The notes below the pieces were generated by a model, which was not told where the DNA came from, did not search any database, and saw nothing but the letters and a program-made list of their open reading frames with translations. Below, in pieces: positions 1 to 64,000 of a DNA stretch of 64,000 nt. Source of the stretch: Candidatus Poseidoniaceae archaeon (GTDB taxonomy: Archaea > Thermoplasmatota > Poseidoniia > Poseidoniales > Poseidoniaceae); NCBI GenBank assembly GCA_938030705.1, contig CALHIR010000027.1:1-64000 (forward strand), written 5' to 3'. The translations under genes and the position numbers were made by a program. Each line of letters starts with the position of its first letter. The stretch's first letter is position 1.

Positions 1-416
1 CGGTCCCCAGCGGCCTTGGTAATGGCTGCTCGGTCAATTTCAACGGGTCGAATGACAAATTTCCCCTTTGCCAACTTCTCAGATTCACTGAGCAGTGATT
101 TCAGCAGTGCGGCTCGTCCTTTCATGCCGGGATCGGCAATATGGTCTCGGGCAGCATCAAGTGTAGCATCCAGAACCTTACGTCGAGCCACGAGGATGTC
201 CTGTTGGTTCGATTGTCGGGCGCTGGCAACCAACTCGCGAGCGAGTTGGCCTGCTTCCTTTGCTGCACGCTGCTTCGCTTCAGTTTGCATGTCGCCGACC
301 TTGGCTTCTGCATCAGCCAGCAATTGTTTGGCCTCTGCTTTCGCAGCCTTAATCAGCGCTTTCGCTTCTTTTTCAGCCGAAGCCGCAATGTCTTGGGCAA
401 GTGTTTCTAATGTCAT
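1..416 (-). CDS. atpE: A-type ATP synthase subunit E, 3' end cut by window edge
   Basis: Peripheral-stalk subunit E of the archaeal A-type ATP synthase, which together with H links the catalytic A3B3 head to membrane subunit I. The visible 138 residues begin MTLETLAQDI and are an Ala/Glu/Lys-rich coiled coil. A globular C-terminal part (RKVLDATLDAARDHI) follows, as in the VatE/NtpE family of about 190 residues, so roughly 50 residues lie outside the window. An AGGAG site about 8 bases upstream selects the ATG at 416. A second ATG at 420 is in another frame. It follows atpK on the same strand, in the usual archaeal order H-I-K-E. Short sequence is available, so the call relies on coiled-coil character plus neighbours. 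Confidence 0.85.
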   Translation of the reverse strand, partial: MTLETLAQDIAASAEKEAKALIKAAKAEAKQLLADAEAKVGDMQTEAKQRAAKEAGQLARELVASARQSNQQDILVARRKVLDATLDAARDHIADPGMKGRAALLKSLLSESEKLAKGKFVIRPVEIDRAAITKAAGD

Positions 417-476
417 TCATTCATCTCCTTCATCGTTCGTTCAATTGGGCCTTCGCCCAACGGAAACCGTTTCTCC

Positions 477-797
477 TCAATTTCCGAGGAAAAGCGGAAG
501 TGCACCGAGAATCACGATGGATTCTGGAAGAGCGGTGAAGATCAAAGCAACACCGAACTTGCTGCCGTCCTCGGCAAGCATGCCGACAGCAGCGCTGCCG
601 ATAGCGGCTTGGGAGAATCCAGCACCGATGGCGGCAAGGCCAAGGGCTAGACCGACACCAACGTCGCCAGTCATTCCGTCAGTTGCACCCGAATCGGTCG
701 TTACATCTTCTTCAGCAGCAACACCTTGGGCGACCAAGGCGAGCGTTGCCAGAACGATCAGTGTGCGTAGGCTCATTTTTAGGGTATTCTTGTTCAT
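477..797 (-). CDS. atpK: A-type ATP synthase proteolipid subunit K (c-ring)
   Basis: The ion-translocating rotor subunit, 106 residues. Residues 1-28 look like a cleavable signal peptide (basic start, LIVLATLALVAQG core, GVAA|EE site), which most c-subunits lack. Two membrane helices follow, at about 46-74 and 80-105. The ion carboxylate is Glu92 in the ALPESIVI segment of helix 2. Helix 1 carries Ser62-Gln63, at the place where the E. hirae Na+ ring has Thr64-Gln65, and Ser93 follows the glutamate. These residues resemble Na+ ligands, but coupling to Na+ is an inference. GGAGGT lies 6-7 bases before the ATG, a good Shine-Dalgarno site for a highly expressed protein. It sits between subunits I and E. 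Confidence 0.93.
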   Translation of the reverse strand: MNKNTLKMSLRTLIVLATLALVAQGVAAEEDVTTDSGATDGMTGDVGVGLALGLAAIGAGFSQAAIGSAAVGMLAEDGSKFGVALIFTALPESIVILGALPLFLGN

Positions 798-827
798 TTT
801 TCTACCTCCAGTTTTGTGTCCGTGGGA

Positions 828-2876
828 CTATGATTGCCCCTCCGTATGGAGGGTGCGACCGCCAATCGGGGTAAAAACCCGACCGGAGCCGTCGTAGAAC
901 TTGCCCATCCATTCCACGAAGTGGAGACGGGCAGCGTGAATGCTCGGGGAGAGCAATCCAAGCGCGAGTGCAAAGGCTTGAATGAAGAGGAAAAGGACCA
1001 GACCGAGGACGATGGAAACAACGCCGCCACCCGACCACATCAACTCCCACCCCATGGTAATGGAGACTTCGGCAATCTTGACGCCTGCGACGCCGACGCC
1101 CATCACGCGCAGGTACGAGAGCGTGTTGGCCAGTAGCCCAAAGGTTTCGATGGGGCCCATAATGAGGCCTCCTGCCAGGCCGAATTTCTCAAAGACGGCC
1201 AAACCGATGATTAAGCAGACCACGCCCACAAGGGTGGCGATGGCGTAGGGTGTGGCATCAAAGACGCCTTGATCGGAGGTGAGGAAGCCATAGATGTGGA
1301 GCGTGCCTGCGGCAAGGATGATGATCCAACTGCCCTTCTCAAAGAAGGCTGCAACGATGCCGTGTGCTCGAGCGACGTTGATGAAACCGAGGATGAAACC
1401 GAACATCAAGTGGGCGACACCGAGATACACCGAGAGAAGCACATACTCGTTCAGCGACGAGGTAGCGCGGTGGAACGGAATGTGCATGTAGCTCATGTTG
1501 AGCGTATCCGTGATGAAGGCAGGGAAAGTAATGTTGTCGTAGGTCCACGCGTAGAGGCCTGCAAGAGGCGAGGCGTCACCCATTTGGCCGGTGTCGTCCC
1601 AAACAAAGCCGAAGCCTTCGGCAAACAAAAAGCCCCAGATCATGCACCAAACGCCCATCCACTTGAGAATGGTAATGCCGTTCTTGGCCACAGGGTCGGC
1701 GGCGAAGGGTTTCGTTCCAAGCCAAAGGCCGAGGAGGAAGATGATGAAGCCGTAGCCAAAGTCCCCGAGGATGAGGCCGTAAATCATGGGGAAAGTGAGC
1801 ATCAGGAAGAAGGTCGGGTCAAAGGTGCCGTAGGTCGGTCGGCCGACCAACCCGACCATCAACTCGAAGGGGCGAGAGACAGCGTCGTTCTCGAGAGCGA
1901 CCGGAGGATTGGGCTCGTGGTGGTGGCCGTGCTCGTGGTCGTCGTGGTGGTGGTGGTGATCGTTAACGAAGGCCTCCACCTCAACGTGTGATGCCATGTC
2001 TTTGAGGGCTGACTTCACGGCGCTGGTTTTGGACGTGGGCACCCATGCGTCCAAGGCAAAGGCTTGGCCAGAGACAGCGAGTTGAGTAGGAGCGGTGTGT
2101 ATCTCGTCCTCTTTGGCGAGGTATTCGTGAATAGCGAGGATGTTTCGGCCGTTGTTTCGGGCCCAGCGTTGTGCATCTTCAGAAGCAGAGAACATGGTGC
2201 CCTCGACTTCGCTGCGCTTGGCAAGCAATTGCTTGAGCGCCTCGTCGGGCGAACCGCTCATGTTTGGAATTTGCACGGGCTTGCCACCGAGTTCACCGAT
2301 GGCCATCTGGACTTCAGCCCCTTCTGACGGAAGGCAGGCGACAGCAACAATGCCGGGGGCCGATGCCAATTCGACCTTCTGAGCCAAGGAGCCAAACACG
2401 GAGCGTGCTTTGCTCGCTTTTTTGGTTTCAGCAACATAGACTTCCACACGACCGGACCCAGCAAGAAGTTCCAAATCCATGTTCAACGGAGCCAATCGGC
2501 GCAAAAGGTGAATCTGTTCGTCAAGCACCTCCAATTCGGATTCGGAGTCTCGTTGCGTATCAAGAAGATCCAGTCCCGTTTGCAACTCTTCAGCGAACGA
2601 ACCTTCAACCAACTCCTTGACCCTTCGAAGAGGTACGGGGCCGTCGGCGTTGACGGGTTTGAAGGCTGAAATGGCTGCACGGACTTTGGCCAGAAGTGAG
2701 CTGACTTCGTCCGCCTCACCCGACGTGCTAGCTTGACCGACCTTGACGCCTTCTTCGAAATTGCCATAGGGTTCGATGTGAACGCAACCGAGTTCCGTAC
2801 AGGTTCGCAACACATCGGCCATACGAGCAACCGGTGCTGCGACCGTAAGGCGAGACATGGCGACGGTGTCAAACAT
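828..2876 (-). CDS. atpI: A-type ATP synthase subunit I (stator a-subunit)
   Basis: Membrane stator subunit of the A-type ATPase, forming the ion half-channels against the K ring. It has 682 residues, normal for the V-type 116-kDa/NtpI family. The N-terminal half is cytosolic and alpha/beta with coiled coils. The C-terminal half holds about 7-8 membrane helices starting near residue 355, with family-typical segments such as IYGLILGDFGYGF and LSYLRVMGVGVAG. Residues about 306-320 form a His/Asp/Glu-rich linker (HHHHHDDHEHGHHHEP) between the two halves. This linker is not part of the usual family pattern and could bind metal. The start is 9 bases after the atpH stop, so the two genes are co-transcribed. 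Confidence 0.95.
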   Translation of the reverse strand: MFDTVAMSRLTVAAPVARMADVLRTCTELGCVHIEPYGNFEEGVKVGQASTSGEADEVSSLLAKVRAAISAFKPVNADGPVPLRRVKELVEGSFAEELQTGLDLLDTQRDSESELEVLDEQIHLLRRLAPLNMDLELLAGSGRVEVYVAETKKASKARSVFGSLAQKVELASAPGIVAVACLPSEGAEVQMAIGELGGKPVQIPNMSGSPDEALKQLLAKRSEVEGTMFSASEDAQRWARNNGRNILAIHEYLAKEDEIHTAPTQLAVSGQAFALDAWVPTSKTSAVKSALKDMASHVEVEAFVNDHHHHHDDHEHGHHHEPNPPVALENDAVSRPFELMVGLVGRPTYGTFDPTFFLMLTFPMIYGLILGDFGYGFIIFLLGLWLGTKPFAADPVAKNGITILKWMGVWCMIWGFLFAEGFGFVWDDTGQMGDASPLAGLYAWTYDNITFPAFITDTLNMSYMHIPFHRATSSLNEYVLLSVYLGVAHLMFGFILGFINVARAHGIVAAFFEKGSWIIILAAGTLHIYGFLTSDQGVFDATPYAIATLVGVVCLIIGLAVFEKFGLAGGLIMGPIETFGLLANTLSYLRVMGVGVAGVKIAEVSITMGWELMWSGGGVVSIVLGLVLFLFIQAFALALGLLSPSIHAARLHFVEWMGKFYDGSGRVFTPIGGRTLHTEGQS

Positions 2877-2885
2877 GAAATCGCC

Positions 2886-3203
2886 TCATTCGGATGACAG
2901 AGCGTTGACGACCATTTCAACGGCCGAATCTTGATTCTTCGTGGAACTGGTTTCGATGCTGGCGACTTCTTTGGCGCCAGTGGCCTTGACTTGGTCCGCT
3001 TCGCCTTGTGCTTTGTTTCGAGCCTCATCCAGGATCTTTTGCGTCATGGCCACCGTTTCATCGGCAGCATTTTGAACCATCTCAGATGATTTCCGGCGTG
3101 CGTCCGCCACGATTTTTGATGCTTCTTCTTGCGCCTCGGCAAGACGCTTTTCGGCATCTTGTTCGGCGTTTTTGATGCTTCGAAGGACCTCGGACATACC
3201 CAT
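2886..3203 (-). CDS. atpH: A-type ATP synthase peripheral stalk subunit H
   Basis: Small coiled-coil protein of 105 residues (MGMSEVLRSIKNAEQDAEKR start), rich in Ala/Glu/Lys throughout. This matches AhaH/subunit G of archaeal ATPases, which pairs with subunit E to form the peripheral stalk. The open frame reaches a GTG at 3212. I chose the ATG at 3203 because an AGAGGTG site lies 6-7 bases before it, and that site would overlap the GTG start. It is the first gene of the ATPase cluster on this strand, 36 bases after the methyltransferase stop. Sequence similarity in such coiled coils is weak, so the name leans on its position in front of atpI. Confidence 0.85.
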   Translation of the reverse strand: MGMSEVLRSIKNAEQDAEKRLAEAQEEASKIVADARRKSSEMVQNAADETVAMTQKILDEARNKAQGEADQVKATGAKEVASIETSSTKNQDSAVEMVVNALSSE

Positions 3204-3239
3204 GAAGAACACCTCTTAAATTTTCCAATGGGAGGGGGT

Positions 3240-4049
3240 TTAAGAGTCTAACGGGGTTGGTTCTTTGGGTCCGTTCGCTGGCTTCGTCCCACGGAAACGG
3301 CTGGCCATGCCAAATGGATAGAGGAGGCGTCCTTGGACGTTTTGGAAACCAACCCGTTTCATCATTTTCCTGTAGTAACCGTTGGTCCCGTAGTGCGTGT
3401 AGCTGCGAGCAAGGCCTTTCCACGGGTGGTCTTTTTCCTTCGTGATGACCCTTGCCATTAATTGAACCACGCTGTTCATCCAGAGATAACCAAAGAAGCC
3501 GTGAAGTTTGTTGGCCTTCCCCGCATCACAAATAACCAATCGGCCACCAGGCTTCAGCACCCGAAAAATCTCGCAGAGGCCTTGCTCTTTGTCCTTGAAA
3601 TCACGGAAGGAAAACAAGCAAAAAACCATGTCAAACGAATCATCTGGCAGCGGAATCTCTTCGGCGATGGCTTGCACGTAGGCAGCAGGCTCCTCCCCCC
3701 GGGCTGCACGAGCGGCATCCACTCGGGGTTGAGCGGTGGCGAGCATCTCAGGAGACGGGTCGAGGCACGTCAACTCCATGCCAACCAAGTCTTCAGCGAA
3801 GGACCCCGGGCCGCAACCCACCTCAAGCACCTTCATGCCAGGCGTAGCGTGGTTCCTGACGTTTCGCCGCCAACGCTTGTCTTGACCGAAGGTCATCCAC
3901 GTGTTGACGCGGTCGTAATTGGGGATGGTGGCTTCAAGTTGGCCCTCGAGTTCTTCCCATGCATCCGAATCGATACCAGACGGGTCGAATCCTCCGGTCG
4001 CAGCGCGTTCCCCCATGGCGTGAGGCGCACGCCCGACCGTTTTGGACAT
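3240..4049 (-). CDS. UbiE/COQ5-type SAM-dependent methyltransferase
   Basis: Class I methyltransferase of 269 residues from the chosen ATG (MSKTVGRAPHAMG). SAM-binding motif I is VLEVGCGPGSF. The acidic end of strand beta2 is LTCLDPSPEML, and motif post-I/II is PDDSFDMVFCLFSFRDF followed by VLKPGGRLVICD. The last two are typical of the UbiE/MenG quinone C-methyltransferases, so menaquinone methylation is plausible but not proven. The frame can be opened to 4124, but that would overlap the preceding KaiC-like gene by about 50 bases. The ATG at 4049 lies 22 bases after that gene's stop. It may be co-transcribed with the KaiC triad upstream and the ATPase genes downstream. Confidence 0.75.
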   Translation of the reverse strand: MSKTVGRAPHAMGERAATGGFDPSGIDSDAWEELEGQLEATIPNYDRVNTWMTFGQDKRWRRNVRNHATPGMKVLEVGCGPGSFAEDLVGMELTCLDPSPEMLATAQPRVDAARAARGEEPAAYVQAIAEEIPLPDDSFDMVFCLFSFRDFKDKEQGLCEIFRVLKPGGRLVICDAGKANKLHGFFGYLWMNSVVQLMARVITKEKDHPWKGLARSYTHYGTNGYYRKMMKRVGFQNVQGRLLYPFGMASRFRGTKPANGPKEPTPLDS

Positions 4050-4071
4050 GTCGTTTGAGCCATGGCGCTCA

Positions 4072-4875
4072 TCAGGCGATACGTTCCACGGTTTCAGGCG
4101 TAATGCCTTCTTCTGGCGTAACACGGAACACGAGAATTTTGAGATTCTCTGGAGCGTTTCTGAATTTTGAAACGATCATGGAGTTTTCAAAGTCCGTACC
4201 GATGGTTCGAACCTTAAACGACAACACCATGTCGGCGATGGAGGACAATTCCTGTTTGATGGAAGGATCAAGACCGTCAGTCGATACCGAAATCATCAGC
4301 AAACCACGCACCATTTGGGCGTGAGCCTGGAGCATACGAACCATGGAGATGACCCGGGCAGGGTCTTCTCGCTGCAGGAAGAAATCAAGGTTGTCAAGGA
4401 CCACCCTGAAATACGGCCCGAGACCCATAATTTCGTTGGTCACCTCAGTCAGGTAGTCTTGACTGCTGTCATCGACAAACCGAGTTTGAGCAAGGCGTTG
4501 GATGTCAGCCAGTTGGAAGCCTTCGAGGCGGTACCGGCTTGCGAGCAGTTCACGTTCGAGGACATTGGCGTTGTATTCTTCCCCAATCGTTCGAACTTTG
4601 ATGTCGAGCGGCCAGTTGTATTTCTTGAAAATCCGAATAATTTCCTGCTGCCCTTCATCGGTGGCGATGTAAAGGGTATTTTCGGATTCTTCTGCAGGAG
4701 AGGTGAACTGTTTGGCGAACAACTCGCTCCCTGAGCCAGTCTCGGTAAACGCAATCATGGTGAAACCTCGGGGGACGCCCCCTCGCATTTCGTTGTCGAA
4801 CTTTGGGACGCCAAAGGAACCGACGGAGCCAAAGAACTCTTCATCCTCGGGGTCAAACGTGAATTTTCGAGCCAT
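4072..4875 (-). CDS. KaiC/Rad55-like RecA-fold protein with degenerate Walker A (third of three)
   Basis: RecA-superfamily protein of 267 residues. The N-terminal region (VPKFDNEMRGGVPRGFTMIA) aligns by eye with the start of KaiC-like domains, but the P-loop reads TETGSGSELF, with Glu51 where the catalytic Lys should be. A Walker B-like strand is present (YFRVVLDNLDFF, Asp161). ATP hydrolysis is therefore doubtful, and a regulatory or scaffolding role is more likely. A GAGGTGAT site before the ATG sets the start, 11 bases after the end of the second KaiC-like gene. Archaeal KaiC-like proteins include ArlH/FlaH and circadian-type KaiC, but nothing here allows a specific assignment. Confidence 0.75.
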   Translation of the reverse strand: MARKFTFDPEDEEFFGSVGSFGVPKFDNEMRGGVPRGFTMIAFTETGSGSELFAKQFTSPAEESENTLYIATDEGQQEIIRIFKKYNWPLDIKVRTIGEEYNANVLERELLASRYRLEGFQLADIQRLAQTRFVDDSSQDYLTEVTNEIMGLGPYFRVVLDNLDFFLQREDPARVISMVRMLQAHAQMVRGLLMISVSTDGLDPSIKQELSSIADMVLSFKVRTIGTDFENSMIVSKFRNAPENLKILVFRVTPEEGITPETVERIA

Positions 4876-4886
4876 GCATCATCACC

Positions 4887-5486
4887 TCAGAGAAGGACCA
4901 CCTGTCCCCGGTCGATCAAATCCGTGCAGTAGGTGTCCAAGTTCGCAAGGACAAGGGGAGGCGTTTGGTCGGGAACATTCAGCATGACCGACAGTACCTC
5001 TCGCTGCCTGAAAGTGTTGATGAAGGTGTGAAGATATTCTGCGAGCATTCGGTCATCGTTGTAGATGGCGAGCGCGTTCACGCTGTCAAGGAAGACAAAA
5101 TTTCGTGGATTATTGGTCGTCCTCAGCGTGTAAAGCGTACGCAGTAAGATGCTCTCCAGCATGATGGGGCTGTCGATGAACGTGATGTTGGAATACGGAA
5201 CATCCGTTCCGCCAAGAACGCCAGACGAGACCAAATCAAGGAAATGGATGCCGGAAACGTCCATGCCAATTGTTTCGAAGGCTTGGATAATCTCCACTGC
5301 ACTGCGGCTGGCGGAGATGTAAACACCGCCCATCTCGAACATTTGCATGAGGGGAACCATGGTGCTTGCGGTGACGGCAAAGGAATTGGAAGAACTCATT
5401 CGGACTTGAATGGAACTTCCTAGGGAGACTTGAGTCAGTTGTTCGGCAATCTGTTGGTCGAGTTCAAACATCATCATTGCCCCCAT
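4887..5486 (-). CDS. Short RecA-fold protein lacking a P-loop (second of three)
   Basis: Protein of 199 residues with the later strands of a KaiC/RecA fold but no GxxGxGKT in its N-terminal 60 residues. The Walker B-like strand NFVFLDSVNALAIYND is clear (Asp134), and SNITFIDSPIMLESILLRTLYTLR fits the helix before it. It cannot be a normal ATPase, so it may pair with the intact ATPase of the gene before it. Two starts are possible: the ATG at 5486, overlapping the previous gene by 13 bases, or the ATG at 5477, which forms an ATGA overlap with the previous stop. The tight overlap implies translational coupling. I do not know its function. Confidence 0.7.
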   Translation of the reverse strand: MGAMMMFELDQQIAEQLTQVSLGSSIQVRMSSSNSFAVTASTMVPLMQMFEMGGVYISASRSAVEIIQAFETIGMDVSGIHFLDLVSSGVLGGTDVPYSNITFIDSPIMLESILLRTLYTLRTTNNPRNFVFLDSVNALAIYNDDRMLAEYLHTFINTFRQREVLSVMLNVPDQTPPLVLANLDTYCTDLIDRGQVVLL

Positions 5487-6256
5487 CTGGACGTTTTATC
5501 AGCAGAAGCACCCCATTTGAGCATTGGAATGAGCATCACCCCAAGCGGCGTGAGTTCAATAGCGTGTTTCGCACGACTGTGGGAGGTACCTCGCATTTTC
5601 ACCACTTGCAAGAACCGCAACAAGTGACCCATTCGCTCCGAGTCGCCCATGACGATGATGCCGTCGGCGATGGCCTCTTCAACGCCAAACGAGGACCAGT
5701 GGGCGTTTTCGGTAGCCGAGGTGATCTCTGAAATCAAAATGGTGGTGCAACCGAGCGTGGCCAGTTTCTTTCCGAGCGTGAACAAAAAGTCTCGAATCAG
5801 TTGTTCGGATTTAATTTTGTAGCAGAGCGTGGTCACTGAATCGATGACCAATCGCGTAACACCGATGGTGTTGACGATGTCGACGATGGACTTGATGAGG
5901 GCGTGAACGTCATCAAGGTCAAACGAGGCCTTTTCGAGGCCCAACCAAGAATAGAGGACGTCCATGTCAAAGACGTTGATGAGTCCGGAATCCACCATGT
6001 TCATGTCGAAAAAGGCGTATTGGCGGATGTTCTCAAGCAGTTTCACCGAAGGTTCGGTCGCCGTAAAATGGGCGCAGGCTTCACCGGCCAATGCTCCACG
6101 GACAAGAAACTCCATGGCAAGGGTGGTCTTCCCTGAACCACAGGTCCCTGCGGCAAGGACCGTTGAGCCGTACGGAATGCCGCCACGAAGAATTTCATCC
6201 AGTCCGTGGATGCCCGTTACGCATCGGTCTCGGGTGTAAACGCTCGTCGGTTGCAT
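5474..6256 (-). CDS. KaiC-like ATPase with intact Walker A (first of three)
   Basis: RecA/KaiC-family ATPase of 260 residues from the ATG at 6256 (MQPTSVYTRDRCVTGIHGLD). The start agrees with the usual 'TGIxGLDEILxGGIPxG' opening of KaiC domains. Walker A is GTCGSGKTT (residues 37-45) and Walker B is RLVIDSVTTL (Asp139). A single domain is present, compared with two in cyanobacterial KaiC. The frame opens to 6373, but that would overlap the pilin-like gene. No Shine-Dalgarno is seen before 6256, so it may be leaderless. It heads an overlapping set with two RecA-fold genes that lack a working P-loop, and probably supplies the ATPase activity for a complex of the three. Confidence 0.88.
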   Translation of the reverse strand: MQPTSVYTRDRCVTGIHGLDEILRGGIPYGSTVLAAGTCGSGKTTLAMEFLVRGALAGEACAHFTATEPSVKLLENIRQYAFFDMNMVDSGLINVFDMDVLYSWLGLEKASFDLDDVHALIKSIVDIVNTIGVTRLVIDSVTTLCYKIKSEQLIRDFLFTLGKKLATLGCTTILISEITSATENAHWSSFGVEEAIADGIIVMGDSERMGHLLRFLQVVKMRGTSHSRAKHAIELTPLGVMLIPMLKWGASADKTSRWGQ

Positions 6257-6327
6257 GGGGACCAAGCAGAAGGAACAGGCTTGGGTTGATGAAGTGTGCG
6301 GAAAGCAAACACCAAGTCTGGTTGGAT

Positions 6328-7404
6328 TCAAACGGCGTTTTCGCCCGGAGAGGGTGAATCTTCTAGGTCCCACGCACCGGCATCAAAACGGTCCCCTCCG
6401 CCCCATACCAAGGATTGGCCCGTAACCATGAACAACTGGGTATCTCCTCCCCATTCAACCACCATGACATCAGAAGGCGTGACCTCCTCAAGTTGCGTAT
6501 ATCGGAGAATCAACGTCCCTTGGCCGTCTGCCAAACCTTGCAGCTGACCCACGCCCAGGAATCCAAGGGCCCCAAGGTCAATCACATGGGTGGCGTTGCC
6601 AACCGTTTGGGAAGAAACATCGCCAGTGAACAGCGAAATGGATTGACCGGCCAGCACGCCGGATTGCAAGAGGAGGTTGCTTGAACTGCTCCCAGAAGTA
6701 TGATTGAATGACCAACCCTTCAAAGCCACAGCAAAGTCGTTTGGATTTTCGACCTCAATCCATTCTGGCCCGCTTGAGGAGGGTCTGGTCATGACTTCAG
6801 TGATGTGGAGAACGTTGTTCTTACGGCCGCCATCGTGAACCTCCAAGACCACACGAATCAATTCCCCCTCTTGTTGAAACGAACGGTACGCCGTCGAGGA
6901 GGAAGGCGCCGTGCCCCGGTCGGTCCCGCCCTCAAACAAAACGGTTGAGGCCCGACCCTGTGTGCTCTCAGCCACCATGATGGTCAGGTGAAGGCTCATG
7001 TCGACATCAAGCCCTAAACCCGCTGCCATGCCGTCTTCAGTGACGTTGTGAAGCGCGTCAACACGTTCCATATCCAAGCGCTGATTGGACATCAACCCCG
7101 GCTGAACTCGGCCATCGTAAAGGGCGTCTGCCGTCGCCAAATGCCAATCCGCAGAGGCGTTGGCATAATCCAACCCATCAGCATATGGCACAAACCATCC
7201 TTCTCCCGAAGTGAGGCGGTCAAGGCCCAACGATGCGGCCCTGTCGAGCCGGTCGACATCAGGGTCGTTGGAGCCCATTTGAAGTTGAGCGAGCGAAAGG
7301 AAGGCGGTGAGGATCATCAAGAACAACGTGAACGCAGACAGAAATTCAATCACGGCCGTCAAGGCCCCTTCATCGCGTTCGCAATGAGAGGATGTTCGGC
7401 GCAT
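6328..7404 (-). CDS. Pilin-like secreted protein with C-terminal lamin-tail domain
   Basis: Protein of 358 residues from the ATG at 7404. The frame extends to 7443, and the start is uncertain. Near the N-terminus ERDEGALTAVIEF is followed by about 20 hydrophobic residues. EG|AL fits the class III (prepilin peptidase) signal of archaeal pilins and archaellins, with a Glu at +7 after the predicted cut. The middle part resembles adhesin-like beta sequence. Residues about 200-330 contain VLHITEVMTRP and GPEWIEVENPNDFAVALKGW, the hallmark of a lamin-tail domain (LTD), an Ig-like fold found in secreted microbial proteins. The stop is 71 bases before the KaiC-like ATPase start, on the same strand. 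It is divergent from the large surface protein at 7564. Confidence 0.7.
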   Translation of the reverse strand: MRRTSSHCERDEGALTAVIEFLSAFTLFLMILTAFLSLAQLQMGSNDPDVDRLDRAASLGLDRLTSGEGWFVPYADGLDYANASADWHLATADALYDGRVQPGLMSNQRLDMERVDALHNVTEDGMAAGLGLDVDMSLHLTIMVAESTQGRASTVLFEGGTDRGTAPSSSTAYRSFQQEGELIRVVLEVHDGGRKNNVLHITEVMTRPSSSGPEWIEVENPNDFAVALKGWSFNHTSGSSSSNLLLQSGVLAGQSISLFTGDVSSQTVGNATHVIDLGALGFLGVGQLQGLADGQGTLILRYTQLEEVTPSDVMVVEWGGDTQLFMVTGQSLVWGGGDRFDAGAWDLEDSPSPGENAV

Positions 7405-7550
7405 GGCATGACCATGTGAGCACAATTCATGAGGTTGCCGCATGAAACCAAGTCGACCCGCCCAACTGGCCGCCAGTTGTCGTTTCGCTGCGCACTATCA
7501 AACAACCATATCCGGCGGGTTCGAAGCGATGAGTCTTTGAATCACGGATG

Positions 7551-7558
7551 AAAGGAGG
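7551..7558 (+). promoter_or_regulatory. Strong Shine-Dalgarno site before the large surface protein
   Basis: The sequence aaaggagg lies 5 bases before the ATG at 7564 and is close to a perfect complement of the archaeal 16S rRNA 3' end. Few other first genes in this window carry such a site, so the mRNA is expected to have a leader and efficient initiation. It decides the start of the downstream gene. Confidence 0.8.
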
Positions 7559-7563
7559 TTACG

Positions 7564-10515
7564 ATGACCGAGCGAAAGCAACGCGAGATACCCCACCGCA
7601 GAACCAGTCTTGGTTTCGTGGTGATGCTCCTTCTGTCAACGCTGGGCGTGCTTGCTACCGCACCGGCTTCAAGCGCCAATGTGACAGGATCAATTGGCAT
7701 CTCAGGGAGCACCTCGCCGGTCCCGGGCGCATGGTACTCCTCTTTCGACACCATTGGTTTCGAAGCAGATGTCACGAATTATTACGCCAGCCCGTCAGGA
7801 GCCGCCCGAACCCTCACTTGGTACGCTTGTGAGGGCAACATCACCTCGTCGATCTGCAAATCGGTCTACGAGGAAACCGGTCAGTTCAACATGGGCAACA
7901 TCCAAGGACAAAGCACCGAGGCCATTCCCTCAACTGACCTTTGGATTCCGGGCCAAAACGCCGAGGGCATCTTCACCATTGTTTACAGTTTCAACCAAAA
8001 CGACCAAGTCCCCGCCGACGATGAATTCCGCTTCACCATCAACTTGACCAATGATTTTGTTGATGTCATCGCCGACACCACCCACAACCCCATTGAACAC
8101 CTACAGAACCTTGCTGTTTACGATGATGAAAGCGTATTGAACACCAACACCGATTATGTCTTCAAAACCAAGGGCCAATCCACCGTGTGCAATGTATGTA
8201 CCTTCTCAGGAGAATTTGGATGGCAACTCTGGGATGCGGAAGAAACGATGATGCTCAAGGAAGCCTACAAGACGGTTGAAACACTCCCCATTTGGGACGG
8301 CTACTTACCTTACAACATCAACCTCCCGGAGTTTAATTACGGACAAGAAGGACGATATACGCTGAAATTCGGGCTTTTTAGCAGCACGGGCAACCCCTAT
8401 GCCGACCTCAACCCAAACAACAATCTTGCGACCTATGAAATTGTCCTCAACGACAGCATCGACCTCAAAGTGATGGATGTTTACCCCAGCCACAACGCCC
8501 AATCCTCTCAATTCTATTACGGCAACGACCGCGTGATCTCTTCCTTTGCCAACCTCGGCAATATGTCAGTGGAGAACGTCATGGTCTCGTATCAGGTTTA
8601 CAATACCCAATACGACCTTGAAGTTGAAGACAGTTGCGAGATAGCCCTCATCCACCCCGGCGAAACGGAGACTTGCACGTTCAACATGACGACGACAGGC
8701 AACAACCGATTGATTCGTGTTCAACTCCCCACCATCTATCAAAACGGTGAAGATGTGCGAATGAGCGATAATTTGTACACACTCAACGCCGATGTACAAG
8801 TTGGTGCCATCAACCCCTCAGTCCAAACCAACGCCGACAACAACGTGTATCTGACAAGTGAAGATGTTGAACTCGTGGCCCGTTTCAACCCCATCGCATC
8901 CCAACCCCTGAATTACACTTGGCGAGAAGGATTCTATGTTTGGGGCCATGGCCAAGTGCTGAACAGAACGGGGGAAGACTTCGGCCTGGGCCACCACAAC
9001 CTCACGTTGCAGGTCACCGACCCGTGGGGAGAAACTGAATACGCCTATGTGGAGTTCGACGTCCTGAATTCGATTAACTTGACCCTGGAGCCTTACTTCA
9101 CAGGCGTCGCCATCACCGAAGAAGAAGCTACGTTTGAGCATGAGATTCTCCTTCCCCATCTCGGAAAGAATTACGGCATCGGAGGTGGCGATTCACCCCT
9201 CATGATGATCGCCATTGACGTTCAACCGCTCACCAGTCAGGATGAAGGTTTGCGAAGCCTCGACCTGAATCTGAACCTCACGGCACTCTTGCCAGAAAAC
9301 ATTGACTTGACCACCGTGGATATCCGCTATCTCCCCTCCACCGACAGCGTGTCATGGGAATTCCTCGACGGGGTTGACAGCTACACGTTTGGACCAGACT
9401 TCGAGGAGGTGGAGATCTCAATGACCAAGGACGGTGTAATCTTGCTCATCGGCGTCCTCCCTGTAGCCAATGTCACGGCACAGGACGTGGAATGGACCCA
9501 ACTCATGGATGGCCAAATCCAACTTGATTGGACGCCAACAGGCGACATCACCAACCCCTACGTGGGAGGGTGGAACATCTACAAGATTCAAGGCGTTTCC
9601 GGCACCACAGTCTTCCCTGAAACGGCGACCGGCGTGAACGAGAACATTTGGGAAGAACTGACCCTTGAAAGCCATGTCGCCACCTTACCTCTGTCCGACC
9701 AATCATGGCTTGACCCCGACCATCTGGAAACGGGCATCTGTGCTTCTTACGCCATCATCCCCATCGATCGTGAAGGAAACCCCAGCTTGCAGAAGGCCAA
9801 CATCACACGCTTGAACGGTGTAGCAGGCCAACTTTGCGGCGATGCCATTCCACCGGACACTTCCTTGGTTGGCCTCACTCACACCTGGGCGTTCAGCAAC
9901 AGCACAGATTGCTTTGAGCAGCAGCAAGATTGGTCGGTATGCTACACCGTTGAACTGTCTTGGACATGGCCCGCTCACGAAGCGCAAGGCAACGTGTCGT
10001 GGAACATTTATCGAGTGGAAACGCGACCAAACAATGTTGACCTCAAGTTCATTGAGCCGATGGTCGAAGGACAGGAAGGCGTCCCCGGCGAGAGAGGGAC
10101 TCTTACCCAAAGCGGTCTCGACAGAAACGGCATCCTCCCCTATCGGACGTACTACTACATCTTCACGCCCATTGACGGCGTAGGCAACGAATTGATGCTG
10201 GCAGACTATCCTTCGGACAACATTGAGCGCGTTCACATCGAAGACGACTGGTGGTCGTACAACCAACACCTTATCCCGCCTGAACCAGAAGCCCCTGAAC
10301 CCCCGCTCGGCATGCCCTGGCTGCAAAAAGTGAATGACGCAACCCAAGTCCCCGAATTCCAAACGGCCGGGTTTGTTCTCCTTGTCACTATCGTGCTCAA
10401 CTTCCTGCTTCTCCCGTTGTTGCTCAAGCAACGAAAGCGACTCAAGCGTGTGCTCGATGCCCGAAAGCGCAACAGCGCTCCTGCGGCCAACGAATTCGAT
10501 GACTTCTTTGAGTGA
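7564..10515 (+). CDS. Large secreted, membrane-anchored surface protein with CARDB-like domains
   Basis: Protein of 983 residues. A signal peptide covers residues about 1-39 (basic start, LGFVVMLLLSTLGVLATAPASSA). The extracellular part is rich in Asn/Asp/Thr and beta-strand-like. Around residues 280-430 it reads like CARDB adhesion repeats (spaced CxxC pairs, NNNLATYEI). A fibronectin-III-like region lies around 640-880. Near the C-terminus VPEFQTAGF leads into a membrane helix (FVLLVTIVLNFLLLPLLL). A basic stop-transfer and a cytosolic tail of about 30 residues follow. The PEF-like start of the helix is reminiscent of PEF-CTERM tags, but the tail is too long for one. Composition is more AT-rich than neighbouring enzymes, as is common for surface proteins. 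It is a likely adhesin or S-layer-associated protein. Confidence 0.8.
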   Translation: MTERKQREIPHRRTSLGFVVMLLLSTLGVLATAPASSANVTGSIGISGSTSPVPGAWYSSFDTIGFEADVTNYYASPSGAARTLTWYACEGNITSSICKSVYEETGQFNMGNIQGQSTEAIPSTDLWIPGQNAEGIFTIVYSFNQNDQVPADDEFRFTINLTNDFVDVIADTTHNPIEHLQNLAVYDDESVLNTNTDYVFKTKGQSTVCNVCTFSGEFGWQLWDAEETMMLKEAYKTVETLPIWDGYLPYNINLPEFNYGQEGRYTLKFGLFSSTGNPYADLNPNNNLATYEIVLNDSIDLKVMDVYPSHNAQSSQFYYGNDRVISSFANLGNMSVENVMVSYQVYNTQYDLEVEDSCEIALIHPGETETCTFNMTTTGNNRLIRVQLPTIYQNGEDVRMSDNLYTLNADVQVGAINPSVQTNADNNVYLTSEDVELVARFNPIASQPLNYTWREGFYVWGHGQVLNRTGEDFGLGHHNLTLQVTDPWGETEYAYVEFDVLNSINLTLEPYFTGVAITEEEATFEHEILLPHLGKNYGIGGGDSPLMMIAIDVQPLTSQDEGLRSLDLNLNLTALLPENIDLTTVDIRYLPSTDSVSWEFLDGVDSYTFGPDFEEVEISMTKDGVILLIGVLPVANVTAQDVEWTQLMDGQIQLDWTPTGDITNPYVGGWNIYKIQGVSGTTVFPETATGVNENIWEELTLESHVATLPLSDQSWLDPDHLETGICASYAIIPIDREGNPSLQKANITRLNGVAGQLCGDAIPPDTSLVGLTHTWAFSNSTDCFEQQQDWSVCYTVELSWTWPAHEAQGNVSWNIYRVETRPNNVDLKFIEPMVEGQEGVPGERGTLTQSGLDRNGILPYRTYYYIFTPIDGVGNELMLADYPSDNIERVHIEDDWWSYNQHLIPPEPEAPEPPLGMPWLQKVNDATQVPEFQTAGFVLLVTIVLNFLLLPLLLKQRKRLKRVLDARKRNSAPAANEFDDFFE

Positions 10516-10516
10516 T

Positions 10517-10603
10517 TGGCGCGGCAGGGGAGATTCGAACTCCCGAGGTGAGACACCACTGGATTAGCAATCCAGCGCAATGGCCAGGCTATGCGACTGC
10601 CGC
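10517..10603 (-). tRNA. tRNA-Ser (anticodon GCU)
   Basis: Class II tRNA on the minus strand. The acceptor stem GCGGCAG pairs perfectly with CTGCCGC. The anticodon stem CTGGA/TCCAG encloses the loop TTGCTAA, with anticodon GCT reading AGC/AGU serine. A long variable arm (TGGTGTCTCACC) is followed by a T-arm GGGAG-TTCGAAT-CTCCC. The discriminator base is G, and the CCA tail is encoded in the DNA (10517-10519). The 3' end lies directly after the stop codon of the convergent surface-protein gene, leaving no room for a separate terminator between them. No intron is seen. Confidence 0.95.
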
Positions 10604-10679
10604 TCGCATCCCGCCCACCTTCGGCCTTCTCATGAAGATGACGGTGAGGGCGGACCCTTTCAATGGCGGGAGAATCAAT

Positions 10680-11693
10680 TCACAGCGGACCGAGGAGACC
10701 GAGCCAGGAAGGAGGGATGAGGGAGATGATGACCAAAGAAAGGAACATCCAGCCGAGATAAAACAAACTTCGCAAAAAGGATTTCGCCGCTTTCGGCATA
10801 CGCCCGTTTTCGTCAAACGGTTCATCCGGATCGATGGCCCACACCGAAGCAGCGTACCATAACGTTAGCCCGCCAGAGACAAAGGCCCACAGCAGCGGCA
10901 ATCCTGAATCTGGCCAGAACCAAGGGACTGACCCCAAGAGAAGAAGCAACACACAGTAGATTTTGGATTGGAAAAGCGTGTGCTCTGCGCCTTTGACTTC
11001 GTTCATCATGGGGATGTTGACCTTACCGTACTCTCCTGAACGGTAAAGCGCCAAGGCCCAAAAGTGCGGTGGCGTCCAGAGGAAAATGAGAAAGAACAAC
11101 ATCCAGGGAACGGGCGAACCCAAGTCCAACATGTTCCATCCAGCAATGCTGTCGCCAGCGGCTGCCGCCCAACCAATGAGGGGCGGGGTTGAACCCGCCA
11201 GCCCCCCAATAACGATGTTTTGGGGTGTTCGTCGCTTTAGCCACATGGAATAGACAAGCACGTAGAACAACACGGAAAAGGCGGACCAAAAGGCCGCCTT
11301 GACGCTGATGAACAAGAAGAGGGCGGACCCGACGACGGCAATAAAAGACCCGAAAAGGAGGGCAAACCGAGGCGTAGCGTGGCCCAACGGAACGGGCCGA
11401 TTCATGGTACGCCGCATGTGCGGGTCAATGTCTGCATCGTACCACATGTTGATGGCATTGGACCCGCCGGCGGAGAGGGTTCCACCAACCACCGTGATCA
11501 GCATGGCCGCAAGGGTGTCCGTCCACGTTCGCTCGAGGTCCATGACGCCATACCGAGCAAAGGTGTCGTGAACCAAAATAGCACACAGAGCGGTGATTTG
11601 CAGCAACACAATGACCCGCAATTTCATCAGTTGCATCATGACCTTGAGCACACCTGGGTGCGCAGGGGCAGAAGCATCCGCCAGAGCGCTCAT
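10680..11693 (-). CDS. ctaB: Protoheme IX farnesyltransferase (haem O synthase)
   Basis: UbiA-family prenyltransferase of 337 residues that attaches a farnesyl group to haem B, giving haem O, the precursor of haem A for aa3-type oxidases. The first prenyl-diphosphate motif is NAINMWYDADIDPHMRRTMNRP (split here: NAINMWYDADID, then PHMRRTMNRP), with the Asp residues that bind Mg2+. The second family signature is FLWTPPHFWALALYRSGEYG. About nine hydrophobic helices are present, as expected for the family. The start overlaps the stop of the haem A synthase gene by 4 bases (ATGA), so the two are translated together. The length is slightly above the usual 290-310 because of the N-terminus. Confidence 0.95.
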   Translation of the reverse strand: MSALADASAPAHPGVLKVMMQLMKLRVIVLLQITALCAILVHDTFARYGVMDLERTWTDTLAAMLITVVGGTLSAGGSNAINMWYDADIDPHMRRTMNRPVPLGHATPRFALLFGSFIAVVGSALFLFISVKAAFWSAFSVLFYVLVYSMWLKRRTPQNIVIGGLAGSTPPLIGWAAAAGDSIAGWNMLDLGSPVPWMLFFLIFLWTPPHFWALALYRSGEYGKVNIPMMNEVKGAEHTLFQSKIYCVLLLLLGSVPWFWPDSGLPLLWAFVSGGLTLWYAASVWAIDPDEPFDENGRMPKAAKSFLRSLFYLGWMFLSLVIISLIPPSWLGLLGPL

Positions 11694-12769
11694 TCGGCCT
11701 CACCCAAACCGTCGTCAGACCACGAGCCTTGCATGCGGGTAAAACGCATGGCAAACATCAGGAAGACGGCGGAGAGGAAAGCCCCAACACCCACCACCAA
11801 ATGGAGGAGGGAAAGCCATTCTGGGAAATCTCCCACCTTGGCAAACACGATGTATGAACCCCCTACCATCACGTTCAGCAGCCAAATACCGGTGGTCATT
11901 TCCGCAAATCGGACGAGTTCGGCACTCCCCGGTGTTTGCTGGGCTGACATTCGGAGGTTGCTCACGCCGAGCACCAAAACAAGACCCACCAGCAAGGCAC
12001 CGAATCGGTGAATCATCTGAATGAACACCCCCGGCCCGTCCAACGAAGGAAGAATGGAACCTTGGCATTTTGGCCAACCGTTCGGGAAACCAACCGAACA
12101 ACTTTGGTTGTATTGACCTCCAGCAGAGGAAGAAACCCACGCACCGAGCACCAACAGTAACCCAACGGCGGCGGTCATGGAATGAATGCGGGTTGAGTGG
12201 GCATCAACAAAGGACGCCGGTGCCTGAAGGAAGGTCCATGATGCACCTTCTGTGATTCGCATGGCCATGTATTGCCAAAGCAGGCCGGCTGTGAAAATGC
12301 AGGCAAGCGAGAGATGGAGCGCAACGGTCCAATCCGCATTGTCGTATCGAACGGTGATAGCACCCGCCGTCGCTTGGACGATGAGCAGGACCGCTGAAAA
12401 TTGGGCTGCCCGTTCCACCGCCGTGCCGTACTGCTTCCGTTGTTTCCTAGCGCTGAGCACGTTGAGAACGATGGGAACGGCGATGAGCCCGACGAGCATA
12501 CGGTGAAACCACTCAACGAAAATCTGGAACTCCGTGTAACGGTGACCTTCCCCTCTTGAATCGATTTGGTCGGGATTGGCATCCCAATACGCTGCTTGTT
12601 CAGCCTCGGAGACCGCAAAATGCCATGTCCCGAAGCACGTCGGCCATTCGGGACAAGATTCGCCCGCATCGTTGATACGAATGGAACCACCGACGATCAC
12701 GATGAGCAGAGCCATCACGGCCAGCATCAACGGAAGAGTGGATGGACGGCGCCACCACGGGGGTTCCAT
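11690..12769 (-). CDS. ctaA: Haem A synthase (COX15/CtaA family)
   Basis: Integral membrane oxidase of 359 residues that converts haem O to haem A. From the ATG at 12769 (MEPPWWRRPSTLPLM) it has about eight membrane helices in two similar halves. Each half has a conserved loop Cys pair (CPEWPTCFG and CSVGFPNGWPKC) and haem-ligand His residues (EWFHRMLVG, HLSLACIF, MIHRFGALLVG, LLHLVVGVG). The frame is open to 12994, but that would run through the divergent gene at 12803 and has no membrane character, so I use 12769. No Shine-Dalgarno is seen, so a leaderless mRNA is likely. It is followed by ctaB with an ATGA overlap. The pair implies an aa3-type terminal oxidase elsewhere in the genome. Confidence 0.94.
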   Translation of the reverse strand: MEPPWWRRPSTLPLMLAVMALLIVIVGGSIRINDAGESCPEWPTCFGTWHFAVSEAEQAAYWDANPDQIDSRGEGHRYTEFQIFVEWFHRMLVGLIAVPIVLNVLSARKQRKQYGTAVERAAQFSAVLLIVQATAGAITVRYDNADWTVALHLSLACIFTAGLLWQYMAMRITEGASWTFLQAPASFVDAHSTRIHSMTAAVGLLLVLGAWVSSSAGGQYNQSCSVGFPNGWPKCQGSILPSLDGPGVFIQMIHRFGALLVGLVLVLGVSNLRMSAQQTPGSAELVRFAEMTTGIWLLNVMVGGSYIVFAKVGDFPEWLSLLHLVVGVGAFLSAVFLMFAMRFTRMQGSWSDDGLGEAE

Positions 12770-12802
12770 GATTTGGCGTGAGAGCAGACCCCTTTTGAAC
12801 AA

Positions 12803-13723
12803 ATGCCTCCCCCCTTGTGCATGGCTTCCGCACCTTGGCCGGGCTTGGTACTGGCATTTCTGGTGCTCAACATGGGGGTTGTTACCGGGGCGCAAACCGG
12901 GACGATGGAGGACGAAGGGGGGTTGCTTGATGTTCGCACATTCTCCCTCGAATGCATGGAGAACGACTCGTGTGAGGTGGAAAAGCCAAGCCACCTTATC
13001 GAGTATTTTAGCGCCGACTGGTGCGAACCCTGTGTGCAGGTTGGAGAACAGCTACGCAACCTCAACGACGAGGGTGCGGTCGTTCTTCAACACCATTCCT
13101 CTCCACAAGATGCGACATTTTTGGCCGCTTCCAAACTCAAGTACGACCATGAATTCCGGTTGCTCTTTTTTCCTTCCATCGTCGTGAACGGGGACCACCT
13201 GCTCACGGGGAGCCGCCAAGCGCTGGACCTGAACACCGTGATGGAAAACACAACACCTGCATGGTCGGGACTGGATAGCCTTCATCTCGAGAACAACACC
13301 TTGGTTTGGAACGCCTCGGTTGAGGGAACCGTTTCGGTCTGGATGCTTGCACCAACGCCCCACCAAACATCGGGGACGGTTCACCCCACTGTCGCCTACA
13401 ACCGAGTCGTGGCGGAAGCAGGCAATGGAACATTGGTGCTTAATGGAAGTGAAATCCGCAACAACACCACCTTCGTGGTGCTGTTGGAGCAAACGGGCCG
13501 AAGGAATTTGACGGTCGCCTCCTTGGCACCGACTGGCCCGGTGGAGGTCAGCGACGCACAGGAAGCCAACACAACACCTCCATCCGCAATAGCAGCGTCA
13601 ACCTTGGCCATGCTGGTTGGGACAATGTTGGTGCTCTCTTTGCTGCCAGCTTTGGTGATGCACCGCCAACTTTCAAAGCGAACTGAGGGCCATTGGACGA
13701 AAGTTAACGACGGCGATGAGTGA
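12803..13723 (+). CDS. Exported, membrane-anchored thioredoxin-like protein
   Basis: Protein of 306 residues. A signal peptide occupies about residues 7-36 (LVLAFLVLNMGVVTGAQT), and an alternative ATG at 12821 would suit it equally well. A thioredoxin-fold segment follows, with the redox motif FSADWCEPCVQVG. A Pro-containing strand (LLFFPSIVVNG) resembles the cis-Pro loop. The middle region (about 150-250) is beta-rich with several Asn-Xaa-Thr/Ser sites. A C-terminal helix (TLAMLVGTMLVLSLLPALVM) anchors it, leaving a short cytosolic tail. It is divergent from haem A synthase with only 33 bases between the starts, which suggests a linked role, perhaps reduction of CuA-site or haem-handling cysteines. 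That role is inference only. Confidence 0.78.
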   Translation: MPPPLCMASAPWPGLVLAFLVLNMGVVTGAQTGTMEDEGGLLDVRTFSLECMENDSCEVEKPSHLIEYFSADWCEPCVQVGEQLRNLNDEGAVVLQHHSSPQDATFLAASKLKYDHEFRLLFFPSIVVNGDHLLTGSRQALDLNTVMENTTPAWSGLDSLHLENNTLVWNASVEGTVSVWMLAPTPHQTSGTVHPTVAYNRVVAEAGNGTLVLNGSEIRNNTTFVVLLEQTGRRNLTVASLAPTGPVEVSDAQEANTTPPSAIAASTLAMLVGTMLVLSLLPALVMHRQLSKRTEGHWTKVNDGDE

Positions 13724-13783
13724 GGTAGGTTCAAAAAGAGTTGCCATGTCGGGGGATTGCGAATCTCTCGCAGTTGATGACTC

Positions 13784-14035
13784 ATGGTCAAACCCGCACG
13801 CCAACACACCCGCTTTGAACGCGCTCGAATCATTGGTGCTCGCGCACTCCAAATCGGGATGGGCGCCCCACTTTACGCTACTGAAGAAGTCTTGCGAGAC
13901 CAATTCAAGGAAGAACTCGTTTCATTGTACGGCCTTGAGGAAGCAAGCATCCGCTTTGTTCTTGACCCGCTAAAGATTGCTCTTTACGAATACGAAAACC
14001 ACTTGATTCCTATCGACATTGACCCTCACGAGTGA
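13784..14035 (+). CDS. rpoK: DNA-directed RNA polymerase subunit K (Rpb6 homologue)
   Basis: Small RNA polymerase subunit of 83 residues, equivalent to eukaryotic Rpb6 and bacterial omega, which stabilises the large-subunit clamp. Diagnostic segments are [21 protein letters not shown] near the N-terminus (split as [12 protein letters not shown] and ALQIGMGAP) and [17 protein letters not shown] at the C-terminus. It is longer than the minimal archaeal RpoK (about 57-60 residues) because of a central insertion ([20 protein letters not shown]). It stands alone here. The 3' end overlaps the convergent tryptophan dioxygenase gene by 10 bases. An alternative frame over the same DNA (13716-13973) has no family signature and was rejected. 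Confidence 0.9.
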
Positions 14036-15129
14036 GTCAGGTCAGACTTGAAGCCGTAAAATTCGGCATCGTCCAAAGGCGGCAACCCATCACGCTTCAA
14101 GAGAAGGGTGCGAACCGCCCAAAGGTCAACAAAGACTCGATATTTTGTGGTCGCGTCCAAATAATCAACACCGCTTGAACCACCGGTACCCATCCGACGA
14201 CCAATCATGCGTTCGACCATCCGAGCATGGTGCGTCCTGAAGAGCAACATGGCCTGTTCCAACTCCACGAAACTGTCGATCAGACGACGTGGCCAGGAGA
14301 GAAGGGGGAGTTCACGATAAGATTCTATAAACAGAAGGCCTGCTCTACTCCGAACGGGTTCACCGTCGTCGAGGAGGAAGTGCTCTGCACCGGTAATCCC
14401 TGCCTCGATGCGAGGACGAATGGTGGCCTCCTGTCCGTGGCCGATAGACACCATGTGTTGAATCACCTTCTCGGCGTGTGTTCTCATGGCCTTGAGGTGG
14501 TCATCCACATAGGAACGAACCACGGATACATCTTCCTCAGAACCGGGTGAGGACCCGTGAATAGGGGTCCTTGCCAACCATGCATTAAGGACATCGTTGA
14601 GGGAAGGTTGAGCCAACGTGGCCTCGAAATCCTCCAAGGCTTGAGCGGGAACCTTTCCTTGGTCAGCAAGTTGCCTCATGTGGTGGAGAGGGTCCATGCC
14701 ACCAACCCGCTGTTCATTTTCCAAACCAAGAAGGACCTCAAGTTCACGCATTTGCCAGGATTCGAAGCCCGATGAAGTCCCCAATCGGTCCCTAAACGCA
14801 AGGAAATCCTGTGGAGAGAGCGTCTCCATCACCTTCCACTGGTCGGCGAGCAGTCGGAAAATTTCGCTGACCCGCTCAAGGTGGTGGACCACCTGAGGGA
14901 TGGCCGCTTCTGCTATCCGCTCTTGATTCATCAATTGCCGAGCTTCTTTGAGTTCCCGCAGGATCAATTTGAACCACAATTCAAACGTTTGGTGAACGAC
15001 AATGAAATGAAGTTCATCGTTGGAAGGCGGTGGCGAATACCCTTCGGGGCCATTTTGGAGAGCCAACAATTCCTCCAGTCGAAGGTAGCCACCGTAGGTG
15101 ATTCGTGAGGCGGGAGCATCGGTTGCCAT
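14026..15129 (-). CDS. kynA: Tryptophan 2,3-dioxygenase
   Basis: Haem-dependent dioxygenase of 367 residues that opens the indole ring of L-tryptophan to N-formylkynurenine. Family signatures are [17 protein letters not shown] and [18 protein letters not shown] (with the active-site His). The C-terminal [28 protein letters not shown] contains the haem-ligand region and the substrate-binding GTGGSSG loop (quoted here as [18 protein letters not shown]). Length is between the bacterial (about 280) and animal (about 400) enzymes. No kynurenine formamidase or kynureninase is in this window. The gene stands alone, convergent with rpoK (10-base overlap) and divergent from purP across a 158-base promoter region. 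Confidence 0.93.
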
Positions 15130-15250
15130 GTTCTAACCAAGCGCAACAACTCCATGAAACCTTCACCTCAAACGGGACCTGCTCGTTCGGTTTAGTCCCG
15201 GCCGGTGGGCTGGCGATTCTCTCTAGAGGAAGATTCTACATTGTTCTTTG

Positions 15251-15260
15251 ACATAATACT
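15251..15260 (+). promoter_or_regulatory. TATA-like element of purP
   Basis: The AT-rich acataatact lies about 28-37 bases before the purP ATG at 15288, in the only intergenic space between two divergent genes. No Shine-Dalgarno is seen between it and the ATG, which fits a leaderless or nearly leaderless archaeal transcript. Called by eye only. Confidence 0.4.
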
Positions 15261-15287
15261 CATAGAGCGAGTACGAAACCCCTCCAT

Positions 15288-16400
15288 ATGGGCGTACCTC
15301 TTTCCACGGTGCAGGAATGGCTTCAAGGCTATGATAACGACGCCATCACCGTAGGTGTCGTAGCCTCACACTCATCTTTACAAATCCTCCACGGAGCGCG
15401 GCAGGAAGGTTTCCGAACCTTGGGCATCGCCGTTGGCGAAAACCGTCGCCGATTCTACAAGGCCTTCCCAGGGGCAGACCCCGATGAGTGGTTGATGCTC
15501 GAAGATTACCGCGAGATGCTGGATTATGCAGAGTGGTTCCGTGAAAAGAACGTGATTATCGTGCCCCACGGCTCCCTTGTAGAGTATTTGGGGGCCAACA
15601 ATTTCAGAAACCTCGAAGTCCCCACCTTTGGAAACAGAAACATCCTCCATTGGGAAAGCAGTCGAGCATTGCAACGCCAGTGGCTTGAGGACGGTGGGTG
15701 CACCATGCCCAAAGTGGTCGAAGACCCGCACAACATTGACGGTCCGGTGATTGTCAAGTACGCAGGCGCCAAGGGTGGCCGTGGCTACTTCATCGCAAGG
15801 GACTACCGAGATTTCCGACGCAACGTTGACATTGAGGAAGAATTCACCATCCAAGAATATGTCCTCGGCTGCCGCTACTACCTCCATTTCTTCTTCGACC
15901 CCACGGCAAAAGACGGGTTTCAAGTCCAAGGACGCGGTGCTCACGCTGGAAAGAACTTGGGCCGGTTGGAACTGCTTTCCATGGACCGACGAGACGAGAG
16001 CAACGTCGACGAATTCTACAAACTCGGCTCGCTGCGAGACCTCCGTGAGATGTCCCTCGAGCCCTCCTTTGTCGTGACCGGTAATCAACCGGTGGTAATT
16101 CGTGAATCGCTCCTCCCACGTGCCTTTGAAATGGCTGAAGGGACCGTTGCAGCCTCTTACAACCTCGAGGAAGGCTCCCGTGGTATGCTCGGCCCGTTTT
16201 GCTTGGAAACCATCGTCACGGACAAATTGGAATTCAAGGTCTTTGAAATCAGTGCTCGCATCGTCGCAGGATCAAATCCCTTCATTGGAGGGTCGCCCTA
16301 CTCAGACATCAACGAGCCGTTCATGTCAACCGGCCGAAGAATCGCTCGGTCCATCCGAAAGGCGTTGGAAGCAGACCGCTTGGATGAGATCATTTCTTGA
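15288..16400 (+). CDS. purP: FAICAR synthetase PurP (purine biosynthesis)
   Basis: ATP-grasp enzyme of 370 residues that formylates AICAR with free formate and ATP, the archaeal replacement for the PurH transformylase. Characteristic stretches are TVGVVASHSSLQILHGARQEG, here seen as ASHSSLQILHGARQEG, then FIVPHGSLVEYLG-type (VPHGSLVEYL), VIVKYAGAKGGRGYF (ATP-grasp), EYVLGCRYYLHFFF and FEISARIVAGSNPF. Length agrees with family members of about 360 residues. The ATG at 15288 is preceded by a TATA-like element. It is not next to other purine genes in this window, and the downstream gene is convergent with 2 bases between the stops. Confidence 0.96.
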   Translation: MGVPLSTVQEWLQGYDNDAITVGVVASHSSLQILHGARQEGFRTLGIAVGENRRRFYKAFPGADPDEWLMLEDYREMLDYAEWFREKNVIIVPHGSLVEYLGANNFRNLEVPTFGNRNILHWESSRALQRQWLEDGGCTMPKVVEDPHNIDGPVIVKYAGAKGGRGYFIARDYRDFRRNVDIEEEFTIQEYVLGCRYYLHFFFDPTAKDGFQVQGRGAHAGKNLGRLELLSMDRRDESNVDEFYKLGSLRDLREMSLEPSFVVTGNQPVVIRESLLPRAFEMAEGTVAASYNLEEGSRGMLGPFCLETIVTDKLEFKVFEISARIVAGSNPFIGGSPYSDINEPFMSTGRRIARSIRKALEADRLDEIIS

Positions 16401-16402
16401 AC

Positions 16403-18196
16403 TCAATCCTCGATGAGTGCATCGAGGTCCGGTGCGCTGGGAAGTTCGTCAGCGTCCTCTTGGTCCACCGCCTCATCCTCTTCTGCTTTCATTGCTGAAG
16501 AAGCGTCGTCAGCAACCTCGGCCTTTTCTTCTGCGGCGGGGCTTTCAAACACCACGGACGCCGCTTCAATTTCCGCTTCGAGTTCGCGCTTTCGTGCCTC
16601 TCGTTCTTCGGGAGAGGGCAGCGTGAATTCAGTGACCAGCATGATGGGGTCGCCACTGGAAAGTTCTCCATTATACTCCAAAGGTTCGCCGCCTGGTGTC
16701 ACGATGATTTGGAACTTGGTGGGGTCCTTGCTCTTCCGCTTCTGGTGCTTTTTGTAGTGGTGGACGTAGACCTGATAAGTCCCTGCAGGAGCCTTTCCTT
16801 CCTCCCAAAACACGTTCTCAACGGGTTTTCGGGTTTCTGCGCGTACATTGGCATCAACATCGAGTTCACCACCGCAGGCGGATTTCTTGTTGCCGCCGTG
16901 AATGCGCTCTCCGGAAGGACATACCACATGCAGGTCCAAATCGTTGTAATTGTTCCACATCAAAGAAATCTGAACATCGGAAGATTGAGCACCCTCGCGC
17001 TCCAATCGCGCTTGTAATTCGGACATGGCTCGCTGAGCAGCCTCCTTGGCTTCCAAGACCTCTTGTTCTCGGGCAGCCTCGATTTCAGCAAGGCGCTCGG
17101 CTTCGGCGGCTTCCATTTCCGCTTGGCGTGTTTCCTCAACCTCAGAGATGGCTGCGGCGGCCTCGGGAACGTCCAATCCAGCGGCACGCAGTTCTTCTTC
17201 CAGTGATGCTCGGCGAGCGGCTCGCTCTTCAGGTGATGGTAGATTGAATTCTGCCACCAACATGATGGGGTCGCCAGCTGATAGTTCGCCGTTGTATTCC
17301 CTTGGATCGCCCCCTTCGTTGATGATGACTTGGAACTTCGTGGGGTCTTTGCTTCGTCGCTTCTTGTGCTTCTTGTAATAGTGAACATACACTTGGTAGC
17401 GGCCAGCGGGTGCTTCTCCTTCGTTCCAAAAAACGTTTTCAACGGGTTTTCGTGTTTCGGCTCGAACGTTGGCGTCGACGTCAAGTTCACCTCCGCAAGC
17501 GGATTTCTTGTTGCCACCGTGAATGCGCTCACCGGACGGGCAGACGACGTGAAGGTCCAAATCGTTGTAATTATTCCACATCAGGGAAATTTGCACATCT
17601 GAAGATTGGGCCCCCTCACGCTCCAAACGTGCTCGGAGCTCGGACATGGCTCGCTGAGCTGCTTCCCTCGATTCCAACATTTCTTGCTGTCGGGCCGCTT
17701 CAATTTCAGCGAGGCGTTGTTCTTCTGCCTCAGCCAAGTCATTTTGACGTGTGGCTTCCTGTTCGGCAGCGAGACGAGCTTCTTCTTGGTCGCGTTCAGT
17801 CGCTCTTCGGGCCGCTTCTTCTTCCTCTCGGCGGCGTGCTTCTTCGAGTTCGGACTCACGCTGAGTTTCCATCAACTCTCGCTGGCGGCGGGCCTCTTCT
17901 TCGGCGTTGGCTTGGTCTTGCCGACGACGGTTGAAACGTTCTTCAGCAAGTTGGCGGTCGCCTTGATTCTGTTGCCGGAGGAGGTCTTGAATGGTGGCCA
18001 ATTTTCGGTCGAGGTTCTTTTTGGCCTTCCCGAAGCCCATGCCTGATTGTTGTTGCATCAAGCCCTCTGCGCTCATGCCGCTCTGGAGGTTGACTTGAGC
18101 CTCCCGGCGCATCACGATAAACATCAGGCCGAGCAGGAAGGCGCCACCAAAGGCCATGGTGAGGACATAATCGGCCATTTCCATGTGACAATGCAT
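16403..18196 (-). CDS. Membrane-anchored coiled-coil protein with two duplicated DUF2135-like domains
   Basis: Protein of 597 residues. An N-terminal membrane helix (YVLTMAFGGAFLLGLMFIVM) is followed by a long Glu/Arg/Ala coiled coil (to about residue 175). Two nearly identical copies of a beta-rich domain come next, separated by another coiled-coil stretch. Each copy reads SSDVQISLMWNNYNDLDLHV, then VCPSGERIHGGNKKSACGG and VDANVRAETRKPVENVFW, and resembles the YfaP/DUF2135 fold of secreted proteins. The tail is acidic. A GAGGT site 8 bases upstream favours the ATG at 18196 over those at 18184 and 18178. The copies are offset by 207 codons. The function is unknown. The helix orientation suggests the repeats may stay on the cytosolic side, but no topology is certain. 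Confidence 0.75.
   Translation of the reverse strand: MHCHMEMADYVLTMAFGGAFLLGLMFIVMRREAQVNLQSGMSAEGLMQQQSGMGFGKAKKNLDRKLATIQDLLRQQNQGDRQLAEERFNRRRQDQANAEEEARRQRELMETQRESELEEARRREEEEAARRATERDQEEARLAAEQEATRQNDLAEAEEQRLAEIEAARQQEMLESREAAQRAMSELRARLEREGAQSSDVQISLMWNNYNDLDLHVVCPSGERIHGGNKKSACGGELDVDANVRAETRKPVENVFWNEGEAPAGRYQVYVHYYKKHKKRRSKDPTKFQVIINEGGDPREYNGELSAGDPIMLVAEFNLPSPEERAARRASLEEELRAAGLDVPEAAAAISEVEETRQAEMEAAEAERLAEIEAAREQEVLEAKEAAQRAMSELQARLEREGAQSSDVQISLMWNNYNDLDLHVVCPSGERIHGGNKKSACGGELDVDANVRAETRKPVENVFWEEGKAPAGTYQVYVHHYKKHQKRKSKDPTKFQIIVTPGGEPLEYNGELSSGDPIMLVTEFTLPSPEEREARKRELEAEIEAASVVFESPAAEEKAEVADDASSAMKAEEDEAVDQEDADELPSAPDLDALIED
16571..17044 (-). repeat. Internal gene duplication, copy 2
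   Basis: Encodes the second coiled-coil plus DUF2135-like unit of the envelope protein. It matches copy 1 at an offset of 621 bases (207 codons), with most differences at third codon positions, so it is an in-frame tandem duplication maintained by selection on protein. Boundaries are approximate. Confidence 0.8.
17192..17665 (-). repeat. Internal gene duplication, copy 1
   Basis: The first unit of the same tandem duplication. Start and end segments correspond to MSELRARLEREG and LPSPEERAARRASLEEE of the protein, each of which recurs in copy 2 with few changes. Boundaries are approximate. Confidence 0.8.
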
Positions 18197-18287
18197 GACC
18201 AACTACCTCTTGAAACATGCGTTGGAGTCTCATGACCGTTCATCATCACCAAAGAGGCTAACAAGGGTGAAGAAACAGCACCACACC

Positions 18288-18920
18288 ATGAGAGAAGTCT
18301 CCGTCTCGTGGGACAGGGACGCCCTCGTCAATACAGACCTCGCACTCCTCGATGAAGTCGTTGAGCGCCTTTCGTTCATCGGCAACCTCCTCATCACACC
18401 CGATGGCGTCCGCCAAATCATCCTCCCTGTGTACAAAGAAGGAAAGGCGCTCGAAGACCTTGAGGCACTCCCCTACATCACCGTTGAACAAGTGGTCAAC
18501 GAACGTGAAGGCGGAGCCCTCGTCATATGGAACACCCACGCTTTGGTGTGCTTGGCCTCCACCACGGAAAACATCTACATCATGCTCCCCACGGAATACG
18601 AAAACGGCACGCTGATCCTGACCTTCCGGGGGATACCCCAGGCCATTGCTTCCTTTGTCAAATTGAGCAAGGTGTTCCTACCTCCCGCAGATATCCGAGT
18701 CAGGGATATTCTCGAAGAGGGCGACACACTCGCCGATGTACTGACTCATCGCCAACATGAATGCTATGCACTTGCCATTCAACACGGCTACTATAACGAA
18801 CCCAAAGCCATCACCATTCAAGCCCTCGCAGACATCTTAGGCATTGCACGATCAACCTATCAAGAACACTTGCAGACTGCAGAAACGGTGGTTTTGAAGT
18901 GGGCAGGGGAACAAATCTAG
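18288..18920 (+). CDS. HTH_10 (Bat-type) transcriptional regulator
   Basis: Regulator of 210 residues from the ATG at 18288 (MREVSVSWDRDALVNTD). The frame opens to 18195, but that part overlaps the divergent gene and lacks family character. The C-terminal 60 residues form the HTH_10 domain of the bacterio-opsin-activator family: LTHRQHECYALAIQHGYYN, then ITIQALADILGIARSTYQEHL and a final AETVVLKW helix. The N-terminal 140 residues (PLPYITVEQ-like beta segments) probably sense a ligand or protein, but I do not recognise the fold. It lies 46 bases upstream of aroA' on the same strand, so it may be co-transcribed with, and control, the aromatic amino-acid operon. Confidence 0.8.
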   Translation: MREVSVSWDRDALVNTDLALLDEVVERLSFIGNLLITPDGVRQIILPVYKEGKALEDLEALPYITVEQVVNEREGGALVIWNTHALVCLASTTENIYIMLPTEYENGTLILTFRGIPQAIASFVKLSKVFLPPADIRVRDILEEGDTLADVLTHRQHECYALAIQHGYYNEPKAITIQALADILGIARSTYQEHLQTAETVVLKWAGEQI

Positions 18921-18966
18921 AGATGGTCTTTGGCATACAAACCTTTGATGAAGGCGGCAACCTCCG

Positions 18967-19770
18967 ATGACCATGGACAAAGCCGAACGTCTGGCAACAT
19001 TGCTGCCCGACGGGCGAGGCGTGTGGATCCCCATTGATCACGGAGCGTCCGATTACCCAAACCCCGGCCTTGAAGACTTGGAGGGTTTGATTCAATCCTT
19101 GATCGACGCTGGTGTCGATGCCATCGTCGCCCAAAAGGGCGTGGTCAGCAAATACGCTCACCTCTGCGACGGAACCTCAACCGGGATGGTCGTGCATTAC
19201 TCCGTCTCCACCCGTCATGCCGGACCTCAATCCAACAACAAAGTCATCGTTGGCCATGCAGATGAAACGATCCCGAGGGGCGGCATTGGCGTCTCCAGCC
19301 AGGTCAACATGGGCGGAGAACACGAGCCCGAGATGATTCAGCGAATGGGGGAATTGAACCGACAGGCCCTCCACGCCGACCTCCCTGCCTTCGGCATGGT
19401 CTACGCACGTGGCCCCCACCTCAATCATCAGGACGATGATGAGACAAAATCCCAAGCCCATGCGGTCCGATTGGCCTTTGAACTGGGCTGCGACGCCGCA
19501 AAGTGCGTTTGGACGGGAGACGAAACGTCCCTTGCCACCGTTGCGAAAAGTGCTCCAATTCCTCTGCTGATGGCCGGCGGACCATCCACAGGAGATACCC
19601 TGAGCGTCCTCACCATGGTCGAAAGCGCCCTCAGGGCCGGAGCCAGCGGTGTTTGCATGGGCCGGCAAGTCTTTGCCCATCCCAACCCAAAGGCGATGGC
19701 CAAAGCCCTTGTGATGATGGTTCACAACGGAGCCTCGGCTTCATCGGCCATGGATGCCTGCAACTTGTGA
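18967..19770 (+). CDS. aroA': 2-amino-3,7-dideoxy-D-threo-hept-6-ulosonate synthase (AroA')
   Basis: Class I aldolase-type enzyme of 267 residues that joins aspartate semialdehyde to a 6-deoxy-5-ketofructose-1-phosphate-derived unit, the first step of the archaeal aromatic pathway. DhnA-family features are GVWIPIDHGASDYP near the N-terminus, VDAIVAQKGVVSKYAHL, GCDAAKCVWTGDETS with the Schiff-base Lys region, LMAGGPSTGDTLSVL, and AGASGVCMGRQVFAHPNP for phosphate binding. Length is normal for the family. It is the first gene of a run of five co-directional genes (aroA'-aroB'-aroK-aroC-lysC) with gaps of 4 to 42 bases or overlaps. ATG at 18967 and ATG at 18973 are both possible starts. Confidence 0.93.
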   Translation: MTMDKAERLATLLPDGRGVWIPIDHGASDYPNPGLEDLEGLIQSLIDAGVDAIVAQKGVVSKYAHLCDGTSTGMVVHYSVSTRHAGPQSNNKVIVGHADETIPRGGIGVSSQVNMGGEHEPEMIQRMGELNRQALHADLPAFGMVYARGPHLNHQDDDETKSQAHAVRLAFELGCDAAKCVWTGDETSLATVAKSAPIPLLMAGGPSTGDTLSVLTMVESALRAGASGVCMGRQVFAHPNPKAMAKALVMMVHNGASASSAMDACNL

Positions 19771-19779
19771 GTTGATGAG

Positions 19780-20811
19780 ATGGAAGTTTGGCTCCAAATG
19801 GACGGGCAGGAATCCATACCAATGCCCGAAGGCGTGGACCGAATCTTCGCCGACAGCGCTCACCCGGACCACCTTCGGCTTGAAGGCGACCGGTTGCTCA
19901 AAGGTGACGACCTCATTGGCGCTTATGTTCACATCAAGGACGGTGCAACCCAGCAAGCCGGCATCGCACACATCGGAACGGTGGACTGGATTTTGATCGA
20001 CTGTGACACGTGGTCGATGATTCCCCTTGAAAACCTCGTTGCCCACCGTAGCGGCAGCCACACAAAAATCGCTGCCATCATCACAACACCCATGCAAGCA
20101 CAGGGCGCAGGATTCGCCCTCGAGGAAGGCGTTGACGCCCTTGTCATCCCATCACAACCGGCGATGCTGGAAGCCGCACTGAGTGTCAAAGCACAACGGC
20201 TTGAGAAGACACCAAGAACCGAAGAGGTCGAGGGGAGCAGCATCAAACGACTTACGCTCGTGCCGTTTGTTCTTGAATCAGTTGAAGAAGCGGGTCTTGG
20301 CGACCGGTTTTGCCTTGACTTTCTCTCCCAATTCCACGAACTGGAAGGATTGTTGGTGGGGTCCAGCGCCCAAGCCCTGTTCTTGATTCACAGCGAAACC
20401 ATCCCCTCAACCTTTGTCCCCACACGACCGTTTCGGGTGAACGCTGGAGCGCCACACTCCTACGTGATGATGGCCGACGGAAGCACGAAGTACATCTCAG
20501 AACTCAAGGCGGGCGACGGACTTCTGGCCGTGGACGTCAAAGGGAACACGCGCCCTGTTGTGCTTGGCCGCCTGAAGATTGAACAGCGCCCGATGTTGAA
20601 AATATCGGGCAAAGAAACCAGTCTCTCGTTGCAAAACGCTAATAGTTCACATGTGTTCATGCAACAAGCGGAAACCGTTCGCCTCCTTTCCGAAGAGCCG
20701 AATGCCGTGTCTGTGACCGAACTCGCCCCCCAAAACTCGGTTTTGGGATGGGTTGGTCATGCTGCACGGCATGTGGGTTTACCTGTAAAGGGGGAGATTG
20801 AGGAAAGGTGA
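19780..20811 (+). CDS. aroB': 3-dehydroquinate synthase II (AroB')
   Basis: Archaeal-type dehydroquinate synthase of 343 residues, which deaminates and cyclises the AroA' product to 3-dehydroquinate with NAD+. It is unrelated to bacterial AroB. Family-typical segments are DWIDCDTWSMIPLENLVA-like (WILIDCDTWSMIPLENLVA), LEEGVDALVIPSQPAML, VGSSAQALFLIHSETI, RPFRVNAGAPHSYVMMADG and STKYISELKAGDGLLAVD. It begins 9 bases after the aroA' stop and ends 4 bases before the aroK start, so translation of the three is probably coupled. The N-terminus (MEVWLQMDGQESIP) is slightly short compared with haloarchaeal members but covers the domain. Confidence 0.94.
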   Translation: MEVWLQMDGQESIPMPEGVDRIFADSAHPDHLRLEGDRLLKGDDLIGAYVHIKDGATQQAGIAHIGTVDWILIDCDTWSMIPLENLVAHRSGSHTKIAAIITTPMQAQGAGFALEEGVDALVIPSQPAMLEAALSVKAQRLEKTPRTEEVEGSSIKRLTLVPFVLESVEEAGLGDRFCLDFLSQFHELEGLLVGSSAQALFLIHSETIPSTFVPTRPFRVNAGAPHSYVMMADGSTKYISELKAGDGLLAVDVKGNTRPVVLGRLKIEQRPMLKISGKETSLSLQNANSSHVFMQQAETVRLLSEEPNAVSVTELAPQNSVLGWVGHAARHVGLPVKGEIEER

Positions 20812-20815
20812 AACC

Positions 20816-21709
20816 ATGAGCGTACTCGGAAAAGGCAACGCACACGGTGCATGCAGCCTTCTCCATGCCGCTGCTCTGGGCTATGGCGCCAACATTGCGC
20901 TGGACCTGCCCATCACAGTACGCCTTCTTGACCGCCCCAGCAAACGAGAGGTGAAGGACAAGGACGGTGTTCTCGACGCCGTTCTCGATGCTTGGATGGA
21001 AGCCAACCACCCGCTCCCCGGAGGCTTTGAACGAGAAGACCTGCATTGGGGCGTTCATTCGAAGATTCCAAAAAAGCAAGGGCTGAAGTCATCAGCGGCG
21101 ACTTGCATTGCAGCCCTTCGAGCCCTTAGCCAAGCGACCGAGACCCCCCTCGAACCTCACGAGATGGTGGCCCTTGCAACCCAAGCGCAAACATCGTCTG
21201 GAGTCTCAATCACAGGCTCCATTGATGATGCATGGGCTTGCACCTCCCCAGGATGGAAACTCGTCGACGTTCAGGCCCCAATCCACGAGGGGTTGTTGAT
21301 GGATGAACCCGGGCTACAGGCTGATGAATGGACGGTCCTGTTGGTGCTCCGAGGCCCCCGGAAATACCAACCGACACTCGAAGATTTCGTCTCGCAAACT
21401 ACGGCCTTTCAACAGGCATTGGTGGCCCTTCAAGAGAGGAAACCTCTCGTGGCTCTGACGTGGAACGGAAGGGGCACGGTAGCTGCACTTCGCGACGTAG
21501 AGGGGAGAAAGATGGCCAACGACTCCTTCATGAACAGCGCTCGAGCCGCTGGAATATCAGGTTCGGGTTCGGCTCTTGTCATTGTCGTACCTGCACAACA
21601 GATACCCACCATTGAGCGTATCAAATCGTGGTATGGCAGCCGATTCCCAGAGGCTGAAATCATTGAAACCTCGTTCCTCTCAAGCGAGATTGAAGACGAA
21701 CTTGAGTGA
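20816..21709 (+). CDS. aroK: Shikimate kinase, archaeal GHMP type
   Basis: GHMP-superfamily kinase of 297 residues that phosphorylates shikimate at the 3-hydroxyl. It is not related to bacterial AroK. The ATP-binding GHMP motif is IPKKQGLKSSAATCIAALRAL, seen here as KKQGLKSSAATCIAALRAL. An N-terminal GNAHGACSLLHAAALGYGAN and a C-terminal glycine motif AAGISGSGSALVIVV complete the fold. I use the ATG at 20816, with an AAAGGTGA site before it, rather than the ATG at 20798, which would overlap the aroB' stop. It is followed 42 bases later by chorismate synthase. Confidence 0.94.
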   Translation: MSVLGKGNAHGACSLLHAAALGYGANIALDLPITVRLLDRPSKREVKDKDGVLDAVLDAWMEANHPLPGGFEREDLHWGVHSKIPKKQGLKSSAATCIAALRALSQATETPLEPHEMVALATQAQTSSGVSITGSIDDAWACTSPGWKLVDVQAPIHEGLLMDEPGLQADEWTVLLVLRGPRKYQPTLEDFVSQTTAFQQALVALQERKPLVALTWNGRGTVAALRDVEGRKMANDSFMNSARAAGISGSGSALVIVVPAQQIPTIERIKSWYGSRFPEAEIIETSFLSSEIEDELE

Positions 21710-21751
21710 ACACCTTCTAAAGGGGCCAGCCATTCGTATTTCCGTAGAACC

Positions 21752-22834
21752 ATGCAGATGCGTCTTGGCGAGGCTTTGCGGGTAACGCTCCGAGGCTCGA
21801 GCCACGGTCCTTTTGTCGGTGCTCTTGTTGAGGGCATGCCCGCAGGACTCCCCGTTGACGAAGACCTCATCAAGGCCGCTATGGCGTTGCGTAAAACCGG
21901 TGGCACGTACAGCAGCAAACGAAAAGAAGACGACCTCGTTGAATGGAGAACAGGTGTTGTCAACGGCATCACGACCGGAGGACCCATCGAAATCCACATT
22001 GCCAACGGCGATGCACGCGCTTCTGACTACAGTTTTCTTCCCGACCATCCACGACCCGGCCACCAGGACATGGTCATGATGAAGCGGACCAAAGGCGAAG
22101 CCGACCTCCGGGGCGGAGGCACCTCGAGTGCTCGCATGACGGCCCCGCTGGTCGCCGTGGCTGCTCTGTTGCGGCCGTGGCTCTCTTCCCAAGGCGTGGA
22201 GGTTGAAGCTCACCTCGGTGCTGTTGGTAATGTTGAATCTGCTTCGCTGGATTCATGCCCTGAACGATGGGCAAATGAAACCTGCAAGGCCCTTCGATGC
22301 CGTGACCCTTTGGCTGCAGCTAAGATGGCTGACCTGGTCGAGGCTACCCGCAAAGACCGAGATTCCATCGGGTCGAGGGTGGATCTTCAACTTCACGGGT
22401 TGCCCCTTGGACTGGGAGAACCCTGGTTTGACGGACTCGAACCTGCCCTCGCCCGAGCCATGATGGCCATCCCTGCTGCAAGAGGCGTTGAGATCGGTCA
22501 TGGCTTTGGTGTCCAAACCATGCGGGGAAGCGAACACAACAGCCCATGGGGAGGTTCATCGGAGAACCCGGTGTTGTTGGGCGACCGTCCGGACGGTGCT
22601 CTTGCGGGATTATCCACCGGTGCACCGGTCCATCTACGGGTTGCTTTCAAACCTCCATCGAGTATTCCTCGGGTACAACACACCCTCAACGTGAAAACCA
22701 ATCAGCAAGAACCGTTGGTGGTGAAAGGTCGCCACGACCCAGTCCTTGGCCCTCGAGCCGTGGCGGTGGTGGAGGCCATGGCGATCCTGGTGATTGCCGA
22801 CCTGATGATTCGGGGGGGATTTGGAGATGAATGA
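21752..22834 (+). CDS. aroC: Chorismate synthase
   Basis: FMN-dependent lyase of 360 residues making chorismate from EPSP, the branch point for Phe, Tyr, Trp and quinones. All family signatures are present: the N-terminal LRVTLRGSSHGPFVGALVEG, here as RVTLRGSSHGPFVGALVEG, the motif RPGHQDMVMMKRTKGEADLRGG-like (RPGHQDMVMMKRTKGEAD) with GGGTSSARMTAPLVAVAAL, GVEIGHGF, GSEHNSPW and DPVLGPRAVAVVEAMAILVI. Length is typical. The stop overlaps the start of lysC by 8 bases. 3-dehydroquinate dehydratase, shikimate dehydrogenase and EPSP synthase are not in this window. Confidence 0.96.
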   Translation: MQMRLGEALRVTLRGSSHGPFVGALVEGMPAGLPVDEDLIKAAMALRKTGGTYSSKRKEDDLVEWRTGVVNGITTGGPIEIHIANGDARASDYSFLPDHPRPGHQDMVMMKRTKGEADLRGGGTSSARMTAPLVAVAALLRPWLSSQGVEVEAHLGAVGNVESASLDSCPERWANETCKALRCRDPLAAAKMADLVEATRKDRDSIGSRVDLQLHGLPLGLGEPWFDGLEPALARAMMAIPAARGVEIGHGFGVQTMRGSEHNSPWGGSSENPVLLGDRPDGALAGLSTGAPVHLRVAFKPPSSIPRVQHTLNVKTNQQEPLVVKGRHDPVLGPRAVAVVEAMAILVIADLMIRGGFGDE

Positions 22835-24140
22835 ACTTCCAGTCGTGCATAAATTTGGGGGCTCCTGCCTGCGAGATTCTTCGGACCTGGAGCACATCGC
22901 CGAAATCATCGCCAATGCTGAACAACCGGTCATCCTCGTCGTCTCGGCTCTTTGGGGCACAACTGACCGTCTAATGCGTGCCGCACAAGAGCCACGCTAT
23001 GCGGGACGCTTAGTGAACGACCTTGCCAGCCATCACCTCCGCTTCTCTCCAACCCTCATCGAATCCCACCTTTACGAAATCTTCCAGCGGGTACTGGACG
23101 GTATTGAGGAATCCTTGACGTCCTTGGCCACCGACCGAGACGACCGTCAAGCCTACAACCAACTGCTTGCTTCTGGCGAGCGCTTGTCAGCCCTCGTTAT
23201 TGCTCATGCCCTGTCCATCCGAGGCTTTGACGCCCATCCCCTCGGCTCGGAAGACATCGGGCTCCAACTCAATGGCGAGGGGACGGCCAACCGAGTCAAC
23301 CTTGTCGGTTCGCAAAAGAAAATCGATCGAGACGCCTTTTACGGCGTACCCGTGGTGACGGGTTGGTTTGGAGAAGGGACCGATGGCAACATCGCCTTGC
23401 TCGGCAGGGGTGGAAGCGATCACACGGCGACGGCCCTGGCTGCCCTGTTGCAAGCCCAGCGTGTCGTGTTGTGGAAGGACGTGCTCGGCATCTACCCCGT
23501 GAACCCTCGGTGGGGTGTGCAATCTGCGCCAATTCCATACCTTGGCTACGCAGAAGCGATTGAATTCTCAAATGCCGACGCTACGATTCTTCACCCTGCA
23601 ACGGTGGAGCCCGTGTACGAGATGGGCATTCCCATCGAGATTCGGCACCTCTCCCGGTATAAGGAAGACGGTCTAAAAACCGTGATTGGCCCGGATATTG
23701 AAGCCGAACCCAACATCAAGGGCATCGCCTGTATTCCCCGTGTCGCTTGCGTGAACGCAGAAGTCCGATATGCCCAGGATGCCGCCTTGGAACTGAGCGA
23801 CCTGCTGCACGAACTCAACGAAGCCAACATTCGTATTTGTTCGTTTGAAACCACCAACACCCAATGGCGGTTTGTGTTTCCTCAACACGAGGTTTCCAAA
23901 GGCGTACAGATCATCAACCGGCGATGCGCTGTGGTGGATTACGAATACTTCGCCGCCATGCTTTCCTTCATTGGATGCAGGGACATTGACTACTTGCAGG
24001 AGAAACTTGCGATGTACCACGATGTCCACGAGAGCCAACTCTACCAGTCGGCAACGTCCATTCACATGCTTTCAAAGCGGACCGACATCTCTCGAATGCT
24101 CGATGAAATGATGGCGTTGGTGTCAGAAAGCCACGAGTGA
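22827..24140 (+). CDS. lysC: Aspartate kinase
   Basis: Aspartokinase of 437 residues that makes aspartyl-4-phosphate, leading to aspartate semialdehyde for Lys/Thr/Met and, in this organism, for the aromatic enzyme AroA'. The kinase domain starts with VVHKFGGSCLRD, then NQLLASGERLSALVIAHAL, VPVVTGWFGEGTDGNIALLGRGGSDHTATALAAL, seen as LLGRGGSDHTATALAAL, and VVLWKDVLGIYPVNPR. The C-terminal 130 residues correspond to ACT-type regulatory domains (IPRVACVNAEVRYAQ and the following beta-alpha units), so feedback control is plausible. I use the ATG at 22827. A TTG at 22821 is in frame but unlikely. It overlaps aroC by 8 bases. Confidence 0.93.
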   Translation: MNELPVVHKFGGSCLRDSSDLEHIAEIIANAEQPVILVVSALWGTTDRLMRAAQEPRYAGRLVNDLASHHLRFSPTLIESHLYEIFQRVLDGIEESLTSLATDRDDRQAYNQLLASGERLSALVIAHALSIRGFDAHPLGSEDIGLQLNGEGTANRVNLVGSQKKIDRDAFYGVPVVTGWFGEGTDGNIALLGRGGSDHTATALAALLQAQRVVLWKDVLGIYPVNPRWGVQSAPIPYLGYAEAIEFSNADATILHPATVEPVYEMGIPIEIRHLSRYKEDGLKTVIGPDIEAEPNIKGIACIPRVACVNAEVRYAQDAALELSDLLHELNEANIRICSFETTNTQWRFVFPQHEVSKGVQIINRRCAVVDYEYFAAMLSFIGCRDIDYLQEKLAMYHDVHESQLYQSATSIHMLSKRTDISRMLDEMMALVSESHE

Positions 24141-24141
24141 A

Positions 24142-25065
24142 TCACTCTGCTTGTCGCTCTCGGAAGCGCTGAAGATGCGTTGGAAGGTTGAGCCCAAACA
24201 GGATACCGACCGTGATGAACACAAACATGGTACCAAGCGCAACGCCGTACACTGATGTCAATTCCACGGATTCACGCATGCGATTTGCGGTATCTCCGGA
24301 GAAGATTCCTACAATCCATGGGAGAATGGTGTTGGCCGACAGCACGAACCAAGCCAGCAGGGTAGCAAGGACGGGGTTGATCACCAAGGAGCGGTGGTAC
24401 TTGGAGACAATTTTCTTCGGGTTCATGACATAGACTTCGTTTGTTCGAATGCTCGTATCAAGCATCGAATAACGCATGACACCGTTGCTGAGTTCAAAGT
24501 ACATAACAAGCAAAACAGCGTAAACGACGACCAAGACCGAAAGCATGGCTGGGTTGCTCTGCAAACCAAAGAGGTCGTTGGAGAGCGAGGTAGTTGATGA
24601 GGCAAAGCGTAGAATGGCCAGAATGAACAACAGGTTGCTGCCCAAAGATAAGCGCGCATCCCGCTTGAAGGTCCCCATGAAGCCAAGGACGGTGGCGGCG
24701 GCGATGACGACCAACTGCATGATGTTGGCCAAGCCGAGGCTTCCGGTGACAATGTACCAAATGGTTCCTTGTGGAGGAGAGATAATGTAGGTCAAGAACG
24801 CCAAGGCCACCAAAACACCGTACACGGCGATTTGGAGGTTCTGAACCATCTTGTCGGGTGGAAGGAACTTCATCTTCGGGACCAAAGGTCCACCGAGCAA
24901 GCTTTCGATAAAGGAAGGAATCTCCACGGTGGGAATGGCGTCTTTTGGAATTTCACTTCCTGCACCAACTTGACCAGCGGCTTTCTTTCGAGACGGCGCT
25001 GACGAACGGACGGTCTTCCCGTCGTACAGGTGAGAGGTGTCGGCTGAAGGGCGATTGATGGTCAT
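24142..25065 (-). CDS. Predicted six-helix membrane protein of the MoxR/DUF58 operon
   Basis: Unrecognised membrane protein of 307 residues. A polar N-terminal region (about 75 residues with Lys/Ser/Pro) precedes roughly six hydrophobic helices, from IAVYGVLVALAFLTYIISPP to YGVALGTMFVFITVGILFGL. Between helices 4 and 5 lies a cytosolic loop of about 40 residues (TSIRTNEVYVMNPKKIVSKY). It is the last gene of the operon DUF4350-MoxR-DUF58, 9 bases after the DUF58 stop with a GAGGTGA site. Its job is probably tied to that system. The stop faces lysC with 1 base between the two ends. Confidence 0.7.
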   Translation of the reverse strand: MTINRPSADTSHLYDGKTVRSSAPSRKKAAGQVGAGSEIPKDAIPTVEIPSFIESLLGGPLVPKMKFLPPDKMVQNLQIAVYGVLVALAFLTYIISPPQGTIWYIVTGSLGLANIMQLVVIAAATVLGFMGTFKRDARLSLGSNLLFILAILRFASSTTSLSNDLFGLQSNPAMLSVLVVVYAVLLVMYFELSNGVMRYSMLDTSIRTNEVYVMNPKKIVSKYHRSLVINPVLATLLAWFVLSANTILPWIVGIFSGDTANRMRESVELTSVYGVALGTMFVFITVGILFGLNLPTHLQRFRERQAE

Positions 25066-25074
25066 ACGTTCACC

Positions 25075-26388
25075 TCAGAAACCTCGTGCTCCTGCAAGAG
25101 CGGTTGAAAGTAGCATATCTGGCTCCCAATCCATGATGTTCACCCCAAGACCACGAAGTTCGCCGATGAGAACGTCTCGCTCGGTCTTCATGACTTCGTA
25201 GCCGGTTCGGTCAATGCGCTTGGCATCAAATTCGAATTCAAGGGAAGAAGGCGAGAGCACCGTAACATCGAAATCACGTGCTCGGAAATCTCGCAGCGCA
25301 TTGACAATGGTGGGGTCGTCTTCCAGGTTGGAAAGGAAGATAATGGGACTTCCCTTGTTGATGTGAGGTAAAATACGGTTCACCACGACCTGAAGCGGGA
25401 TGTTCCCACGAGCGACGGCGCCAGCCAACTTGGTCAAAATGACATAGAGTTGCTTCTTGCCGGTGTCTCGGTCAACACTGACCACTTCATCGCCGTAAAC
25501 GATGACACCCACGGAGTCTCGCCGCCCGAGGAAGTACTTCGCCAGCGAGGCGGCGGCTCGGGTGGAATACACGAGGGCATTGCGAGAGACGGGGCCCGTT
25601 TCAGCAACAGCGCGAGAATCCACGATGATGATGACGTCGGAAACAGCGTCGCGCTCGCGCTCGTTGACCATGAGTTTGCCCGAGCGGGCGTAAGCTGACC
25701 AGTTGATCGCACGGAAGGAATCGCCCTCAAAGTACTCACGAAGGGAATAGAACTCCGAACCTGGACCGGGCTGTCGGATATTGACGGCACCGGTAAAGAT
25801 CTTTGGAACGCGAGATTTCACGAAGGTCTCCTTGAGGTCCTCCATCTTGGGGAACACGAGGAAATCGTTGTAAACGTGCAATTCCTTCTCCTTGTGGAAC
25901 AAACCAAAGGCATCCTGGATACGAACAGTGACGGGCCCGAGGCTGTAGAAACCTCTCAGCGGGCATTCAACCGTGTATTCAATGAAGGTCTCTCGGCGAG
26001 GGCCGAGTTCCATCAGAATGTAGTTGGCGCCTTCCTTGATTCGCATGACTTCGGGAACACGGTCTCGCACTTCCAAAATCTTTGGCAGCGCAGATGTGTT
26101 CTGCATTCGTAAGGTGACGTTCAATTCTCCATCCTCAAACATGCGTGCGCTCGAAAGTTTCCGCATGGCGATGACGTTGCCAAGGGCAACGCCTTCTTCA
26201 CCACTCCATTCTTCAGCACGACGACCGCTAGATGCAACATCCGCATGGTTCCCGATGAGTGCAGCCCATGTGAGGAACACGAAGATAACCACGGCAATCG
26301 TGACGAGTTGGGTGTTTCGGAGCGTCAAGCCAAGCAGGTACATGGCAACAGCTAGGCTGCCAAGCATGGCTGACTTGCGACTCCACAT
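25075..26388 (-). CDS. DUF58 domain protein (vWA-like), membrane anchored
   Basis: Protein of 437 residues. Two N-terminal membrane helices (LGSLAVAMYLLGLTL and VTIAVVIFVFLTWAALIG) are followed by a beta-rich region (80-180). The DUF58 core follows: SEFYSLREYFEGDSFRAINW, then SAYARSGKLMVNERERDAVS and VIIIVDSRAVAETGP. The last part resembles a von Willebrand A domain with a DxS-type metal site. DUF58 proteins work with MoxR AAA+ ATPases in assembly or metal-insertion chaperone systems, and the MoxR gene is directly upstream (34 bases). A GGTGA site precedes the ATG. The substrate of this system is unknown. Confidence 0.9.
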   Translation of the reverse strand: MWSRKSAMLGSLAVAMYLLGLTLRNTQLVTIAVVIFVFLTWAALIGNHADVASSGRRAEEWSGEEGVALGNVIAMRKLSSARMFEDGELNVTLRMQNTSALPKILEVRDRVPEVMRIKEGANYILMELGPRRETFIEYTVECPLRGFYSLGPVTVRIQDAFGLFHKEKELHVYNDFLVFPKMEDLKETFVKSRVPKIFTGAVNIRQPGPGSEFYSLREYFEGDSFRAINWSAYARSGKLMVNERERDAVSDVIIIVDSRAVAETGPVSRNALVYSTRAAASLAKYFLGRRDSVGVIVYGDEVVSVDRDTGKKQLYVILTKLAGAVARGNIPLQVVVNRILPHINKGSPIIFLSNLEDDPTIVNALRDFRARDFDVTVLSPSSLEFEFDAKRIDRTGYEVMKTERDVLIGELRGLGVNIMDWEPDMLLSTALAGARGF

Positions 26389-26422
26389 GTTTGATTCACC
26401 TCAGTGTGTTAGCGTTTCAGCT

Positions 26423-27550
26423 TCAAACCGTTGGCACGGGGACTTCGCGGAGGATGGCCTGAATGACCTCTCCTGCTTCGAGTCCCTTAATTTGGTGCTC
26501 TGGCTTCAAGATGATACGGTGAGCGATGGCGAGTTCTGAGATGGCCTTGACGTCGTCGGGGGTGACGAAGTCGCGACCTCGGAGAGCAGCGGCTGCTCGA
26601 GAGGTCTTCAGCAAAGCCTGGGAACCACGAGGCGAAGCACCGACGAGAACACGAGGATCTTCACGGGTGCGGGACACGATCTCGACCATGTACATGCGCA
26701 GGGCTGGGTCGACATAGACGTCTTCGCAGGCTTGCTGCATAGCGATCACACGAGCAGGGTCGGTAATGACGTCGACATCGACGGCATCCTTTCCACGGCT
26801 GATACGGCGGGCGAGGATTTCGTCCTCGTCAGCGCGGTCAGGATAGCCAACGGACATCTTGAACATGAAACGGTCAAGTTGTGCTTCAGGCAGTGGGTAG
26901 GTACCTTCCTGTTCCACCGGGTTTTGTGTGGCCATAACAATGAACGGGGCTGGCAACTTGTGCGTGACCGTTCCGATGGTCACTTGCTTCTCCTGCATGG
27001 CCTCAAGCAGTGCAGCTTGGGTCTTTGGAGGAGCACGGTTAATCTCGTCAGCGAGGAGGAGATTGCAGAACAGTGGACCTGGCTTGAAGGTAAATTCGCC
27101 CTTCTTGGCGTCGTAGATGTTCGTACCGGTGATGTCAGCAGGAAGCAAGTCAGGCGTGAATTGGACACGCTTGAAATCACAACCCAACGCATCGGCGAAC
27201 GTGTTGGTCATCAACGTCTTGGCCAAACCGGGGTAATCTTCGAAGAGAAGATTTCCGTTGGACAGAATGTTGATCAGCACGTTGTCAATGACGTGTGGTT
27301 TACCGATAATGACCTTCTGGACTTCGGCGGCGATTGCTTGAGCAATCGCGCCGACAGCCTTGAGGCGTTCTCGGACTTCTGGGGTACTCTGGTGCTTCGG
27401 CTGGGCCGGAGCGGCCGGTGCTACAGGGGCAACAGGTGCGGCCGGTGCTGCAGGCGCCACTGGTGCGGCGGGTGCGGCAGGGGCCACCGGTGCTGCTGGC
27501 GCTGCAGGAACTGGCGCGGGCGGGGCTGCTGGGGGGGCTGGGGGTTGCAT
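26423..27550 (-). CDS. MoxR-family AAA+ ATPase with Pro/Ala-rich N-terminal extension
   Basis: AAA+ ATPase of 375 residues. The first 55 are a low-complexity Pro/Ala/Val extension (PAAPVAPAAPAAPVAPA pattern) not found in usual MoxR proteins of about 320-330 residues. The ATPase core contains a MoxR variant of the P-loop region (LFEDYPGLAKTLMTNTFADA), Walker B (LLLADEINRAPPKTQAALLE), sensor 1 (FIVMATQNPVEQEGTYPLPEAQLD as VMATQNPVEQEG) and the C-terminal lid (GASPRGSQALLKTSRAAAAL). It probably remodels a partner with the DUF58 protein. GGAGGAT lies before the ATG. It is the second gene of the operon, 17 bases after the DUF4350 gene. Confidence 0.94.
   Translation of the reverse strand: MQPPAPPAAPPAPVPAAPAAPVAPAAPAAPVAPAAPAAPVAPVAPAAPAQPKHQSTPEVRERLKAVGAIAQAIAAEVQKVIIGKPHVIDNVLINILSNGNLLFEDYPGLAKTLMTNTFADALGCDFKRVQFTPDLLPADITGTNIYDAKKGEFTFKPGPLFCNLLLADEINRAPPKTQAALLEAMQEKQVTIGTVTHKLPAPFIVMATQNPVEQEGTYPLPEAQLDRFMFKMSVGYPDRADEDEILARRISRGKDAVDVDVITDPARVIAMQQACEDVYVDPALRMYMVEIVSRTREDPRVLVGASPRGSQALLKTSRAAAALRGRDFVTPDDVKAISELAIAHRIILKPEHQIKGLEAGEVIQAILREVPVPTV
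27364..27545. repeat. Low-complexity GC-rich repeat encoding Pro/Ala/Val
   Basis: Imperfect short repeats around gcgccggtgctgcaggcgcc-type units, encoding the Pro/Ala-rich N-terminal extension of the MoxR protein. It is a candidate for length variation by slippage between strains. Boundaries are approximate. Confidence 0.7.
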
Positions 27551-27567
27551 TTCTTATCCTCCTTGTT

Positions 27568-29145
27568 TCAATTACCCCAACGACGGATATGAGGGATCAA
27601 TTCCCTCAATTCATCATTGGAGTAGGCACGGTTCGAACTGACAAGTTCGACCAATCGGGGTTCGCGGACCATCTGCATGATTTCCGCAGGGGACTTGCGC
27701 GCAAATTCATCACGCGTCAGGTCGTTGAAGTTGCGGACCTTAGCCAAAAAGGCCTCTCGGGTCCGCCGTTGGTATTGGGTCGGGTCCAATTTGGAAGGAC
27801 GCTCCCTGAAGCGAGTCAAATCAAAGACATGCCGCCAATTTTCTTTCTCCGGAACCACCATGATGGCGATGGCCAGAAGCGCAAAGAGATTGAGGATGAT
27901 GAGCCACTTGAGCACACCGTCGCTGGTCAGAAGGACGATGGCACCCATGGCTTCCGTGAAGGGCATCGAGAGGGTGCTGGAGACGTGGCGACTCTCGTCA
28001 AAGACGATGTTGAAATTGTCCGTGGTACGGGCGATGGTAGCAGAGAGTTCCTCGTTATCAAACTCCATCATATCGTTGATAAGCGCCGTAAAGAACGCCT
28101 CGTTCCCTCGCCAAGTGGTGTCGCCGAGGCCTTTGTTCAAGCCTTCGGAGTCGGTGTCCCAGCACATGTGGCCGAACTGGACGTACAATTCCGAGTCGCA
28201 TTGCTGCTTACCGGTCTCCTGGGCATAATCTTGGTCCCAAAGGTGGTTGGCCAACACCGAGTGGTCGGAAACGAACACGATGCTTCCTGTCGCACTGATT
28301 TCACCGATATCGCCGCCCAAACTGAGGGAACGCTGGTCGAGTACCGTTTGTCCGGGATAATCGATTCGGATGATCAAGCCAGTTTCGCCTTCACCCAGGG
28401 TTGGGTTGGACTCACCCTTCCCCGCATCAATTTCAGCGGAGGTGGAAGCAGCGGCAAGGACGTGAACGTCTCGTCCTTCGTCAGCTTGCTCATCGAGCAC
28501 TTGAATGGCCGTGGGTCGGTGGAAAAGAACTGGCATCCTGCAGTTCTCAGTGTTTTCTTGCTTGACATCTTCATCCGAACAAGGAACGGCTTTCTCATCG
28601 CCCATGGTGCTGACATCACGGGTGACGCTGGCCACCGACCAGAGTTTCTTCGTATCGGGTGTGATTCGTTCGCCGTTGTCGTTGGTGACCTCATAATAAC
28701 GGCCGGTGGTGATGTCGTCCCGGACCGGTGCGTCGAAGTATTTGACGCCGAATTCTTCAGCCACAAGTTGGGCGTTGGTTGAGTTTGATGCGAGGATGAC
28801 CTTCCCTGCCCGTTCGGTGACAAAGTCGTGAAGGGCAGCAGCTTCGGCTGCATCAAAGGGTTTCTCGGGTGCAGCGATGACCAACAAGGTGCGGTGGGGG
28901 TTCTGCCAATCGTTCACCAACATCGGCGTCGACATGGTGTTGGCGACCGTGAAGTCCTCCAAGCTGTCCCGCATGAGCGTCAATTGTTGCGCCTCGTTTT
29001 CTGAACCGTTCTCGTAAGGGGAGAAAACCGTGGTCTTTCCAGCGGACACAATGGCGATGACGGCCGTGGAAAGCAAGACGGAAACCAGTAACCCAATCAT
29101 GAGCCATGCTTCAAGGCTCAGATTGCTTTTCTCGGCTTCGGCCAT
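27568..29145 (-). CDS. DUF4350-type membrane protein of the MoxR operon
   Basis: Protein of 525 residues. An N-terminal helix (WLMIGLLVSVLLSTAVIAIV) is followed by an extracellular domain whose opening (TVFSPYENGSENEAQQLTLM, then HRTLLVIAAPEKPFDAAEAA) fits DUF4350, a Rossmann-like fold found next to MoxR/DUF58 genes. A second helix (LKWLIILNLFALLAIAIMVV) lies near residue 420. The C-terminal 90 residues (RFRERPSKLDPTQYQRRTRE) are basic and cytosolic. It is the first gene of the operon and has GGTGAT before the ATG. The extracellular part contains many Asp/Glu residues. Function unknown. Confidence 0.82.
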   Translation of the reverse strand: MAEAEKSNLSLEAWLMIGLLVSVLLSTAVIAIVSAGKTTVFSPYENGSENEAQQLTLMRDSLEDFTVANTMSTPMLVNDWQNPHRTLLVIAAPEKPFDAAEAAALHDFVTERAGKVILASNSTNAQLVAEEFGVKYFDAPVRDDITTGRYYEVTNDNGERITPDTKKLWSVASVTRDVSTMGDEKAVPCSDEDVKQENTENCRMPVLFHRPTAIQVLDEQADEGRDVHVLAAASTSAEIDAGKGESNPTLGEGETGLIIRIDYPGQTVLDQRSLSLGGDIGEISATGSIVFVSDHSVLANHLWDQDYAQETGKQQCDSELYVQFGHMCWDTDSEGLNKGLGDTTWRGNEAFFTALINDMMEFDNEELSATIARTTDNFNIVFDESRHVSSTLSMPFTEAMGAIVLLTSDGVLKWLIILNLFALLAIAIMVVPEKENWRHVFDLTRFRERPSKLDPTQYQRRTREAFLAKVRNFNDLTRDEFARKSPAEIMQMVREPRLVELVSSNRAYSNDELRELIPHIRRWGN

Positions 29146-29177
29146 GTTATCACCACGAATCTTGTAACGAAATGCAC

Positions 29178-29186
29178 AGATTTACA
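29178..29186 (-). promoter_or_regulatory. Possible TATA-like element of the DUF4350-MoxR-DUF58 operon
   Basis: On the minus strand the sequence ttgtaaatc lies 33-41 bases before the ATG at 29145, within the 187-base gap that separates this operon from the upstream secreted-protein gene. Weak call by eye. Confidence 0.3.
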
Positions 29187-29279
29187 ACCTTCGGAGGTAC
29201 ATTCCCCACATAATAGTTGCTCAACGATGAGCAAGGCCATCGGTTGATTTTTGAGACGCAGTCAAACAGATGGGCTTTG

Positions 29280-29300
29280 GATAAAACAGCCCCAAAGGGC
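29280..29300 (-). terminator. Hairpin plus T-rich tract after the hydroxylase operon
   Basis: On the minus strand the short hairpin gcccTTTGgggc (29289-29300) is followed by tgttttatcc. It lies about 33 bases after the stop of the secreted-protein gene and before the DUF4350 promoter region. In archaea the T-tract rather than the hairpin usually drives termination, so the call is tentative. Confidence 0.4.
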
Positions 29301-29332
29301 AGAAAATTACACTTTTCTCGCCATCGCTGTTT

Positions 29333-30274
29333 TCACATACGACGATGACGAGCGAAAAGAGCAAGCAGCACGACCGTCAAGATATCGAACAGCGAAACCC
29401 ATGGCAGGGAGGTGGAGTCCGGAAGAAGTGGCTGGTCTTCCTCCTCTTCTTCGTCGTCGGTTGTCTCTTTGACCTCTGGTGCAACAACATCCACGTTGAA
29501 GGTGGTGGAGCGCACGGATTGATCGCCTTCCGACTCCACGGCAATGGAAACTTCACAGGTTCGTTCTTGGTGACTGGTACTGGCCTCCAAACGGAGGGTG
29601 AAACCCACGGCATTGTCACCGTTGGAGTTGGTGACTTGAACGACGGTGTTGTCAAGTTGGTCCAAACCAGTAACGGAGAGATGGGGGCAGCTTCGAACGG
29701 TCGCCTCGCCCTTGGTGATGGCGTCCTGCGTGTTTCCGAGGTTGCTCACTTCCAAAGTGAAATCCACCCATGAACCGGAAAATAGCGTGTCGGTGGGTTC
29801 GATGAGGTCCGGAATCAAACGGTACATCCGAGGGACCGTGATGTCAGCGGCAATCTCTTGTGTGCGAACCGTTGAATCGCCTACCTTTTCTTCACCGAGC
29901 ACGGTCAATTCAAGACTGGATGAGGGTGAAAACGAGCGAACGGTCTGGGCGTCTTCGCCGGTGATGCTGATGGTGAAGGTATCGTTTGTATTCCCTGCCA
30001 CTTCGATGTCCTCTGGCCCGTCAAAGGAAAAAGGACCGTCTTCGTCGTAATCATAGGACAGAGCTAAACTCAAGGCCGCTGGACCGTCGTTAGAGACATA
30101 AATCACCAGTTCACCCGTCAAATCCCAATCCTCTTCGAGGTCGACCACGTATTTTGGGTCAACATCGGTCACCCAACCCATCTCCCATGAAGGGCCTTGG
30201 AGGTCTTGGGCCTGGACACTTGGAACACCCATGAGAAGCAACAAACCCACCAGGATGGCAACCCTTGACTTCAC
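29333..30274 (-). CDS. Secreted beta-rich protein with C-terminal membrane anchor
   Basis: Protein of 313 residues starting at a GTG (VKSRVAILVG, read as Met). The signal peptide is VAILVGLLLLMGVPSVQA|QD. Two repeats that look like CARDB/NEW3-type Ig folds follow, the second beginning at PDLIEPTDTLFSGSWVDFTL. An acidic spacer (DDEEEEEDQPLLPDS) leads to a C-terminal helix (LFDILTVVLLALFARHRRM) with a basic end. The start is 9 bases after the stop of the molybdenum-hydroxylase FAD subunit, and a GAGGTGA site spans that gap, so it appears co-transcribed with the hydroxylase. The reason is not clear. I do not recognise a catalytic site. Confidence 0.75.
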   Translation of the reverse strand: MKSRVAILVGLLLLMGVPSVQAQDLQGPSWEMGWVTDVDPKYVVDLEEDWDLTGELVIYVSNDGPAALSLALSYDYDEDGPFSFDGPEDIEVAGNTNDTFTISITGEDAQTVRSFSPSSSLELTVLGEEKVGDSTVRTQEIAADITVPRMYRLIPDLIEPTDTLFSGSWVDFTLEVSNLGNTQDAITKGEATVRSCPHLSVTGLDQLDNTVVQVTNSNGDNAVGFTLRLEASTSHQERTCEVSIAVESEGDQSVRSTTFNVDVVAPEVKETTDDEEEEEDQPLLPDSTSLPWVSLFDILTVVLLALFARHRRM

Positions 30275-30283
30275 GACTTCACC

Positions 30284-31252
30284 TCACTCGAGAATACCCA
30301 ACAGGGCTCGCTTCGTCAGCGTCTTCACCATGGACCGGCGATACCGGGGGGGCAGCGCGGTGTTGTTGACCGGTTTGACCGATTTTTGGACATCTTTTGC
30401 CAAGACAACAGGGTCGAGTTCGCCTGCCTCAAGGTGGTCACCCACCTGTTGGGCGTGAAGTCGAGGAATGGATTCGAGCGCCGTGCTGGCGACCATCAAG
30501 GTCGAAGCATCGCCTGGGACCCAAGACGCAGCAATACCGGCTTCGGGGAAATCCCACGAATCTCGGACTCGGAGTTTTTGGTAGCAACCCTTGCGTTGAG
30601 CTGCTTCTTTGGGAAGCATCACTTTCAGGAGGAATTCTCCCGTCTTGAGGACGTTTTTCTTCATACCGTCCAGTTCGTAGAATTCAGCCAGCGGCATGGT
30701 TCGCTCGCCATCAGGTCCAATCAAAACCACCGAGGCATCAAGAACCATGAAATTGGGCGCCAAATCGCCCTGATAGGTTGCCACGCAGAGCGTGTTCTGG
30801 TTTGGAATCACACGGCAGTCGGCGCCAGTTCCACAATCCGCTTTGTGGCACCAATCGATGGAGCGCCGCCAGTCTTCGCTTTGGTTGTACCAAAAACAAC
30901 GCGTGTCCAAACACAGATTTCCGCCCACGGTGGCGCTCTTGCGGATGAGGGATGAAGCCACCTTGGAGGCTGCCTGCACCAGAAGCGGGTGGACGTCGTT
31001 CTCGGCGGTCAAGGATGAAAGAGGAACCATGCAGCCGAGTTCTTCGGAAGAGAGGACGTGGGCCTCCTCAATACCGGCGAGTGAAATCACATGGGGCTTT
31101 GGATTGATGCGCCATTTGTAATTTGGAAGAACGTCGGTTCCACCGGCAACCCAATCAAAAGCCTCGCCTTTGGCCATGATGGTCGCAGCGAGTTCAACCG
31201 CTTCGTCAACCGTTGAGGGGTGATGGAGTTCAAACGGGGGCATCAACATCAT
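30284..31252 (-). CDS. Molybdenum hydroxylase FAD subunit with extra Fe-S cysteines (HcrB-like)
   Basis: FAD-binding subunit of the xanthine-dehydrogenase family, 322 residues. The FAD signature is FDWVAGGTDVLPNYKW near residues 32-47, and the second FAD segment is KSATVGGNLCLDTRC. Residues about 114-160 hold an insertion with Cys114, 119, 135, 140, 146 and 156. It resembles the [4Fe-4S] insert of the 4-hydroxybenzoyl-CoA reductase beta subunit, whose ligand spacing (16 residues between the first two) is matched by Cys119 and Cys135. Ordinary xanthine or CO dehydrogenase FAD subunits lack this. The start overlaps the stop of the large subunit by 4 bases. The substrate is not proven, and a purine or an aromatic thioester are both possible. 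Confidence 0.87.
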   Translation of the reverse strand: MMLMPPFELHHPSTVDEAVELAATIMAKGEAFDWVAGGTDVLPNYKWRINPKPHVISLAGIEEAHVLSSEELGCMVPLSSLTAENDVHPLLVQAASKVASSLIRKSATVGGNLCLDTRCFWYNQSEDWRRSIDWCHKADCGTGADCRVIPNQNTLCVATYQGDLAPNFMVLDASVVLIGPDGERTMPLAEFYELDGMKKNVLKTGEFLLKVMLPKEAAQRKGCYQKLRVRDSWDFPEAGIAASWVPGDASTLMVASTALESIPRLHAQQVGDHLEAGELDPVVLAKDVQKSVKPVNNTALPPRYRRSMVKTLTKRALLGILE

Positions 31253-34059
31253 TCATCGCCTCCCATGTGGCGCTGTTCTTTTTTCAGCCACGCCCGGCCA
31301 GCAAACCCGAGTTCTGCCAACTGCTCTGGCAGGGGTTCATCTGCTTCTCGCCATCCTTCGACCTGCTCTGCCAACGGCCGGTCCGGGTCAAACCCGAACA
31401 AAACCCCGTTGACATACGCTGATGTATCCTCACTGCGCTGTCGCAAACGGTCGCGTTCCCGGTGTTCATCGCTGCGAGCAACGAGGACCTTCTGGAGGGG
31501 GCCGTGCTTCAATCGAGGCGATTCGATGGCTTCGGCATCATCAAGACCGTGCTGTTTGAGGTGCTTCTCAATGCCGGCATACACCACGTCGGGCGTGAGT
31601 GGGAGGTCCCTCAGCCGAATGCCAATGGCATCGTAAACGGCGTTGACCACCGCAGGGAGAATTGGGAGAAGGGGGCCTTCGCCGGCTTCTTTGGCACCAA
31701 ATGGCCCTTCAGGGTCGCTGGATTCCACAATGATGGCTTCCACATGAGGCATTTCATGAACGCTGGGAATTTTGTATTCTAACAGGTTGGCGTTTTGCAA
31801 GTGGCCTGTACGGCCGTAGACCATTTTCTCGGTCAGAACTTGCCCAAGTCCCATGTGGCAGGAACCGATGATCTGGCCTTTCACCGCCAGAGGATTCAGG
31901 GCTTTACCGCAATCATGGGCCGCCCAAACATTCGTGCAGGAAACCAAACCGGTCTCGACATCAACATCAACTTCTGCAACGTAAGCAGAAAACGAATAAG
32001 CCGGGGCAAGGCCGGCTGCTGCCCCTTTGTGAACTCCACCCATCGGAGGTGAGCGATAGGCCCCTCGAGCGATGAGTGCGCCGGTATCAGCCTGGGCTTT
32101 GTGCAAGGCTTGGAGATAGGATACGCCGACGGCCGGGTCGTGTTTGTAGTAGATGCGACGGTCGTTGAGCACCAACACGTTCGGATGATAGCCCAACATT
32201 TCCCAAGCTGCTTTCAGCAATTGGTCCCGGATTCCAATAGCGGCTCGGATGGCCGCATTGGCGTTCATGAAGGTGACTCGGCTAGAATACGAGCCGAGGT
32301 CAACGGGGCTCGTGTCGCTTTCATGACTACGAACATGAATCATTTCGATGGGCAGGGCCAGAACCTCCGCCACCACTTGGGCAACGGCCGTGGTTGACCC
32401 TTGGCCGATGTCGGCTGCCCCGGTGTGCACCGTCACACCGCCATCCATGTCAACTTGAATGTGAACCGTGGCGTGTGGGAAATTCTTCGGATCCCAATGG
32501 ATGGGAAGGCCCGAGCCTGAGATGAAGAAACCACAACCAATACCTATGCCTTTTCCAAGCGGAAGTTGGCGGAACTTGCTGTCCCAATCCGACCCCTCGC
32601 GGACCCGCTCGAGTGCTTCTCGCATTCCGTTGGAGGTGATGCGGAAACCGCTGATGGTTCGGCTGTGTGGAGGGAGTAGGTTGGCCAATCGGAGGTCGAT
32701 AGGATCGACCTTCATCGATTCAGCCATTTCGTCAAGGCCAACTTCAACGGCGCAACGCGTGTTAACGGCCCCGTGACCCCGCATGGCTCCGGAAGCGGGT
32801 TTATTCGTCCAAACCCTCGCTCCCGTGTAGTGGAACGAACCCAACTCGTAGGGAGCAGTAGCCAGTACCCCGTTGTAATAGGAGGTGACGTGGCCAAAGG
32901 AAGCAAAACCCCCGCCGTCGATGAGTGCGTCGATATCAAAGCCGGAAATCCGGCCGGATTCATCGGCCGTCATCTTGACATCGATGTGGCTGGGGTGGCG
33001 TCCTCGGTTGATCCAGTACACCTCCTCACGGTCAAAGGTGATGCGAACAGGCCGGCCCGCTTTGCGCGCCAACAGGGCAGCGCACATCTCGTGAGGGAAG
33101 GGGTCGGATTTACCGCCGAAGCCCCCGCCCACAAAGGTTCTGATGACATTGATCTGATGCATAGGCACATCCAACACCGTTGACAGTGCACGATGGGTGT
33201 AGTGGGGCACCTGCTGGGGCGTGTAGAGTTGAAGCCGTCCGTTTGGGTCCCAGTGCGCCACCACAGCGTGCGGTTCGGTAAACCCGTGGTGAACGCCCGA
33301 CATGGTCCACGAGCCGTGCGAGGAGGCATGCGGTGTTTTGACCAGGGAGCGGTCGCCGAATTCTTGGAACACGCGCTTTTGCACGTTGGTTCGAGCAAGG
33401 TGGTATTTCCCTCGCCAGTGAATGGGCTCGTCGTGATCTTCGAGCCCTTTCTTGGGGTCAAAAACGGGCTCCAATTCTTCCCATTCAATATCAAAAAGAG
33501 AAAGCGCTTCAATGGCAGTAGCTTCGTCCACGGCAGCCACACAAGCGACCAAATCCCCGACGTGTCGGACCTTCTCAACTGCCATGGCATGTTCGTCCTT
33601 GGTCACGGGGAGAACACCAAATCGATTTGGCGCATCCTGGCCGGTGGAGACGGCCACGACCCCGGGGAGGGCTTCAACACGGCTGGTGTCAATGGATTTG
33701 ATGCGAGCGTAATGGTGCGGTGAGCGAAGAATTTTGCCAATCAATTCACCCGGCAGGCGTACGTCATCGCCGTACCAGGCCTGCCCGGTCACCTTTGCGT
33801 TGGAGTCGACCAGTGGAATGGGCTTGCCAACCACGGTACCGGTTCGGTCCCGGTCATGGATATGGTCGCCGGCAGGCTTGGGTTCTTTGCCCCCAACCGT
33901 CTCTGGAATGAAGTCCAAATCCCTCGGTCGCATCTTGGGGTCGCTTCCTCCTGAACCGGGGGGTGGGAAGACCTGCTTTCCTGCGACTCGCTTGCCGTCT
34001 TTGCGCACCTCTGAAGAAGGTGTTCCGGGCTGCTGACGATAACTTCCCATGGTGATCAC
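31249..34059 (-). CDS. Molybdenum hydroxylase large (Mo-pterin) subunit
   Basis: Molybdopterin-binding subunit of 936 residues, longer than the usual 770 or so. About 70 extra residues at the N-terminus are Pro/Gly/Lys-rich, and about 100 extra are at the C-terminus. Core motifs are TFVGGGFGGKSDPFPHE for Mo-cofactor binding, WTNKPASGAMRGHGAVNTR, HTGAADIGQGSTTAVAQVVA, and GPFGAKEAGEGPLLPILPAV carrying the catalytic Glu. These place it in the xanthine dehydrogenase/4-hydroxybenzoyl-CoA reductase family. The start is at 34059, overlapping the small subunit by 4 bases, with an alternative ATG at 34050. The Fe-S subunit precedes it and the FAD subunit follows. The cofactor is probably MCD or MPT, with maturation genes at 43.4-44.9 kb. 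Confidence 0.93.
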   Translation of the reverse strand: MITMGSYRQQPGTPSSEVRKDGKRVAGKQVFPPPGSGGSDPKMRPRDLDFIPETVGGKEPKPAGDHIHDRDRTGTVVGKPIPLVDSNAKVTGQAWYGDDVRLPGELIGKILRSPHHYARIKSIDTSRVEALPGVVAVSTGQDAPNRFGVLPVTKDEHAMAVEKVRHVGDLVACVAAVDEATAIEALSLFDIEWEELEPVFDPKKGLEDHDEPIHWRGKYHLARTNVQKRVFQEFGDRSLVKTPHASSHGSWTMSGVHHGFTEPHAVVAHWDPNGRLQLYTPQQVPHYTHRALSTVLDVPMHQINVIRTFVGGGFGGKSDPFPHEMCAALLARKAGRPVRITFDREEVYWINRGRHPSHIDVKMTADESGRISGFDIDALIDGGGFASFGHVTSYYNGVLATAPYELGSFHYTGARVWTNKPASGAMRGHGAVNTRCAVEVGLDEMAESMKVDPIDLRLANLLPPHSRTISGFRITSNGMREALERVREGSDWDSKFRQLPLGKGIGIGCGFFISGSGLPIHWDPKNFPHATVHIQVDMDGGVTVHTGAADIGQGSTTAVAQVVAEVLALPIEMIHVRSHESDTSPVDLGSYSSRVTFMNANAAIRAAIGIRDQLLKAAWEMLGYHPNVLVLNDRRIYYKHDPAVGVSYLQALHKAQADTGALIARGAYRSPPMGGVHKGAAAGLAPAYSFSAYVAEVDVDVETGLVSCTNVWAAHDCGKALNPLAVKGQIIGSCHMGLGQVLTEKMVYGRTGHLQNANLLEYKIPSVHEMPHVEAIIVESSDPEGPFGAKEAGEGPLLPILPAVVNAVYDAIGIRLRDLPLTPDVVYAGIEKHLKQHGLDDAEAIESPRLKHGPLQKVLVARSDEHRERDRLRQRSEDTSAYVNGVLFGFDPDRPLAEQVEGWREADEPLPEQLAELGFAGRAWLKKEQRHMGGDE

Positions 34060-34658
34060 TTCGCATGGCCAGGCGGCATGGTGGGCTCCTCAGGACCGGA
34101 TGGATGAGGGTCGGGGTGAGGGGCGCTTGCTGGGGCAGGGGCAACGACATCTCCCCGGTGAATGGCGGCGGCGGCCTCAATTGAGTCGATAATCTGCTGA
34201 TACCCTGTGCACCGGCATAGATTTCCCTCGATAGCGCAGGCGATTTCGGTGCGGGTCGGGTTGTCGTTCTCGTTGAGCAAAGCCTGTGAGGCAACCAAGA
34301 AGCCCGGTGTGCAAAAACCACATTGAGAGCCTCCATGGGTGGCAAAACACGTTTGGATGGGAGCAAGGTGTGCTCCATCAGACAGCCCTTCAACCGTGAT
34401 GATATCGGCACTTTGCACTTGACCTGCGAGGGTAAGGCATGATAATTTTGGAACCCCGTCGATCATGACAGTACAACAACCGCAGGTTCCCAGGTCACAA
34501 CCTCGCTTGACACCCAGTGTTCCGACTTTATCTCTGAGTACATCGAGCAGAACAGCATTGCTGGGTGCGAGGACTTCATGGGATTGTCCGTTGACGGTGG
34601 CAGACCACCGTTTGCCCTCCGGCACAGGAATCATCGAAACATGCTCATCGCCCACCAT
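34056..34658 (-). CDS. Molybdenum hydroxylase [2Fe-2S] subunit
   Basis: Small subunit of 200 residues with two [2Fe-2S] centres. The plant-ferredoxin-type site is GCDLGTCGCCTVMIDG plus a later Cys (LSCLTLAG). The helical-domain site is SQCGFCTPGFL followed by EGNLCRCTGYQQIID. The length exceeds the usual 160 because of a Pro/Ala/Gly-rich tail (APAPASAPHPDPHPSGPEEP). Starts at 34658, or at the ATG at 34634 (MIPVPEGKRW), which would fit family lengths better. It is the first gene of a four-gene unit (small, large, FAD, secreted). A possible TATA-like caattatca lies near 34700 on the minus strand. Confidence 0.93.
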   Translation of the reverse strand: MVGDEHVSMIPVPEGKRWSATVNGQSHEVLAPSNAVLLDVLRDKVGTLGVKRGCDLGTCGCCTVMIDGVPKLSCLTLAGQVQSADIITVEGLSDGAHLAPIQTCFATHGGSQCGFCTPGFLVASQALLNENDNPTRTEIACAIEGNLCRCTGYQQIIDSIEAAAAIHRGDVVAPAPASAPHPDPHPSGPEEPTMPPGHAK

Positions 34659-34739
34659 GGTCGTCCCTGCTTCTGCGTAGGCCCTTCACCCTTTGATAAT
34701 TGGGGGTAGGCGACCTCATTTTGAACGAGTACGGCCTGT

Positions 34740-35906
34740 TCACTCTTCCTCGTTCTCTTTGAGGGAACGAAGCTCCCCCTCATTCCCCCCCGATGCCTTG
34801 GCGAGCAGGGGAAGAGATTTTTCTTCATATTCTATAGAATCGCCCCCTGAGGCGCCATAAGGCCCTAGCCTGAAATCACTTTCTCGTTCTTCGATAGCGT
34901 TGCGGAGAACAAGCCCATGATATACACGGAGTTTTCGCGACTTGACCAAATCATTGACCACTTTTTCCACTTCTTGGAGGCCCTGGATCGTGGAACATGA
35001 TTCAATGGATTCAAGGCACCGATTGTACTCTTGCCGACGAGAATAGAAAAGGCCCAAGTACGCTGGAATCAACAGAAAGAGAATGACGAATTCCTCGAAT
35101 ACAATTTCGCTCACTACGGAAACCGAAATCTCGGTGTAGTCGATGTCGTATTCAAAACTGAACGACCCTGGTCCAAGACCTCCGGTGTAGAAAATGCCGG
35201 TGTTTGCGCCAAAATACATCGTAAAAGGCGTATTTTCATCGTCGAAGATATCCGAGCCTCGGTCGATTTCAACATAGTCGGGCCAACCGTCGTTGTCATT
35301 ATCTGGGTCAAGGACATCAGGGATTGTGTCCTGGTCAGCATCTGGCGGTGTTGAATCTGGATTGTAAGGATCGTAAAGGATGGTCCCCGACGAAGCGGAC
35401 CGCTCCATCTCATTTCGGATACCATCGCCGTCAGCGTCATCATCGTATTCATCGGGGAGGAAATCACCGTCAATGTCCGAACACCCCTTGAGGCGAATTT
35501 TACTTTTTCCGTAGATGTTCGGGCAATTATCACTCAAAGGATGGAGGCCTTGGTCGGCGTAGCCGTCGCCATCGGCATCAGACCAAATCTCGGGAATCTC
35601 AGGCCAAACATCCAGCTCATCGGGAGAACCATCACCGTCCATATCGGGATCAGCCACGTCGCCGACCCCATCGCCGTCGAGGTCGCGATGTTCTGAGGCA
35701 TTGTCCGGGAAGGCATCGGCACCCATGCTCTCGTTCCACCCTTCATCAGGGTCGGACCAACCGTCTCCATCTGAATCCAAACATCCATTTCGATCCTCCG
35801 TGGAATCACCCGAGGCACACGTTGTCGTATCGCCCGACTGGGCCGAAACAGGAACAAGCAGAGACAAAGCGAGAACAAAAAACAAGACTCGTTTCACTGC
35901 ATTCAT
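34740..35906 (-). CDS. Calcium-binding TSP3-repeat surface protein with cytosolic tail
   Basis: Protein of 388 residues. A signal peptide (RVLFFVLALSLLVPVSAQS) precedes about 190 residues of Asp-rich thrombospondin-type-3-like repeats (DSDGDGWSDPDEGW, DLDGDGVGDVADPDMDGDG, DADGDGYADQG and similar). These repeats bind Ca2+ in homologous proteins. A membrane helix (EIVFEEFVILFLLIPAYLGLF) follows near residue 270. About 100 polar residues then lie in the cytosol (RRQEYNRCLESIESCSTIQG and onward), predicted helical. The cytosolic part could relay or anchor, but I do not recognise it. Its base composition is more AT-rich than that of neighbouring enzymes. It is a single gene divergent from the lipoprotein at 36029. 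Confidence 0.8.
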   Translation of the reverse strand: MNAVKRVLFFVLALSLLVPVSAQSGDTTTCASGDSTEDRNGCLDSDGDGWSDPDEGWNESMGADAFPDNASEHRDLDGDGVGDVADPDMDGDGSPDELDVWPEIPEIWSDADGDGYADQGLHPLSDNCPNIYGKSKIRLKGCSDIDGDFLPDEYDDDADGDGIRNEMERSASSGTILYDPYNPDSTPPDADQDTIPDVLDPDNDNDGWPDYVEIDRGSDIFDDENTPFTMYFGANTGIFYTGGLGPGSFSFEYDIDYTEISVSVVSEIVFEEFVILFLLIPAYLGLFYSRRQEYNRCLESIESCSTIQGLQEVEKVVNDLVKSRKLRVYHGLVLRNAIEERESDFRLGPYGASGGDSIEYEEKSLPLLAKASGGNEGELRSLKENEEE

Positions 35907-36028
35907 GGACCGTCCATCTTGCCAGACCTAATGGCTTTTGTTCCCTGCAAAGGTGAACGGTGGAAAAGTGACAATCTTCGTGACTACAGGCGGAAGGTTT
36001 GAAAAAGCAACGCACTGAAATATACACC

Positions 36029-36562
36029 ATGGCCAAAATAAACACCCTCGTCCTCATCCTTCTTGTCCTCGCCCCGTTGTCTGGGTGCACCGGGGACGAG
36101 GAAGAAACAACCCCCCTGTTCCCAAACTTTTCAGAGGTGGCCGATAACAGCCAAACCTACGATAACGACCGCATGGCTGGAAATGCATTCATTGTGGTCT
36201 TTTCCGCAGAATGGTGCAACAACCCATGCTACACCACCATGCATGCCATTTGGAATGCACAAGCGGAACTCCCCGTTTTGGTCATGTCCACCGACCCGGC
36301 AGACGGTGCAGGTGGCTTGACCTTGAGCGAGTGGCATGACTCAGCCAACGCCCACGATGATGAGGGCGAAGACACGGGGGTTGAACTCTCGACCTACGCC
36401 TTCATGAAAGGCAGCGATGTGGCCAAATCTCTCGATATCACCCGCCCGGGCTCGCTCGCTTTCGTGAACGAGGTTGGAGAAATCACCTATCTTCATGAGG
36501 GACGCATGGACGACTCCGCCGAGATCCTCGAGAAATGGAACGAAGCCAACGGTTCCGCTTGA
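36029..36562 (+). CDS. Thioredoxin-like lipoprotein
   Basis: Lipoprotein of 177 residues from the ATG at 36029 (MAKINTLVLILLVLAPLSGC). A TTG at 35999 is in frame but unlikely. The lipobox LSGC places a lipid-bearing Cys at about residue 20. The mature part has a thioredoxin-like opening strand (AFIVVFSAEWCNNPCYTTMH) with a WCxxxC rather than WCxxC spacing. It also has a Pro strand (DITRPGSLAFVNEVGEITYLHEG) consistent with a thioredoxin fold. The widened Cys spacing means it may not be an ordinary disulfide reductase. It stands alone, convergent with the subtilase gene (5 bases between stops). Confidence 0.72.
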   Translation: MAKINTLVLILLVLAPLSGCTGDEEETTPLFPNFSEVADNSQTYDNDRMAGNAFIVVFSAEWCNNPCYTTMHAIWNAQAELPVLVMSTDPADGAGGLTLSEWHDSANAHDDEGEDTGVELSTYAFMKGSDVAKSLDITRPGSLAFVNEVGEITYLHEGRMDDSAEILEKWNEANGSA

Positions 36563-36567
36563 AACCG

Positions 36568-38547
36568 TCACTCAAGCAATTCTGCTTGCTCAACAACGGC
36601 CTCAATGTCGTGGTCTGGCTGAGTCCAGTCAATGACTTCCACCTGTGCTGATTCCTCAGCTTTGTTGAGAACGATCATGCCCATAATGAGCAGCAGCACA
36701 AGGAACAAAAGTGCCCCAGGCGCCACCCAAGCTGGCAAATCACCAAACAATCCATCGCCATCGCCTTCCCCAAAGGACTTGGCATTGGCCGTGTCCATCA
36801 ACATGACGTTCACCGACACGAGGGAGGTGGAGGAGTGGCCTCCACTTTCATTGGCCACCAATCCTCGGAGAGAGAGGGTGTGGTTTCCTTCTACTTCAAT
36901 GCCAGGAAGGTGTTCGAGTTGGTGGACGATGGTTTTCAGGTCCAAGGATGCGGTACGGTCGCCCTCAGAGAAGGTGTGAAGGTTCGCCCAGTCATCTCGG
37001 AGGTGGTTACTTCGCCACTGGAGTGTGTCGACATAGTCGCTGAGGTCAATATCAATACCCCCTCCCGGAGAGAGATGGATGCGGTCGTCCTCACCGGCCT
37101 CGGTTTGAACGAGGATGGAGACGGAGGTGTCAAGTTGATAATCACGTTGGGCGGCCTCCATAACAGCAGCCAAGGCCTCTACATGACCGTGGCCGTAGAC
37201 GTTGTTTTGCCGGTTCTTGGGCAGTGCATCTTCGGGACACGGTTGGTTGCCCCCCATGTAGTGGCATTGCCTGTAAGTGGCTGTTTCCTGCAAAATATTT
37301 CTGACGTCAAACGGTGACAAATCTGGATTGGCTTGCAGCATCAAGGCGACGGTACCGGCAACACCGGGCGTGGCCATGCTCGTGCCGCTGAAGGCAACAT
37401 AGCCATCGCCGGAGTTGTGCTGAGCAGACATAACATCAGAGCCAACAAAGGCGATGTTCGGTTTGACCCTCAGTTCCTCAGTTGGCCCCTCGCTGCTGTA
37501 TTCAGCAATGGCGGTGTTCTTGTTTAGAGCCCCAACCGTGATGACATCTTCGGCCGAACCCGGCGTCCCAATGGTTCCTGGGCCCGCCGTGTTTCCTGCT
37601 GCAATGAGCATGCTGATGCCTGCACGGACCATCTCGTTGGCATAGCGGTTCACGCTGTCTTCTTCAGCAGAGGTCCATTCGATCGGGCCTGGTCCACCGA
37701 GACTCATCGAGGCGGCACGGATATTGTACTCGAAACGATGGTCAACCGTCCATTGCATGCCAGCCATAACGGTGGCAAAACTTCCAGAGCCGCCTGCATC
37801 CAAGACCTTCACACCCACAAGGAAAGCTTGTGGCGCCATGCCGGGATGATCGTAGGTGGGCGCACCCGTTCCTGCCACTGTACCCGCACAATGGGTGCCG
37901 TGACCTTGGTCGTCGTAAGCCTGGATTTCGGTTCCGTTGGTTTTTCCAGGATTGTTGACCGCATCATAGAAAGCGATGACCTTGGGGTCGTTGGTGCTGT
38001 TATCGTCGTCCAAATCGTCAAGGCCGACGTGCAGGCTGTCAATACCCGTGTCAATGACCGCAACGGTGACGCCAGAACCGTCGTATCCGGTTTGTTGCTG
38101 AGCGAGGTCCACCTCGTGAATCACAGCTGCATCGCCGTTTTGCACCTGGAGAATGCCGTCAAGTTCCAACATGACCACGCCGGGCAGCGTGGTTGCCTCG
38201 AGAATCATATCGTGAGGAATGCGACCTGCAACGGCGTCGATGAGCGGAAGGTTCCACTGGTGGACATAACCAACCTCACGCTCGAGCATAGCGATATCTG
38301 TCTCGGTTGGCGTGTGGTCAAAATCCACGATGAGCGGGAGGGTGTTTGCTTCATCCAAGAAAAGTGGGTGGTCGTGATATTTTTCCACCATGTCAGCAAT
38401 TTTGTTGCTGTTTTTGTCCATGTTGGTCGTCTTCCACCACTCCTCCTCACTGGGCGTGGGCTCCGAGGAATGGACCGGCATGGCTGCAGCCAAGGCGGGC
38501 GTGAGCATTATACAAAAGCAAAACACAGTAAGAAGCGAGCGTTTCAT
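36568..38547 (-). CDS. Secreted subtilisin-like serine protease with C-terminal anchor
   Basis: S8-family protease of 659 residues from the ATG at 38547 (MKRSLLTVFCFCIMLTPALA), with GGAGAG upstream. The signal peptide spans about 1-22, and an inhibitor-like prodomain lies around 70-150. The catalytic triad lies in VAVIDTGIDSLH (Asp at about 165), GHGTHCAGTVAGTG (His at about 218) and FSGTSMATPGVAGTVALMLQ (Ser at about 388). A C-terminal beta domain (470-610) precedes a membrane helix (WVAPGALLFLVLLLIMGMIV). An acidic cytosolic tail follows. It probably degrades extracellular proteins or processes surface proteins at the cell envelope. Divergent from the giant membrane protein across a 149-base intergenic region. 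Confidence 0.94.
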   Translation of the reverse strand: MKRSLLTVFCFCIMLTPALAAAMPVHSSEPTPSEEEWWKTTNMDKNSNKIADMVEKYHDHPLFLDEANTLPLIVDFDHTPTETDIAMLEREVGYVHQWNLPLIDAVAGRIPHDMILEATTLPGVVMLELDGILQVQNGDAAVIHEVDLAQQQTGYDGSGVTVAVIDTGIDSLHVGLDDLDDDNSTNDPKVIAFYDAVNNPGKTNGTEIQAYDDQGHGTHCAGTVAGTGAPTYDHPGMAPQAFLVGVKVLDAGGSGSFATVMAGMQWTVDHRFEYNIRAASMSLGGPGPIEWTSAEEDSVNRYANEMVRAGISMLIAAGNTAGPGTIGTPGSAEDVITVGALNKNTAIAEYSSEGPTEELRVKPNIAFVGSDVMSAQHNSGDGYVAFSGTSMATPGVAGTVALMLQANPDLSPFDVRNILQETATYRQCHYMGGNQPCPEDALPKNRQNNVYGHGHVEALAAVMEAAQRDYQLDTSVSILVQTEAGEDDRIHLSPGGGIDIDLSDYVDTLQWRSNHLRDDWANLHTFSEGDRTASLDLKTIVHQLEHLPGIEVEGNHTLSLRGLVANESGGHSSTSLVSVNVMLMDTANAKSFGEGDGDGLFGDLPAWVAPGALLFLVLLLIMGMIVLNKAEESAQVEVIDWTQPDHDIEAVVEQAELLE

Positions 38548-38665
38548 GTATTTCTCTCCAAGACATCCGAGCCCCCAGCAGGTCTTCAAGTCATTGGAGT
38601 CCCGTTTAGGGCGGTTGAACAGCATTCGTTAGAAACATCCACGAAAAAGAATCATTCACGGGTGA

Positions 38666-38675
38666 AGTATTAAGT
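38666..38675 (+). promoter_or_regulatory. TATA-like element before the giant membrane-protein gene
   Basis: The sequence agtattaagt lies 22-31 bases before the ATG at 38697, the distance expected for a leaderless archaeal transcript. The flanking region is AT-rich. Called by eye. Confidence 0.4.
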
Positions 38676-38696
38676 GTGGATTGAAGTTAATTGTTT

Positions 38697-41600
38697 ATGA
38701 TTGACATGGCTGCACCAGCGAGAAAAACAGCACCCTCGAGGCCTCGAGCAAGACCAGCGCCATCCTCGGGCCTTTCCGGCGGAGTTATCGAAGGCGCCAA
38801 TACAGCCCAAGAGAGCATCACTCTTGTGCGACCGAACCAAAGCATGAAGCGGGACGATTTGTTGTTGATGAAACTCTCACAAATCGTCATGATGGGCATC
38901 GGGTTTCTCTCCATTTGGGGCGGTGTGTTCAGCGTTGCCTTCGATGAAGACGCCACCAATCAGAATTTTTTGGTCTTATTCGTTGGTGGTTTGGCCTCGT
39001 TCTTGGTCTCCATTGGCTTGATTGAACTCCAATCGAAGAAGAACGGATATCGGCTCAAGGACATCCAGAACTATTTCCTCGGCATCGCCTTTTTCTTTTC
39101 AACCGTTGGTGTCCTTTGGGGTACGCGTTTCATGATGGGTTTTGCCACAGGAACATTGGAACTTGATTGGTTTGGATTACCCGAAAACTACACTGAGGTT
39201 GATTGGTCACCCAATGCGAACGGAATCTACGCTCAAACAATCACCTGTCTGCTTTTGACGTTCGGTCATTTCCTTCTCCTCAAGCGATACAGTGGCGACA
39301 CAAGTTTCGGCTGGGGCGTCGCTACCTACGCCCCCATGGCCGTTCTCATCGCTGGCGTTGGCCCTTGGATCCGATGGTCGAATGATGTGGTCAGTTGGGA
39401 ACTGGGTGTTGCCATTGTCTTGATTTCCTTCGTGTCAATGGAAATGGCACTCCGCTCAAACAGGGCGCTCAATTTTGTTGTGGTAGCTGTCGCAGCTTGT
39501 ATCGTCCCCATCATCTATGAAACGCTCAACAGCAATGCACCCGATGACGGCATGGGTGGGGCGCTTTCTTTGATGGTATTCATCATCGCCATGCAAGGCT
39601 ATTATGCCTCTCGCCAAGACCTCCGCAAAGAGGTCATGGAGCGGGCCTCTGCTGTGCTGATTGGCACCGTGGTCGTGGCGATTGCCCTCGCACGAACCGA
39701 GCCTGATTTCAACCTCATCCTGGGCCCGTTCCGCGCAAGCGATTACCCTGAACTCGCGGCGTATGTGAACATCCCTGTCGCCCTGTGGGTCACGGTTTTG
39801 CTGGCCTATTTCCCCGCTGTCCTACAGCAACGCGTGCCATGGATGCCCGTAGGCCTTGCTGTGGCGCTTGCGGTCCTACCTCCCGAAGCCTCCACGGTTC
39901 CTTGGGTGCTCAGCATGATCGTGATTCCCTACATGGTGTTCATCTCAAAGGTCGCACGCCAATGGGTCATCAACATCACCATCCTCGCCTTCAGCGGTTC
40001 GTACTTGCTCTCGGATTGGGCCGGTATAGCAGCCGACCTGTCGGCGAAGGAGACGTACGGTGGTACATGGCTTCACATCCTCCTTCCAATTTTCCTTGTG
40101 GCCGTGTCAGAAGCAGGACGTCGAACGGCGAAACTGGAGACAAGCACCAGCCTGGCCATGCTCGGGTCCGTCGTACTGTCACGAGCCGTCTTGGACCCCG
40201 AGTGGTTTTTGCCCTGGCTCTTGGTTGCTTACATGGCCTTCATGAGTTACAGCATCATGCTGCAATATCCTTCACCGAACATGAAACAACGAAAAGACAT
40301 CACCTTGGCCCTCATCTTCACGTCCATAACGGTCTTGCTTCTCGCCGCCTTGGACAACCTCAAACTCCCCCCTAGTTCTTTCTTTGATGGTTTTGTTGAG
40401 ATGGGGTTGCGACCACAATTCTTCGTTGTTAGCGTCGTGTTGTATTTGCTCGCAGCAAAAGCGGCCTCGAAGGAACTGGATGTCGGCTCAATCTATGCTT
40501 GGCTCCTTCAAGGCAACCAAGATGAGTTGATTTACAACGCAGAGACAAACGCTTGGGAAATGAGGGACTCGAAAGGAGAAAACTTCGATCATGCCGTTGA
40601 ATCCGCAGAACTCACGACACTTGCCAGATTCAGTCTCCTCTCGTCGCTGGTCATGTTCACCTTCTCCATCAGCGACGTCAACGCCTCCACGTGGGCCGAC
40701 CAGCCGGCCCTGGTTCTCCTCATGGTCATCCCTGTGGGCATGCTCATTCGAGAGGTGCTTGCTATGGACAGCATCAGTTCAGCGACCCGTGCTACCGCCG
40801 TCACCCTGTTGGTATTGATCGCTGCACCCCTTTCGTTTGCGCTTGGCCTTGAGGTATGGGGTACTTCAGCGGACATCCGCACCTCAAACGTCATGCTCGA
40901 CGCCATTCTCGTCAGCGCACCGCTCATTGTGAACACCGCCATTGCCCGCCGAGGGTTGGACAAGGGTGAAGTTGACAGAATGAGCGACGGTGTTGCCTAT
41001 GTGATGCTCATCGTGCTGGCCATGCTCGATACATCAGGTGGCCTTCTTTTGATTCCAATCCTGACCCTGGTCACGGTCCGTGTCATTCAATACCGGTACT
41101 ATCTGTTGCTCTCATTCATGCCCATTGTGCTCCTTGTCTTGAGCGATGGTTGGTATTCTCACGGTTTGTTCAGCGCTTTCTTGGAAAGCATTCCTGAGAA
41201 CATCAGAACCTATCTCCTCGATAATCACGCTGGACCATTCCCCGCCTTTATTGGATTGACCATCGGCACACAAATGCTCTTTGGGTTGTCTCGACTCTAC
41301 ACCTCAAAAGACGAAGAATTGGAATCGAGTTTCACCATGTTCATCATGGCCCTTTGGTTGATCGTCGCCTTGTTCAGCAGCGTCCCCGACGGATACTGGC
41401 TCCCCACGTTGGCCTCTGTGGTGTTACTCCCCTACTTCTGGTACACCAACAACAGTCAGACGTTTCCTTACATGCTCGGCGTGCTGTTTGTATCCCTTTA
41501 CATTGGATTCTCACTCAGTGAGACGTTCCAACCCATCACTGAAGCCGATGCCATTGGTTGGAGCGGTATGCTCACCGGATTGACGGCAAGCGGGATGGCC

Positions 41601-42764
41601 CTCATGCATCAGAGAGGGGTTCTGTTCCGGACATCGCCAACCACGGAAGAGGACATCAATTTGGCCAATTCCACAGCTTCCCTCTCGCTTCAACTCGGGG
41701 CACTGGGCTATGTCGGCGGATATTCGGTCTTCTTTGGGATTGGACCGGTGATTGGCTTCGTTCTTTTGGCACGTTCCGCCCTCATGGACGGTCGGCCCAA
41801 CAGCGTGATTGCTCTGCCCATTTTGCTGACGTTCAGCGTCGTGAACATGCTTGTACAAGCCGAAATCGGGACGGATGACCAACGTCAAACCATCACAGGA
41901 CTCACCCTCGCCGTTCAGGGCATTCTCCTCACCTTGCTCTCAGCGAAGGATGACATGGTGTACGACTACAAGGCTCTGAAATGGGAAACCGATGAGGCCT
42001 TCTTTACCTACATGGACCGATTGGGCTTCTGCGGAGCCCTCTACACGATCATCGGTTTGTTCGTGACCTTTGACAGTGTCAACTTGGACTCGATAGCCTA
42101 TCTGCTCACCACGGTGTATCTGATTGTGATTGGCATCCAAGGATTTAGCGACGAAGCCGACGCACGGTGGCGCCGCGGCGTTGGTGGATACGGTTCAATT
42201 CTCACAGCCTTCTTATTCGCGAATTCATTGGAGAGCGACATCTACAACGCCATCGGTATCGTCATGACGGGTATGGTCGCTCTCGGGTTTGGATTCTTGT
42301 TCATGCAACGCATGAACGAAGAAGATGGCATCTACGAGGTGGGAGCGCCTGATGGCGGGGTACCGACCGAGGATGCGGGCTTCCAAGAAACGCCGGCCAT
42401 GTTGGATTTGGAGATCGTTGATGAGGAGGAAGCGCTGGACGACATGGAACTCAAACCGGCTCTACCGAATGAGGAAGAAGAATTTGAGGATCTGGAACTT
42501 GAACTGGCGGAATTGGATGAGGAAGAGAATCTTGAGACCCCCGCCGAACCCGTGGCTGTCGCAGAAAAAGTGGAAAAGAACAAGCCTCACAGTGGCCTTT
42601 TGGATACTGGAGAAGGCTTTGCTCTGCGCTTGCCAAGGGAGGCCGTCGAGAACATTCTGACTTCGCTTGAGTCAACGCCACACGAAGGGTATGTCCCGGT
42701 GGTGGCCTTCGGACCAACCGGCCAAATCATGCTGACATTCGAAACTGAAAAGTCGAACGCTTGA
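38697..42764 (+). CDS. Very large polytopic membrane protein of unknown function
   Basis: Protein of 1,355 residues (ATG at 38697, or 38706), the longest in the window. A polar Pro/Arg/Ala-rich N-terminus (about 50 residues) is followed by a long series of hydrophobic helices. By eye there are about thirty, running without long loops from about residue 55 to 1190. The tail has an acidic Glu/Asp linker (LDDMELKPALPNEEEEFEDL and similar) and a final folded segment of 60 residues (FALRLPREAVENILTSLEST, then VPVVAFGPTGQIMLTFETEK). The general form resembles DUF2339-type or O-antigen-polymerase-scale membrane proteins, but I cannot assign a family. The tail domain might bind a cytosolic partner. 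No operon partner is seen. Confidence 0.75.
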   Translation: MIDMAAPARKTAPSRPRARPAPSSGLSGGVIEGANTAQESITLVRPNQSMKRDDLLLMKLSQIVMMGIGFLSIWGGVFSVAFDEDATNQNFLVLFVGGLASFLVSIGLIELQSKKNGYRLKDIQNYFLGIAFFFSTVGVLWGTRFMMGFATGTLELDWFGLPENYTEVDWSPNANGIYAQTITCLLLTFGHFLLLKRYSGDTSFGWGVATYAPMAVLIAGVGPWIRWSNDVVSWELGVAIVLISFVSMEMALRSNRALNFVVVAVAACIVPIIYETLNSNAPDDGMGGALSLMVFIIAMQGYYASRQDLRKEVMERASAVLIGTVVVAIALARTEPDFNLILGPFRASDYPELAAYVNIPVALWVTVLLAYFPAVLQQRVPWMPVGLAVALAVLPPEASTVPWVLSMIVIPYMVFISKVARQWVINITILAFSGSYLLSDWAGIAADLSAKETYGGTWLHILLPIFLVAVSEAGRRTAKLETSTSLAMLGSVVLSRAVLDPEWFLPWLLVAYMAFMSYSIMLQYPSPNMKQRKDITLALIFTSITVLLLAALDNLKLPPSSFFDGFVEMGLRPQFFVVSVVLYLLAAKAASKELDVGSIYAWLLQGNQDELIYNAETNAWEMRDSKGENFDHAVESAELTTLARFSLLSSLVMFTFSISDVNASTWADQPALVLLMVIPVGMLIREVLAMDSISSATRATAVTLLVLIAAPLSFALGLEVWGTSADIRTSNVMLDAILVSAPLIVNTAIARRGLDKGEVDRMSDGVAYVMLIVLAMLDTSGGLLLIPILTLVTVRVIQYRYYLLLSFMPIVLLVLSDGWYSHGLFSAFLESIPENIRTYLLDNHAGPFPAFIGLTIGTQMLFGLSRLYTSKDEELESSFTMFIMALWLIVALFSSVPDGYWLPTLASVVLLPYFWYTNNSQTFPYMLGVLFVSLYIGFSLSETFQPITEADAIGWSGMLTGLTASGMALMHQRGVLFRTSPTTEEDINLANSTASLSLQLGALGYVGGYSVFFGIGPVIGFVLLARSALMDGRPNSVIALPILLTFSVVNMLVQAEIGTDDQRQTITGLTLAVQGILLTLLSAKDDMVYDYKALKWETDEAFFTYMDRLGFCGALYTIIGLFVTFDSVNLDSIAYLLTTVYLIVIGIQGFSDEADARWRRGVGGYGSILTAFLFANSLESDIYNAIGIVMTGMVALGFGFLFMQRMNEEDGIYEVGAPDGGVPTEDAGFQETPAMLDLEIVDEEEALDDMELKPALPNEEEEFEDLELELAELDEEENLETPAEPVAVAEKVEKNKPHSGLLDTGEGFALRLPREAVENILTSLESTPHEGYVPVVAFGPTGQIMLTFETEKSNA

Positions 42765-42815
42765 AGCGGACCCGCCCGGCGAAGAATCAAGACCCCTCGC
42801 CCTTGCCGTGAAAGC

Positions 42816-43364
42816 ATGGACAAGCGAGAGCAACGCATGGTCTGGATTGACTTGGAAATGACTGGGCTCGATCTTTCACGAGAATCCATTATTGAAATTG
42901 CCACCGTGGTGACGGACAGCGAACTGAACATCCTCGCCACTGGACCAAACCTTGCCATCAACGTACCCGAAACGCTGATTGAAAGCATGGACGAGTGGAA
43001 CACCAGGCATCACCATCGTAGCGGCCTGGTGGACCGTATTCGCAACGAAGGCGTCAGCGTGAATGAAGCGGAACAAGCCACGCTTGCGTTTCTCCGTGAA
43101 TGGGTGGACGAGAACAAGGCCCCGCTTTGCGGGAACAGTGTGTGGAACGACCGGCAATTCCTTGACAAGGAAATGCCGACGCTGTTGGCATTCCTCCATT
43201 ACAGAATGATCGATGTTTCAACCATCAAGGAACTCAGCAAGCGCTGGTACACCGATGTCCCGCGGTATCCCAAGAAGGGCGCTCATCTTGCCCTCGATGA
43301 CATTTTGGAATCCATTGAGGAGTTGAAGTACTTCAGAGAACGGGTCTTTACGCCTCAATCCTGA
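42816..43364 (+). CDS. orn: Oligoribonuclease
   Basis: DEDDh 3'-5' exoribonuclease of 182 residues that degrades 2-5-mer RNAs at the end of mRNA turnover. Exo I motif is MVWIDLEMTGLD (Asp and Glu), exo II is ATVVTDSELNIL to CGNSVWNDRQFLDKEMP, and exo III is KKGAHLALDDILESIEELKYF with the general-base His and the final Asp. The sequence is close to proteobacterial and mitochondrial Orn over its whole length (for example YRMIDVSTIKELSKRWY), which is unusual in archaea and suggests transfer from a bacterium. It stands alone. Its 3' end overlaps the convergent xdhC gene by 10 bases. Confidence 0.95.
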   Translation: MDKREQRMVWIDLEMTGLDLSRESIIEIATVVTDSELNILATGPNLAINVPETLIESMDEWNTRHHHRSGLVDRIRNEGVSVNEAEQATLAFLREWVDENKAPLCGNSVWNDRQFLDKEMPTLLAFLHYRMIDVSTIKELSKRWYTDVPRYPKKGAHLALDDILESIEELKYFRERVFTPQS

Positions 43365-44227
43365 CGCCAGGTCGACCCCTTTGGGTCAACCCCTTTGTGA
43401 AGTGACATGATTTGAGCGACCACTGCGACGGCAATCTCCTCGGGGGATTGAGCACCGATGTTGAGGCCGATAGGGCAAATCACCTGATCCAGTAGACTTT
43501 GAGGCAAGCCCTCGTCACGACAAGCGCTTTCAAACGCCTGCCATTTTGACCGACTGCCAATGACACCAAGACGCGGGGCGCTCACCCCGTCCAAAACCGC
43601 ATCGGGCGTATTGAGCAGGTGAAGGAGCCCCAACAACCGTTCTTGGTCTTCAGCCCAGTCATGACCCAAGAGAAGTACATCTGAAAATCGGGACAACGAG
43701 GGACCCGATTCCCCGCCCAACAACTTAGCAATCGGTGCCGAGGAGCGTTCAACGGCGTGCGGGTATTTTTCTATAGAAGCATAGGTATCCCGAGTGTCGT
43801 GGATGGAATACGCCCATCCAAGCCCATGAAGTGTGGACGCCAACGCCTCGCCGCAATGACCCCCACCCATGATGTGAACGTGTGGCATGGGAATCATCAC
43901 CTCAATGGCGATCGATACCCGACCGCCGCACAATGAATCAAGTGGCGTCACCTCATAGCCCTTCGCACCCTTGTTGAGTCCGTAGGTCACCACCTCGGCA
44001 AAGGGTTGCTCAGCCTCGAGAAGTAAACGGCGGCACCGTTCAAGCACCCTGTGTTCCAGCCCTGCTCCGCCCACTGTCCCCGTCCATGCCGCATCAGACG
44101 AGGACATCGCAAGACGGGCACCGGTTTTTCCCGGAACACTCCCGGCAGTGTTCAACACCGTGGCCATCACGACCTTGCGCCGGTGAGCGAGTTCACTCAA
44201 CACCCACTGCAGGACATGAGCGGTCAT
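43355..44227 (-). CDS. xdhC: XdhC/CoxF-family molybdenum cofactor insertion protein
   Basis: Protein of 290 residues of the XdhC family, which binds the molybdenum cofactor, helps its sulfuration and delivers it to hydroxylase apo-enzymes. The N-terminal XdhC/CoxI domain reads KVVMATVLNTAGSVPGKTGA and then WTGTVGGAGLEHRVLE. The Rossmann-like C-terminal domain begins with PHVHIMGGGHCGEALASTLH and continues with YSIHDTRDTYAS. It has RSKWQAF in place of the usual RRK segment. It lies 23 bases after the MobA-like gene on the same strand. The most likely client is the molybdenum hydroxylase at 30.3-34.7 kb, about 9 kb away. Confidence 0.9.
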   Translation of the reverse strand: MTAHVLQWVLSELAHRRKVVMATVLNTAGSVPGKTGARLAMSSSDAAWTGTVGGAGLEHRVLERCRRLLLEAEQPFAEVVTYGLNKGAKGYEVTPLDSLCGGRVSIAIEVMIPMPHVHIMGGGHCGEALASTLHGLGWAYSIHDTRDTYASIEKYPHAVERSSAPIAKLLGGESGPSLSRFSDVLLLGHDWAEDQERLLGLLHLLNTPDAVLDGVSAPRLGVIGSRSKWQAFESACRDEGLPQSLLDQVICPIGLNIGAQSPEEIAVAVVAQIMSLHKGVDPKGSTWRQD

Positions 44228-44250
44228 GAACGGTCCTCAACGGAACGCCC

Positions 44251-44862
44251 TCATATCCCTTCGCTTTGTGAGAAACAGGAGGAAAGGTGGCCCCCTGGCG
44301 ACATGAGGAGGTCAACATCCTCAGCCGTATCGATGTTCATATGAAGCCAAGGAGCATGAACGGCAACGGGCAAAAAATTCACCACATCACGAAGCGGTGC
44401 ATCTTGCTGGGCTGCGTTCACCCCCGCCACGCCCTCTGCATCCAACACCACAGGGTGGCCCTTACGGCCTTCATGTGATGGTGCAACATTGCCCTCGTGA
44501 CCGAGCAGGGTCTTGAGGAGGGGGACGTCCCAGCAAGGCCGGTCGACAGGGACCATCACCAGTTGTCGCTGCCCATGACCGAAGGCCTCAGATACAGCTT
44601 GTAGACCGAGTTGGAGGGAACCCGTTCGACCCAAATCGGGTTCAGGGTTCACGACAAGATGGGCGCTCGGCAACCGAACCCTCACCTCAGTTTCGATGGA
44701 GGCGTTCACCACGATGACCGGTTGGCATCCGGCCAAGAGAAGGCGTTCATAGGCCCACTCAACAAGCGTGCGGCCATTCACCGACACCAACGCCTTGGGT
44801 GCACCAAGACGACGGCTGAACCCCGCCGCAAGCACCACGGCTGGCACGAAATCGGTGTTCAT
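44251..44862 (-). CDS. MobA-like molybdopterin nucleotidyltransferase
   Basis: Nucleotidyltransferase of 203 residues that adds a nucleotide to molybdopterin. The family of MocA/MobA enzymes makes MCD or MGD for hydroxylases. The N-terminal nucleotide-binding signature is AVVLAAGFSRRLGAPKALVS. A second motif is LVMVPVDRPCWDVPLLKTLL, where the Asp binds Mg2+, and a late segment is GRKGHPVVLDAEGVAGVNA. The neighbour xdhC supports the CTP-type MocA role for a xanthine-dehydrogenase-family enzyme, but CTP versus GTP use cannot be told by eye. Divergent from the orphan gene at 44939 with 76 bases between starts. Confidence 0.88.
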   Translation of the reverse strand: MNTDFVPAVVLAAGFSRRLGAPKALVSVNGRTLVEWAYERLLLAGCQPVIVVNASIETEVRVRLPSAHLVVNPEPDLGRTGSLQLGLQAVSEAFGHGQRQLVMVPVDRPCWDVPLLKTLLGHEGNVAPSHEGRKGHPVVLDAEGVAGVNAAQQDAPLRDVVNFLPVAVHAPWLHMNIDTAEDVDLLMSPGGHLSSCFSQSEGI

Positions 44863-44910
44863 GGGTCAAAGGAGGGCGCTCGCACCTTTGGATTTGCGCT
44901 GGTTTGAACT

Positions 44911-44920
44911 TGATATACAC
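44911..44920 (+). promoter_or_regulatory. TATA-like element before the orphan gene at 44939
   Basis: The sequence tgatatacac lies 19-28 bases before the ATG at 44939, and no Shine-Dalgarno is present. This fits a leaderless transcript and supports that ATG over the more distant frame opening at 44768. Confidence 0.5.
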
Positions 44921-44938
44921 TTGGACCCTCAACCTTCT

Positions 44939-45715
44939 ATGGTCTCGTGGAAACCTCCCGGACATTGGCTCAAGCCCAGCCGAGATGCCTATGAGCGCTC
45001 CATCGAATTCCTCATGGCGATTGTAGCAGGATCGCCGCAAATGGAACTCAAAGAGAACGTCCAATCCCTGCCCAACATCACCGTACAAGGTACATCTCGA
45101 CGTTGGTACAACATCAACACACGGGTGACCTATATCGAGGATTACATCGAGGTGGAAGGCGATTATCGTGAAGTGAAGGAAGTGCATTGGAGCATCAACA
45201 TTCATGCAGCAGCTTGGAAAAAAGACATCATCGAAGGAAATCCGTTCGCCGTTTCTTTGTGCATCAATCCCCGTTCGGAATCCAGAAGTTTGCCCATCGG
45301 CGATCAGGTGGCAGCGCTGGCCTTGGCGCTTCAAAACGACAAAACAACCGCAATGCGAATTCCTTTACTCGCTCAATTCATCGTCTCGCCGAGAAACGCC
45401 CTCAAAGAAGTCTACCAATTCAGCGAGGAGGGCGTGGTGATGGAAGATGAAGGCTTCTTGCTCCCTGAGGATTACGATGAGTACGGTTTTGAAGAGGACG
45501 ATGTCATCGATGAATTGCACCAAGATTGGCCCTGTATCGGTGCAGTCCAACCGCATCATTTCGAACATCTCGCCCTCGAAATCGAAAACCGGCAATTGGA
45601 TTCGTGGATGGAGCGGCAGGAGGAACACGCCAATCGGGACATGGAACATCCATGGCATCACGATGAGGACCGTATTTGGCAACTGGAGGATAACCTCCGC
45701 AAGGGGCGTCGTTGA
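44939..45715 (+). CDS. Uncharacterised acidic cytosolic protein
   Basis: Protein of 258 residues (MVSWKPPGHWLKPSRDAYER start) with no signal peptide or membrane helix. The first 150 residues are mixed alpha/beta (NITVQGTSRRWYNINTRVTY, EVHWSINIHAAAWKKDIIEG). The C-terminal 80 are strongly acidic and contain several His/Trp residues (DYDEYGFEEDDVIDELHQDW, EHANRDMEHPWHHDEDRIWQ). I do not recognise a family. The frame opens to 44768, but that part lies in the divergent MobA-like gene. The codon pattern and a TATA-like element support it as a real gene. It is convergent with acyl-CoA dehydrogenase, with the stops adjacent. Confidence 0.65.
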   Translation: MVSWKPPGHWLKPSRDAYERSIEFLMAIVAGSPQMELKENVQSLPNITVQGTSRRWYNINTRVTYIEDYIEVEGDYREVKEVHWSINIHAAAWKKDIIEGNPFAVSLCINPRSESRSLPIGDQVAALALALQNDKTTAMRIPLLAQFIVSPRNALKEVYQFSEEGVVMEDEGFLLPEDYDEYGFEEDDVIDELHQDWPCIGAVQPHHFEHLALEIENRQLDSWMERQEEHANRDMEHPWHHDEDRIWQLEDNLRKGRR

Positions 45716-46864
45716 TCAAAGACCCTTGGTGATTTCCCGGCCGATAATCATGCGCTGAACTTGGGAGGAGCCCTCGTAAATTTGCATGACCTTGGCCCCA
45801 CGCATCAACCGTGCAACGGGGTATTCTTCGGAATACCCGTAGCCACCATAGATTTGGACGGCGTCCGTGGCGACCTGCATGGCCATGTCAGCGGAAAATC
45901 GCTTGGCATGCGCAGCTGATTCGGTGTTGCGCACCCCGGCGTCAAATTCGGCTGCGGACTTCCACGTTAGCATGCGAGCGGCTTCGATGTTGGTTTTCAT
46001 GTCCGCAAGCATGAATTGAATGGCCTGATGTTGGTGGAGCGGTTTGCCAAATGTTTGGCGCTCGTTAGCGTATTGAAGCGCATGTTCGTAAGCGGCACGA
46101 GCAAGCCCCGTTGCGTGGGCTGCAATGTTCGGGCGGCTCATGTCAAAGGCTTTCATAGCGTTCATCCAACCACCGGATTCAGACCCGCCAATCAGATGGT
46201 CGGCGGGAACCCGAACATCGTCAAAGGAAATCGAGCGAGTGTCAGAACAACGCTGACCCATGTTGGTTTCTTTTTTGCCCAGCGAAAACCCTGCTGCGTC
46301 TTTTTCTACCACGAAGCCCGACATGCCTCGGTACCCTGCTTCCGGGTCGGTTTTGGCAAGGACGAAGAAAAAGTCAGCGTGCCCTGCACCGGTGATCCAC
46401 ATCTTTGAACCGTTGATGACGTATTCATCGCCGTCCTTGATGGCGGTTGTTTTGCAGGCAGCGACGTCCGAACCAGCACCGGGTTCGGTCACGGCATAGG
46501 AGGCGAGGGCCCCCTCTTCGGCGATTTTTCTCAACCAGTGTTCTTTCTGTTCATCGGTGGCACCGGTGATGATGGGTGCACTGGCAAGGGCCGTGGCGTA
46601 AGCCGCTGTAGCAAAGCCGGGGTCGCCCCATGCCAGTTCCTCGTTCACGAGCACTTCCTCGAACGAGCCAAGGCCGGCGCCACCGTAAGCCTCGGGGATA
46701 TGGAGGTTTAACAGGCCCATTTCGTGAGCGGCCTGAATGGTTTCTTTGGGGTAGTGGGCCGTTTCGTCCCAATGTTCGGCCTTCGGTCGGATTTCGTCTT
46801 GGGCAAACTCATGGGCGAGTTCTTTCAGCATGGCTTGCATCTCGTCGAGTTGGAAGTCCACCAT
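45716..46864 (-). CDS. Acyl-CoA dehydrogenase
   Basis: Flavin-dependent acyl-CoA dehydrogenase of 382 residues, the first step of beta-oxidation or of branched-chain amino-acid breakdown. Features are the FAD/substrate segment SYAVTEPGAGSDVAACKTTA, SKMWITGAGHADFFFVLAKT, YANERQTFGKPLHQHQAIQF, and the C-terminal QIYGGYGYSEEYPVARLMRG with VMQIYEGSSQVQRMIIGREI, which contains the catalytic Glu in the short/medium-chain position. The exact chain-length class is not clear. A likely metabolic partner is the branched-chain E1 at 48.8 kb, which produces acyl-CoAs. Electron-transfer flavoprotein genes are not in the window. Confidence 0.95.
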   Translation of the reverse strand: MVDFQLDEMQAMLKELAHEFAQDEIRPKAEHWDETAHYPKETIQAAHEMGLLNLHIPEAYGGAGLGSFEEVLVNEELAWGDPGFATAAYATALASAPIITGATDEQKEHWLRKIAEEGALASYAVTEPGAGSDVAACKTTAIKDGDEYVINGSKMWITGAGHADFFFVLAKTDPEAGYRGMSGFVVEKDAAGFSLGKKETNMGQRCSDTRSISFDDVRVPADHLIGGSESGGWMNAMKAFDMSRPNIAAHATGLARAAYEHALQYANERQTFGKPLHQHQAIQFMLADMKTNIEAARMLTWKSAAEFDAGVRNTESAAHAKRFSADMAMQVATDAVQIYGGYGYSEEYPVARLMRGAKVMQIYEGSSQVQRMIIGREITKGL

Positions 46865-46925
46865 GCTACGGCGAAGCGTTGCTCCCTTAAGAGCGATTAG
46901 TTGCGACCCATCGTAAGGCCCGTGC

Positions 46926-48077
46926 TCACAGAACCAAGTAGCCTTGGTGCTCTGCAGCGAGGAAGGCCAGGAAAACCAGATAGATCAAAATGAGAACGAT
47001 GCCTTCCCATCGCTTGAACTCGTACTGGGACCGCATCATCAACAACGCAACGCCCGTTCCGACAAAGGTTGCGGGGATGATGAGGTAAGCGGTCAAAGGA
47101 AAACTCTCCGACGTCAGTGAAAGCGGATGAATGACAGCGGCAAAGCCGATGGAAAGAAGCGGATCGGTGATGTTGGAGCCGATGAGGGTTCCAATGGCCA
47201 CGCCCTGACTGCGCTTGGCGGCAAGGAAAGCGATGGTCAGTTCTGGCAATGAGGTCCCCAGTCCGGAGACCGTCGTTCCAATAACGGCGTGAGGCACTTT
47301 GAACGCAACAGCCATATCGCTGGCCACATTGACCAAATGATGAGCGGCGAACAACGCCAACAACAAACCCGTGGTGACCATGAAGGCATAGGAGGTGGTC
47401 GTTCGGGTAATCTTCCGCTCAACCTGTTCGCCTCCGCTGAGTTCTTCTTCAAGGATTTCGTCCCTGTGCGACAGCAACCAGTAGATGTAGCCAATGTACA
47501 ACGACATCAATAGCGCCCCTTCAATTCGACTCAATTCATCTCCTGTGAACAGGAAGAACGTCAACAAACCGATGGATGCGAACATGATGAAGCCGTCTCG
47601 CTTCAACCACGACGGTCGGACCTTCACGCCCCTAAACGCAACGACCACACCAAGAATGAGGGTGATCTGAACCAAAATTGAGCCGTAGATGCCACCGATG
47701 GCCAAATCCCCAATCTCAGGGTTGGTAGGAATGTCCGCAGCGGCGGTGGAGGTCACCAAAATTTCGGGAAGCGACGTACCGATGGAGACGATGGTCAAGC
47801 CGATCACGACCTCCGGCAAGCCGGCCCGGTAAGCCAATCCTTTGGCGCCTTCGATGAAAACATCGGCGGATTTGATGAGCAAAGCGAGCGCCATGGCAAG
47901 AAGCGCAAAGGACAACCAGTTGTTGTTAATGGTCGAGCCCTTGACCACGGTTTGCAAGGCGAGAATTCCCAAAAAAAGAGCCCCGTTGAGAACCAAGGTG
48001 TTGCTAAACACCAACTGAGGAATGCCGGTCTCTTGGGAACCCACCTCCTCACCCATGCTCGGAGGATTGGCATCCAC
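46926..48077 (-). CDS. Na+/Ca2+-exchanger-family cation antiporter
   Basis: CaCA-superfamily membrane antiporter of 383 residues with about ten or eleven helices. The two inverted alpha-repeats are GLTIVSIGTSLPEILVTSTA and GTTVSGLGTSLPELTIAFLA, which contain the ion-binding acidic residues. The central cytosolic loop is short (about 20 residues, EILEEELSGGEQVERKITRT). Family members exchange Ca2+ for Na+ or H+. The specificity here is not determined. It is divergent from the aquaporin-like gene with 77 bases between starts, and both may contribute to osmotic or ion balance. Starts at 48077 or at ATG 48056. Confidence 0.92.
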   Translation of the reverse strand: MDANPPSMGEEVGSQETGIPQLVFSNTLVLNGALFLGILALQTVVKGSTINNNWLSFALLAMALALLIKSADVFIEGAKGLAYRAGLPEVVIGLTIVSIGTSLPEILVTSTAAADIPTNPEIGDLAIGGIYGSILVQITLILGVVVAFRGVKVRPSWLKRDGFIMFASIGLLTFFLFTGDELSRIEGALLMSLYIGYIYWLLSHRDEILEEELSGGEQVERKITRTTTSYAFMVTTGLLLALFAAHHLVNVASDMAVAFKVPHAVIGTTVSGLGTSLPELTIAFLAAKRSQGVAIGTLIGSNITDPLLSIGFAAVIHPLSLTSESFPLTAYLIIPATFVGTGVALLMMRSQYEFKRWEGIVLILIYLVFLAFLAAEHQGYLVL

Positions 48078-48154
48078 TTCTTGACGGTTACCTCGTGAAT
48101 CAAAGGAATGGCGTTCTTGACGAAGGCTTTGAACCGCCGGAGCAAGGCGGCATC

Positions 48155-48763
48155 ATGCGCAGAGAATTCGCGGGTGAGTTCTTCGGCACCGCCCTTATGG
48201 TCGGCGTGGGGTGTGGGAGTGTGGCACTTGGGGCCAGCCACGCCATCGTTTCGTTGGCGTTTGGAGCCGCCGTAACCTTGGCCATCGTCGTTTTTGGACC
48301 GCTGAGTGGCGCTCACATCAATCCCGCCGTGAGCATCGCCTTTTGGAGAGACGGACAGTTGGAGGGGCGGCTGCTTCCTTCCTATGTTGTCGCTCAATGT
48401 TTGGGGGCCATTGCAGGGAGTCTCATCGTGAGCGGGGCTGCTCCAACTTCCGTCGCCTCTTCCCTCACGCTCATGGAGGGATTTAGCATTGAAATCGCCA
48501 TCACGGCCGGCCTGATGGCCAGTATACTGCTGGTCGTTCAACGCTCGTCGTCCAGAACAACGGTTGCTGTTTGGGTTGGTGGAACCGTAGCCCTCCTTGC
48601 GTTCATAGCAGGGCCGATGACCGGAGCCAGCATGAACCCAGCCCGAACCTTGGGGCCTAACCTGCTCAACGGAATGTGGGCGTCGTTGCCGTTCTATGTG
48701 GCCTCCACCGTTCTCGGAGCCTGGCTGGGGTGCGATATCAAAAACCGGTGGTTCCCGGATTGA
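48155..48763 (+). CDS. Aquaporin/glycerol facilitator family channel
   Basis: MIP-family channel of 202 residues from the ATG at 48155 (MRREFAGEFFGTALMVGVG). Both NPA boxes are intact (SGAHINPAVSIAFW and GASMNPARTLGPNLL), and six helices are seen. The protein is short for the family, with trimmed loops. Which solute passes cannot be read reliably, since the selectivity filter needs an alignment. The frame extends to 48095, but that part is shared with the divergent exchanger's upstream region and lacks family character. Its stop is immediately followed by the stop of the E1 dehydrogenase gene on the other strand. Confidence 0.92.
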   Translation: MRREFAGEFFGTALMVGVGCGSVALGASHAIVSLAFGAAVTLAIVVFGPLSGAHINPAVSIAFWRDGQLEGRLLPSYVVAQCLGAIAGSLIVSGAAPTSVASSLTLMEGFSIEIAITAGLMASILLVVQRSSSRTTVAVWVGGTVALLAFIAGPMTGASMNPARTLGPNLLNGMWASLPFYVASTVLGAWLGCDIKNRWFPD

Positions 48764-51418
48764 TCAGGCACCTACCGAAGCCCGTAGCATGGCGGTGACG
48801 TGCTCCAAGGAAGGAATGGTGTGATTCTCAAGCGGCGGTGAGAACGGTACGGGTGTGTCGAGCGCTCCGATGACCGAGGGGGCGGATTCCAACTCATAGA
48901 AACAATCCTCCATGATACGAGATTGTATCGTGTGGCCAAGTCCACCGGCCCACTGGCCTTCTTGAAGGACCACCAAACGCCCTGTTCGCTGAACAGAGGC
49001 AATGCATGTTTCGGCATCAAAGGGAAGGAGGGTGCGGAGGTCAACCACTTCAACTTCGATGTCTTCCTCGGCCAAGAGGTCAGCTCCTTGGAGAGCGATG
49101 TGAACCATGGCACCCCATGTCACCAACGTGACATCTCGGCCGCCTCGAATCACTTCAGCTCGGCCGAGTTTGTACCGTTCCCCGTTTTTGATGCGCTGGT
49201 TCACGGTTTCGGTATCCACGGTTTGGTTGATGTTCATCCCCCAACCCGTTAAGCCACCGCGAAGGCCGTACAAACCAATGTGTTCCAGCATGAGAACCGG
49301 GTCGGGCAGTTGTGCTCCCTCCATCAGCAAATCATACGCATCCTGCGGCGTTCCGGGGGCCATGACAACCAGCCCCGGGTCGTTGGCAAACCAAGATTCG
49401 ATCATGTTCGCATGAAACGGTCCTGAACGGGTGCGAGCCCCGAGCGGAATACGAACCGTCATAGGACAATCGGCACCCCACCGCCAGCGAAGCATGGCAG
49501 CGTTGTTGACCAGGGCGTTGAACCCAAGGGCTGCAAAGCCGCCGAATTGAATCTCAACCATGGGTTTCATGCCTGAAAGGGCAGCGCCAACGCCGGTGTG
49601 GACGATGATGGCTTCACACAACGGCATGTCGACGAGTTTGTCCGTGTGACCGGCGTTCTTCAGCGCCATGTTCATGCCGAAGGCTCCCGCAACTTCCATG
49701 TCTTCACCGATGAAGACGCAATTATCGCCGTGCATGGTCGCCACGTCAGCCATGGCTTGCTGAATGGCTCGGGCATACGTCCAACCGCCTTTCTCAGCGT
49801 ACGTCCAGGCACGTTCACCGACGGCCAACGAGACATCAACCTCCTGAGGAGGAGATTGACCGGAATATCGCTTCAGATGGTCGTCGTGCGTATCGGCATC
49901 GTGGAGTGTCGTGATGCCTTTTGTGACCGTTTCCGGTTCTGGCCACGCCATCGTAAGGAGTTCCTTCTTCGCCGCCTCCACGCCCTCGAATTCTTCGGCT
50001 TCCATCGCTTCGAGCAGGCCCTCATCAACGCCCATTTCCAAGAGAAGGGTTCGGTGCGTAGGAATGGGGTCTTTTGCCTCCCAGTACGAGAGCAATGCTC
50101 GGTCAACATAGCCTGCTGGTGTTCCGCTTGGGTTTCCCAAATAGAGGTCGTCGTGATGGTGTGCATGCCCGCAACCACGCATGGTTTCGACGTGAATGAG
50201 GGTCGGTCCACCGCCCGCCATCGAAAACTCTCGGGCGACGGCGGTTGAAGCGTGCCAGGCTGCGGGGTCGGAACCGTCGATGGTCCATGCAGGGAAGCCC
50301 ATGGCGTTGGCCTTGTCAGCCCAGACCTCAACTCCAGACTGCTTTGCAGGGGGTGTGTCCAAGGCGATTTGGTTGTTTTGAAGAATGTACGTGATGGGCA
50401 GGCCTCTGGCCCCGGCGAGGTTCATGGCCTCCCAAAATTCACCGGAAGAGGATGCGCCTTCACCGATGCAAGCCACATGAAACCGGTCCAACGATTGGCG
50501 CCATGCGGCAAAAGCCAGCCCGGTCATCGTTGCACTGGCGATGGGTAGAGGCGCTGTTGGCGGGAGAACACCGACGTGCCACGCACCGACGTGGAGGTCA
50601 CGACCGCCAGCGTCATCCCATCCTCCGTTTTGATTGGAGCCAACCTTTCCGAGATTGGCGGCCATCACGTCGAGGGGTGTATCCCCCATAGCAAGACCGA
50701 GCCCAACGTCTCGAATCATCGGCGCAACCAAATCGCCATCGTAGCCCTTCCCGGGCCGGGCGTTTCGGGGCGCATCGGGTTGACGGTTCAGCGCCGTGGC
50801 CACGGCAACCACACCCTCTTGCCAAGTTGAGCGGAAGCCTTTGCCTCCAAATTTGCTACCGTCCGGGGTTTCAACGCCTTGGGTAAAAATGTCTTTGAGG
50901 GCGGCATCCAAACTTCGCGTGCGGGTCATCAAGCGTTGCCATTCGAGCCTTTGCTCAACGGTGACCGACATGTAATGTGCAAGACGGCGAAGCATCAAGC
51001 GCATGTCCACCAAGAAGTGGATTCGGCGGCGCTCAAGCATAACGTCCATGCTGCGGCGAGGAATGACTTCTCGCTCGAGTTCATCGCCCAAAGTGGTTTT
51101 TATTTGTTTTTTCAAGCCTCGCTCGAGAGCGTCCACAAAGCGTTGGGCAAAGGTGTTCCATGATGGGCCCTCAAAGGTCTCGGGCTCTGCATCCACGATA
51201 TGGTCCCAAACATTGGCCACCAAGAAAAGATGAGCATCATGACGCTGGGCGACAAACGAGAGCACCTCAGCGCGAGCGGCGTCTTTGGGAAGAGCTTGAA
51301 CAAACTCCAGTGGTTGGTCTGCTCGCCATTCCTGGCCGAAGATTTCCGGTAGGTCCCCTTGTGTCATGGCCTGTCCCCGACCCTCCCAAGAGATGGGTGG
51401 CTTCAATCCTCTTCTCAT
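48764..51418 (-). CDS. Fused alpha/beta E1 of a branched-chain 2-oxoacid dehydrogenase
   Basis: Thiamine-diphosphate enzyme of 884 residues in which the E1 alpha and E1 beta subunits are one chain. The alpha half carries the ThDP motif GEGASSSGEFWEAMNLAGAR with ITYILQNNQIALDTP. The beta half (from about residue 550) has NCVFIGEDMEVAGAFGMNMA, EIQFGGFAALGFNALVNNAA and VDLRTLLPFDAETCI. The architecture matches 2-oxoisovalerate or acetoin-type E1 proteins that are fused in some bacteria. An extra N-terminal domain of about 150 residues precedes alpha. E2 and E3 genes are not in the window. The start at 51418 overlaps the MFS stop (ATGA). An ATG at 51367 is the alternative. Confidence 0.92.
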   Translation of the reverse strand: MRRGLKPPISWEGRGQAMTQGDLPEIFGQEWRADQPLEFVQALPKDAARAEVLSFVAQRHDAHLFLVANVWDHIVDAEPETFEGPSWNTFAQRFVDALERGLKKQIKTTLGDELEREVIPRRSMDVMLERRRIHFLVDMRLMLRRLAHYMSVTVEQRLEWQRLMTRTRSLDAALKDIFTQGVETPDGSKFGGKGFRSTWQEGVVAVATALNRQPDAPRNARPGKGYDGDLVAPMIRDVGLGLAMGDTPLDVMAANLGKVGSNQNGGWDDAGGRDLHVGAWHVGVLPPTAPLPIASATMTGLAFAAWRQSLDRFHVACIGEGASSSGEFWEAMNLAGARGLPITYILQNNQIALDTPPAKQSGVEVWADKANAMGFPAWTIDGSDPAAWHASTAVAREFSMAGGGPTLIHVETMRGCGHAHHHDDLYLGNPSGTPAGYVDRALLSYWEAKDPIPTHRTLLLEMGVDEGLLEAMEAEEFEGVEAAKKELLTMAWPEPETVTKGITTLHDADTHDDHLKRYSGQSPPQEVDVSLAVGERAWTYAEKGGWTYARAIQQAMADVATMHGDNCVFIGEDMEVAGAFGMNMALKNAGHTDKLVDMPLCEAIIVHTGVGAALSGMKPMVEIQFGGFAALGFNALVNNAAMLRWRWGADCPMTVRIPLGARTRSGPFHANMIESWFANDPGLVVMAPGTPQDAYDLLMEGAQLPDPVLMLEHIGLYGLRGGLTGWGMNINQTVDTETVNQRIKNGERYKLGRAEVIRGGRDVTLVTWGAMVHIALQGADLLAEEDIEVEVVDLRTLLPFDAETCIASVQRTGRLVVLQEGQWAGGLGHTIQSRIMEDCFYELESAPSVIGALDTPVPFSPPLENHTIPSLEHVTAMLRASVGA

Positions 51419-52704
51419 TCGGATTGAAGGCCTTCATGGGCGACCTCCAGTGCGGATTTGCGTTTTTTGATTTCTTCCTCGTAGCATTCGTGAAGCAAGT
51501 CTCGGTTGGTCAAGGTCAACAAGAGCGCTCCGAGGGCGGGAAGGGCCAGCCCTCCAAGGGCGATAGCCCAAGAACCAAACGCATCGAAAGCCGGCCCGAC
51601 CAACAGCGGTCCAACAATGGTCCCTGCAGCCCAAGCCGCCCCAAAAACGCCGAAGGCCAAACCGGGGTTGCCCTCGCCGAGAGCGCGGTTCGTGGCGGTA
51701 TCGATCATCGGCAACATCGGAATCTGTGCTGCGGCGATAAAAAATTGGAAGGACCCGAGCAGCAAAATCATCGCTAAGACCGCCATGTTTCCCGAGAGAA
51801 CATAACCGACCAAACCCACACCTAAGAGGGAAAGGACGACGAAAAACCAGCCGATAATCATGTAACGAGTCGGCCCGTGACGGTCGACCCACCGTCCCCA
51901 AATGACGGACCCCAAACCTTGCATCAACACCATGACCAACAGCACACCCCCGATGGCTGCCGAGGAGAGTCCCAAGGCGTCGTCAAGGAACAACGGAACG
52001 CCGGCTTCGAGAGCTCCCGTGGCAACGGTGGTGATGGCCAGCAACACGCCAACCCGGAAGAGAATTCGGTCGGAGAAAAACACGCCGATGGAAGCCGAGG
52101 GAGTGGTGTCCTCTCTCGGCCCCCCAACCACCTCCATTGACGCCCACATCACCGGACAAACCAAGGCGGTTAAGAGTGCCAAAAGCGTGAACGCAGAAGC
52201 CTCACCCCACGTGAACAGCACCCCGCCAAGAACCGGCCCAAACAAGCCCCCAATGGCCGCCGTACCGAGCAACTTCCCCGCTTGCTCACCAAAACGGACG
52301 GGCCACAACCGGGAGGCGGCCGCCAAACCGGCCGTCATGATGGTGGCTCCCGAAGCGCCGTGCATCATTCGAGCGAAAGCCAGCAAGAGAAACGGCCGAC
52401 CCACCCATTCGTTGGTCGCCACGACATAGAGACCACATGAAGCCGTCAAGAGCACCAAACTCACAAAAACAGTTTTGCCTGCTCCAAAACGGTCTGTAAT
52501 GCGCCCGGTTAACGGGCCAAAAAGAAGCAAAGGAACCGCCCATAACGACACGAGAAGGGTCGCCTGGGTGGCGTTCAGACCAAACTGCGTTTGCCACGAT
52601 GGCAAGATGGGGACGATGAAGGCATAACCAAGAAAGTTAACAAAAAAGGCGAGGAGAAGGGCGAGGAAGGCACGTTGAAGTCGACGCTCGTCCACGGCCC
52701 TCAC
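51415..52704 (-). CDS. Major facilitator superfamily transporter
   Basis: Membrane transporter of 429 residues with twelve predicted helices. Motif A in loop 2-3 is GPLTGRITDRFGAGKTVF, typical of drug:H+ antiporters (DHA1, TetA-like). The second half has a related loop (VIWGRWVDRHGPTRYMIIGW). The C-terminal tail (EEEIKKRKSALEVAHEGLQS) is cytosolic. The substrate is unknown. It overlaps the upstream pseudo-receiver gene by 4 bases and the downstream E1 gene by 4 bases, so the three are translated together. That is an odd trio and may point to export or uptake linked to keto-acid metabolism. Confidence 0.9.
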   Translation of the reverse strand: MRAVDERRLQRAFLALLLAFFVNFLGYAFIVPILPSWQTQFGLNATQATLLVSLWAVPLLLFGPLTGRITDRFGAGKTVFVSLVLLTASCGLYVVATNEWVGRPFLLLAFARMMHGASGATIMTAGLAAASRLWPVRFGEQAGKLLGTAAIGGLFGPVLGGVLFTWGEASAFTLLALLTALVCPVMWASMEVVGGPREDTTPSASIGVFFSDRILFRVGVLLAITTVATGALEAGVPLFLDDALGLSSAAIGGVLLVMVLMQGLGSVIWGRWVDRHGPTRYMIIGWFFVVLSLLGVGLVGYVLSGNMAVLAMILLLGSFQFFIAAAQIPMLPMIDTATNRALGEGNPGLAFGVFGAAWAAGTIVGPLLVGPAFDAFGSWAIALGGLALPALGALLLTLTNRDLLHECYEEEIKKRKSALEVAHEGLQSE

Positions 52705-53804
52705 TCCTCCTCCTTCTGAGCGGGAAGAGCGTCAAGCATGTCCGTCGTAAGGACACTGGCATCCTCAATCTGTGTGAGCAAAGTCAAATCGGACAAGGCT
52801 CCGGGGCGCTTGAGCGCCGTCATCAATTCCTGAAGGACTTCAGCGGTGAGTCTGGTCAACGCCAAAGTTTCGGGGTCAATGCCCACCTTATCGGTCGCTT
52901 CCAGCAGAGAAACATAGTCGGGCTCTTCGGAGAGGATCCCGTCCATATCCGCTTCCACCTGACGAGCAATGTCTTTGGCCTGACGCTCAAGAATGTCTTC
53001 CATCGAAGAATTCCCGCCGGACAGAGGCAGGGTTGCTGTCGCCCCTTCGCCCAGCGTAGCCCCTTTCTTGAGGGCCTTGAACGATGGAAGATTGGTAGGA
53101 CCGTTGGTGGGTTTTTCGTCCACCCCTTCGGTCGAGTTGTCCAACGAAGTCCCCGGTGGCTTCTCGGTACCGACGAGCCGATTCAGAGCCAACCGGACCA
53201 TGGTGGTCATGGATTGGGCGGAAAGTCCGCCCTCTTCATCAGCGAATTCGTCATCGCCCATTTCATCTTGGATTGAGGCGACAAATTCGTCATCGATGTT
53301 TCCGGCCTCAACCAGACGTCGCAGCATCGGTAAGGCCCACTGACTGTCGTTCATGGTCATGCCAACATCAAATCGTTGCCCACCGAGGCCACCCCCACCC
53401 GAACCGGCTGATACCTCGGCAGGTGGTGCAACAAATTGTTTGGCTGCATGCCGGCCAATCTGGCCGATGAGTTGATTCATGTCCACGGGCTTTCCGATTA
53501 CCTCAGCCACGCCAGCCATAGCCGCCGATGAAAGAAAATCCGGGGCCGTGGTTCTGGAAAGAAGCACGGTGCGCGTTGCGGAGCGAAAACGTGGTTGACC
53601 GGCCAACGCCTGGCATACATCCAGAGCGCTTCCCTGCGCCCATTCGCCTTCCAACAGAAGGACGTCGGGCAGCACAGCACTTGCTGTTGCCTCGGTTTGA
53701 GCAAGGGTGCTCAATCGGGTCACTTCATACCCCTCTCGTTCAAAGGTATTCGCCAACAGGTTGCGGCGCCCTTCATTTTCGTCGGCGATGATGATGCTGG
53801 CCAT
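52701..53804 (-). CDS. Pseudo-receiver domain protein
   Basis: Protein of 367 residues. The first 120 form a response-regulator receiver fold: MASIIIADENEGRRNLLANT with an acidic pair, then PDVLLLEGEWAQGSALDVCQ. Glu stands where the phosphoryl-accepting Asp should be. VLLSRTTAPDFLSSA and VIGKPVDMNQLIGQIGRH follow, keeping the Lys. A Glu in place of Asp can mimic the phosphorylated state, so the domain may be locked on. The remaining 240 residues are polar and helical without a recognised output domain. GGAGGGG lies 6-8 bases before the ATG at 53804 and rejects the ATG at 53810. It is the first gene of the operon with MFS and E1. Confidence 0.78.
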   Translation of the reverse strand: MASIIIADENEGRRNLLANTFEREGYEVTRLSTLAQTEATASAVLPDVLLLEGEWAQGSALDVCQALAGQPRFRSATRTVLLSRTTAPDFLSSAAMAGVAEVIGKPVDMNQLIGQIGRHAAKQFVAPPAEVSAGSGGGGLGGQRFDVGMTMNDSQWALPMLRRLVEAGNIDDEFVASIQDEMGDDEFADEEGGLSAQSMTTMVRLALNRLVGTEKPPGTSLDNSTEGVDEKPTNGPTNLPSFKALKKGATLGEGATATLPLSGGNSSMEDILERQAKDIARQVEADMDGILSEEPDYVSLLEATDKVGIDPETLALTRLTAEVLQELMTALKRPGALSDLTLLTQIEDASVLTTDMLDALPAQKEEE

Positions 53805-53915
53805 TCTCATCCCCTCCGGTATGAAAGCAAGAACTCAGCGGCTTTGAACCTCACCCAATGGGAGAACAGGGCAACCGTGTTTTGTTCACTTCCCGGCGTA
53901 GACACGGTTCGTGAT

Positions 53916-55082
53916 TCATTCGATGTCGCCCGGCGCCGCTGCATGCCAACCCATGATGCCCCCATCAAGGTTGAAGAGGCGCTCGGCGACCCATCCCGCC
54001 TGAATCAATTCAATGGCCGCCAGTTGTGAGCGCATGCCGCTCTTGCAGTGAATGACAATGTCGGTCTTTTTTGGAAGGCTGTTCAAAACCGAGAGGACAT
54101 TGGTATGAGGGACCTGAAGATCGCAACTTTTAGCACGAGCCTCCGCATATTCCGTGTCGGAACGAACATCGAGAATAAACGGCTCCCAGCCGTTTTTCCG
54201 ACGCTCAAGAAACTCAGGGACCGAAATATGGTTGAACATGATTGCGTCTGAGGAGGGGGCGGATTTTTGTTCTTGCGGCGAAGAAGAAACCTGCGAAGGA
54301 GCCATGCACCATGCTTCCTCGGTCAGCATGGCGGCCGCTTTGGAAAGGTCGGCAACCGGTTCCCGTTCCGAGTTAGCCTCAAACATCAGGGTATCAAAAG
54401 CCATGGATTGGGCATCGTAAAGGAGGAGTTTTCCAGTTAAAGAGACCGGCAAGCCGAGCAGAAATTTGATCGCCTCTGTCGCTTGGAGCACCCCGATTAC
54501 ACCAGGAAGAACCCCAAAGACACCGGCCTCCGAGCAGGACGGAATGGCCTCCGGGGGGGGTGGCTCGGGAAACAGGTCGCGATAGCAAGGACCGCCGTCG
54601 TGATTGAACAGGGACACTTGGCCCTCGAAACGAAAGACTGAGCCGTAGACCCACGGAAGACCGAGCAATGCACATGCATCATCAATAAGGTAGCGAGTTG
54701 GAAGATTATCGGTTCCGTCAATGACGATGTCCCAACCTGTCATGATGTCCATCGCGTTTTCAGGGTTCAAACGCTGGCGAAAAACCTCCACCTTCACGTT
54801 CGGGTCCAATGCCTCAAGCGTGGCCTTTGCCGACGCCACTTTGGCCAGACCCACATCATCCGTGGTGTGCAAGATTTGTCGTTGAAGATTGCTAAGGTCG
54901 ACCTCATCGTTGTCCACCAGCCCCAAACGGCCAATCCCCGCAGCAACGAGGTACAACGCCGCAGGAGAACCGAGGCCGCCGGCCCCGATGACAAGAACGC
55001 TCGCTTTGTTCAATTTGCGCTGGCCTTCCACGCCAACGTTGGGCAGGCTGATGTGCCGAGCATGCCGAGCGACATCAACCAT
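53916..55082 (-). CDS. ThiF/MoeB-family adenylyltransferase with rhodanese domain (MoeZ-like)
   Basis: Protein of 388 residues. The E1-like domain has the ATP-binding VLVIGAGGLGSPAALYLVAA, DVVDLSNLQRQ-like VDNDEVDLSNLQRQILHTTD and VIDGTDNLPTRYLIDDAC. The C-terminal rhodanese domain (from about 280) has the active-site loop HCKSGMRSQLAAIEL. Such enzymes adenylate the C-terminal Gly-Gly of ubiquitin-like sulfur carriers (MoaD, ThiS, SAMP) and add sulfur. The zinc Cys pairs of MoeB are incomplete here (PCYRDLFPEP rather than CxxC), as in MoeZ. It may serve molybdopterin synthesis for the hydroxylase, tRNA thiolation or sampylation. No carrier gene is nearby. Gap to thioredoxin reductase upstream is 39 bases. 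Confidence 0.9.
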   Translation of the reverse strand: MVDVARHARHISLPNVGVEGQRKLNKASVLVIGAGGLGSPAALYLVAAGIGRLGLVDNDEVDLSNLQRQILHTTDDVGLAKVASAKATLEALDPNVKVEVFRQRLNPENAMDIMTGWDIVIDGTDNLPTRYLIDDACALLGLPWVYGSVFRFEGQVSLFNHDGGPCYRDLFPEPPPPEAIPSCSEAGVFGVLPGVIGVLQATEAIKFLLGLPVSLTGKLLLYDAQSMAFDTLMFEANSEREPVADLSKAAAMLTEEAWCMAPSQVSSSPQEQKSAPSSDAIMFNHISVPEFLERRKNGWEPFILDVRSDTEYAEARAKSCDLQVPHTNVLSVLNSLPKKTDIVIHCKSGMRSQLAAIELIQAGWVAERLFNLDGGIMGWHAAAPGDIE

Positions 55083-55121
55083 GACACGGCCAAACCGACG
55101 GTCTTCATCAAGGAAACGGCT

Positions 55122-56051
55122 TCAATGAACGTTCTCTTCAAGCCACTTTTCAACGTCCATGGCCGCAGAGCAACCCATTCCGGCGGCGGTGATGGCTTGC
55201 TTGTAGCGTGTGTCAACCACGTCGCCCGCAGCAAAGACACCGGGGACGGAAGTCATCGTATGCTCTTTGTGAACGATGTAGCCGTTCTCATCGGTTTCCA
55301 CTTGACCGCCGAGGAAATCGGTGATGGGCGTGTGGCCGATGGCGATGAACGCCCCGGTCGCTTCGATGGTTTCCGTGGTACCGTCTTGGGTGTTTTCGAG
55401 GACGGCGCCGCTGAGCCCTTTGTCGTCGGAAAGCCATTCCTTGATTTGGCGGAAGGTCCGGATCTCGATTTTCGGGTTCTTTGCAGCTCGCTCGTACATG
55501 ATCGTGGAGGCCTTGAATACGTCTCGACGATGTATGAGGGTGACTTTGCTCGCAAAGCGTGTGAGGAAGGTCGCTTCCTCACAAGCTGAATCACCGCCAC
55601 CAATAACGAGGACGTGTTCGTCTCGGAAGAACGCCCCGTCGCAAGTTGCGCATGTGGAGATACCTCGTCCCTTTTGTTCCGCCTCACCTGGGGCGTCCAA
55701 CCACATCGATTCAGCACCGGTGCACACGATGATGGAGTGCGTGAGGAAGGTCTCGCCCTCAACCGTGACTTTGTAAGGGCGCTCGCTCAAATCCACCTCG
55801 TCCACGTTCTTGTCTTCCACTTCAAGACCAAAGCGCTCGGCTTGTTCTCGCAACTGCATCATCATCTCTGGCCCAGCAATGCCTTCAGGGTAGCCGGGGA
55901 AATTTTCAATGTCACTGGTCAACATCAATTGCCCTCCGGACATATAACCGGCGAACATGAGGGGGTTGAGCATGGCTCGTCCAGCATAGAGGCCGGCCGT
56001 GTAGCCAGCAGGACCAGAACCGATGATGATGACATTGCGTACTTCAGACAT
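55122..56051 (-). CDS. trxB: Thioredoxin reductase
   Basis: FAD/NAD(P)H pyridine-nucleotide disulfide oxidoreductase of 309 residues from the ATG at 56051 (MSEVRNVIIIGSGPAGYTAG), which has GGAGAG upstream. The frame opens to 56165, but that part is not family-like. The FAD site is IIIGSGPAGYTAG. The redox pair is STCATCDGAFF, and the second nucleotide site is VLVIGGGDSACEEATFL. The C-terminal GVFAAGDVVDTRYKQAITAA binds FAD. Length and layout match bacterial TrxB. It reduces thioredoxin for disulfide control. Several thioredoxin-like proteins occur elsewhere in the window. The moeZ-like gene follows 39 bases later on the same strand, so the two may be one operon. Confidence 0.96.
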   Translation of the reverse strand: MSEVRNVIIIGSGPAGYTAGLYAGRAMLNPLMFAGYMSGGQLMLTSDIENFPGYPEGIAGPEMMMQLREQAERFGLEVEDKNVDEVDLSERPYKVTVEGETFLTHSIIVCTGAESMWLDAPGEAEQKGRGISTCATCDGAFFRDEHVLVIGGGDSACEEATFLTRFASKVTLIHRRDVFKASTIMYERAAKNPKIEIRTFRQIKEWLSDDKGLSGAVLENTQDGTTETIEATGAFIAIGHTPITDFLGGQVETDENGYIVHKEHTMTSVPGVFAAGDVVDTRYKQAITAAGMGCSAAMDVEKWLEENVH

Positions 56052-56153
56052 GTGACTCTCCAATCGTTCGTGAGGAACGGTGGTGTTTGAAGATTCGCCC
56101 CCGAGCCCCATGAGAAGGAAAAACATAGAGATACCCCCAAAGGAGGCGCGTGT

Positions 56154-56834
56154 ATGGTCAGCCAACTCGCAGCAGCCGCCGGCATGGGCGTGTACGTCGT
56201 GCTGATCTTATGGGCCACCAAAATACCCTACACCATGATGGTCGACCGAGGCATGGAACACATCCGAGCCGTGTACTATAACCGGAAAATCGTCCACATG
56301 CTTGCCGGTGGGGTCGGCTCATTGAGCGTGCCGTTCTTGTTTACCAGTCCTTGGTATCCGTTGGTTTGCGGCATCCTCTTGACGGCGTTGCTTTACGCTT
56401 CGCATCGAGCTGGCATCGTTATGCATTGGTTCCAAACTGAACAAAATCAAAACGATGTGAAGTTCGGCCTCATGTGGTGGACCTCCATTGCCCTGATCTG
56501 GTGGCTTGTGGGCGACCCTTGGCTGGCCATCGTACCTTCCCTTTTCATGGCCTTTGGCGATGGCATCACCGGGGTCGTTCGCAACGCAGTGGTCCAAAAA
56601 CGGTCAAAGAGCCCAATTGGCAACGTCTTCATGTTCTTGGTCAGTGCGCCCCTCGGTTGGTACGCAGCAAAAGCAGGTGACCCCAGCCTTCCTGCTTGGG
56701 GCCTCATCGCTGCCACCGTCGCCACGTTCGTCGAGCGCTACGAATTTGGCCCTATCGACGATAACATCCTCATCACGGTGTGCGCCACGGCCGTTCTTCT
56801 GCTTGGCGTCCAAGTAGGACCGCTCATCGCCTAG
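56154..56834 (+). CDS. Dolichol/phytol kinase-like membrane protein
   Basis: Integral membrane protein of 226 residues with about six or seven helices. The segments YYNRKIVHMLAGGVGSLSVP and SLFMAFGDGITGVVRNAVVQ followed by KSPIGNVFMFLVSAPLGW resemble the CTP-dependent polyprenol/phytol kinase family (Sec59, VTE5), where the Asp-Gly and Lys residues bind nucleotide. Archaea could use such an enzyme to recycle polyprenyl lipids. It may also relate to cytidylyltransferases of membrane lipid synthesis. Divergent from trxB, with 102 bases between starts. Gene function is inferred from weak motifs only. Confidence 0.65.
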   Translation: MVSQLAAAAGMGVYVVLILWATKIPYTMMVDRGMEHIRAVYYNRKIVHMLAGGVGSLSVPFLFTSPWYPLVCGILLTALLYASHRAGIVMHWFQTEQNQNDVKFGLMWWTSIALIWWLVGDPWLAIVPSLFMAFGDGITGVVRNAVVQKRSKSPIGNVFMFLVSAPLGWYAAKAGDPSLPAWGLIAATVATFVERYEFGPIDDNILITVCATAVLLLGVQVGPLIA

Positions 56835-56851
56835 AATGGCGTGAATCAATT

Positions 56852-57196
56852 TCACTGTCCGATGACCTTGTAGTCATCACTCAGAGGCGTGGCTCCGGTC
56901 TCAACACGAATGATTTTGCCATCTTGGAATTCGTAAAACGCCAACACGGCCTCGGAGGTGGACCCGTTGGCAAAATGGGCAATGGAATGATGCACGCCAA
57001 CTTCGTCGTTCTCAAAGAGAATGCGGTGGGCTTCTGTTCGGACCGCTCCTGTCCCGGCGAAAGCCATGATGTCGGGCTTGGTCATGACGGCTCCGCCTAC
57101 ATGCGGATAGAACTTGCAGTCGTCATGGATAAGGGCGTCGAGGGCAGCTTTATCTCCGGAATCAAAGGCGGTCTCGTATTGTTTGAGGATGCTCAT
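56852..57196 (-). CDS. SnoaL/NTF2-like protein
   Basis: Small protein of 114 residues with the fold pattern of SnoaL-like (NTF2 superfamily) domains. The alpha-helical start MSILKQYETAFDSGDKAALD is followed by LIHDDCKFYPHVGGAVMTKP and strands ending VLAFYEFQDGKIIRVETGAT. Family members are enzymes or small-ligand binding domains (ketosteroid isomerase-like). No catalytic residue can be assigned. It is single, convergent with the kinase-like gene (17 bases) and divergent from the saccharopine-dehydrogenase-like gene. Confidence 0.8.
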   Translation of the reverse strand: MSILKQYETAFDSGDKAALDALIHDDCKFYPHVGGAVMTKPDIMAFAGTGAVRTEAHRILFENDEVGVHHSIAHFANGSTSEAVLAFYEFQDGKIIRVETGATPLSDDYKVIGQ

Positions 57197-57245
57197 AGCA
57201 TCGGGGTTTGGTCGGAATCAAATAATGCCTTCCTCGGAAGGCCTT

Positions 57246-57255
57246 GGATAAAAAG
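57246..57255 (+). promoter_or_regulatory. TATA-like element before the dehydrogenase-like gene
   Basis: The sequence ggataaaaag lies about 43-52 bases before the ATG at 57298. That ATG also has a GAGGGG Shine-Dalgarno site, so a short leader of about 20 bases is likely. Confidence 0.35.
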
Positions 57256-57297
57256 ACCGATAGGAACCTTTGAGGTCTGCATTCATGAGGGGAAAAC

Positions 57298-58305
57298 ATG
57301 AGGATTCACTGCCTTGGTGGTGGCTTGGTTGGTTCCTTCGTGACCCGTAAATTGCATGAAGCGGGCTTTGAAGTCCATCTTTTTGATATCGTTCAGCGAG
57401 AGACACACGCCACCTTCCACCTGCTCGACGCAGCGAGCGCTGACCATCGTGCCGCTGACCTGATCGTGAACATGGTTCCCGGTGAGGTGGGGCACAGCGT
57501 CCTTCAAGCCCTCCACCCGCACGGCCATCGCATCGTTGACCTCTCGTTCAGTGAAACCACCCCTGACCAGTTGCCAAAAGGCACCAGCACCGTCCTTTGG
57601 GACGTAGGTATCGCGCCCGGGTTGTCCAACATGCTGGTGGCGCTTGCTCACCGAGAACTTGGGGCCCTGGAAAAGGTCAGCATCAAGGTGGGTGGAAACC
57701 CCGCACAGCCCGATAACGAATGGTCCTACATGGCACCGTTTTCACCGCACGATGTGATTGCAGAATACACGCGTGCCGCCCGTGTGGTTCGAGACGGAGA
57801 AATGGTCGTTGTTCCAGCGATGTCAGACCTTCACAGCATTGACGCCAGCGGTCGAACGATGGACGCTTTCTTGACCGACGGGCTGCGCTCACTCATCACG
57901 CTTCCAGCCCGCACCATGGGCGAATATACCGTGCGCTGGCCCGGCCATATCCAGCGGTACCAAACGACGCAACTCCACCCCAATGAACTGTTGGATGCCT
58001 GGCGGTTCAACCCAGAACGCCCTGAATTTACATGGATGGAAGTTCAAGTGGAAGGAAACGGCCAAACACGCACATGGACCGTGGAAGATGAAGGCAAAGA
58101 CGGCGACTCAAGCATGGCCAGAACCACGGGCCTCGTCACCTATGCTTGCGTGGTCGCTTGGAGCCAAGAGGACTTGTTCACCGAGGGCATCCATCCCCCT
58201 GAGGACCTGCCTTCCGAGGTGATCTACAAGGTCATTCAAACGCTCCAAAGCGAAGGCGTCATGATTCAGGCAAACGAGACCCAAACGGGGTCGTCGACGA
58301 CATGA
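57298..58305 (+). CDS. Saccharopine-dehydrogenase-like NAD(P) oxidoreductase
   Basis: Rossmann-fold protein of 335 residues. The nucleotide site is RIHCLGGGLVGSFVTRKLHE, followed by VHLFDIVQRE with an acidic residue that could favour NAD. The middle reads IVNMVPGEVGHSVLQALHPH, then VLWDVGIAPGLSNMLVALAH, a hallmark of the saccharopine dehydrogenase/carboxynorspermidine reductase superfamily. It resembles the L-lysine dehydrogenase branch of this family, but the substrate is not known. GAGGGG before the ATG fixes the start. The next gene starts 49 bases after the stop, with its own TATA-like element. Confidence 0.8.
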   Translation: MRIHCLGGGLVGSFVTRKLHEAGFEVHLFDIVQRETHATFHLLDAASADHRAADLIVNMVPGEVGHSVLQALHPHGHRIVDLSFSETTPDQLPKGTSTVLWDVGIAPGLSNMLVALAHRELGALEKVSIKVGGNPAQPDNEWSYMAPFSPHDVIAEYTRAARVVRDGEMVVVPAMSDLHSIDASGRTMDAFLTDGLRSLITLPARTMGEYTVRWPGHIQRYQTTQLHPNELLDAWRFNPERPEFTWMEVQVEGNGQTRTWTVEDEGKDGDSSMARTTGLVTYACVVAWSQEDLFTEGIHPPEDLPSEVIYKVIQTLQSEGVMIQANETQTGSSTT

Positions 58306-58323
58306 TATGGCCTACACTAAACC

Positions 58324-58330
58324 TAATATC
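58324..58330 (+). promoter_or_regulatory. TATA-like element of the rhodanese lipoprotein
   Basis: The sequence taatatc lies 24-30 bases before the ATG at 58354 with no Shine-Dalgarno between, as expected for a leaderless transcript. Confidence 0.45.
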
Positions 58331-58353
58331 TCATCGTGGGGGGTTGAGGGTTT

Positions 58354-58740
58354 ATGCGCCTCGCTCTCCCCCTTGTACTGATTCTCCTTCTTTCCGGTTG
58401 CACCTCATCAGGTGCATGGGAACGAGTCGATGTGGAAGCGTTTGACCAAGCCATTGAGGACCATCCGAAGGCCTTCCTCTTGGACGTTCGGACGACAAGT
58501 GAATGGGAACAAGATGGTCATCTCGAAAACGCCACCCTCATTCCTCACACGAGTTTAGAAGACCGACGTGATGAACTGCCCGAGGACAAGGATGAGTTGA
58601 TCCTTCTGTACTGCCGCAGCGGCAACCGTTCACAGGATGCTGCACAAACCCTTCTTGACCTCGGTTTTACCAACCTCATTGAACTTGAATCCGGCATCAC
58701 CGGCTGGAAAGATGCCGGTATGCCCGTAAGCTATGCCTGA
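58354..58740 (+). CDS. Rhodanese-domain lipoprotein
   Basis: Lipoprotein of 128 residues. The signal (RLALPLVLILLLSGC) ends in a lipobox whose Cys is residue 16, so the protein is anchored on the outer face of the membrane. The rest is a single rhodanese domain: FLLDVRTTSEWEQDGHLENA near the start, active-site loop LLYCRSGNRSQDAAQTLLDL with the catalytic Cys, and ELESGITGWKDAGMPV at the end. It may transfer sulfane sulfur or act on thiols outside the cytoplasm. The following rhodanese gene starts within 10 bases, so the two are probably one operon. Confidence 0.92.
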   Translation: MRLALPLVLILLLSGCTSSGAWERVDVEAFDQAIEDHPKAFLLDVRTTSEWEQDGHLENATLIPHTSLEDRRDELPEDKDELILLYCRSGNRSQDAAQTLLDLGFTNLIELESGITGWKDAGMPVSYA

Positions 58741-58750
58741 GGTGAAGAAG

Positions 58751-59056
58751 ATGCTTTCATTCTTCAAACGCTTTTTTTCCTCCAAGCCAGACATCGCTCA
58801 ACTACTGACCGAAGGAGCATTGGTCATCGATGTTCGTACGCAAGGCGAATACCAACGGGGCCATGGAGAGAACGCCCGAAACATTCCGTTGAATGCCCTG
58901 CAGAGTAAAGTCGCCTCCCTCAAGAAGCAGAAAAAAGTCATCATCACCTGTTGCGCAAGTGGAATGCGCTCCGGTAAAGCAGCCAAAATATTGCGGAAGG
59001 CGGGCCTTGATGCGCACAACGGGGGCCCTTGGCAAAACGTTGAGCGGCATCGATAG
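58751..59056 (+). CDS. Cytosolic single-domain rhodanese
   Basis: Protein of 101 residues from the ATG at 58751 (MLSFFKRFFSSKPDIAQLLT). A GAGGTG site before it rejects the ATG at 58733, which would overlap the lipoprotein stop. It has one rhodanese domain: LVIDVRTQGEYQRGHGENAR, KKVIITCCASGMRSGKAAKI with the catalytic Cys loop CCASGMRS, and GLDAHNGGPWQNVERH. No signal peptide is present, so it acts in the cytosol. The Cys-Cys pair is a variation on the usual HCxxGxR loop. It follows the lipoprotein rhodanese, and the pair may handle sulfur on both sides of the membrane. Confidence 0.9.
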   Translation: MLSFFKRFFSSKPDIAQLLTEGALVIDVRTQGEYQRGHGENARNIPLNALQSKVASLKKQKKVIITCCASGMRSGKAAKILRKAGLDAHNGGPWQNVERHR

Positions 59057-59108
59057 GTCGCCGCCGAGCGTTCTGAACAACCAGCAAAGGCCAATGATTG
59101 CCTTCGCC

Positions 59109-61274
59109 TCACTCTCGCCGTGCGAAGAGGAACGCAACAAAGGTCGCCACCATGGCGAGATGAAGACCAAACCCTGGCAGAGACGACGTGTCCTCCTCGT
59201 CTGCATCGGTGTTCGTCGCCTTCGTACCGTTTTCAACGGAGATGATGTCCTCTACATAGCGTCCGTCGGAACATGTTCCGGTTCCAACCACCACGTCCTC
59301 TTGTGATTGAGAGAGAACGGTGGCGTTCTGAACGTCGATGTTGAAATCGTCTCGCTCATACAACGAGGTTTGGACGACATAGCATCCACGATCGAGTGAA
59401 AAGGTGCGGTTGTATTGTTCTCCGCTCGAGGCAATGTCGTTCCACAACCACATGCTTTGCATTTCCCCAGCGTCCATGGTTTCCACGAGAATGATGGCCG
59501 TGTAGGTGAACTCCGGTTGCAATTCGCGAACCTCAGCTTGGAACTCATAACCCCAAGGAGATGCGGAATCCGTGGGAGTGGTGACGGCCGAGATGGCGTT
59601 GATGGTGATGTTTTCATTGCTCTCAACAGCCGAGGTGGCTTGTTGCCACAACCACACCATGTTGTACTCGTGCTTCCCCGTATCTTCACCAACCAGCACT
59701 CGCCCGTCATCGAGCACCAGCAGGTTGTCAGGACCTGCAAGGTTGTTGATATCGCATTCATAACGGTCCGACGCCGTGTACGGTCCTCCAACGATGGCGG
59801 GGTCAATTCTGTTTACGTTCCACGGCGTCGTCATCGTCATCTGATAGACGAGACCACAGTAATTCTGGGTCAGGTCGATGTCGTCTTGGCCGTCGGTCAT
59901 GCCGTTGGCGATGCTTGACATGGCGAGATAGAGGGTGTCGGGAACTTTGGGATTGAAGGCGACCCCCTCCATTTTGTTCCATTCATCGGTGGCTCCGAGA
60001 GCAGCGGCGGCCTTTCGAGATTCAAGGAAGGCAACCCTGTCGTCAGCCGCGGTTCCAATCACACCATCACCGTTGAGGTCGTCGTTCAGTCGTGCTTCAG
60101 CCCAATCGTTGATCTCGTCATCGGAGATGTACGAATTCTCACCCGCCACGAAGTCTGCCGTCGTGATGCCGTCGTATTCGTCAATCCACGATTGAACTTC
60201 AGCGGAAGACGAGGAACCAAGTTCAATCCAGTCGACATCAAAGCCGGTGGTGGCTGCGTCCCTGCCCTCATCCTGTGAGACGTGCGCTGCATAGAGCGTT
60301 CCTGCACTCAAGTCGCCGGCGGTGTCGGCAACGAACTTGTACAGGACCGTCTCATAGCCGTCATCGGTCAAATACACGGTTTTCTCGTCGGGCATCACTT
60401 CCGCATTTTCATGGGAGAAGCGACCCATAGCGAGATGTCGGTTCAAATCAGGCTCGCTTGAGGCTGCGTTTTCGATTTCGATGATGTAGCCGTAATCGTA
60501 GGGGTTTGGATAGTGGCCCAGGTAATCGGCGAGCCGCGTTTGGTCGCCATGGTATCGGAAACTCTCGTCGTTCCACTGCTTTGTGTCGTCAAAATAGAGT
60601 TCCTCTGAAAACAACGGCGTCCCCCACGGGCTCATGCTGCCAAAGCAAAGCACCCAACCTCCGTTGATAGCGCTGAGGTCGAGCATCTTGCTGTTCAACA
60701 CATCCCACTGCGACGATGTAGAATTCCACGCAAGGTCCAGTTGACTGATCCCCGCCGGGCGATCTTCCCAAGCGGTGTAGAGGAAGCCGCGAAGGCCATC
60801 GGTGGTGGCGGGTACAAAGGCGTTGTAATCGGGTTTCTGACTCAGGTACAATTGTGCCCCATCGTCAGCGGCGTAAATGCCTCCTGCAAGGCCACCCTCG
60901 GTCAAGGCATCGCCGCTTTGCAGGAGCACCTGATACTGTCCGTAGGAGGTTCGAATCCCGTGCCAGATGTCTTCTGGGCTGCTGGAGGCCTCCAACTCAG
61001 GAACCGTGTCTGGAAGGTTGTTCCAATCCACGCCGTGAACAACGCCAACCGTGGCCTTGTAGCGATCTCGGTCGGGATGCATGGCGTTGACGAAAAAATG
61101 GCCGTTGGCATCAACGTGCATGCCCGTTACCTCGGCCTCCGGAGGCAGCATCATGATGCGGGTCATCGATGTTGATGGCTCGGCCTCATCGCTTTGGGCT
61201 ACAGCAACCGGGAGGATGTTGAGGACGAGCAACATCCCGATGGAACAGAGAACCAGCGCCGATTTACTGCCCAT
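59109..61274 (-). CDS. PhoX-like (DUF839) secreted protein with PGF-CTERM-like tail
   Basis: Exported protein of 721 residues from the ATG at 61274. The frame opens to 61355, and 61289 is another option. The signal peptide is ALVLCSIGMLLVLNILPVAV. The long middle part has PhoX/DUF839-type features: YLSQKPDYNAFVPATTDGLR, MGRFSHENAEVMPDEKTVYL, TDDGYETVLYKFVADTAGDL and AGPDNLLVLDDGRVLVGEDT. PhoX enzymes are calcium/iron alkaline phosphatases releasing phosphate from organic esters. The C-terminus SSLPGFGLHLAMVATFVAFL plus ARRE matches the PGF-CTERM sorting tag cut by archaeosortase. That would place it on the cell surface. The phosphatase role is inferred. Confidence 0.82.
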   Translation of the reverse strand: MGSKSALVLCSIGMLLVLNILPVAVAQSDEAEPSTSMTRIMMLPPEAEVTGMHVDANGHFFVNAMHPDRDRYKATVGVVHGVDWNNLPDTVPELEASSSPEDIWHGIRTSYGQYQVLLQSGDALTEGGLAGGIYAADDGAQLYLSQKPDYNAFVPATTDGLRGFLYTAWEDRPAGISQLDLAWNSTSSQWDVLNSKMLDLSAINGGWVLCFGSMSPWGTPLFSEELYFDDTKQWNDESFRYHGDQTRLADYLGHYPNPYDYGYIIEIENAASSEPDLNRHLAMGRFSHENAEVMPDEKTVYLTDDGYETVLYKFVADTAGDLSAGTLYAAHVSQDEGRDAATTGFDVDWIELGSSSSAEVQSWIDEYDGITTADFVAGENSYISDDEINDWAEARLNDDLNGDGVIGTAADDRVAFLESRKAAAALGATDEWNKMEGVAFNPKVPDTLYLAMSSIANGMTDGQDDIDLTQNYCGLVYQMTMTTPWNVNRIDPAIVGGPYTASDRYECDINNLAGPDNLLVLDDGRVLVGEDTGKHEYNMVWLWQQATSAVESNENITINAISAVTTPTDSASPWGYEFQAEVRELQPEFTYTAIILVETMDAGEMQSMWLWNDIASSGEQYNRTFSLDRGCYVVQTSLYERDDFNIDVQNATVLSQSQEDVVVGTGTCSDGRYVEDIISVENGTKATNTDADEEDTSSLPGFGLHLAMVATFVAFLFARRE

Positions 61275-61490
61275 GCTGCTGGCTGGCATGGGAGCGACAA
61301 AAACGTTCCTCAGCGCTCCTGCGCCAGATGGTTGTGGTGGAATGGACGCCGGCATTCAACGGTACCAATCAAGCCATGCTCGAGGCTCGAGAGACCACGC
61401 TTGAAGATGAATCTCGAAGCCGTATTTTGTTCACTCTCGTGCAGTTCGTAGGAGAACGCTATCAACGAGGAGCCCGAGGATAACACAGGC

Positions 61491-62252
61491 GTGCTCGTGA
61501 AAGTGAAAAAATATGGTGATAGGAATGTCATTGATCTCTCGGAATGGGGCCGACCCGTCGCCCGCGTAGTGGCTCGGTTTCTCAAACAAAAACCCGTCTC
61601 TGTGATGCAAATTACAACCTTCCATCTTCTTCTCACCCTCTTTTGTGCCTGGCTGATTTTAGAAGGAAATACGATTATCGCATGCTTCCTTCTTGTTGTC
61701 AAAGGAATCATTGATGCGGTTGATGGTGAATTAGCCCGAATTCGTGAGCGACCCTCGCATGTTGGGAGGTATTGGGATACCGTTGCAGACACCATCGGTC
61801 TGATCGCCGTCATGGGGGCTTTTGGAAGGCACTTTGGCTGGGAACCGAGACTCACCTTCGCCCTTATTTTGGCCACGTTATTCCAGTATTCATTGTTCAA
61901 TCATTACTCGATATTGATGAGGAACTTGGGCTCGGGAGATACGACAAGTCGTGTTGATGAACGGGAAAAACCCGTGGCTTACGCTTGGGAGAAACAGGCC
62001 AACGTGAACTTATTTCATACGATATATCTCATTTTCTTTAGTTGGCAGGACCGCATTATTTCGGGTCTATCGGGGAGAGGCTCAAAGAATCTGGTGTTTG
62101 AATTAACGGCGTCTTCATCGCTTGGGTTTGGAATGCAATCGTTGATCATTTTTGGTTTGGCTCTGACTGAAAACCTCGGTTATCTTCCTGAACTTGTATT
62201 GGGGTTGAACATGGTGGTGATGGCCTTGGTGTTCCTACGAAGTCGACTTTAA
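61491..62252 (+). CDS. CDP-alcohol phosphatidyltransferase
   Basis: Membrane lipid enzyme of 253 residues starting at a GTG (or a near one at 61497). The defining motif DGELARIRERPSHVG with RYWDTVAD, matching DGxxARx8Gx3Dx3D, is complete and binds CDP and Mg2+. About five or six hydrophobic helices surround it. The family makes archaeal lipid head groups, for example archaetidyl-inositol or -glycerol phosphates. Which alcohol is used is not known. Codon usage and composition differ from neighbours: two sampled 60-base blocks are about 42% GC, against about 58% just downstream. It stands alone and may have been gained by transfer. Confidence 0.88.
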   Translation: MLVKVKKYGDRNVIDLSEWGRPVARVVARFLKQKPVSVMQITTFHLLLTLFCAWLILEGNTIIACFLLVVKGIIDAVDGELARIRERPSHVGRYWDTVADTIGLIAVMGAFGRHFGWEPRLTFALILATLFQYSLFNHYSILMRNLGSGDTTSRVDEREKPVAYAWEKQANVNLFHTIYLIFFSWQDRIISGLSGRGSKNLVFELTASSSLGFGMQSLIIFGLALTENLGYLPELVLGLNMVVMALVFLRSRL

Positions 62253-62304
62253 TCAAAGGGCCATCCTTCGCCAAACAAAGCCCTGAGGCAAGTTCACAGT
62301 GCCG

Positions 62305-62694
62305 TCATGATTCAACAACCGCTCCAATCGCAGCTCGTGCATGCGGCTCAAGCCTTGGTTCGATGTGCTTGGGTTTTGCCCCCGGCCCGATGATGCCCAA
62401 GCCAATGCGCTTGTTGTGCTTGAGTTGAAGTTCAAGAATCGTCTTGATAACGGCTTGTCCCATCGCCAATCCGTGTTGAGTTTCCCCCTTTTCGATGATG
62501 CCCAAACAGGCGGCAGCATCGTGATTGGCAAGCAGGCGGTCCAACGCCAACGGGACTTCCATTGAGCCGGGAACCCAGACCACATCTCCGATGGTCAACC
62601 CGTGTTGTTCGGCCTCATCCGTTGCAAAAGCCAACATCCGTTCAATCTCATCGCGGTGAAAGGAGCCACAGACGATCCCGATTCGCTTGCCCAT
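62305..62694 (-). CDS. ribH: 6,7-Dimethyl-8-ribityllumazine synthase
   Basis: Lumazine synthase of 129 residues from the ATG at 62694, chosen because GGTGGAG precedes it. It condenses the pyrimidine intermediate with 3,4-dihydroxy-2-butanone 4-phosphate. Signatures are RIGIVCGSFHRDEIERMLAF, VVWVPGSMEVPLALDRLLAN, ACLGIIEKGETQHGLAMGQA and GLGIIGPGA. The 'PGSxEVP' and 'KGETxH' segments are those of RibH rather than of archaeal RibC. It is the last gene of the operon ribB-ribL-ribE-ribH, 11 bases after ribE. Confidence 0.92.
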   Translation of the reverse strand: MGKRIGIVCGSFHRDEIERMLAFATDEAEQHGLTIGDVVWVPGSMEVPLALDRLLANHDAAACLGIIEKGETQHGLAMGQAVIKTILELQLKHNKRIGLGIIGPGAKPKHIEPRLEPHARAAIGAVVES

Positions 62695-62705
62695 GTATCT
62701 CCACC

Positions 62706-63308
62706 TCACTTCTCCTGTTTCATTATTCGCTCCACCGTAGCGACAATGGTTTGCGTCATGGCATCGATTTCGATGTTGATGGTATCACCTTCCTGAACGG
62801 ACCCGAACGTCGTCAAGCGAAGCGTTTCAGGAATAAGGTGAATCTTGAATTGACGGTCGACGACTTGACCGATGGTCAACGAGGCACCGTTCAGGCCGAT
62901 GTACCCCTTTTCGTGAATGTATTTCATCATCGCAGGTGGAGCAGCGATGGCCATGTTGACCCCTTCGCCTACATCGGTTCGAGCCGTGATTTTCCCCACG
63001 CCCATGATGTGACCTGACAGCAGGTGACCGCCCAGTTCGTCCCCCATTTTGAGGGAACGCTCGACATTGACTTCGTCGCCCGTTGAAAGGGAGGAAAGAT
63101 TGGTTCGTTCGAGGGTTTCTTCAATGACGTCAAAGGCAACAAGATGGCCTTGAATATCGGTGGCCGTCAAACACACGCCGTTGATGGCAACGCTTGCTCC
63201 TCGCTGAAGACCTTGGGCATCGGGGAGGGTAATCGAAAAGGTCCAAACGGCGTTTTCTTTTTCTATAGAGGCGATGGTTCCTCGGCCTTGCACGATGCCG
63301 GTAAACAC
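62706..63308 (-). CDS. ribE: Riboflavin synthase, bacterial (RibE) type
   Basis: Riboflavin synthase alpha-type of 200 residues that dismutates two lumazines to riboflavin. It has the duplicated beta-barrel architecture of bacterial RibE, with two similar halves. The first begins FTGIVQGRGTIASIEKENAV and the second ends GLNGASLTIGQVVDRQFKIH. The Shine-Dalgarno AGGGGG lies 7 bases before the GTG at 63308, giving the canonical N-terminus MFTGIV, while a TTG at 63314 is less likely. Archaea normally use an unrelated RibC, so this is probably bacterial in origin. The ribL stop is 2 bases upstream. Confidence 0.93.
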   Translation of the reverse strand: MFTGIVQGRGTIASIEKENAVWTFSITLPDAQGLQRGASVAINGVCLTATDIQGHLVAFDVIEETLERTNLSSLSTGDEVNVERSLKMGDELGGHLLSGHIMGVGKITARTDVGEGVNMAIAAPPAMMKYIHEKGYIGLNGASLTIGQVVDRQFKIHLIPETLRLTTFGSVQEGDTINIEIDAMTQTIVATVERIMKQEK

Positions 63309-63310
63309 CT

Positions 63311-63751
63311 TCAAGCCCCCTTCTTTTCAGCACGCTCAAGAATACGTGCGATGATTTTCCGAGTACCATCAAGGTCGTCACTCAAACCTTCAACACGAAC
63401 CACGTCGATGCCCAGGTACCCTCGTTCTTGAAGCGCTTTGCGAATGTTTTCCTCAGCGTGCTCTTGGTCGTAACCCAAGGCGATAACGTGCGGCTCAATA
63501 TCTGGAAGGATGTCGAAGATTGGCACATCGGGAGGGTTGCCAACCACAACAACATCAACCGGTTTGAGGCCGGCAACCATGCGTTGGCGGAGGTCTTGAT
63601 TGGTGACGGGTTCGTGCTTTCGCTTGCGAACGGTGTCGTCGTGAGCAACAACAACCGTGAGATGATCGCCCAGCGCTTTGGCCTGTTCCAAGTAATGCAG
63701 ATGACCAGCGTGAAGCAGGTCAAACACACCGACAGCAAGAATGCGCTTCAT
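63311..63751 (-). CDS. ribL: FAD synthetase RibL (archaeal type)
   Basis: Nucleotidyltransferase of 146 residues from the ATG at 63751 (MKRILAVGVFDLLHAGHLHY) that makes FAD from FMN and ATP. The HxGH nucleotide-binding motif is FDLLHAGHLHYLEQAKALGD, and the second cytidylyltransferase-like motif is DLDGTRKIIARI. VIALGYDQEHAEENIRKALQ is also typical of RibL. Longer frames reaching 63964 would include non-homologous sequence overlapping ribB and are rejected. It lies 31 bases after the ribB stop and 2 bases before ribE, so it is within the riboflavin operon. Length matches M. jannaschii RibL (about 150). Confidence 0.92.
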   Translation of the reverse strand: MKRILAVGVFDLLHAGHLHYLEQAKALGDHLTVVVAHDDTVRKRKHEPVTNQDLRQRMVAGLKPVDVVVVGNPPDVPIFDILPDIEPHVIALGYDQEHAEENIRKALQERGYLGIDVVRVEGLSDDLDGTRKIIARILERAEKKGA

Positions 63752-63782
63752 AGGACCACCAATCACGGGTTGGGCTGTTGCT

Positions 63783-64000
63783 TCATGAGGATGACGGTGA
63801 TGATTCAACGCCGAGAGCGGCGACGACATCAGCACCCTCAAGGAACGGGATGTCCCTGGCCTCAGCCCAAGCACGGGCCTCGGCGACGGACAAGGCATGA
63901 TCACCGTCGGGTTGGAGCATTTCAGCACCAATGACAACAGGCGCTGCCCCAGCGAGGCGAGCAAGACCCACAGCGAGTTCGGTGTGGCCTTGCCTGACGC
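63783..64000 (-). CDS. ribB: 3,4-Dihydroxy-2-butanone 4-phosphate synthase, C-terminal part (partial)
   Basis: C-terminal 72 residues of DHBP synthase, cut by the window edge, so the start lies outside. The visible part begins VRQGHTELAVGLARLAGAAP, the conserved RxGHTEAAxDLxRLAG motif of RibB with the catalytic His and Glu. It continues VVIGAEMLQPDGDHALSVAE and WAEARDIPFLEGADVVAALG. The enzyme converts ribulose 5-phosphate to the four-carbon unit used by ribH. It is the first visible gene of the riboflavin operon, followed by ribL after 31 bases. Confidence 0.9.
   Translation of the reverse strand, partial: VRQGHTELAVGLARLAGAAPVVIGAEMLQPDGDHALSVAEARAWAEARDIPFLEGADVVAALGVESSPSSS

Follow-up and report, generated by a model that had tools for sequence, protein, structure and literature searches.

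The window, a stretch of 64,000 nucleotides from contig CALHIR010000027.1 of a Candidatus Poseidoniaceae archaeon, is part of a 2.0-Mb Poseidoniales genome. Three consecutive minus-strand genes at positions 4072-6256, here termed KaiC1, KaiC2 and KaiC3, had been picked out in an earlier note as a KaiC-fold set with a single working P-loop. Pfam matches for KaiC1 and KaiC3, and a predicted structure with a deep profile comparison for KaiC2, bear out this assignment. The trio and its closest neighbors comprise the following features.

5474..6256, minus strand: KaiC1, 260 aa, the sole member with an intact P-loop and the candidate catalytic subunit (PF06745, 178.5 bits)
6122..6148, minus strand: Walker A motif of KaiC1, GTCGSGKTT, read directly; its GKT is invariant in alignment A2
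5588..5599, minus strand: finger of KaiC1, KMRG, counterpart of the KxRG finger of KaiC; invariant in Poseidoniales and aligned with KFRN of KaiC3
4887..5486, minus strand: KaiC2, at most 199 aa, lacking a P-loop and stopping short of the finger
4072..4875, minus strand: KaiC3, 267 aa, with a degenerate P-loop and a conserved catalytic Glu position and finger
4717..4737, minus strand: degenerate P-loop of KaiC3, GSGSELF; Ser in the Lys column, Glu in the Thr column
4156..4167, minus strand: finger of KaiC3, KFRN, kept despite the loss of the P-loop
6328..7404, minus strand: pilin-like membrane protein bearing a lamin-tail domain on the outside (PF00932, 37.7 bits)
7564..10515, plus strand: divergent surface protein of 983 aa, anchored in the membrane at its C-terminus; adjoins the trio in 17/19 long loci of the order

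On the minus strand the genes run in the order lamin-tail protein, KaiC1, KaiC2, KaiC3, a UbiE-like methyltransferase and V-ATPase subunits H, I and K, the V-ATPase genes being assigned by reading. At the KaiC1/KaiC2 junction, CAATGATGATG, the TGA stop of KaiC1 falls inside a run of candidate ATG starts of KaiC2, so the two genes touch or overlap, much as the earlier note had it; KaiC2 more probably starts at 5477-5471 than at 5486. KaiC2 carries a conserved D/ESPxMLE motif and a Walker B-like Asp. The lamin-tail protein has an N-terminus, ERDEGALTAVIEFLSAF, that resembles a class III signal peptide, and its likeness to a pilin is confined to this pattern. It lies directly upstream of KaiC1 in 19/19 long Poseidoniales loci, and a homolog precedes KaiC1 in locus L174. 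The 983-aa surface protein may have a part in the trio system. Elsewhere in the window, V-ATPase subunit I (828-2876) has a histidine-rich loop, NDHHHHHDDHEHGHHHEPN, that is possibly metal-binding. By reading only, a molybdenum hydroxylase appears to be encoded by three genes at 30284-34658, one each for the FAD, molybdopterin and 2Fe-2S subunits, and 43355-44862 may contain XdhC/MobA-type genes for its maturation; the gene at 14026-15129 encodes an archaeal protein similar to tryptophan 2,3-dioxygenase.

KaiC1 (178.5 bits) and KaiC3 (59.1 bits) lie above the curated cut-off of 26.6 bits of the Pfam KaiC family, PF06745. KaiC2 falls short at 23.3 bits, with a match that begins past the P-loop region, and its homology is therefore argued from the predicted fold and the deep profile comparison with KaiC1. 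Foldseek searches of the PDB with the AlphaFold2 models of KaiC2 (pLDDT 79, pTM 0.81) and KaiC3 (pLDDT 79, pTM 0.76) return KaiC structures as best matches (E 1.3e-6 and 3.1e-13, respectively), and FlaH (4yds) is among the best matches of KaiC3 (TMt 0.74). Comparison of phylum-wide alignments with hhalign gives 99.2% for KaiC3 against KaiC1 and 94.9% (E 4.6e-8) for KaiC2 against KaiC1. The latter signal is absent when only Poseidoniales sequences are compared, phylum-spanning alignments being required, and PDB sequence searches with KaiC2 gave no genuine match. Judged from these profiles and models, the three proteins are members of one superfamily with the KaiC fold and not of unrelated families. 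For the circadian-like control raised in the earlier note no support was found. KaiC1 is a single domain of 260 aa that scores 98.4 bits against the CI-CII model TIGR02655 (cut-off 546), and no KaiA or KaiB was noted in the listed neighborhood of the trio. The window genome encodes a second, stand-alone KaiC-like gene (G000:C1:26351-27016; L085:7316-8053) with the odd P-loop GASGAMKSS.

The trio is widespread. KaiC2 is present in 72/73 genomes of the window's family (f1); for the sister family, f2, the figure is 14/73, from genera g14, g16, g18 and g21. Scanned with a KaiC2 profile, 198 of 390 genomes of the phylum (84 of 155 genera) contain a relative. Viral contigs yielded no relative of KaiC2. 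Nine weak matches in genus g19 were taken as chance; the one checked (L084) lies antisense in a PCNA-like gene. In all 49 Poseidoniales loci extracted, KaiC1, KaiC2 and KaiC3 stand side by side in this order, downstream of the lamin-tail protein. Among 49 loci outside the order, 31, from about 18 families, carry the whole trio side by side on a single strand, 14 have KaiC1-KaiC2 without KaiC3, and four are truncated or rearranged; the gene order is thus conserved far beyond the genus. Intergenic gaps in the complete loci outside the order are mostly -46 to 60 bp, and the complete loci L204, L205, L207, L208, L210 and L212 were left out of model building. Some variants stand apart. L206 (G245:C1:462000-476000), the second locus of one genome, has a KaiC1-like gene and two KaiC2-like genes; L211 (G199) has KaiC2-like genes in both orientations, and genes resembling KaiC1/KaiC3 lie about 5 kb off; and in L172 (3751-4872) and L174 (8285-9397) a gene between KaiC2 and KaiC3 matches Methanogen output domain 1 (PF18546), apparently in two domain copies, and may serve as a signal input. 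Median dN/dS values (NG86; pairs with dS below 1.5 only) are 0.013 for KaiC1, 0.043 for KaiC2 and 0.012 for KaiC3, rough figures given that dS is near saturation. All three genes are under strong purifying selection, and each of the three alignments has invariant columns. Because the degenerate pattern recurs across the phylum and dN/dS is low, it is far beyond what chance would produce.

The conserved residues divide the three proteins sharply. The intact Walker A motif that had been read in the first protein is confirmed in KaiC1, with the lysine present in 59/59 relatives; one of the two catalytic Glu of KaiC is nearly always retained, and the KxR finger is present. Relatives of KaiC2 likewise have no P-loop, in keeping with the earlier note, and their sequence stops before the finger, while the Walker B Asp is found in 73/73. 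The third protein had been read as carrying Glu in place of the P-loop lysine; the degeneracy stands but the register does not. HMMER alignment of the KaiC3 profile to KaiC PDB chains sets GTGKTVFAMQF over GSGSELFAKQF, and the same register is obtained from the KaiC3/KaiC1 profile alignment and from the relatives L173, L182 and L183, which still read GSGKEL or GAGKEL. With these three independent alignments in agreement, the lysine column of KaiC3 is occupied by Ser, Ala, Met, Thr or Ile (Ser in the window), and it is the next, Mg-binding Thr column that has become Glu or Asp. The Walker A Lys survives in only 3/62 KaiC3 sequences, in which nucleotide binding is possible from the motif, and the acidic residue in the Thr column is found in 60/62. 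By contrast with its P-loop, KaiC3 keeps the equivalent of Glu78 in 62/62 sequences phylum-wide, together with the finger Lys (60/61) and the finger Arg or Lys (60/61). As had been noticed, each of the three window proteins has a Walker B-like strand; it carries an Asp, which in KaiC3 is not universal among relatives. A single ATPase with two non-catalytic partners, as first proposed, is what these conserved residues indicate.

In KaiC rings, the KxR finger acts on the neighboring subunit, where it reaches the gamma-phosphate. The fate of KaiC1 in loci without KaiC3 is informative in this respect. The finger Arg of KaiC1 is found in 31/31 loci with KaiC3 vs. 4/14 without it, and the catalytic Glu (Glu78) in 31/31 vs. 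7/14; the Fisher p values, 3e-7 and 8e-5, ignore kinship, and several of the 14 loci come from one family, f30. A genome-wide search of 13 KaiC3-less genomes did not find KaiC3 (best match 37 bits). Of the sequence data, this correlated change speaks most strongly for a role of KaiC3 in KaiC1 catalysis, although four KaiC3-less loci retain the finger Arg of KaiC1. Family f30 (L213-L216, L231 and L185) lacks KaiC3 as well as the catalytic Glu and finger Arg of KaiC1, and its set possibly has no active KaiC left.

The genomic surroundings of the trio point to type IV pili. A pilin of the Pilin_N family (PF07790) follows the last trio gene on the same strand, at a distance of at most 431 bp, in 18 of the 49 distant loci, representing 10 families. 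In 8/19 long Poseidoniales loci a Pilin_N pilin comes directly after KaiC3 and is followed by AroA-like and mostly also MutL genes. In the window's own genus the pilin no longer adjoins the trio, which counts against a link to pili, but an orthologous pilin (45-48% identity over its length) is encoded elsewhere in the genome (G000:C10:76021-76512; L201:14022-14513), still beside AroA-like and MutL genes and with a T2SSF-T2SSF-T2SSE operon about 5 kb away. The trio and its pilin appear to have shared an ancestral operon that broke up in this lineage. Within the trio loci themselves, genes for a pilus ATPase or platform were not seen.

The trio also tracks non-archaellar type IV pili in its distribution. 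Pilin_N is present in 73/73 f1 genomes; in f2 it is found in 14/14 trio genomes and in two incomplete g14 genomes, and the trio occurs in 0/57 Pilin_N-free genomes (Fisher p 3e-13, kinship ignored). Genera with an archaellum only usually have one T2SSE ATPase, those with the trio only have two, those with neither about zero, and those with both usually three (two in some genomes, fewer in incomplete ones); T2SSF counts run parallel. In the rest of the phylum Pilin_N is found in 109/115 genomes with KaiC2 vs. 85/147 without it, so that pilins nearly always accompany the trio but the converse is not true. Genomes with the trio are larger on average, and part of the co-occurrence could therefore reflect genome reduction. 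Two traits expected of a regulator of type IV pili are seen in the trio: it is linked to pilin genes on the chromosome, and it co-occurs across genomes with a non-archaellar pilus ATPase and platform, the latter uncontrolled for genome size and phylogeny.

The earlier note had tied KaiC relatives in archaea to motility machinery through ArlH. This was right in direction, but the probable partner is a non-archaellar type IV pilus and not the archaellum. ArlH is a KaiC-family regulator of the archaellum motor ATPase ArlI. In the window genome a complete archaellum cluster lies on a contig other than that of the trio, C1, with archaellins at 79.1-79.9 kb, ArlH at 82.3 kb (C1:82298-82963), ArlI at 83.5 kb and ArlJ at 85 kb. 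Archaellins occur without the trio in genera g13 and g20, and the trio without archaellins in g16 and g21. That the trio is the archaellum's ArlH was rejected on both counts, ArlH lying elsewhere in the genome and the two systems being distributed independently. Against the ArlH model NF052589 (cut-off 215 bits) KaiC3 scores 52.7 bits and KaiC1 36.3 bits; the ArlH of the genome's own archaellum operon is also below the cut-off, at 167.5 bits.

These observations are best accommodated, with somewhat better than even confidence, by a hetero-oligomer of KaiC-family proteins that regulates a non-archaellar type IV pilus. The family assignments, the division of catalytic residues, the gene order, the selection, the link to pilin genes and the co-occurrence with pilus machinery are observed; a single hetero-oligomer, a finger acting in trans, and the target and direction of control are what we infer. 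KaiC1, KaiC2 and KaiC3 would be subunits of one complex in which KaiC1 binds and hydrolyzes ATP. KaiC3 would not bind ATP through its own P-loop, but its Lys-x-Arg finger may complete the active site of KaiC1, in which case hydrolysis would depend on assembly. KaiC2, devoid of both P-loop and finger, would serve for structure or docking. If it works in the manner of ArlH, the complex may control the assembly or activity of the pilus machine or of its pilins.

The most serious competitor, still on the unlikely side, is a signaling hub that acts upstream of surface-structure gene expression and is not a component of the pilus machine, with the pilin as its target or a mere operon partner. CirA, a KaiC homolog in Haloferax, modulates motility and cell shape through transcription in this way (PMC13286277), the two loci with a Methanogen output domain 1 gene inserted between KaiC2 and KaiC3 would suit such a role, and some trio loci of families f6, f16 and f24 have no pilin nearby. 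No recurring DNA-binding protein was seen beside the trio, however; pilins and surface proteins do recur there. Another way to account for the operon is that the three proteins form no joint complex, KaiC1 being a homohexamer and KaiC2 and KaiC3 separate regulators. KaiC1 alone does contain all the catalytic parts, but order, orientation and spacing are conserved across families and the catalytic residues of KaiC1 tend to decay where KaiC3 is absent, which makes this arrangement improbable.

Three further possibilities carry very little weight. A prokaryotic counterpart of Elongator Elp4-Elp5-Elp6, an RNA-handling RecA-fold heterohexamer, is suggested by the ring of three RecA-fold subunits without canonical P-loops in Elp456 (PMC11050213), which follows a similar logic of degenerate paralogs. 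It is nonetheless very improbable: no match to the Elp4/5/6 families is significant, the only one being PAXNEB for KaiC1 at 12.4 bits against a cut-off of 28, the 50 structural matches listed are KaiC, FlaH and other KaiC-like proteins, and the genomic context is one of pili and not of tRNA modification. A functional tie to the V-type ATPase genes next in the window is scarcely credible. The same-strand run of the trio into the methyltransferase and V-ATPase subunits H, I and K speaks for it, but this neighborhood is found only in part of f1, V-ATPase genes were not found there in f2 or other families, and the methyltransferase is reversed in L072, L081 and L082; the link was rejected as lineage-specific. 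Finally, the loss of the P-loop in two of three proteins might be taken to mean that KaiC2 and KaiC3 are decaying duplicates, or pseudogenes, of one KaiC gene. This is refuted by dN/dS values of 0.01-0.04, and the presence of KaiC2 in nearly every f1 genome and the invariant columns in all three alignments also oppose it, so that it can practically be dismissed.

A hetero-oligomeric regulator of this kind would be of wider interest. KaiC-family proteins are proposed regulators of archaeal signaling and of surface filaments, and the coupling of such an ATPase to its machine is known mainly for ArlH. In a conserved set where one KaiC protein is live and two are dead, the catalytic parts that each subunit retains allow its role to be deduced. 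The trio becomes a candidate for a complex that controls type IV pili in a major archaeal group, and proteins otherwise annotated as KaiC-domain or hypothetical become a testable unit. No description of the trio was found in the literature, though a mention in Makarova 2017 (PMC5717392) is possible. A bolder reading, tentative and open to real doubt, is that the trio represents a phylum-wide, previously unnamed heteromeric KaiC ring of one active and two dead subunits, in which a dead subunit completes the active site in trans and which serves as the switch of archaeal type IV pili. Such a ring would be an Elp456-like solution evolved among KaiC proteins, and would correspond to ArlH in three parts.

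Several known systems share some of these traits. Like ArlH (FlaH), the trio has the KaiC fold and a tie to a type IV filament system, and FlaH and ArlH are, respectively, among the best structural matches and the best NCBIfam match (52.7 bits) of KaiC3. ArlH, however, is a single protein in the archaellum operon, whereas the trio comprises three paralogs, two of them without a working P-loop, away from the archaellum. With cyanobacterial KaiC it shares the fold and, in KaiC1, the P-loop, one of two catalytic Glu and the KxR finger; it differs in consisting of single-domain proteins from three genes, and KaiC1 has Thr in place of the first catalytic Glu. KaiC-like domains judged inactivated (iKaiC) occur in archaeal signaling proteins (PMC5847659), where they are fused to REC or HalOD1, while the trio proteins are stand-alone and clustered with an active KaiC. 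With Elongator Elp4-Elp5-Elp6 the common ground is three RecA-fold paralogs with degenerate nucleotide sites in a hetero-oligomer, presumed for the trio; no sequence relationship is detected, KaiC1 retains a canonical P-loop and the genomic context is different. Also comparable, through their link to type IV pili, are the lone KaiC-family ATPases found close to pilus loci of this type in archaea (arCOG01171, 01174 and 01175). The passages of Makarova et al. 2016 (PMC4858521) that deal with them regard KaiC-family ATPases as likely regulators of these pili whose second components are mostly unknown, and describe them singly, one with an unrelated helical partner; those passages contain no trio of one active and two dead proteins, and Thermoplasma is not mentioned in the text. 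Cuniculiplasma divulgatum, whose pilin genes are distant from a machine with two ATPases and a split platform (PMC12448462), has a layout that resembles the arrangement in the window genome.
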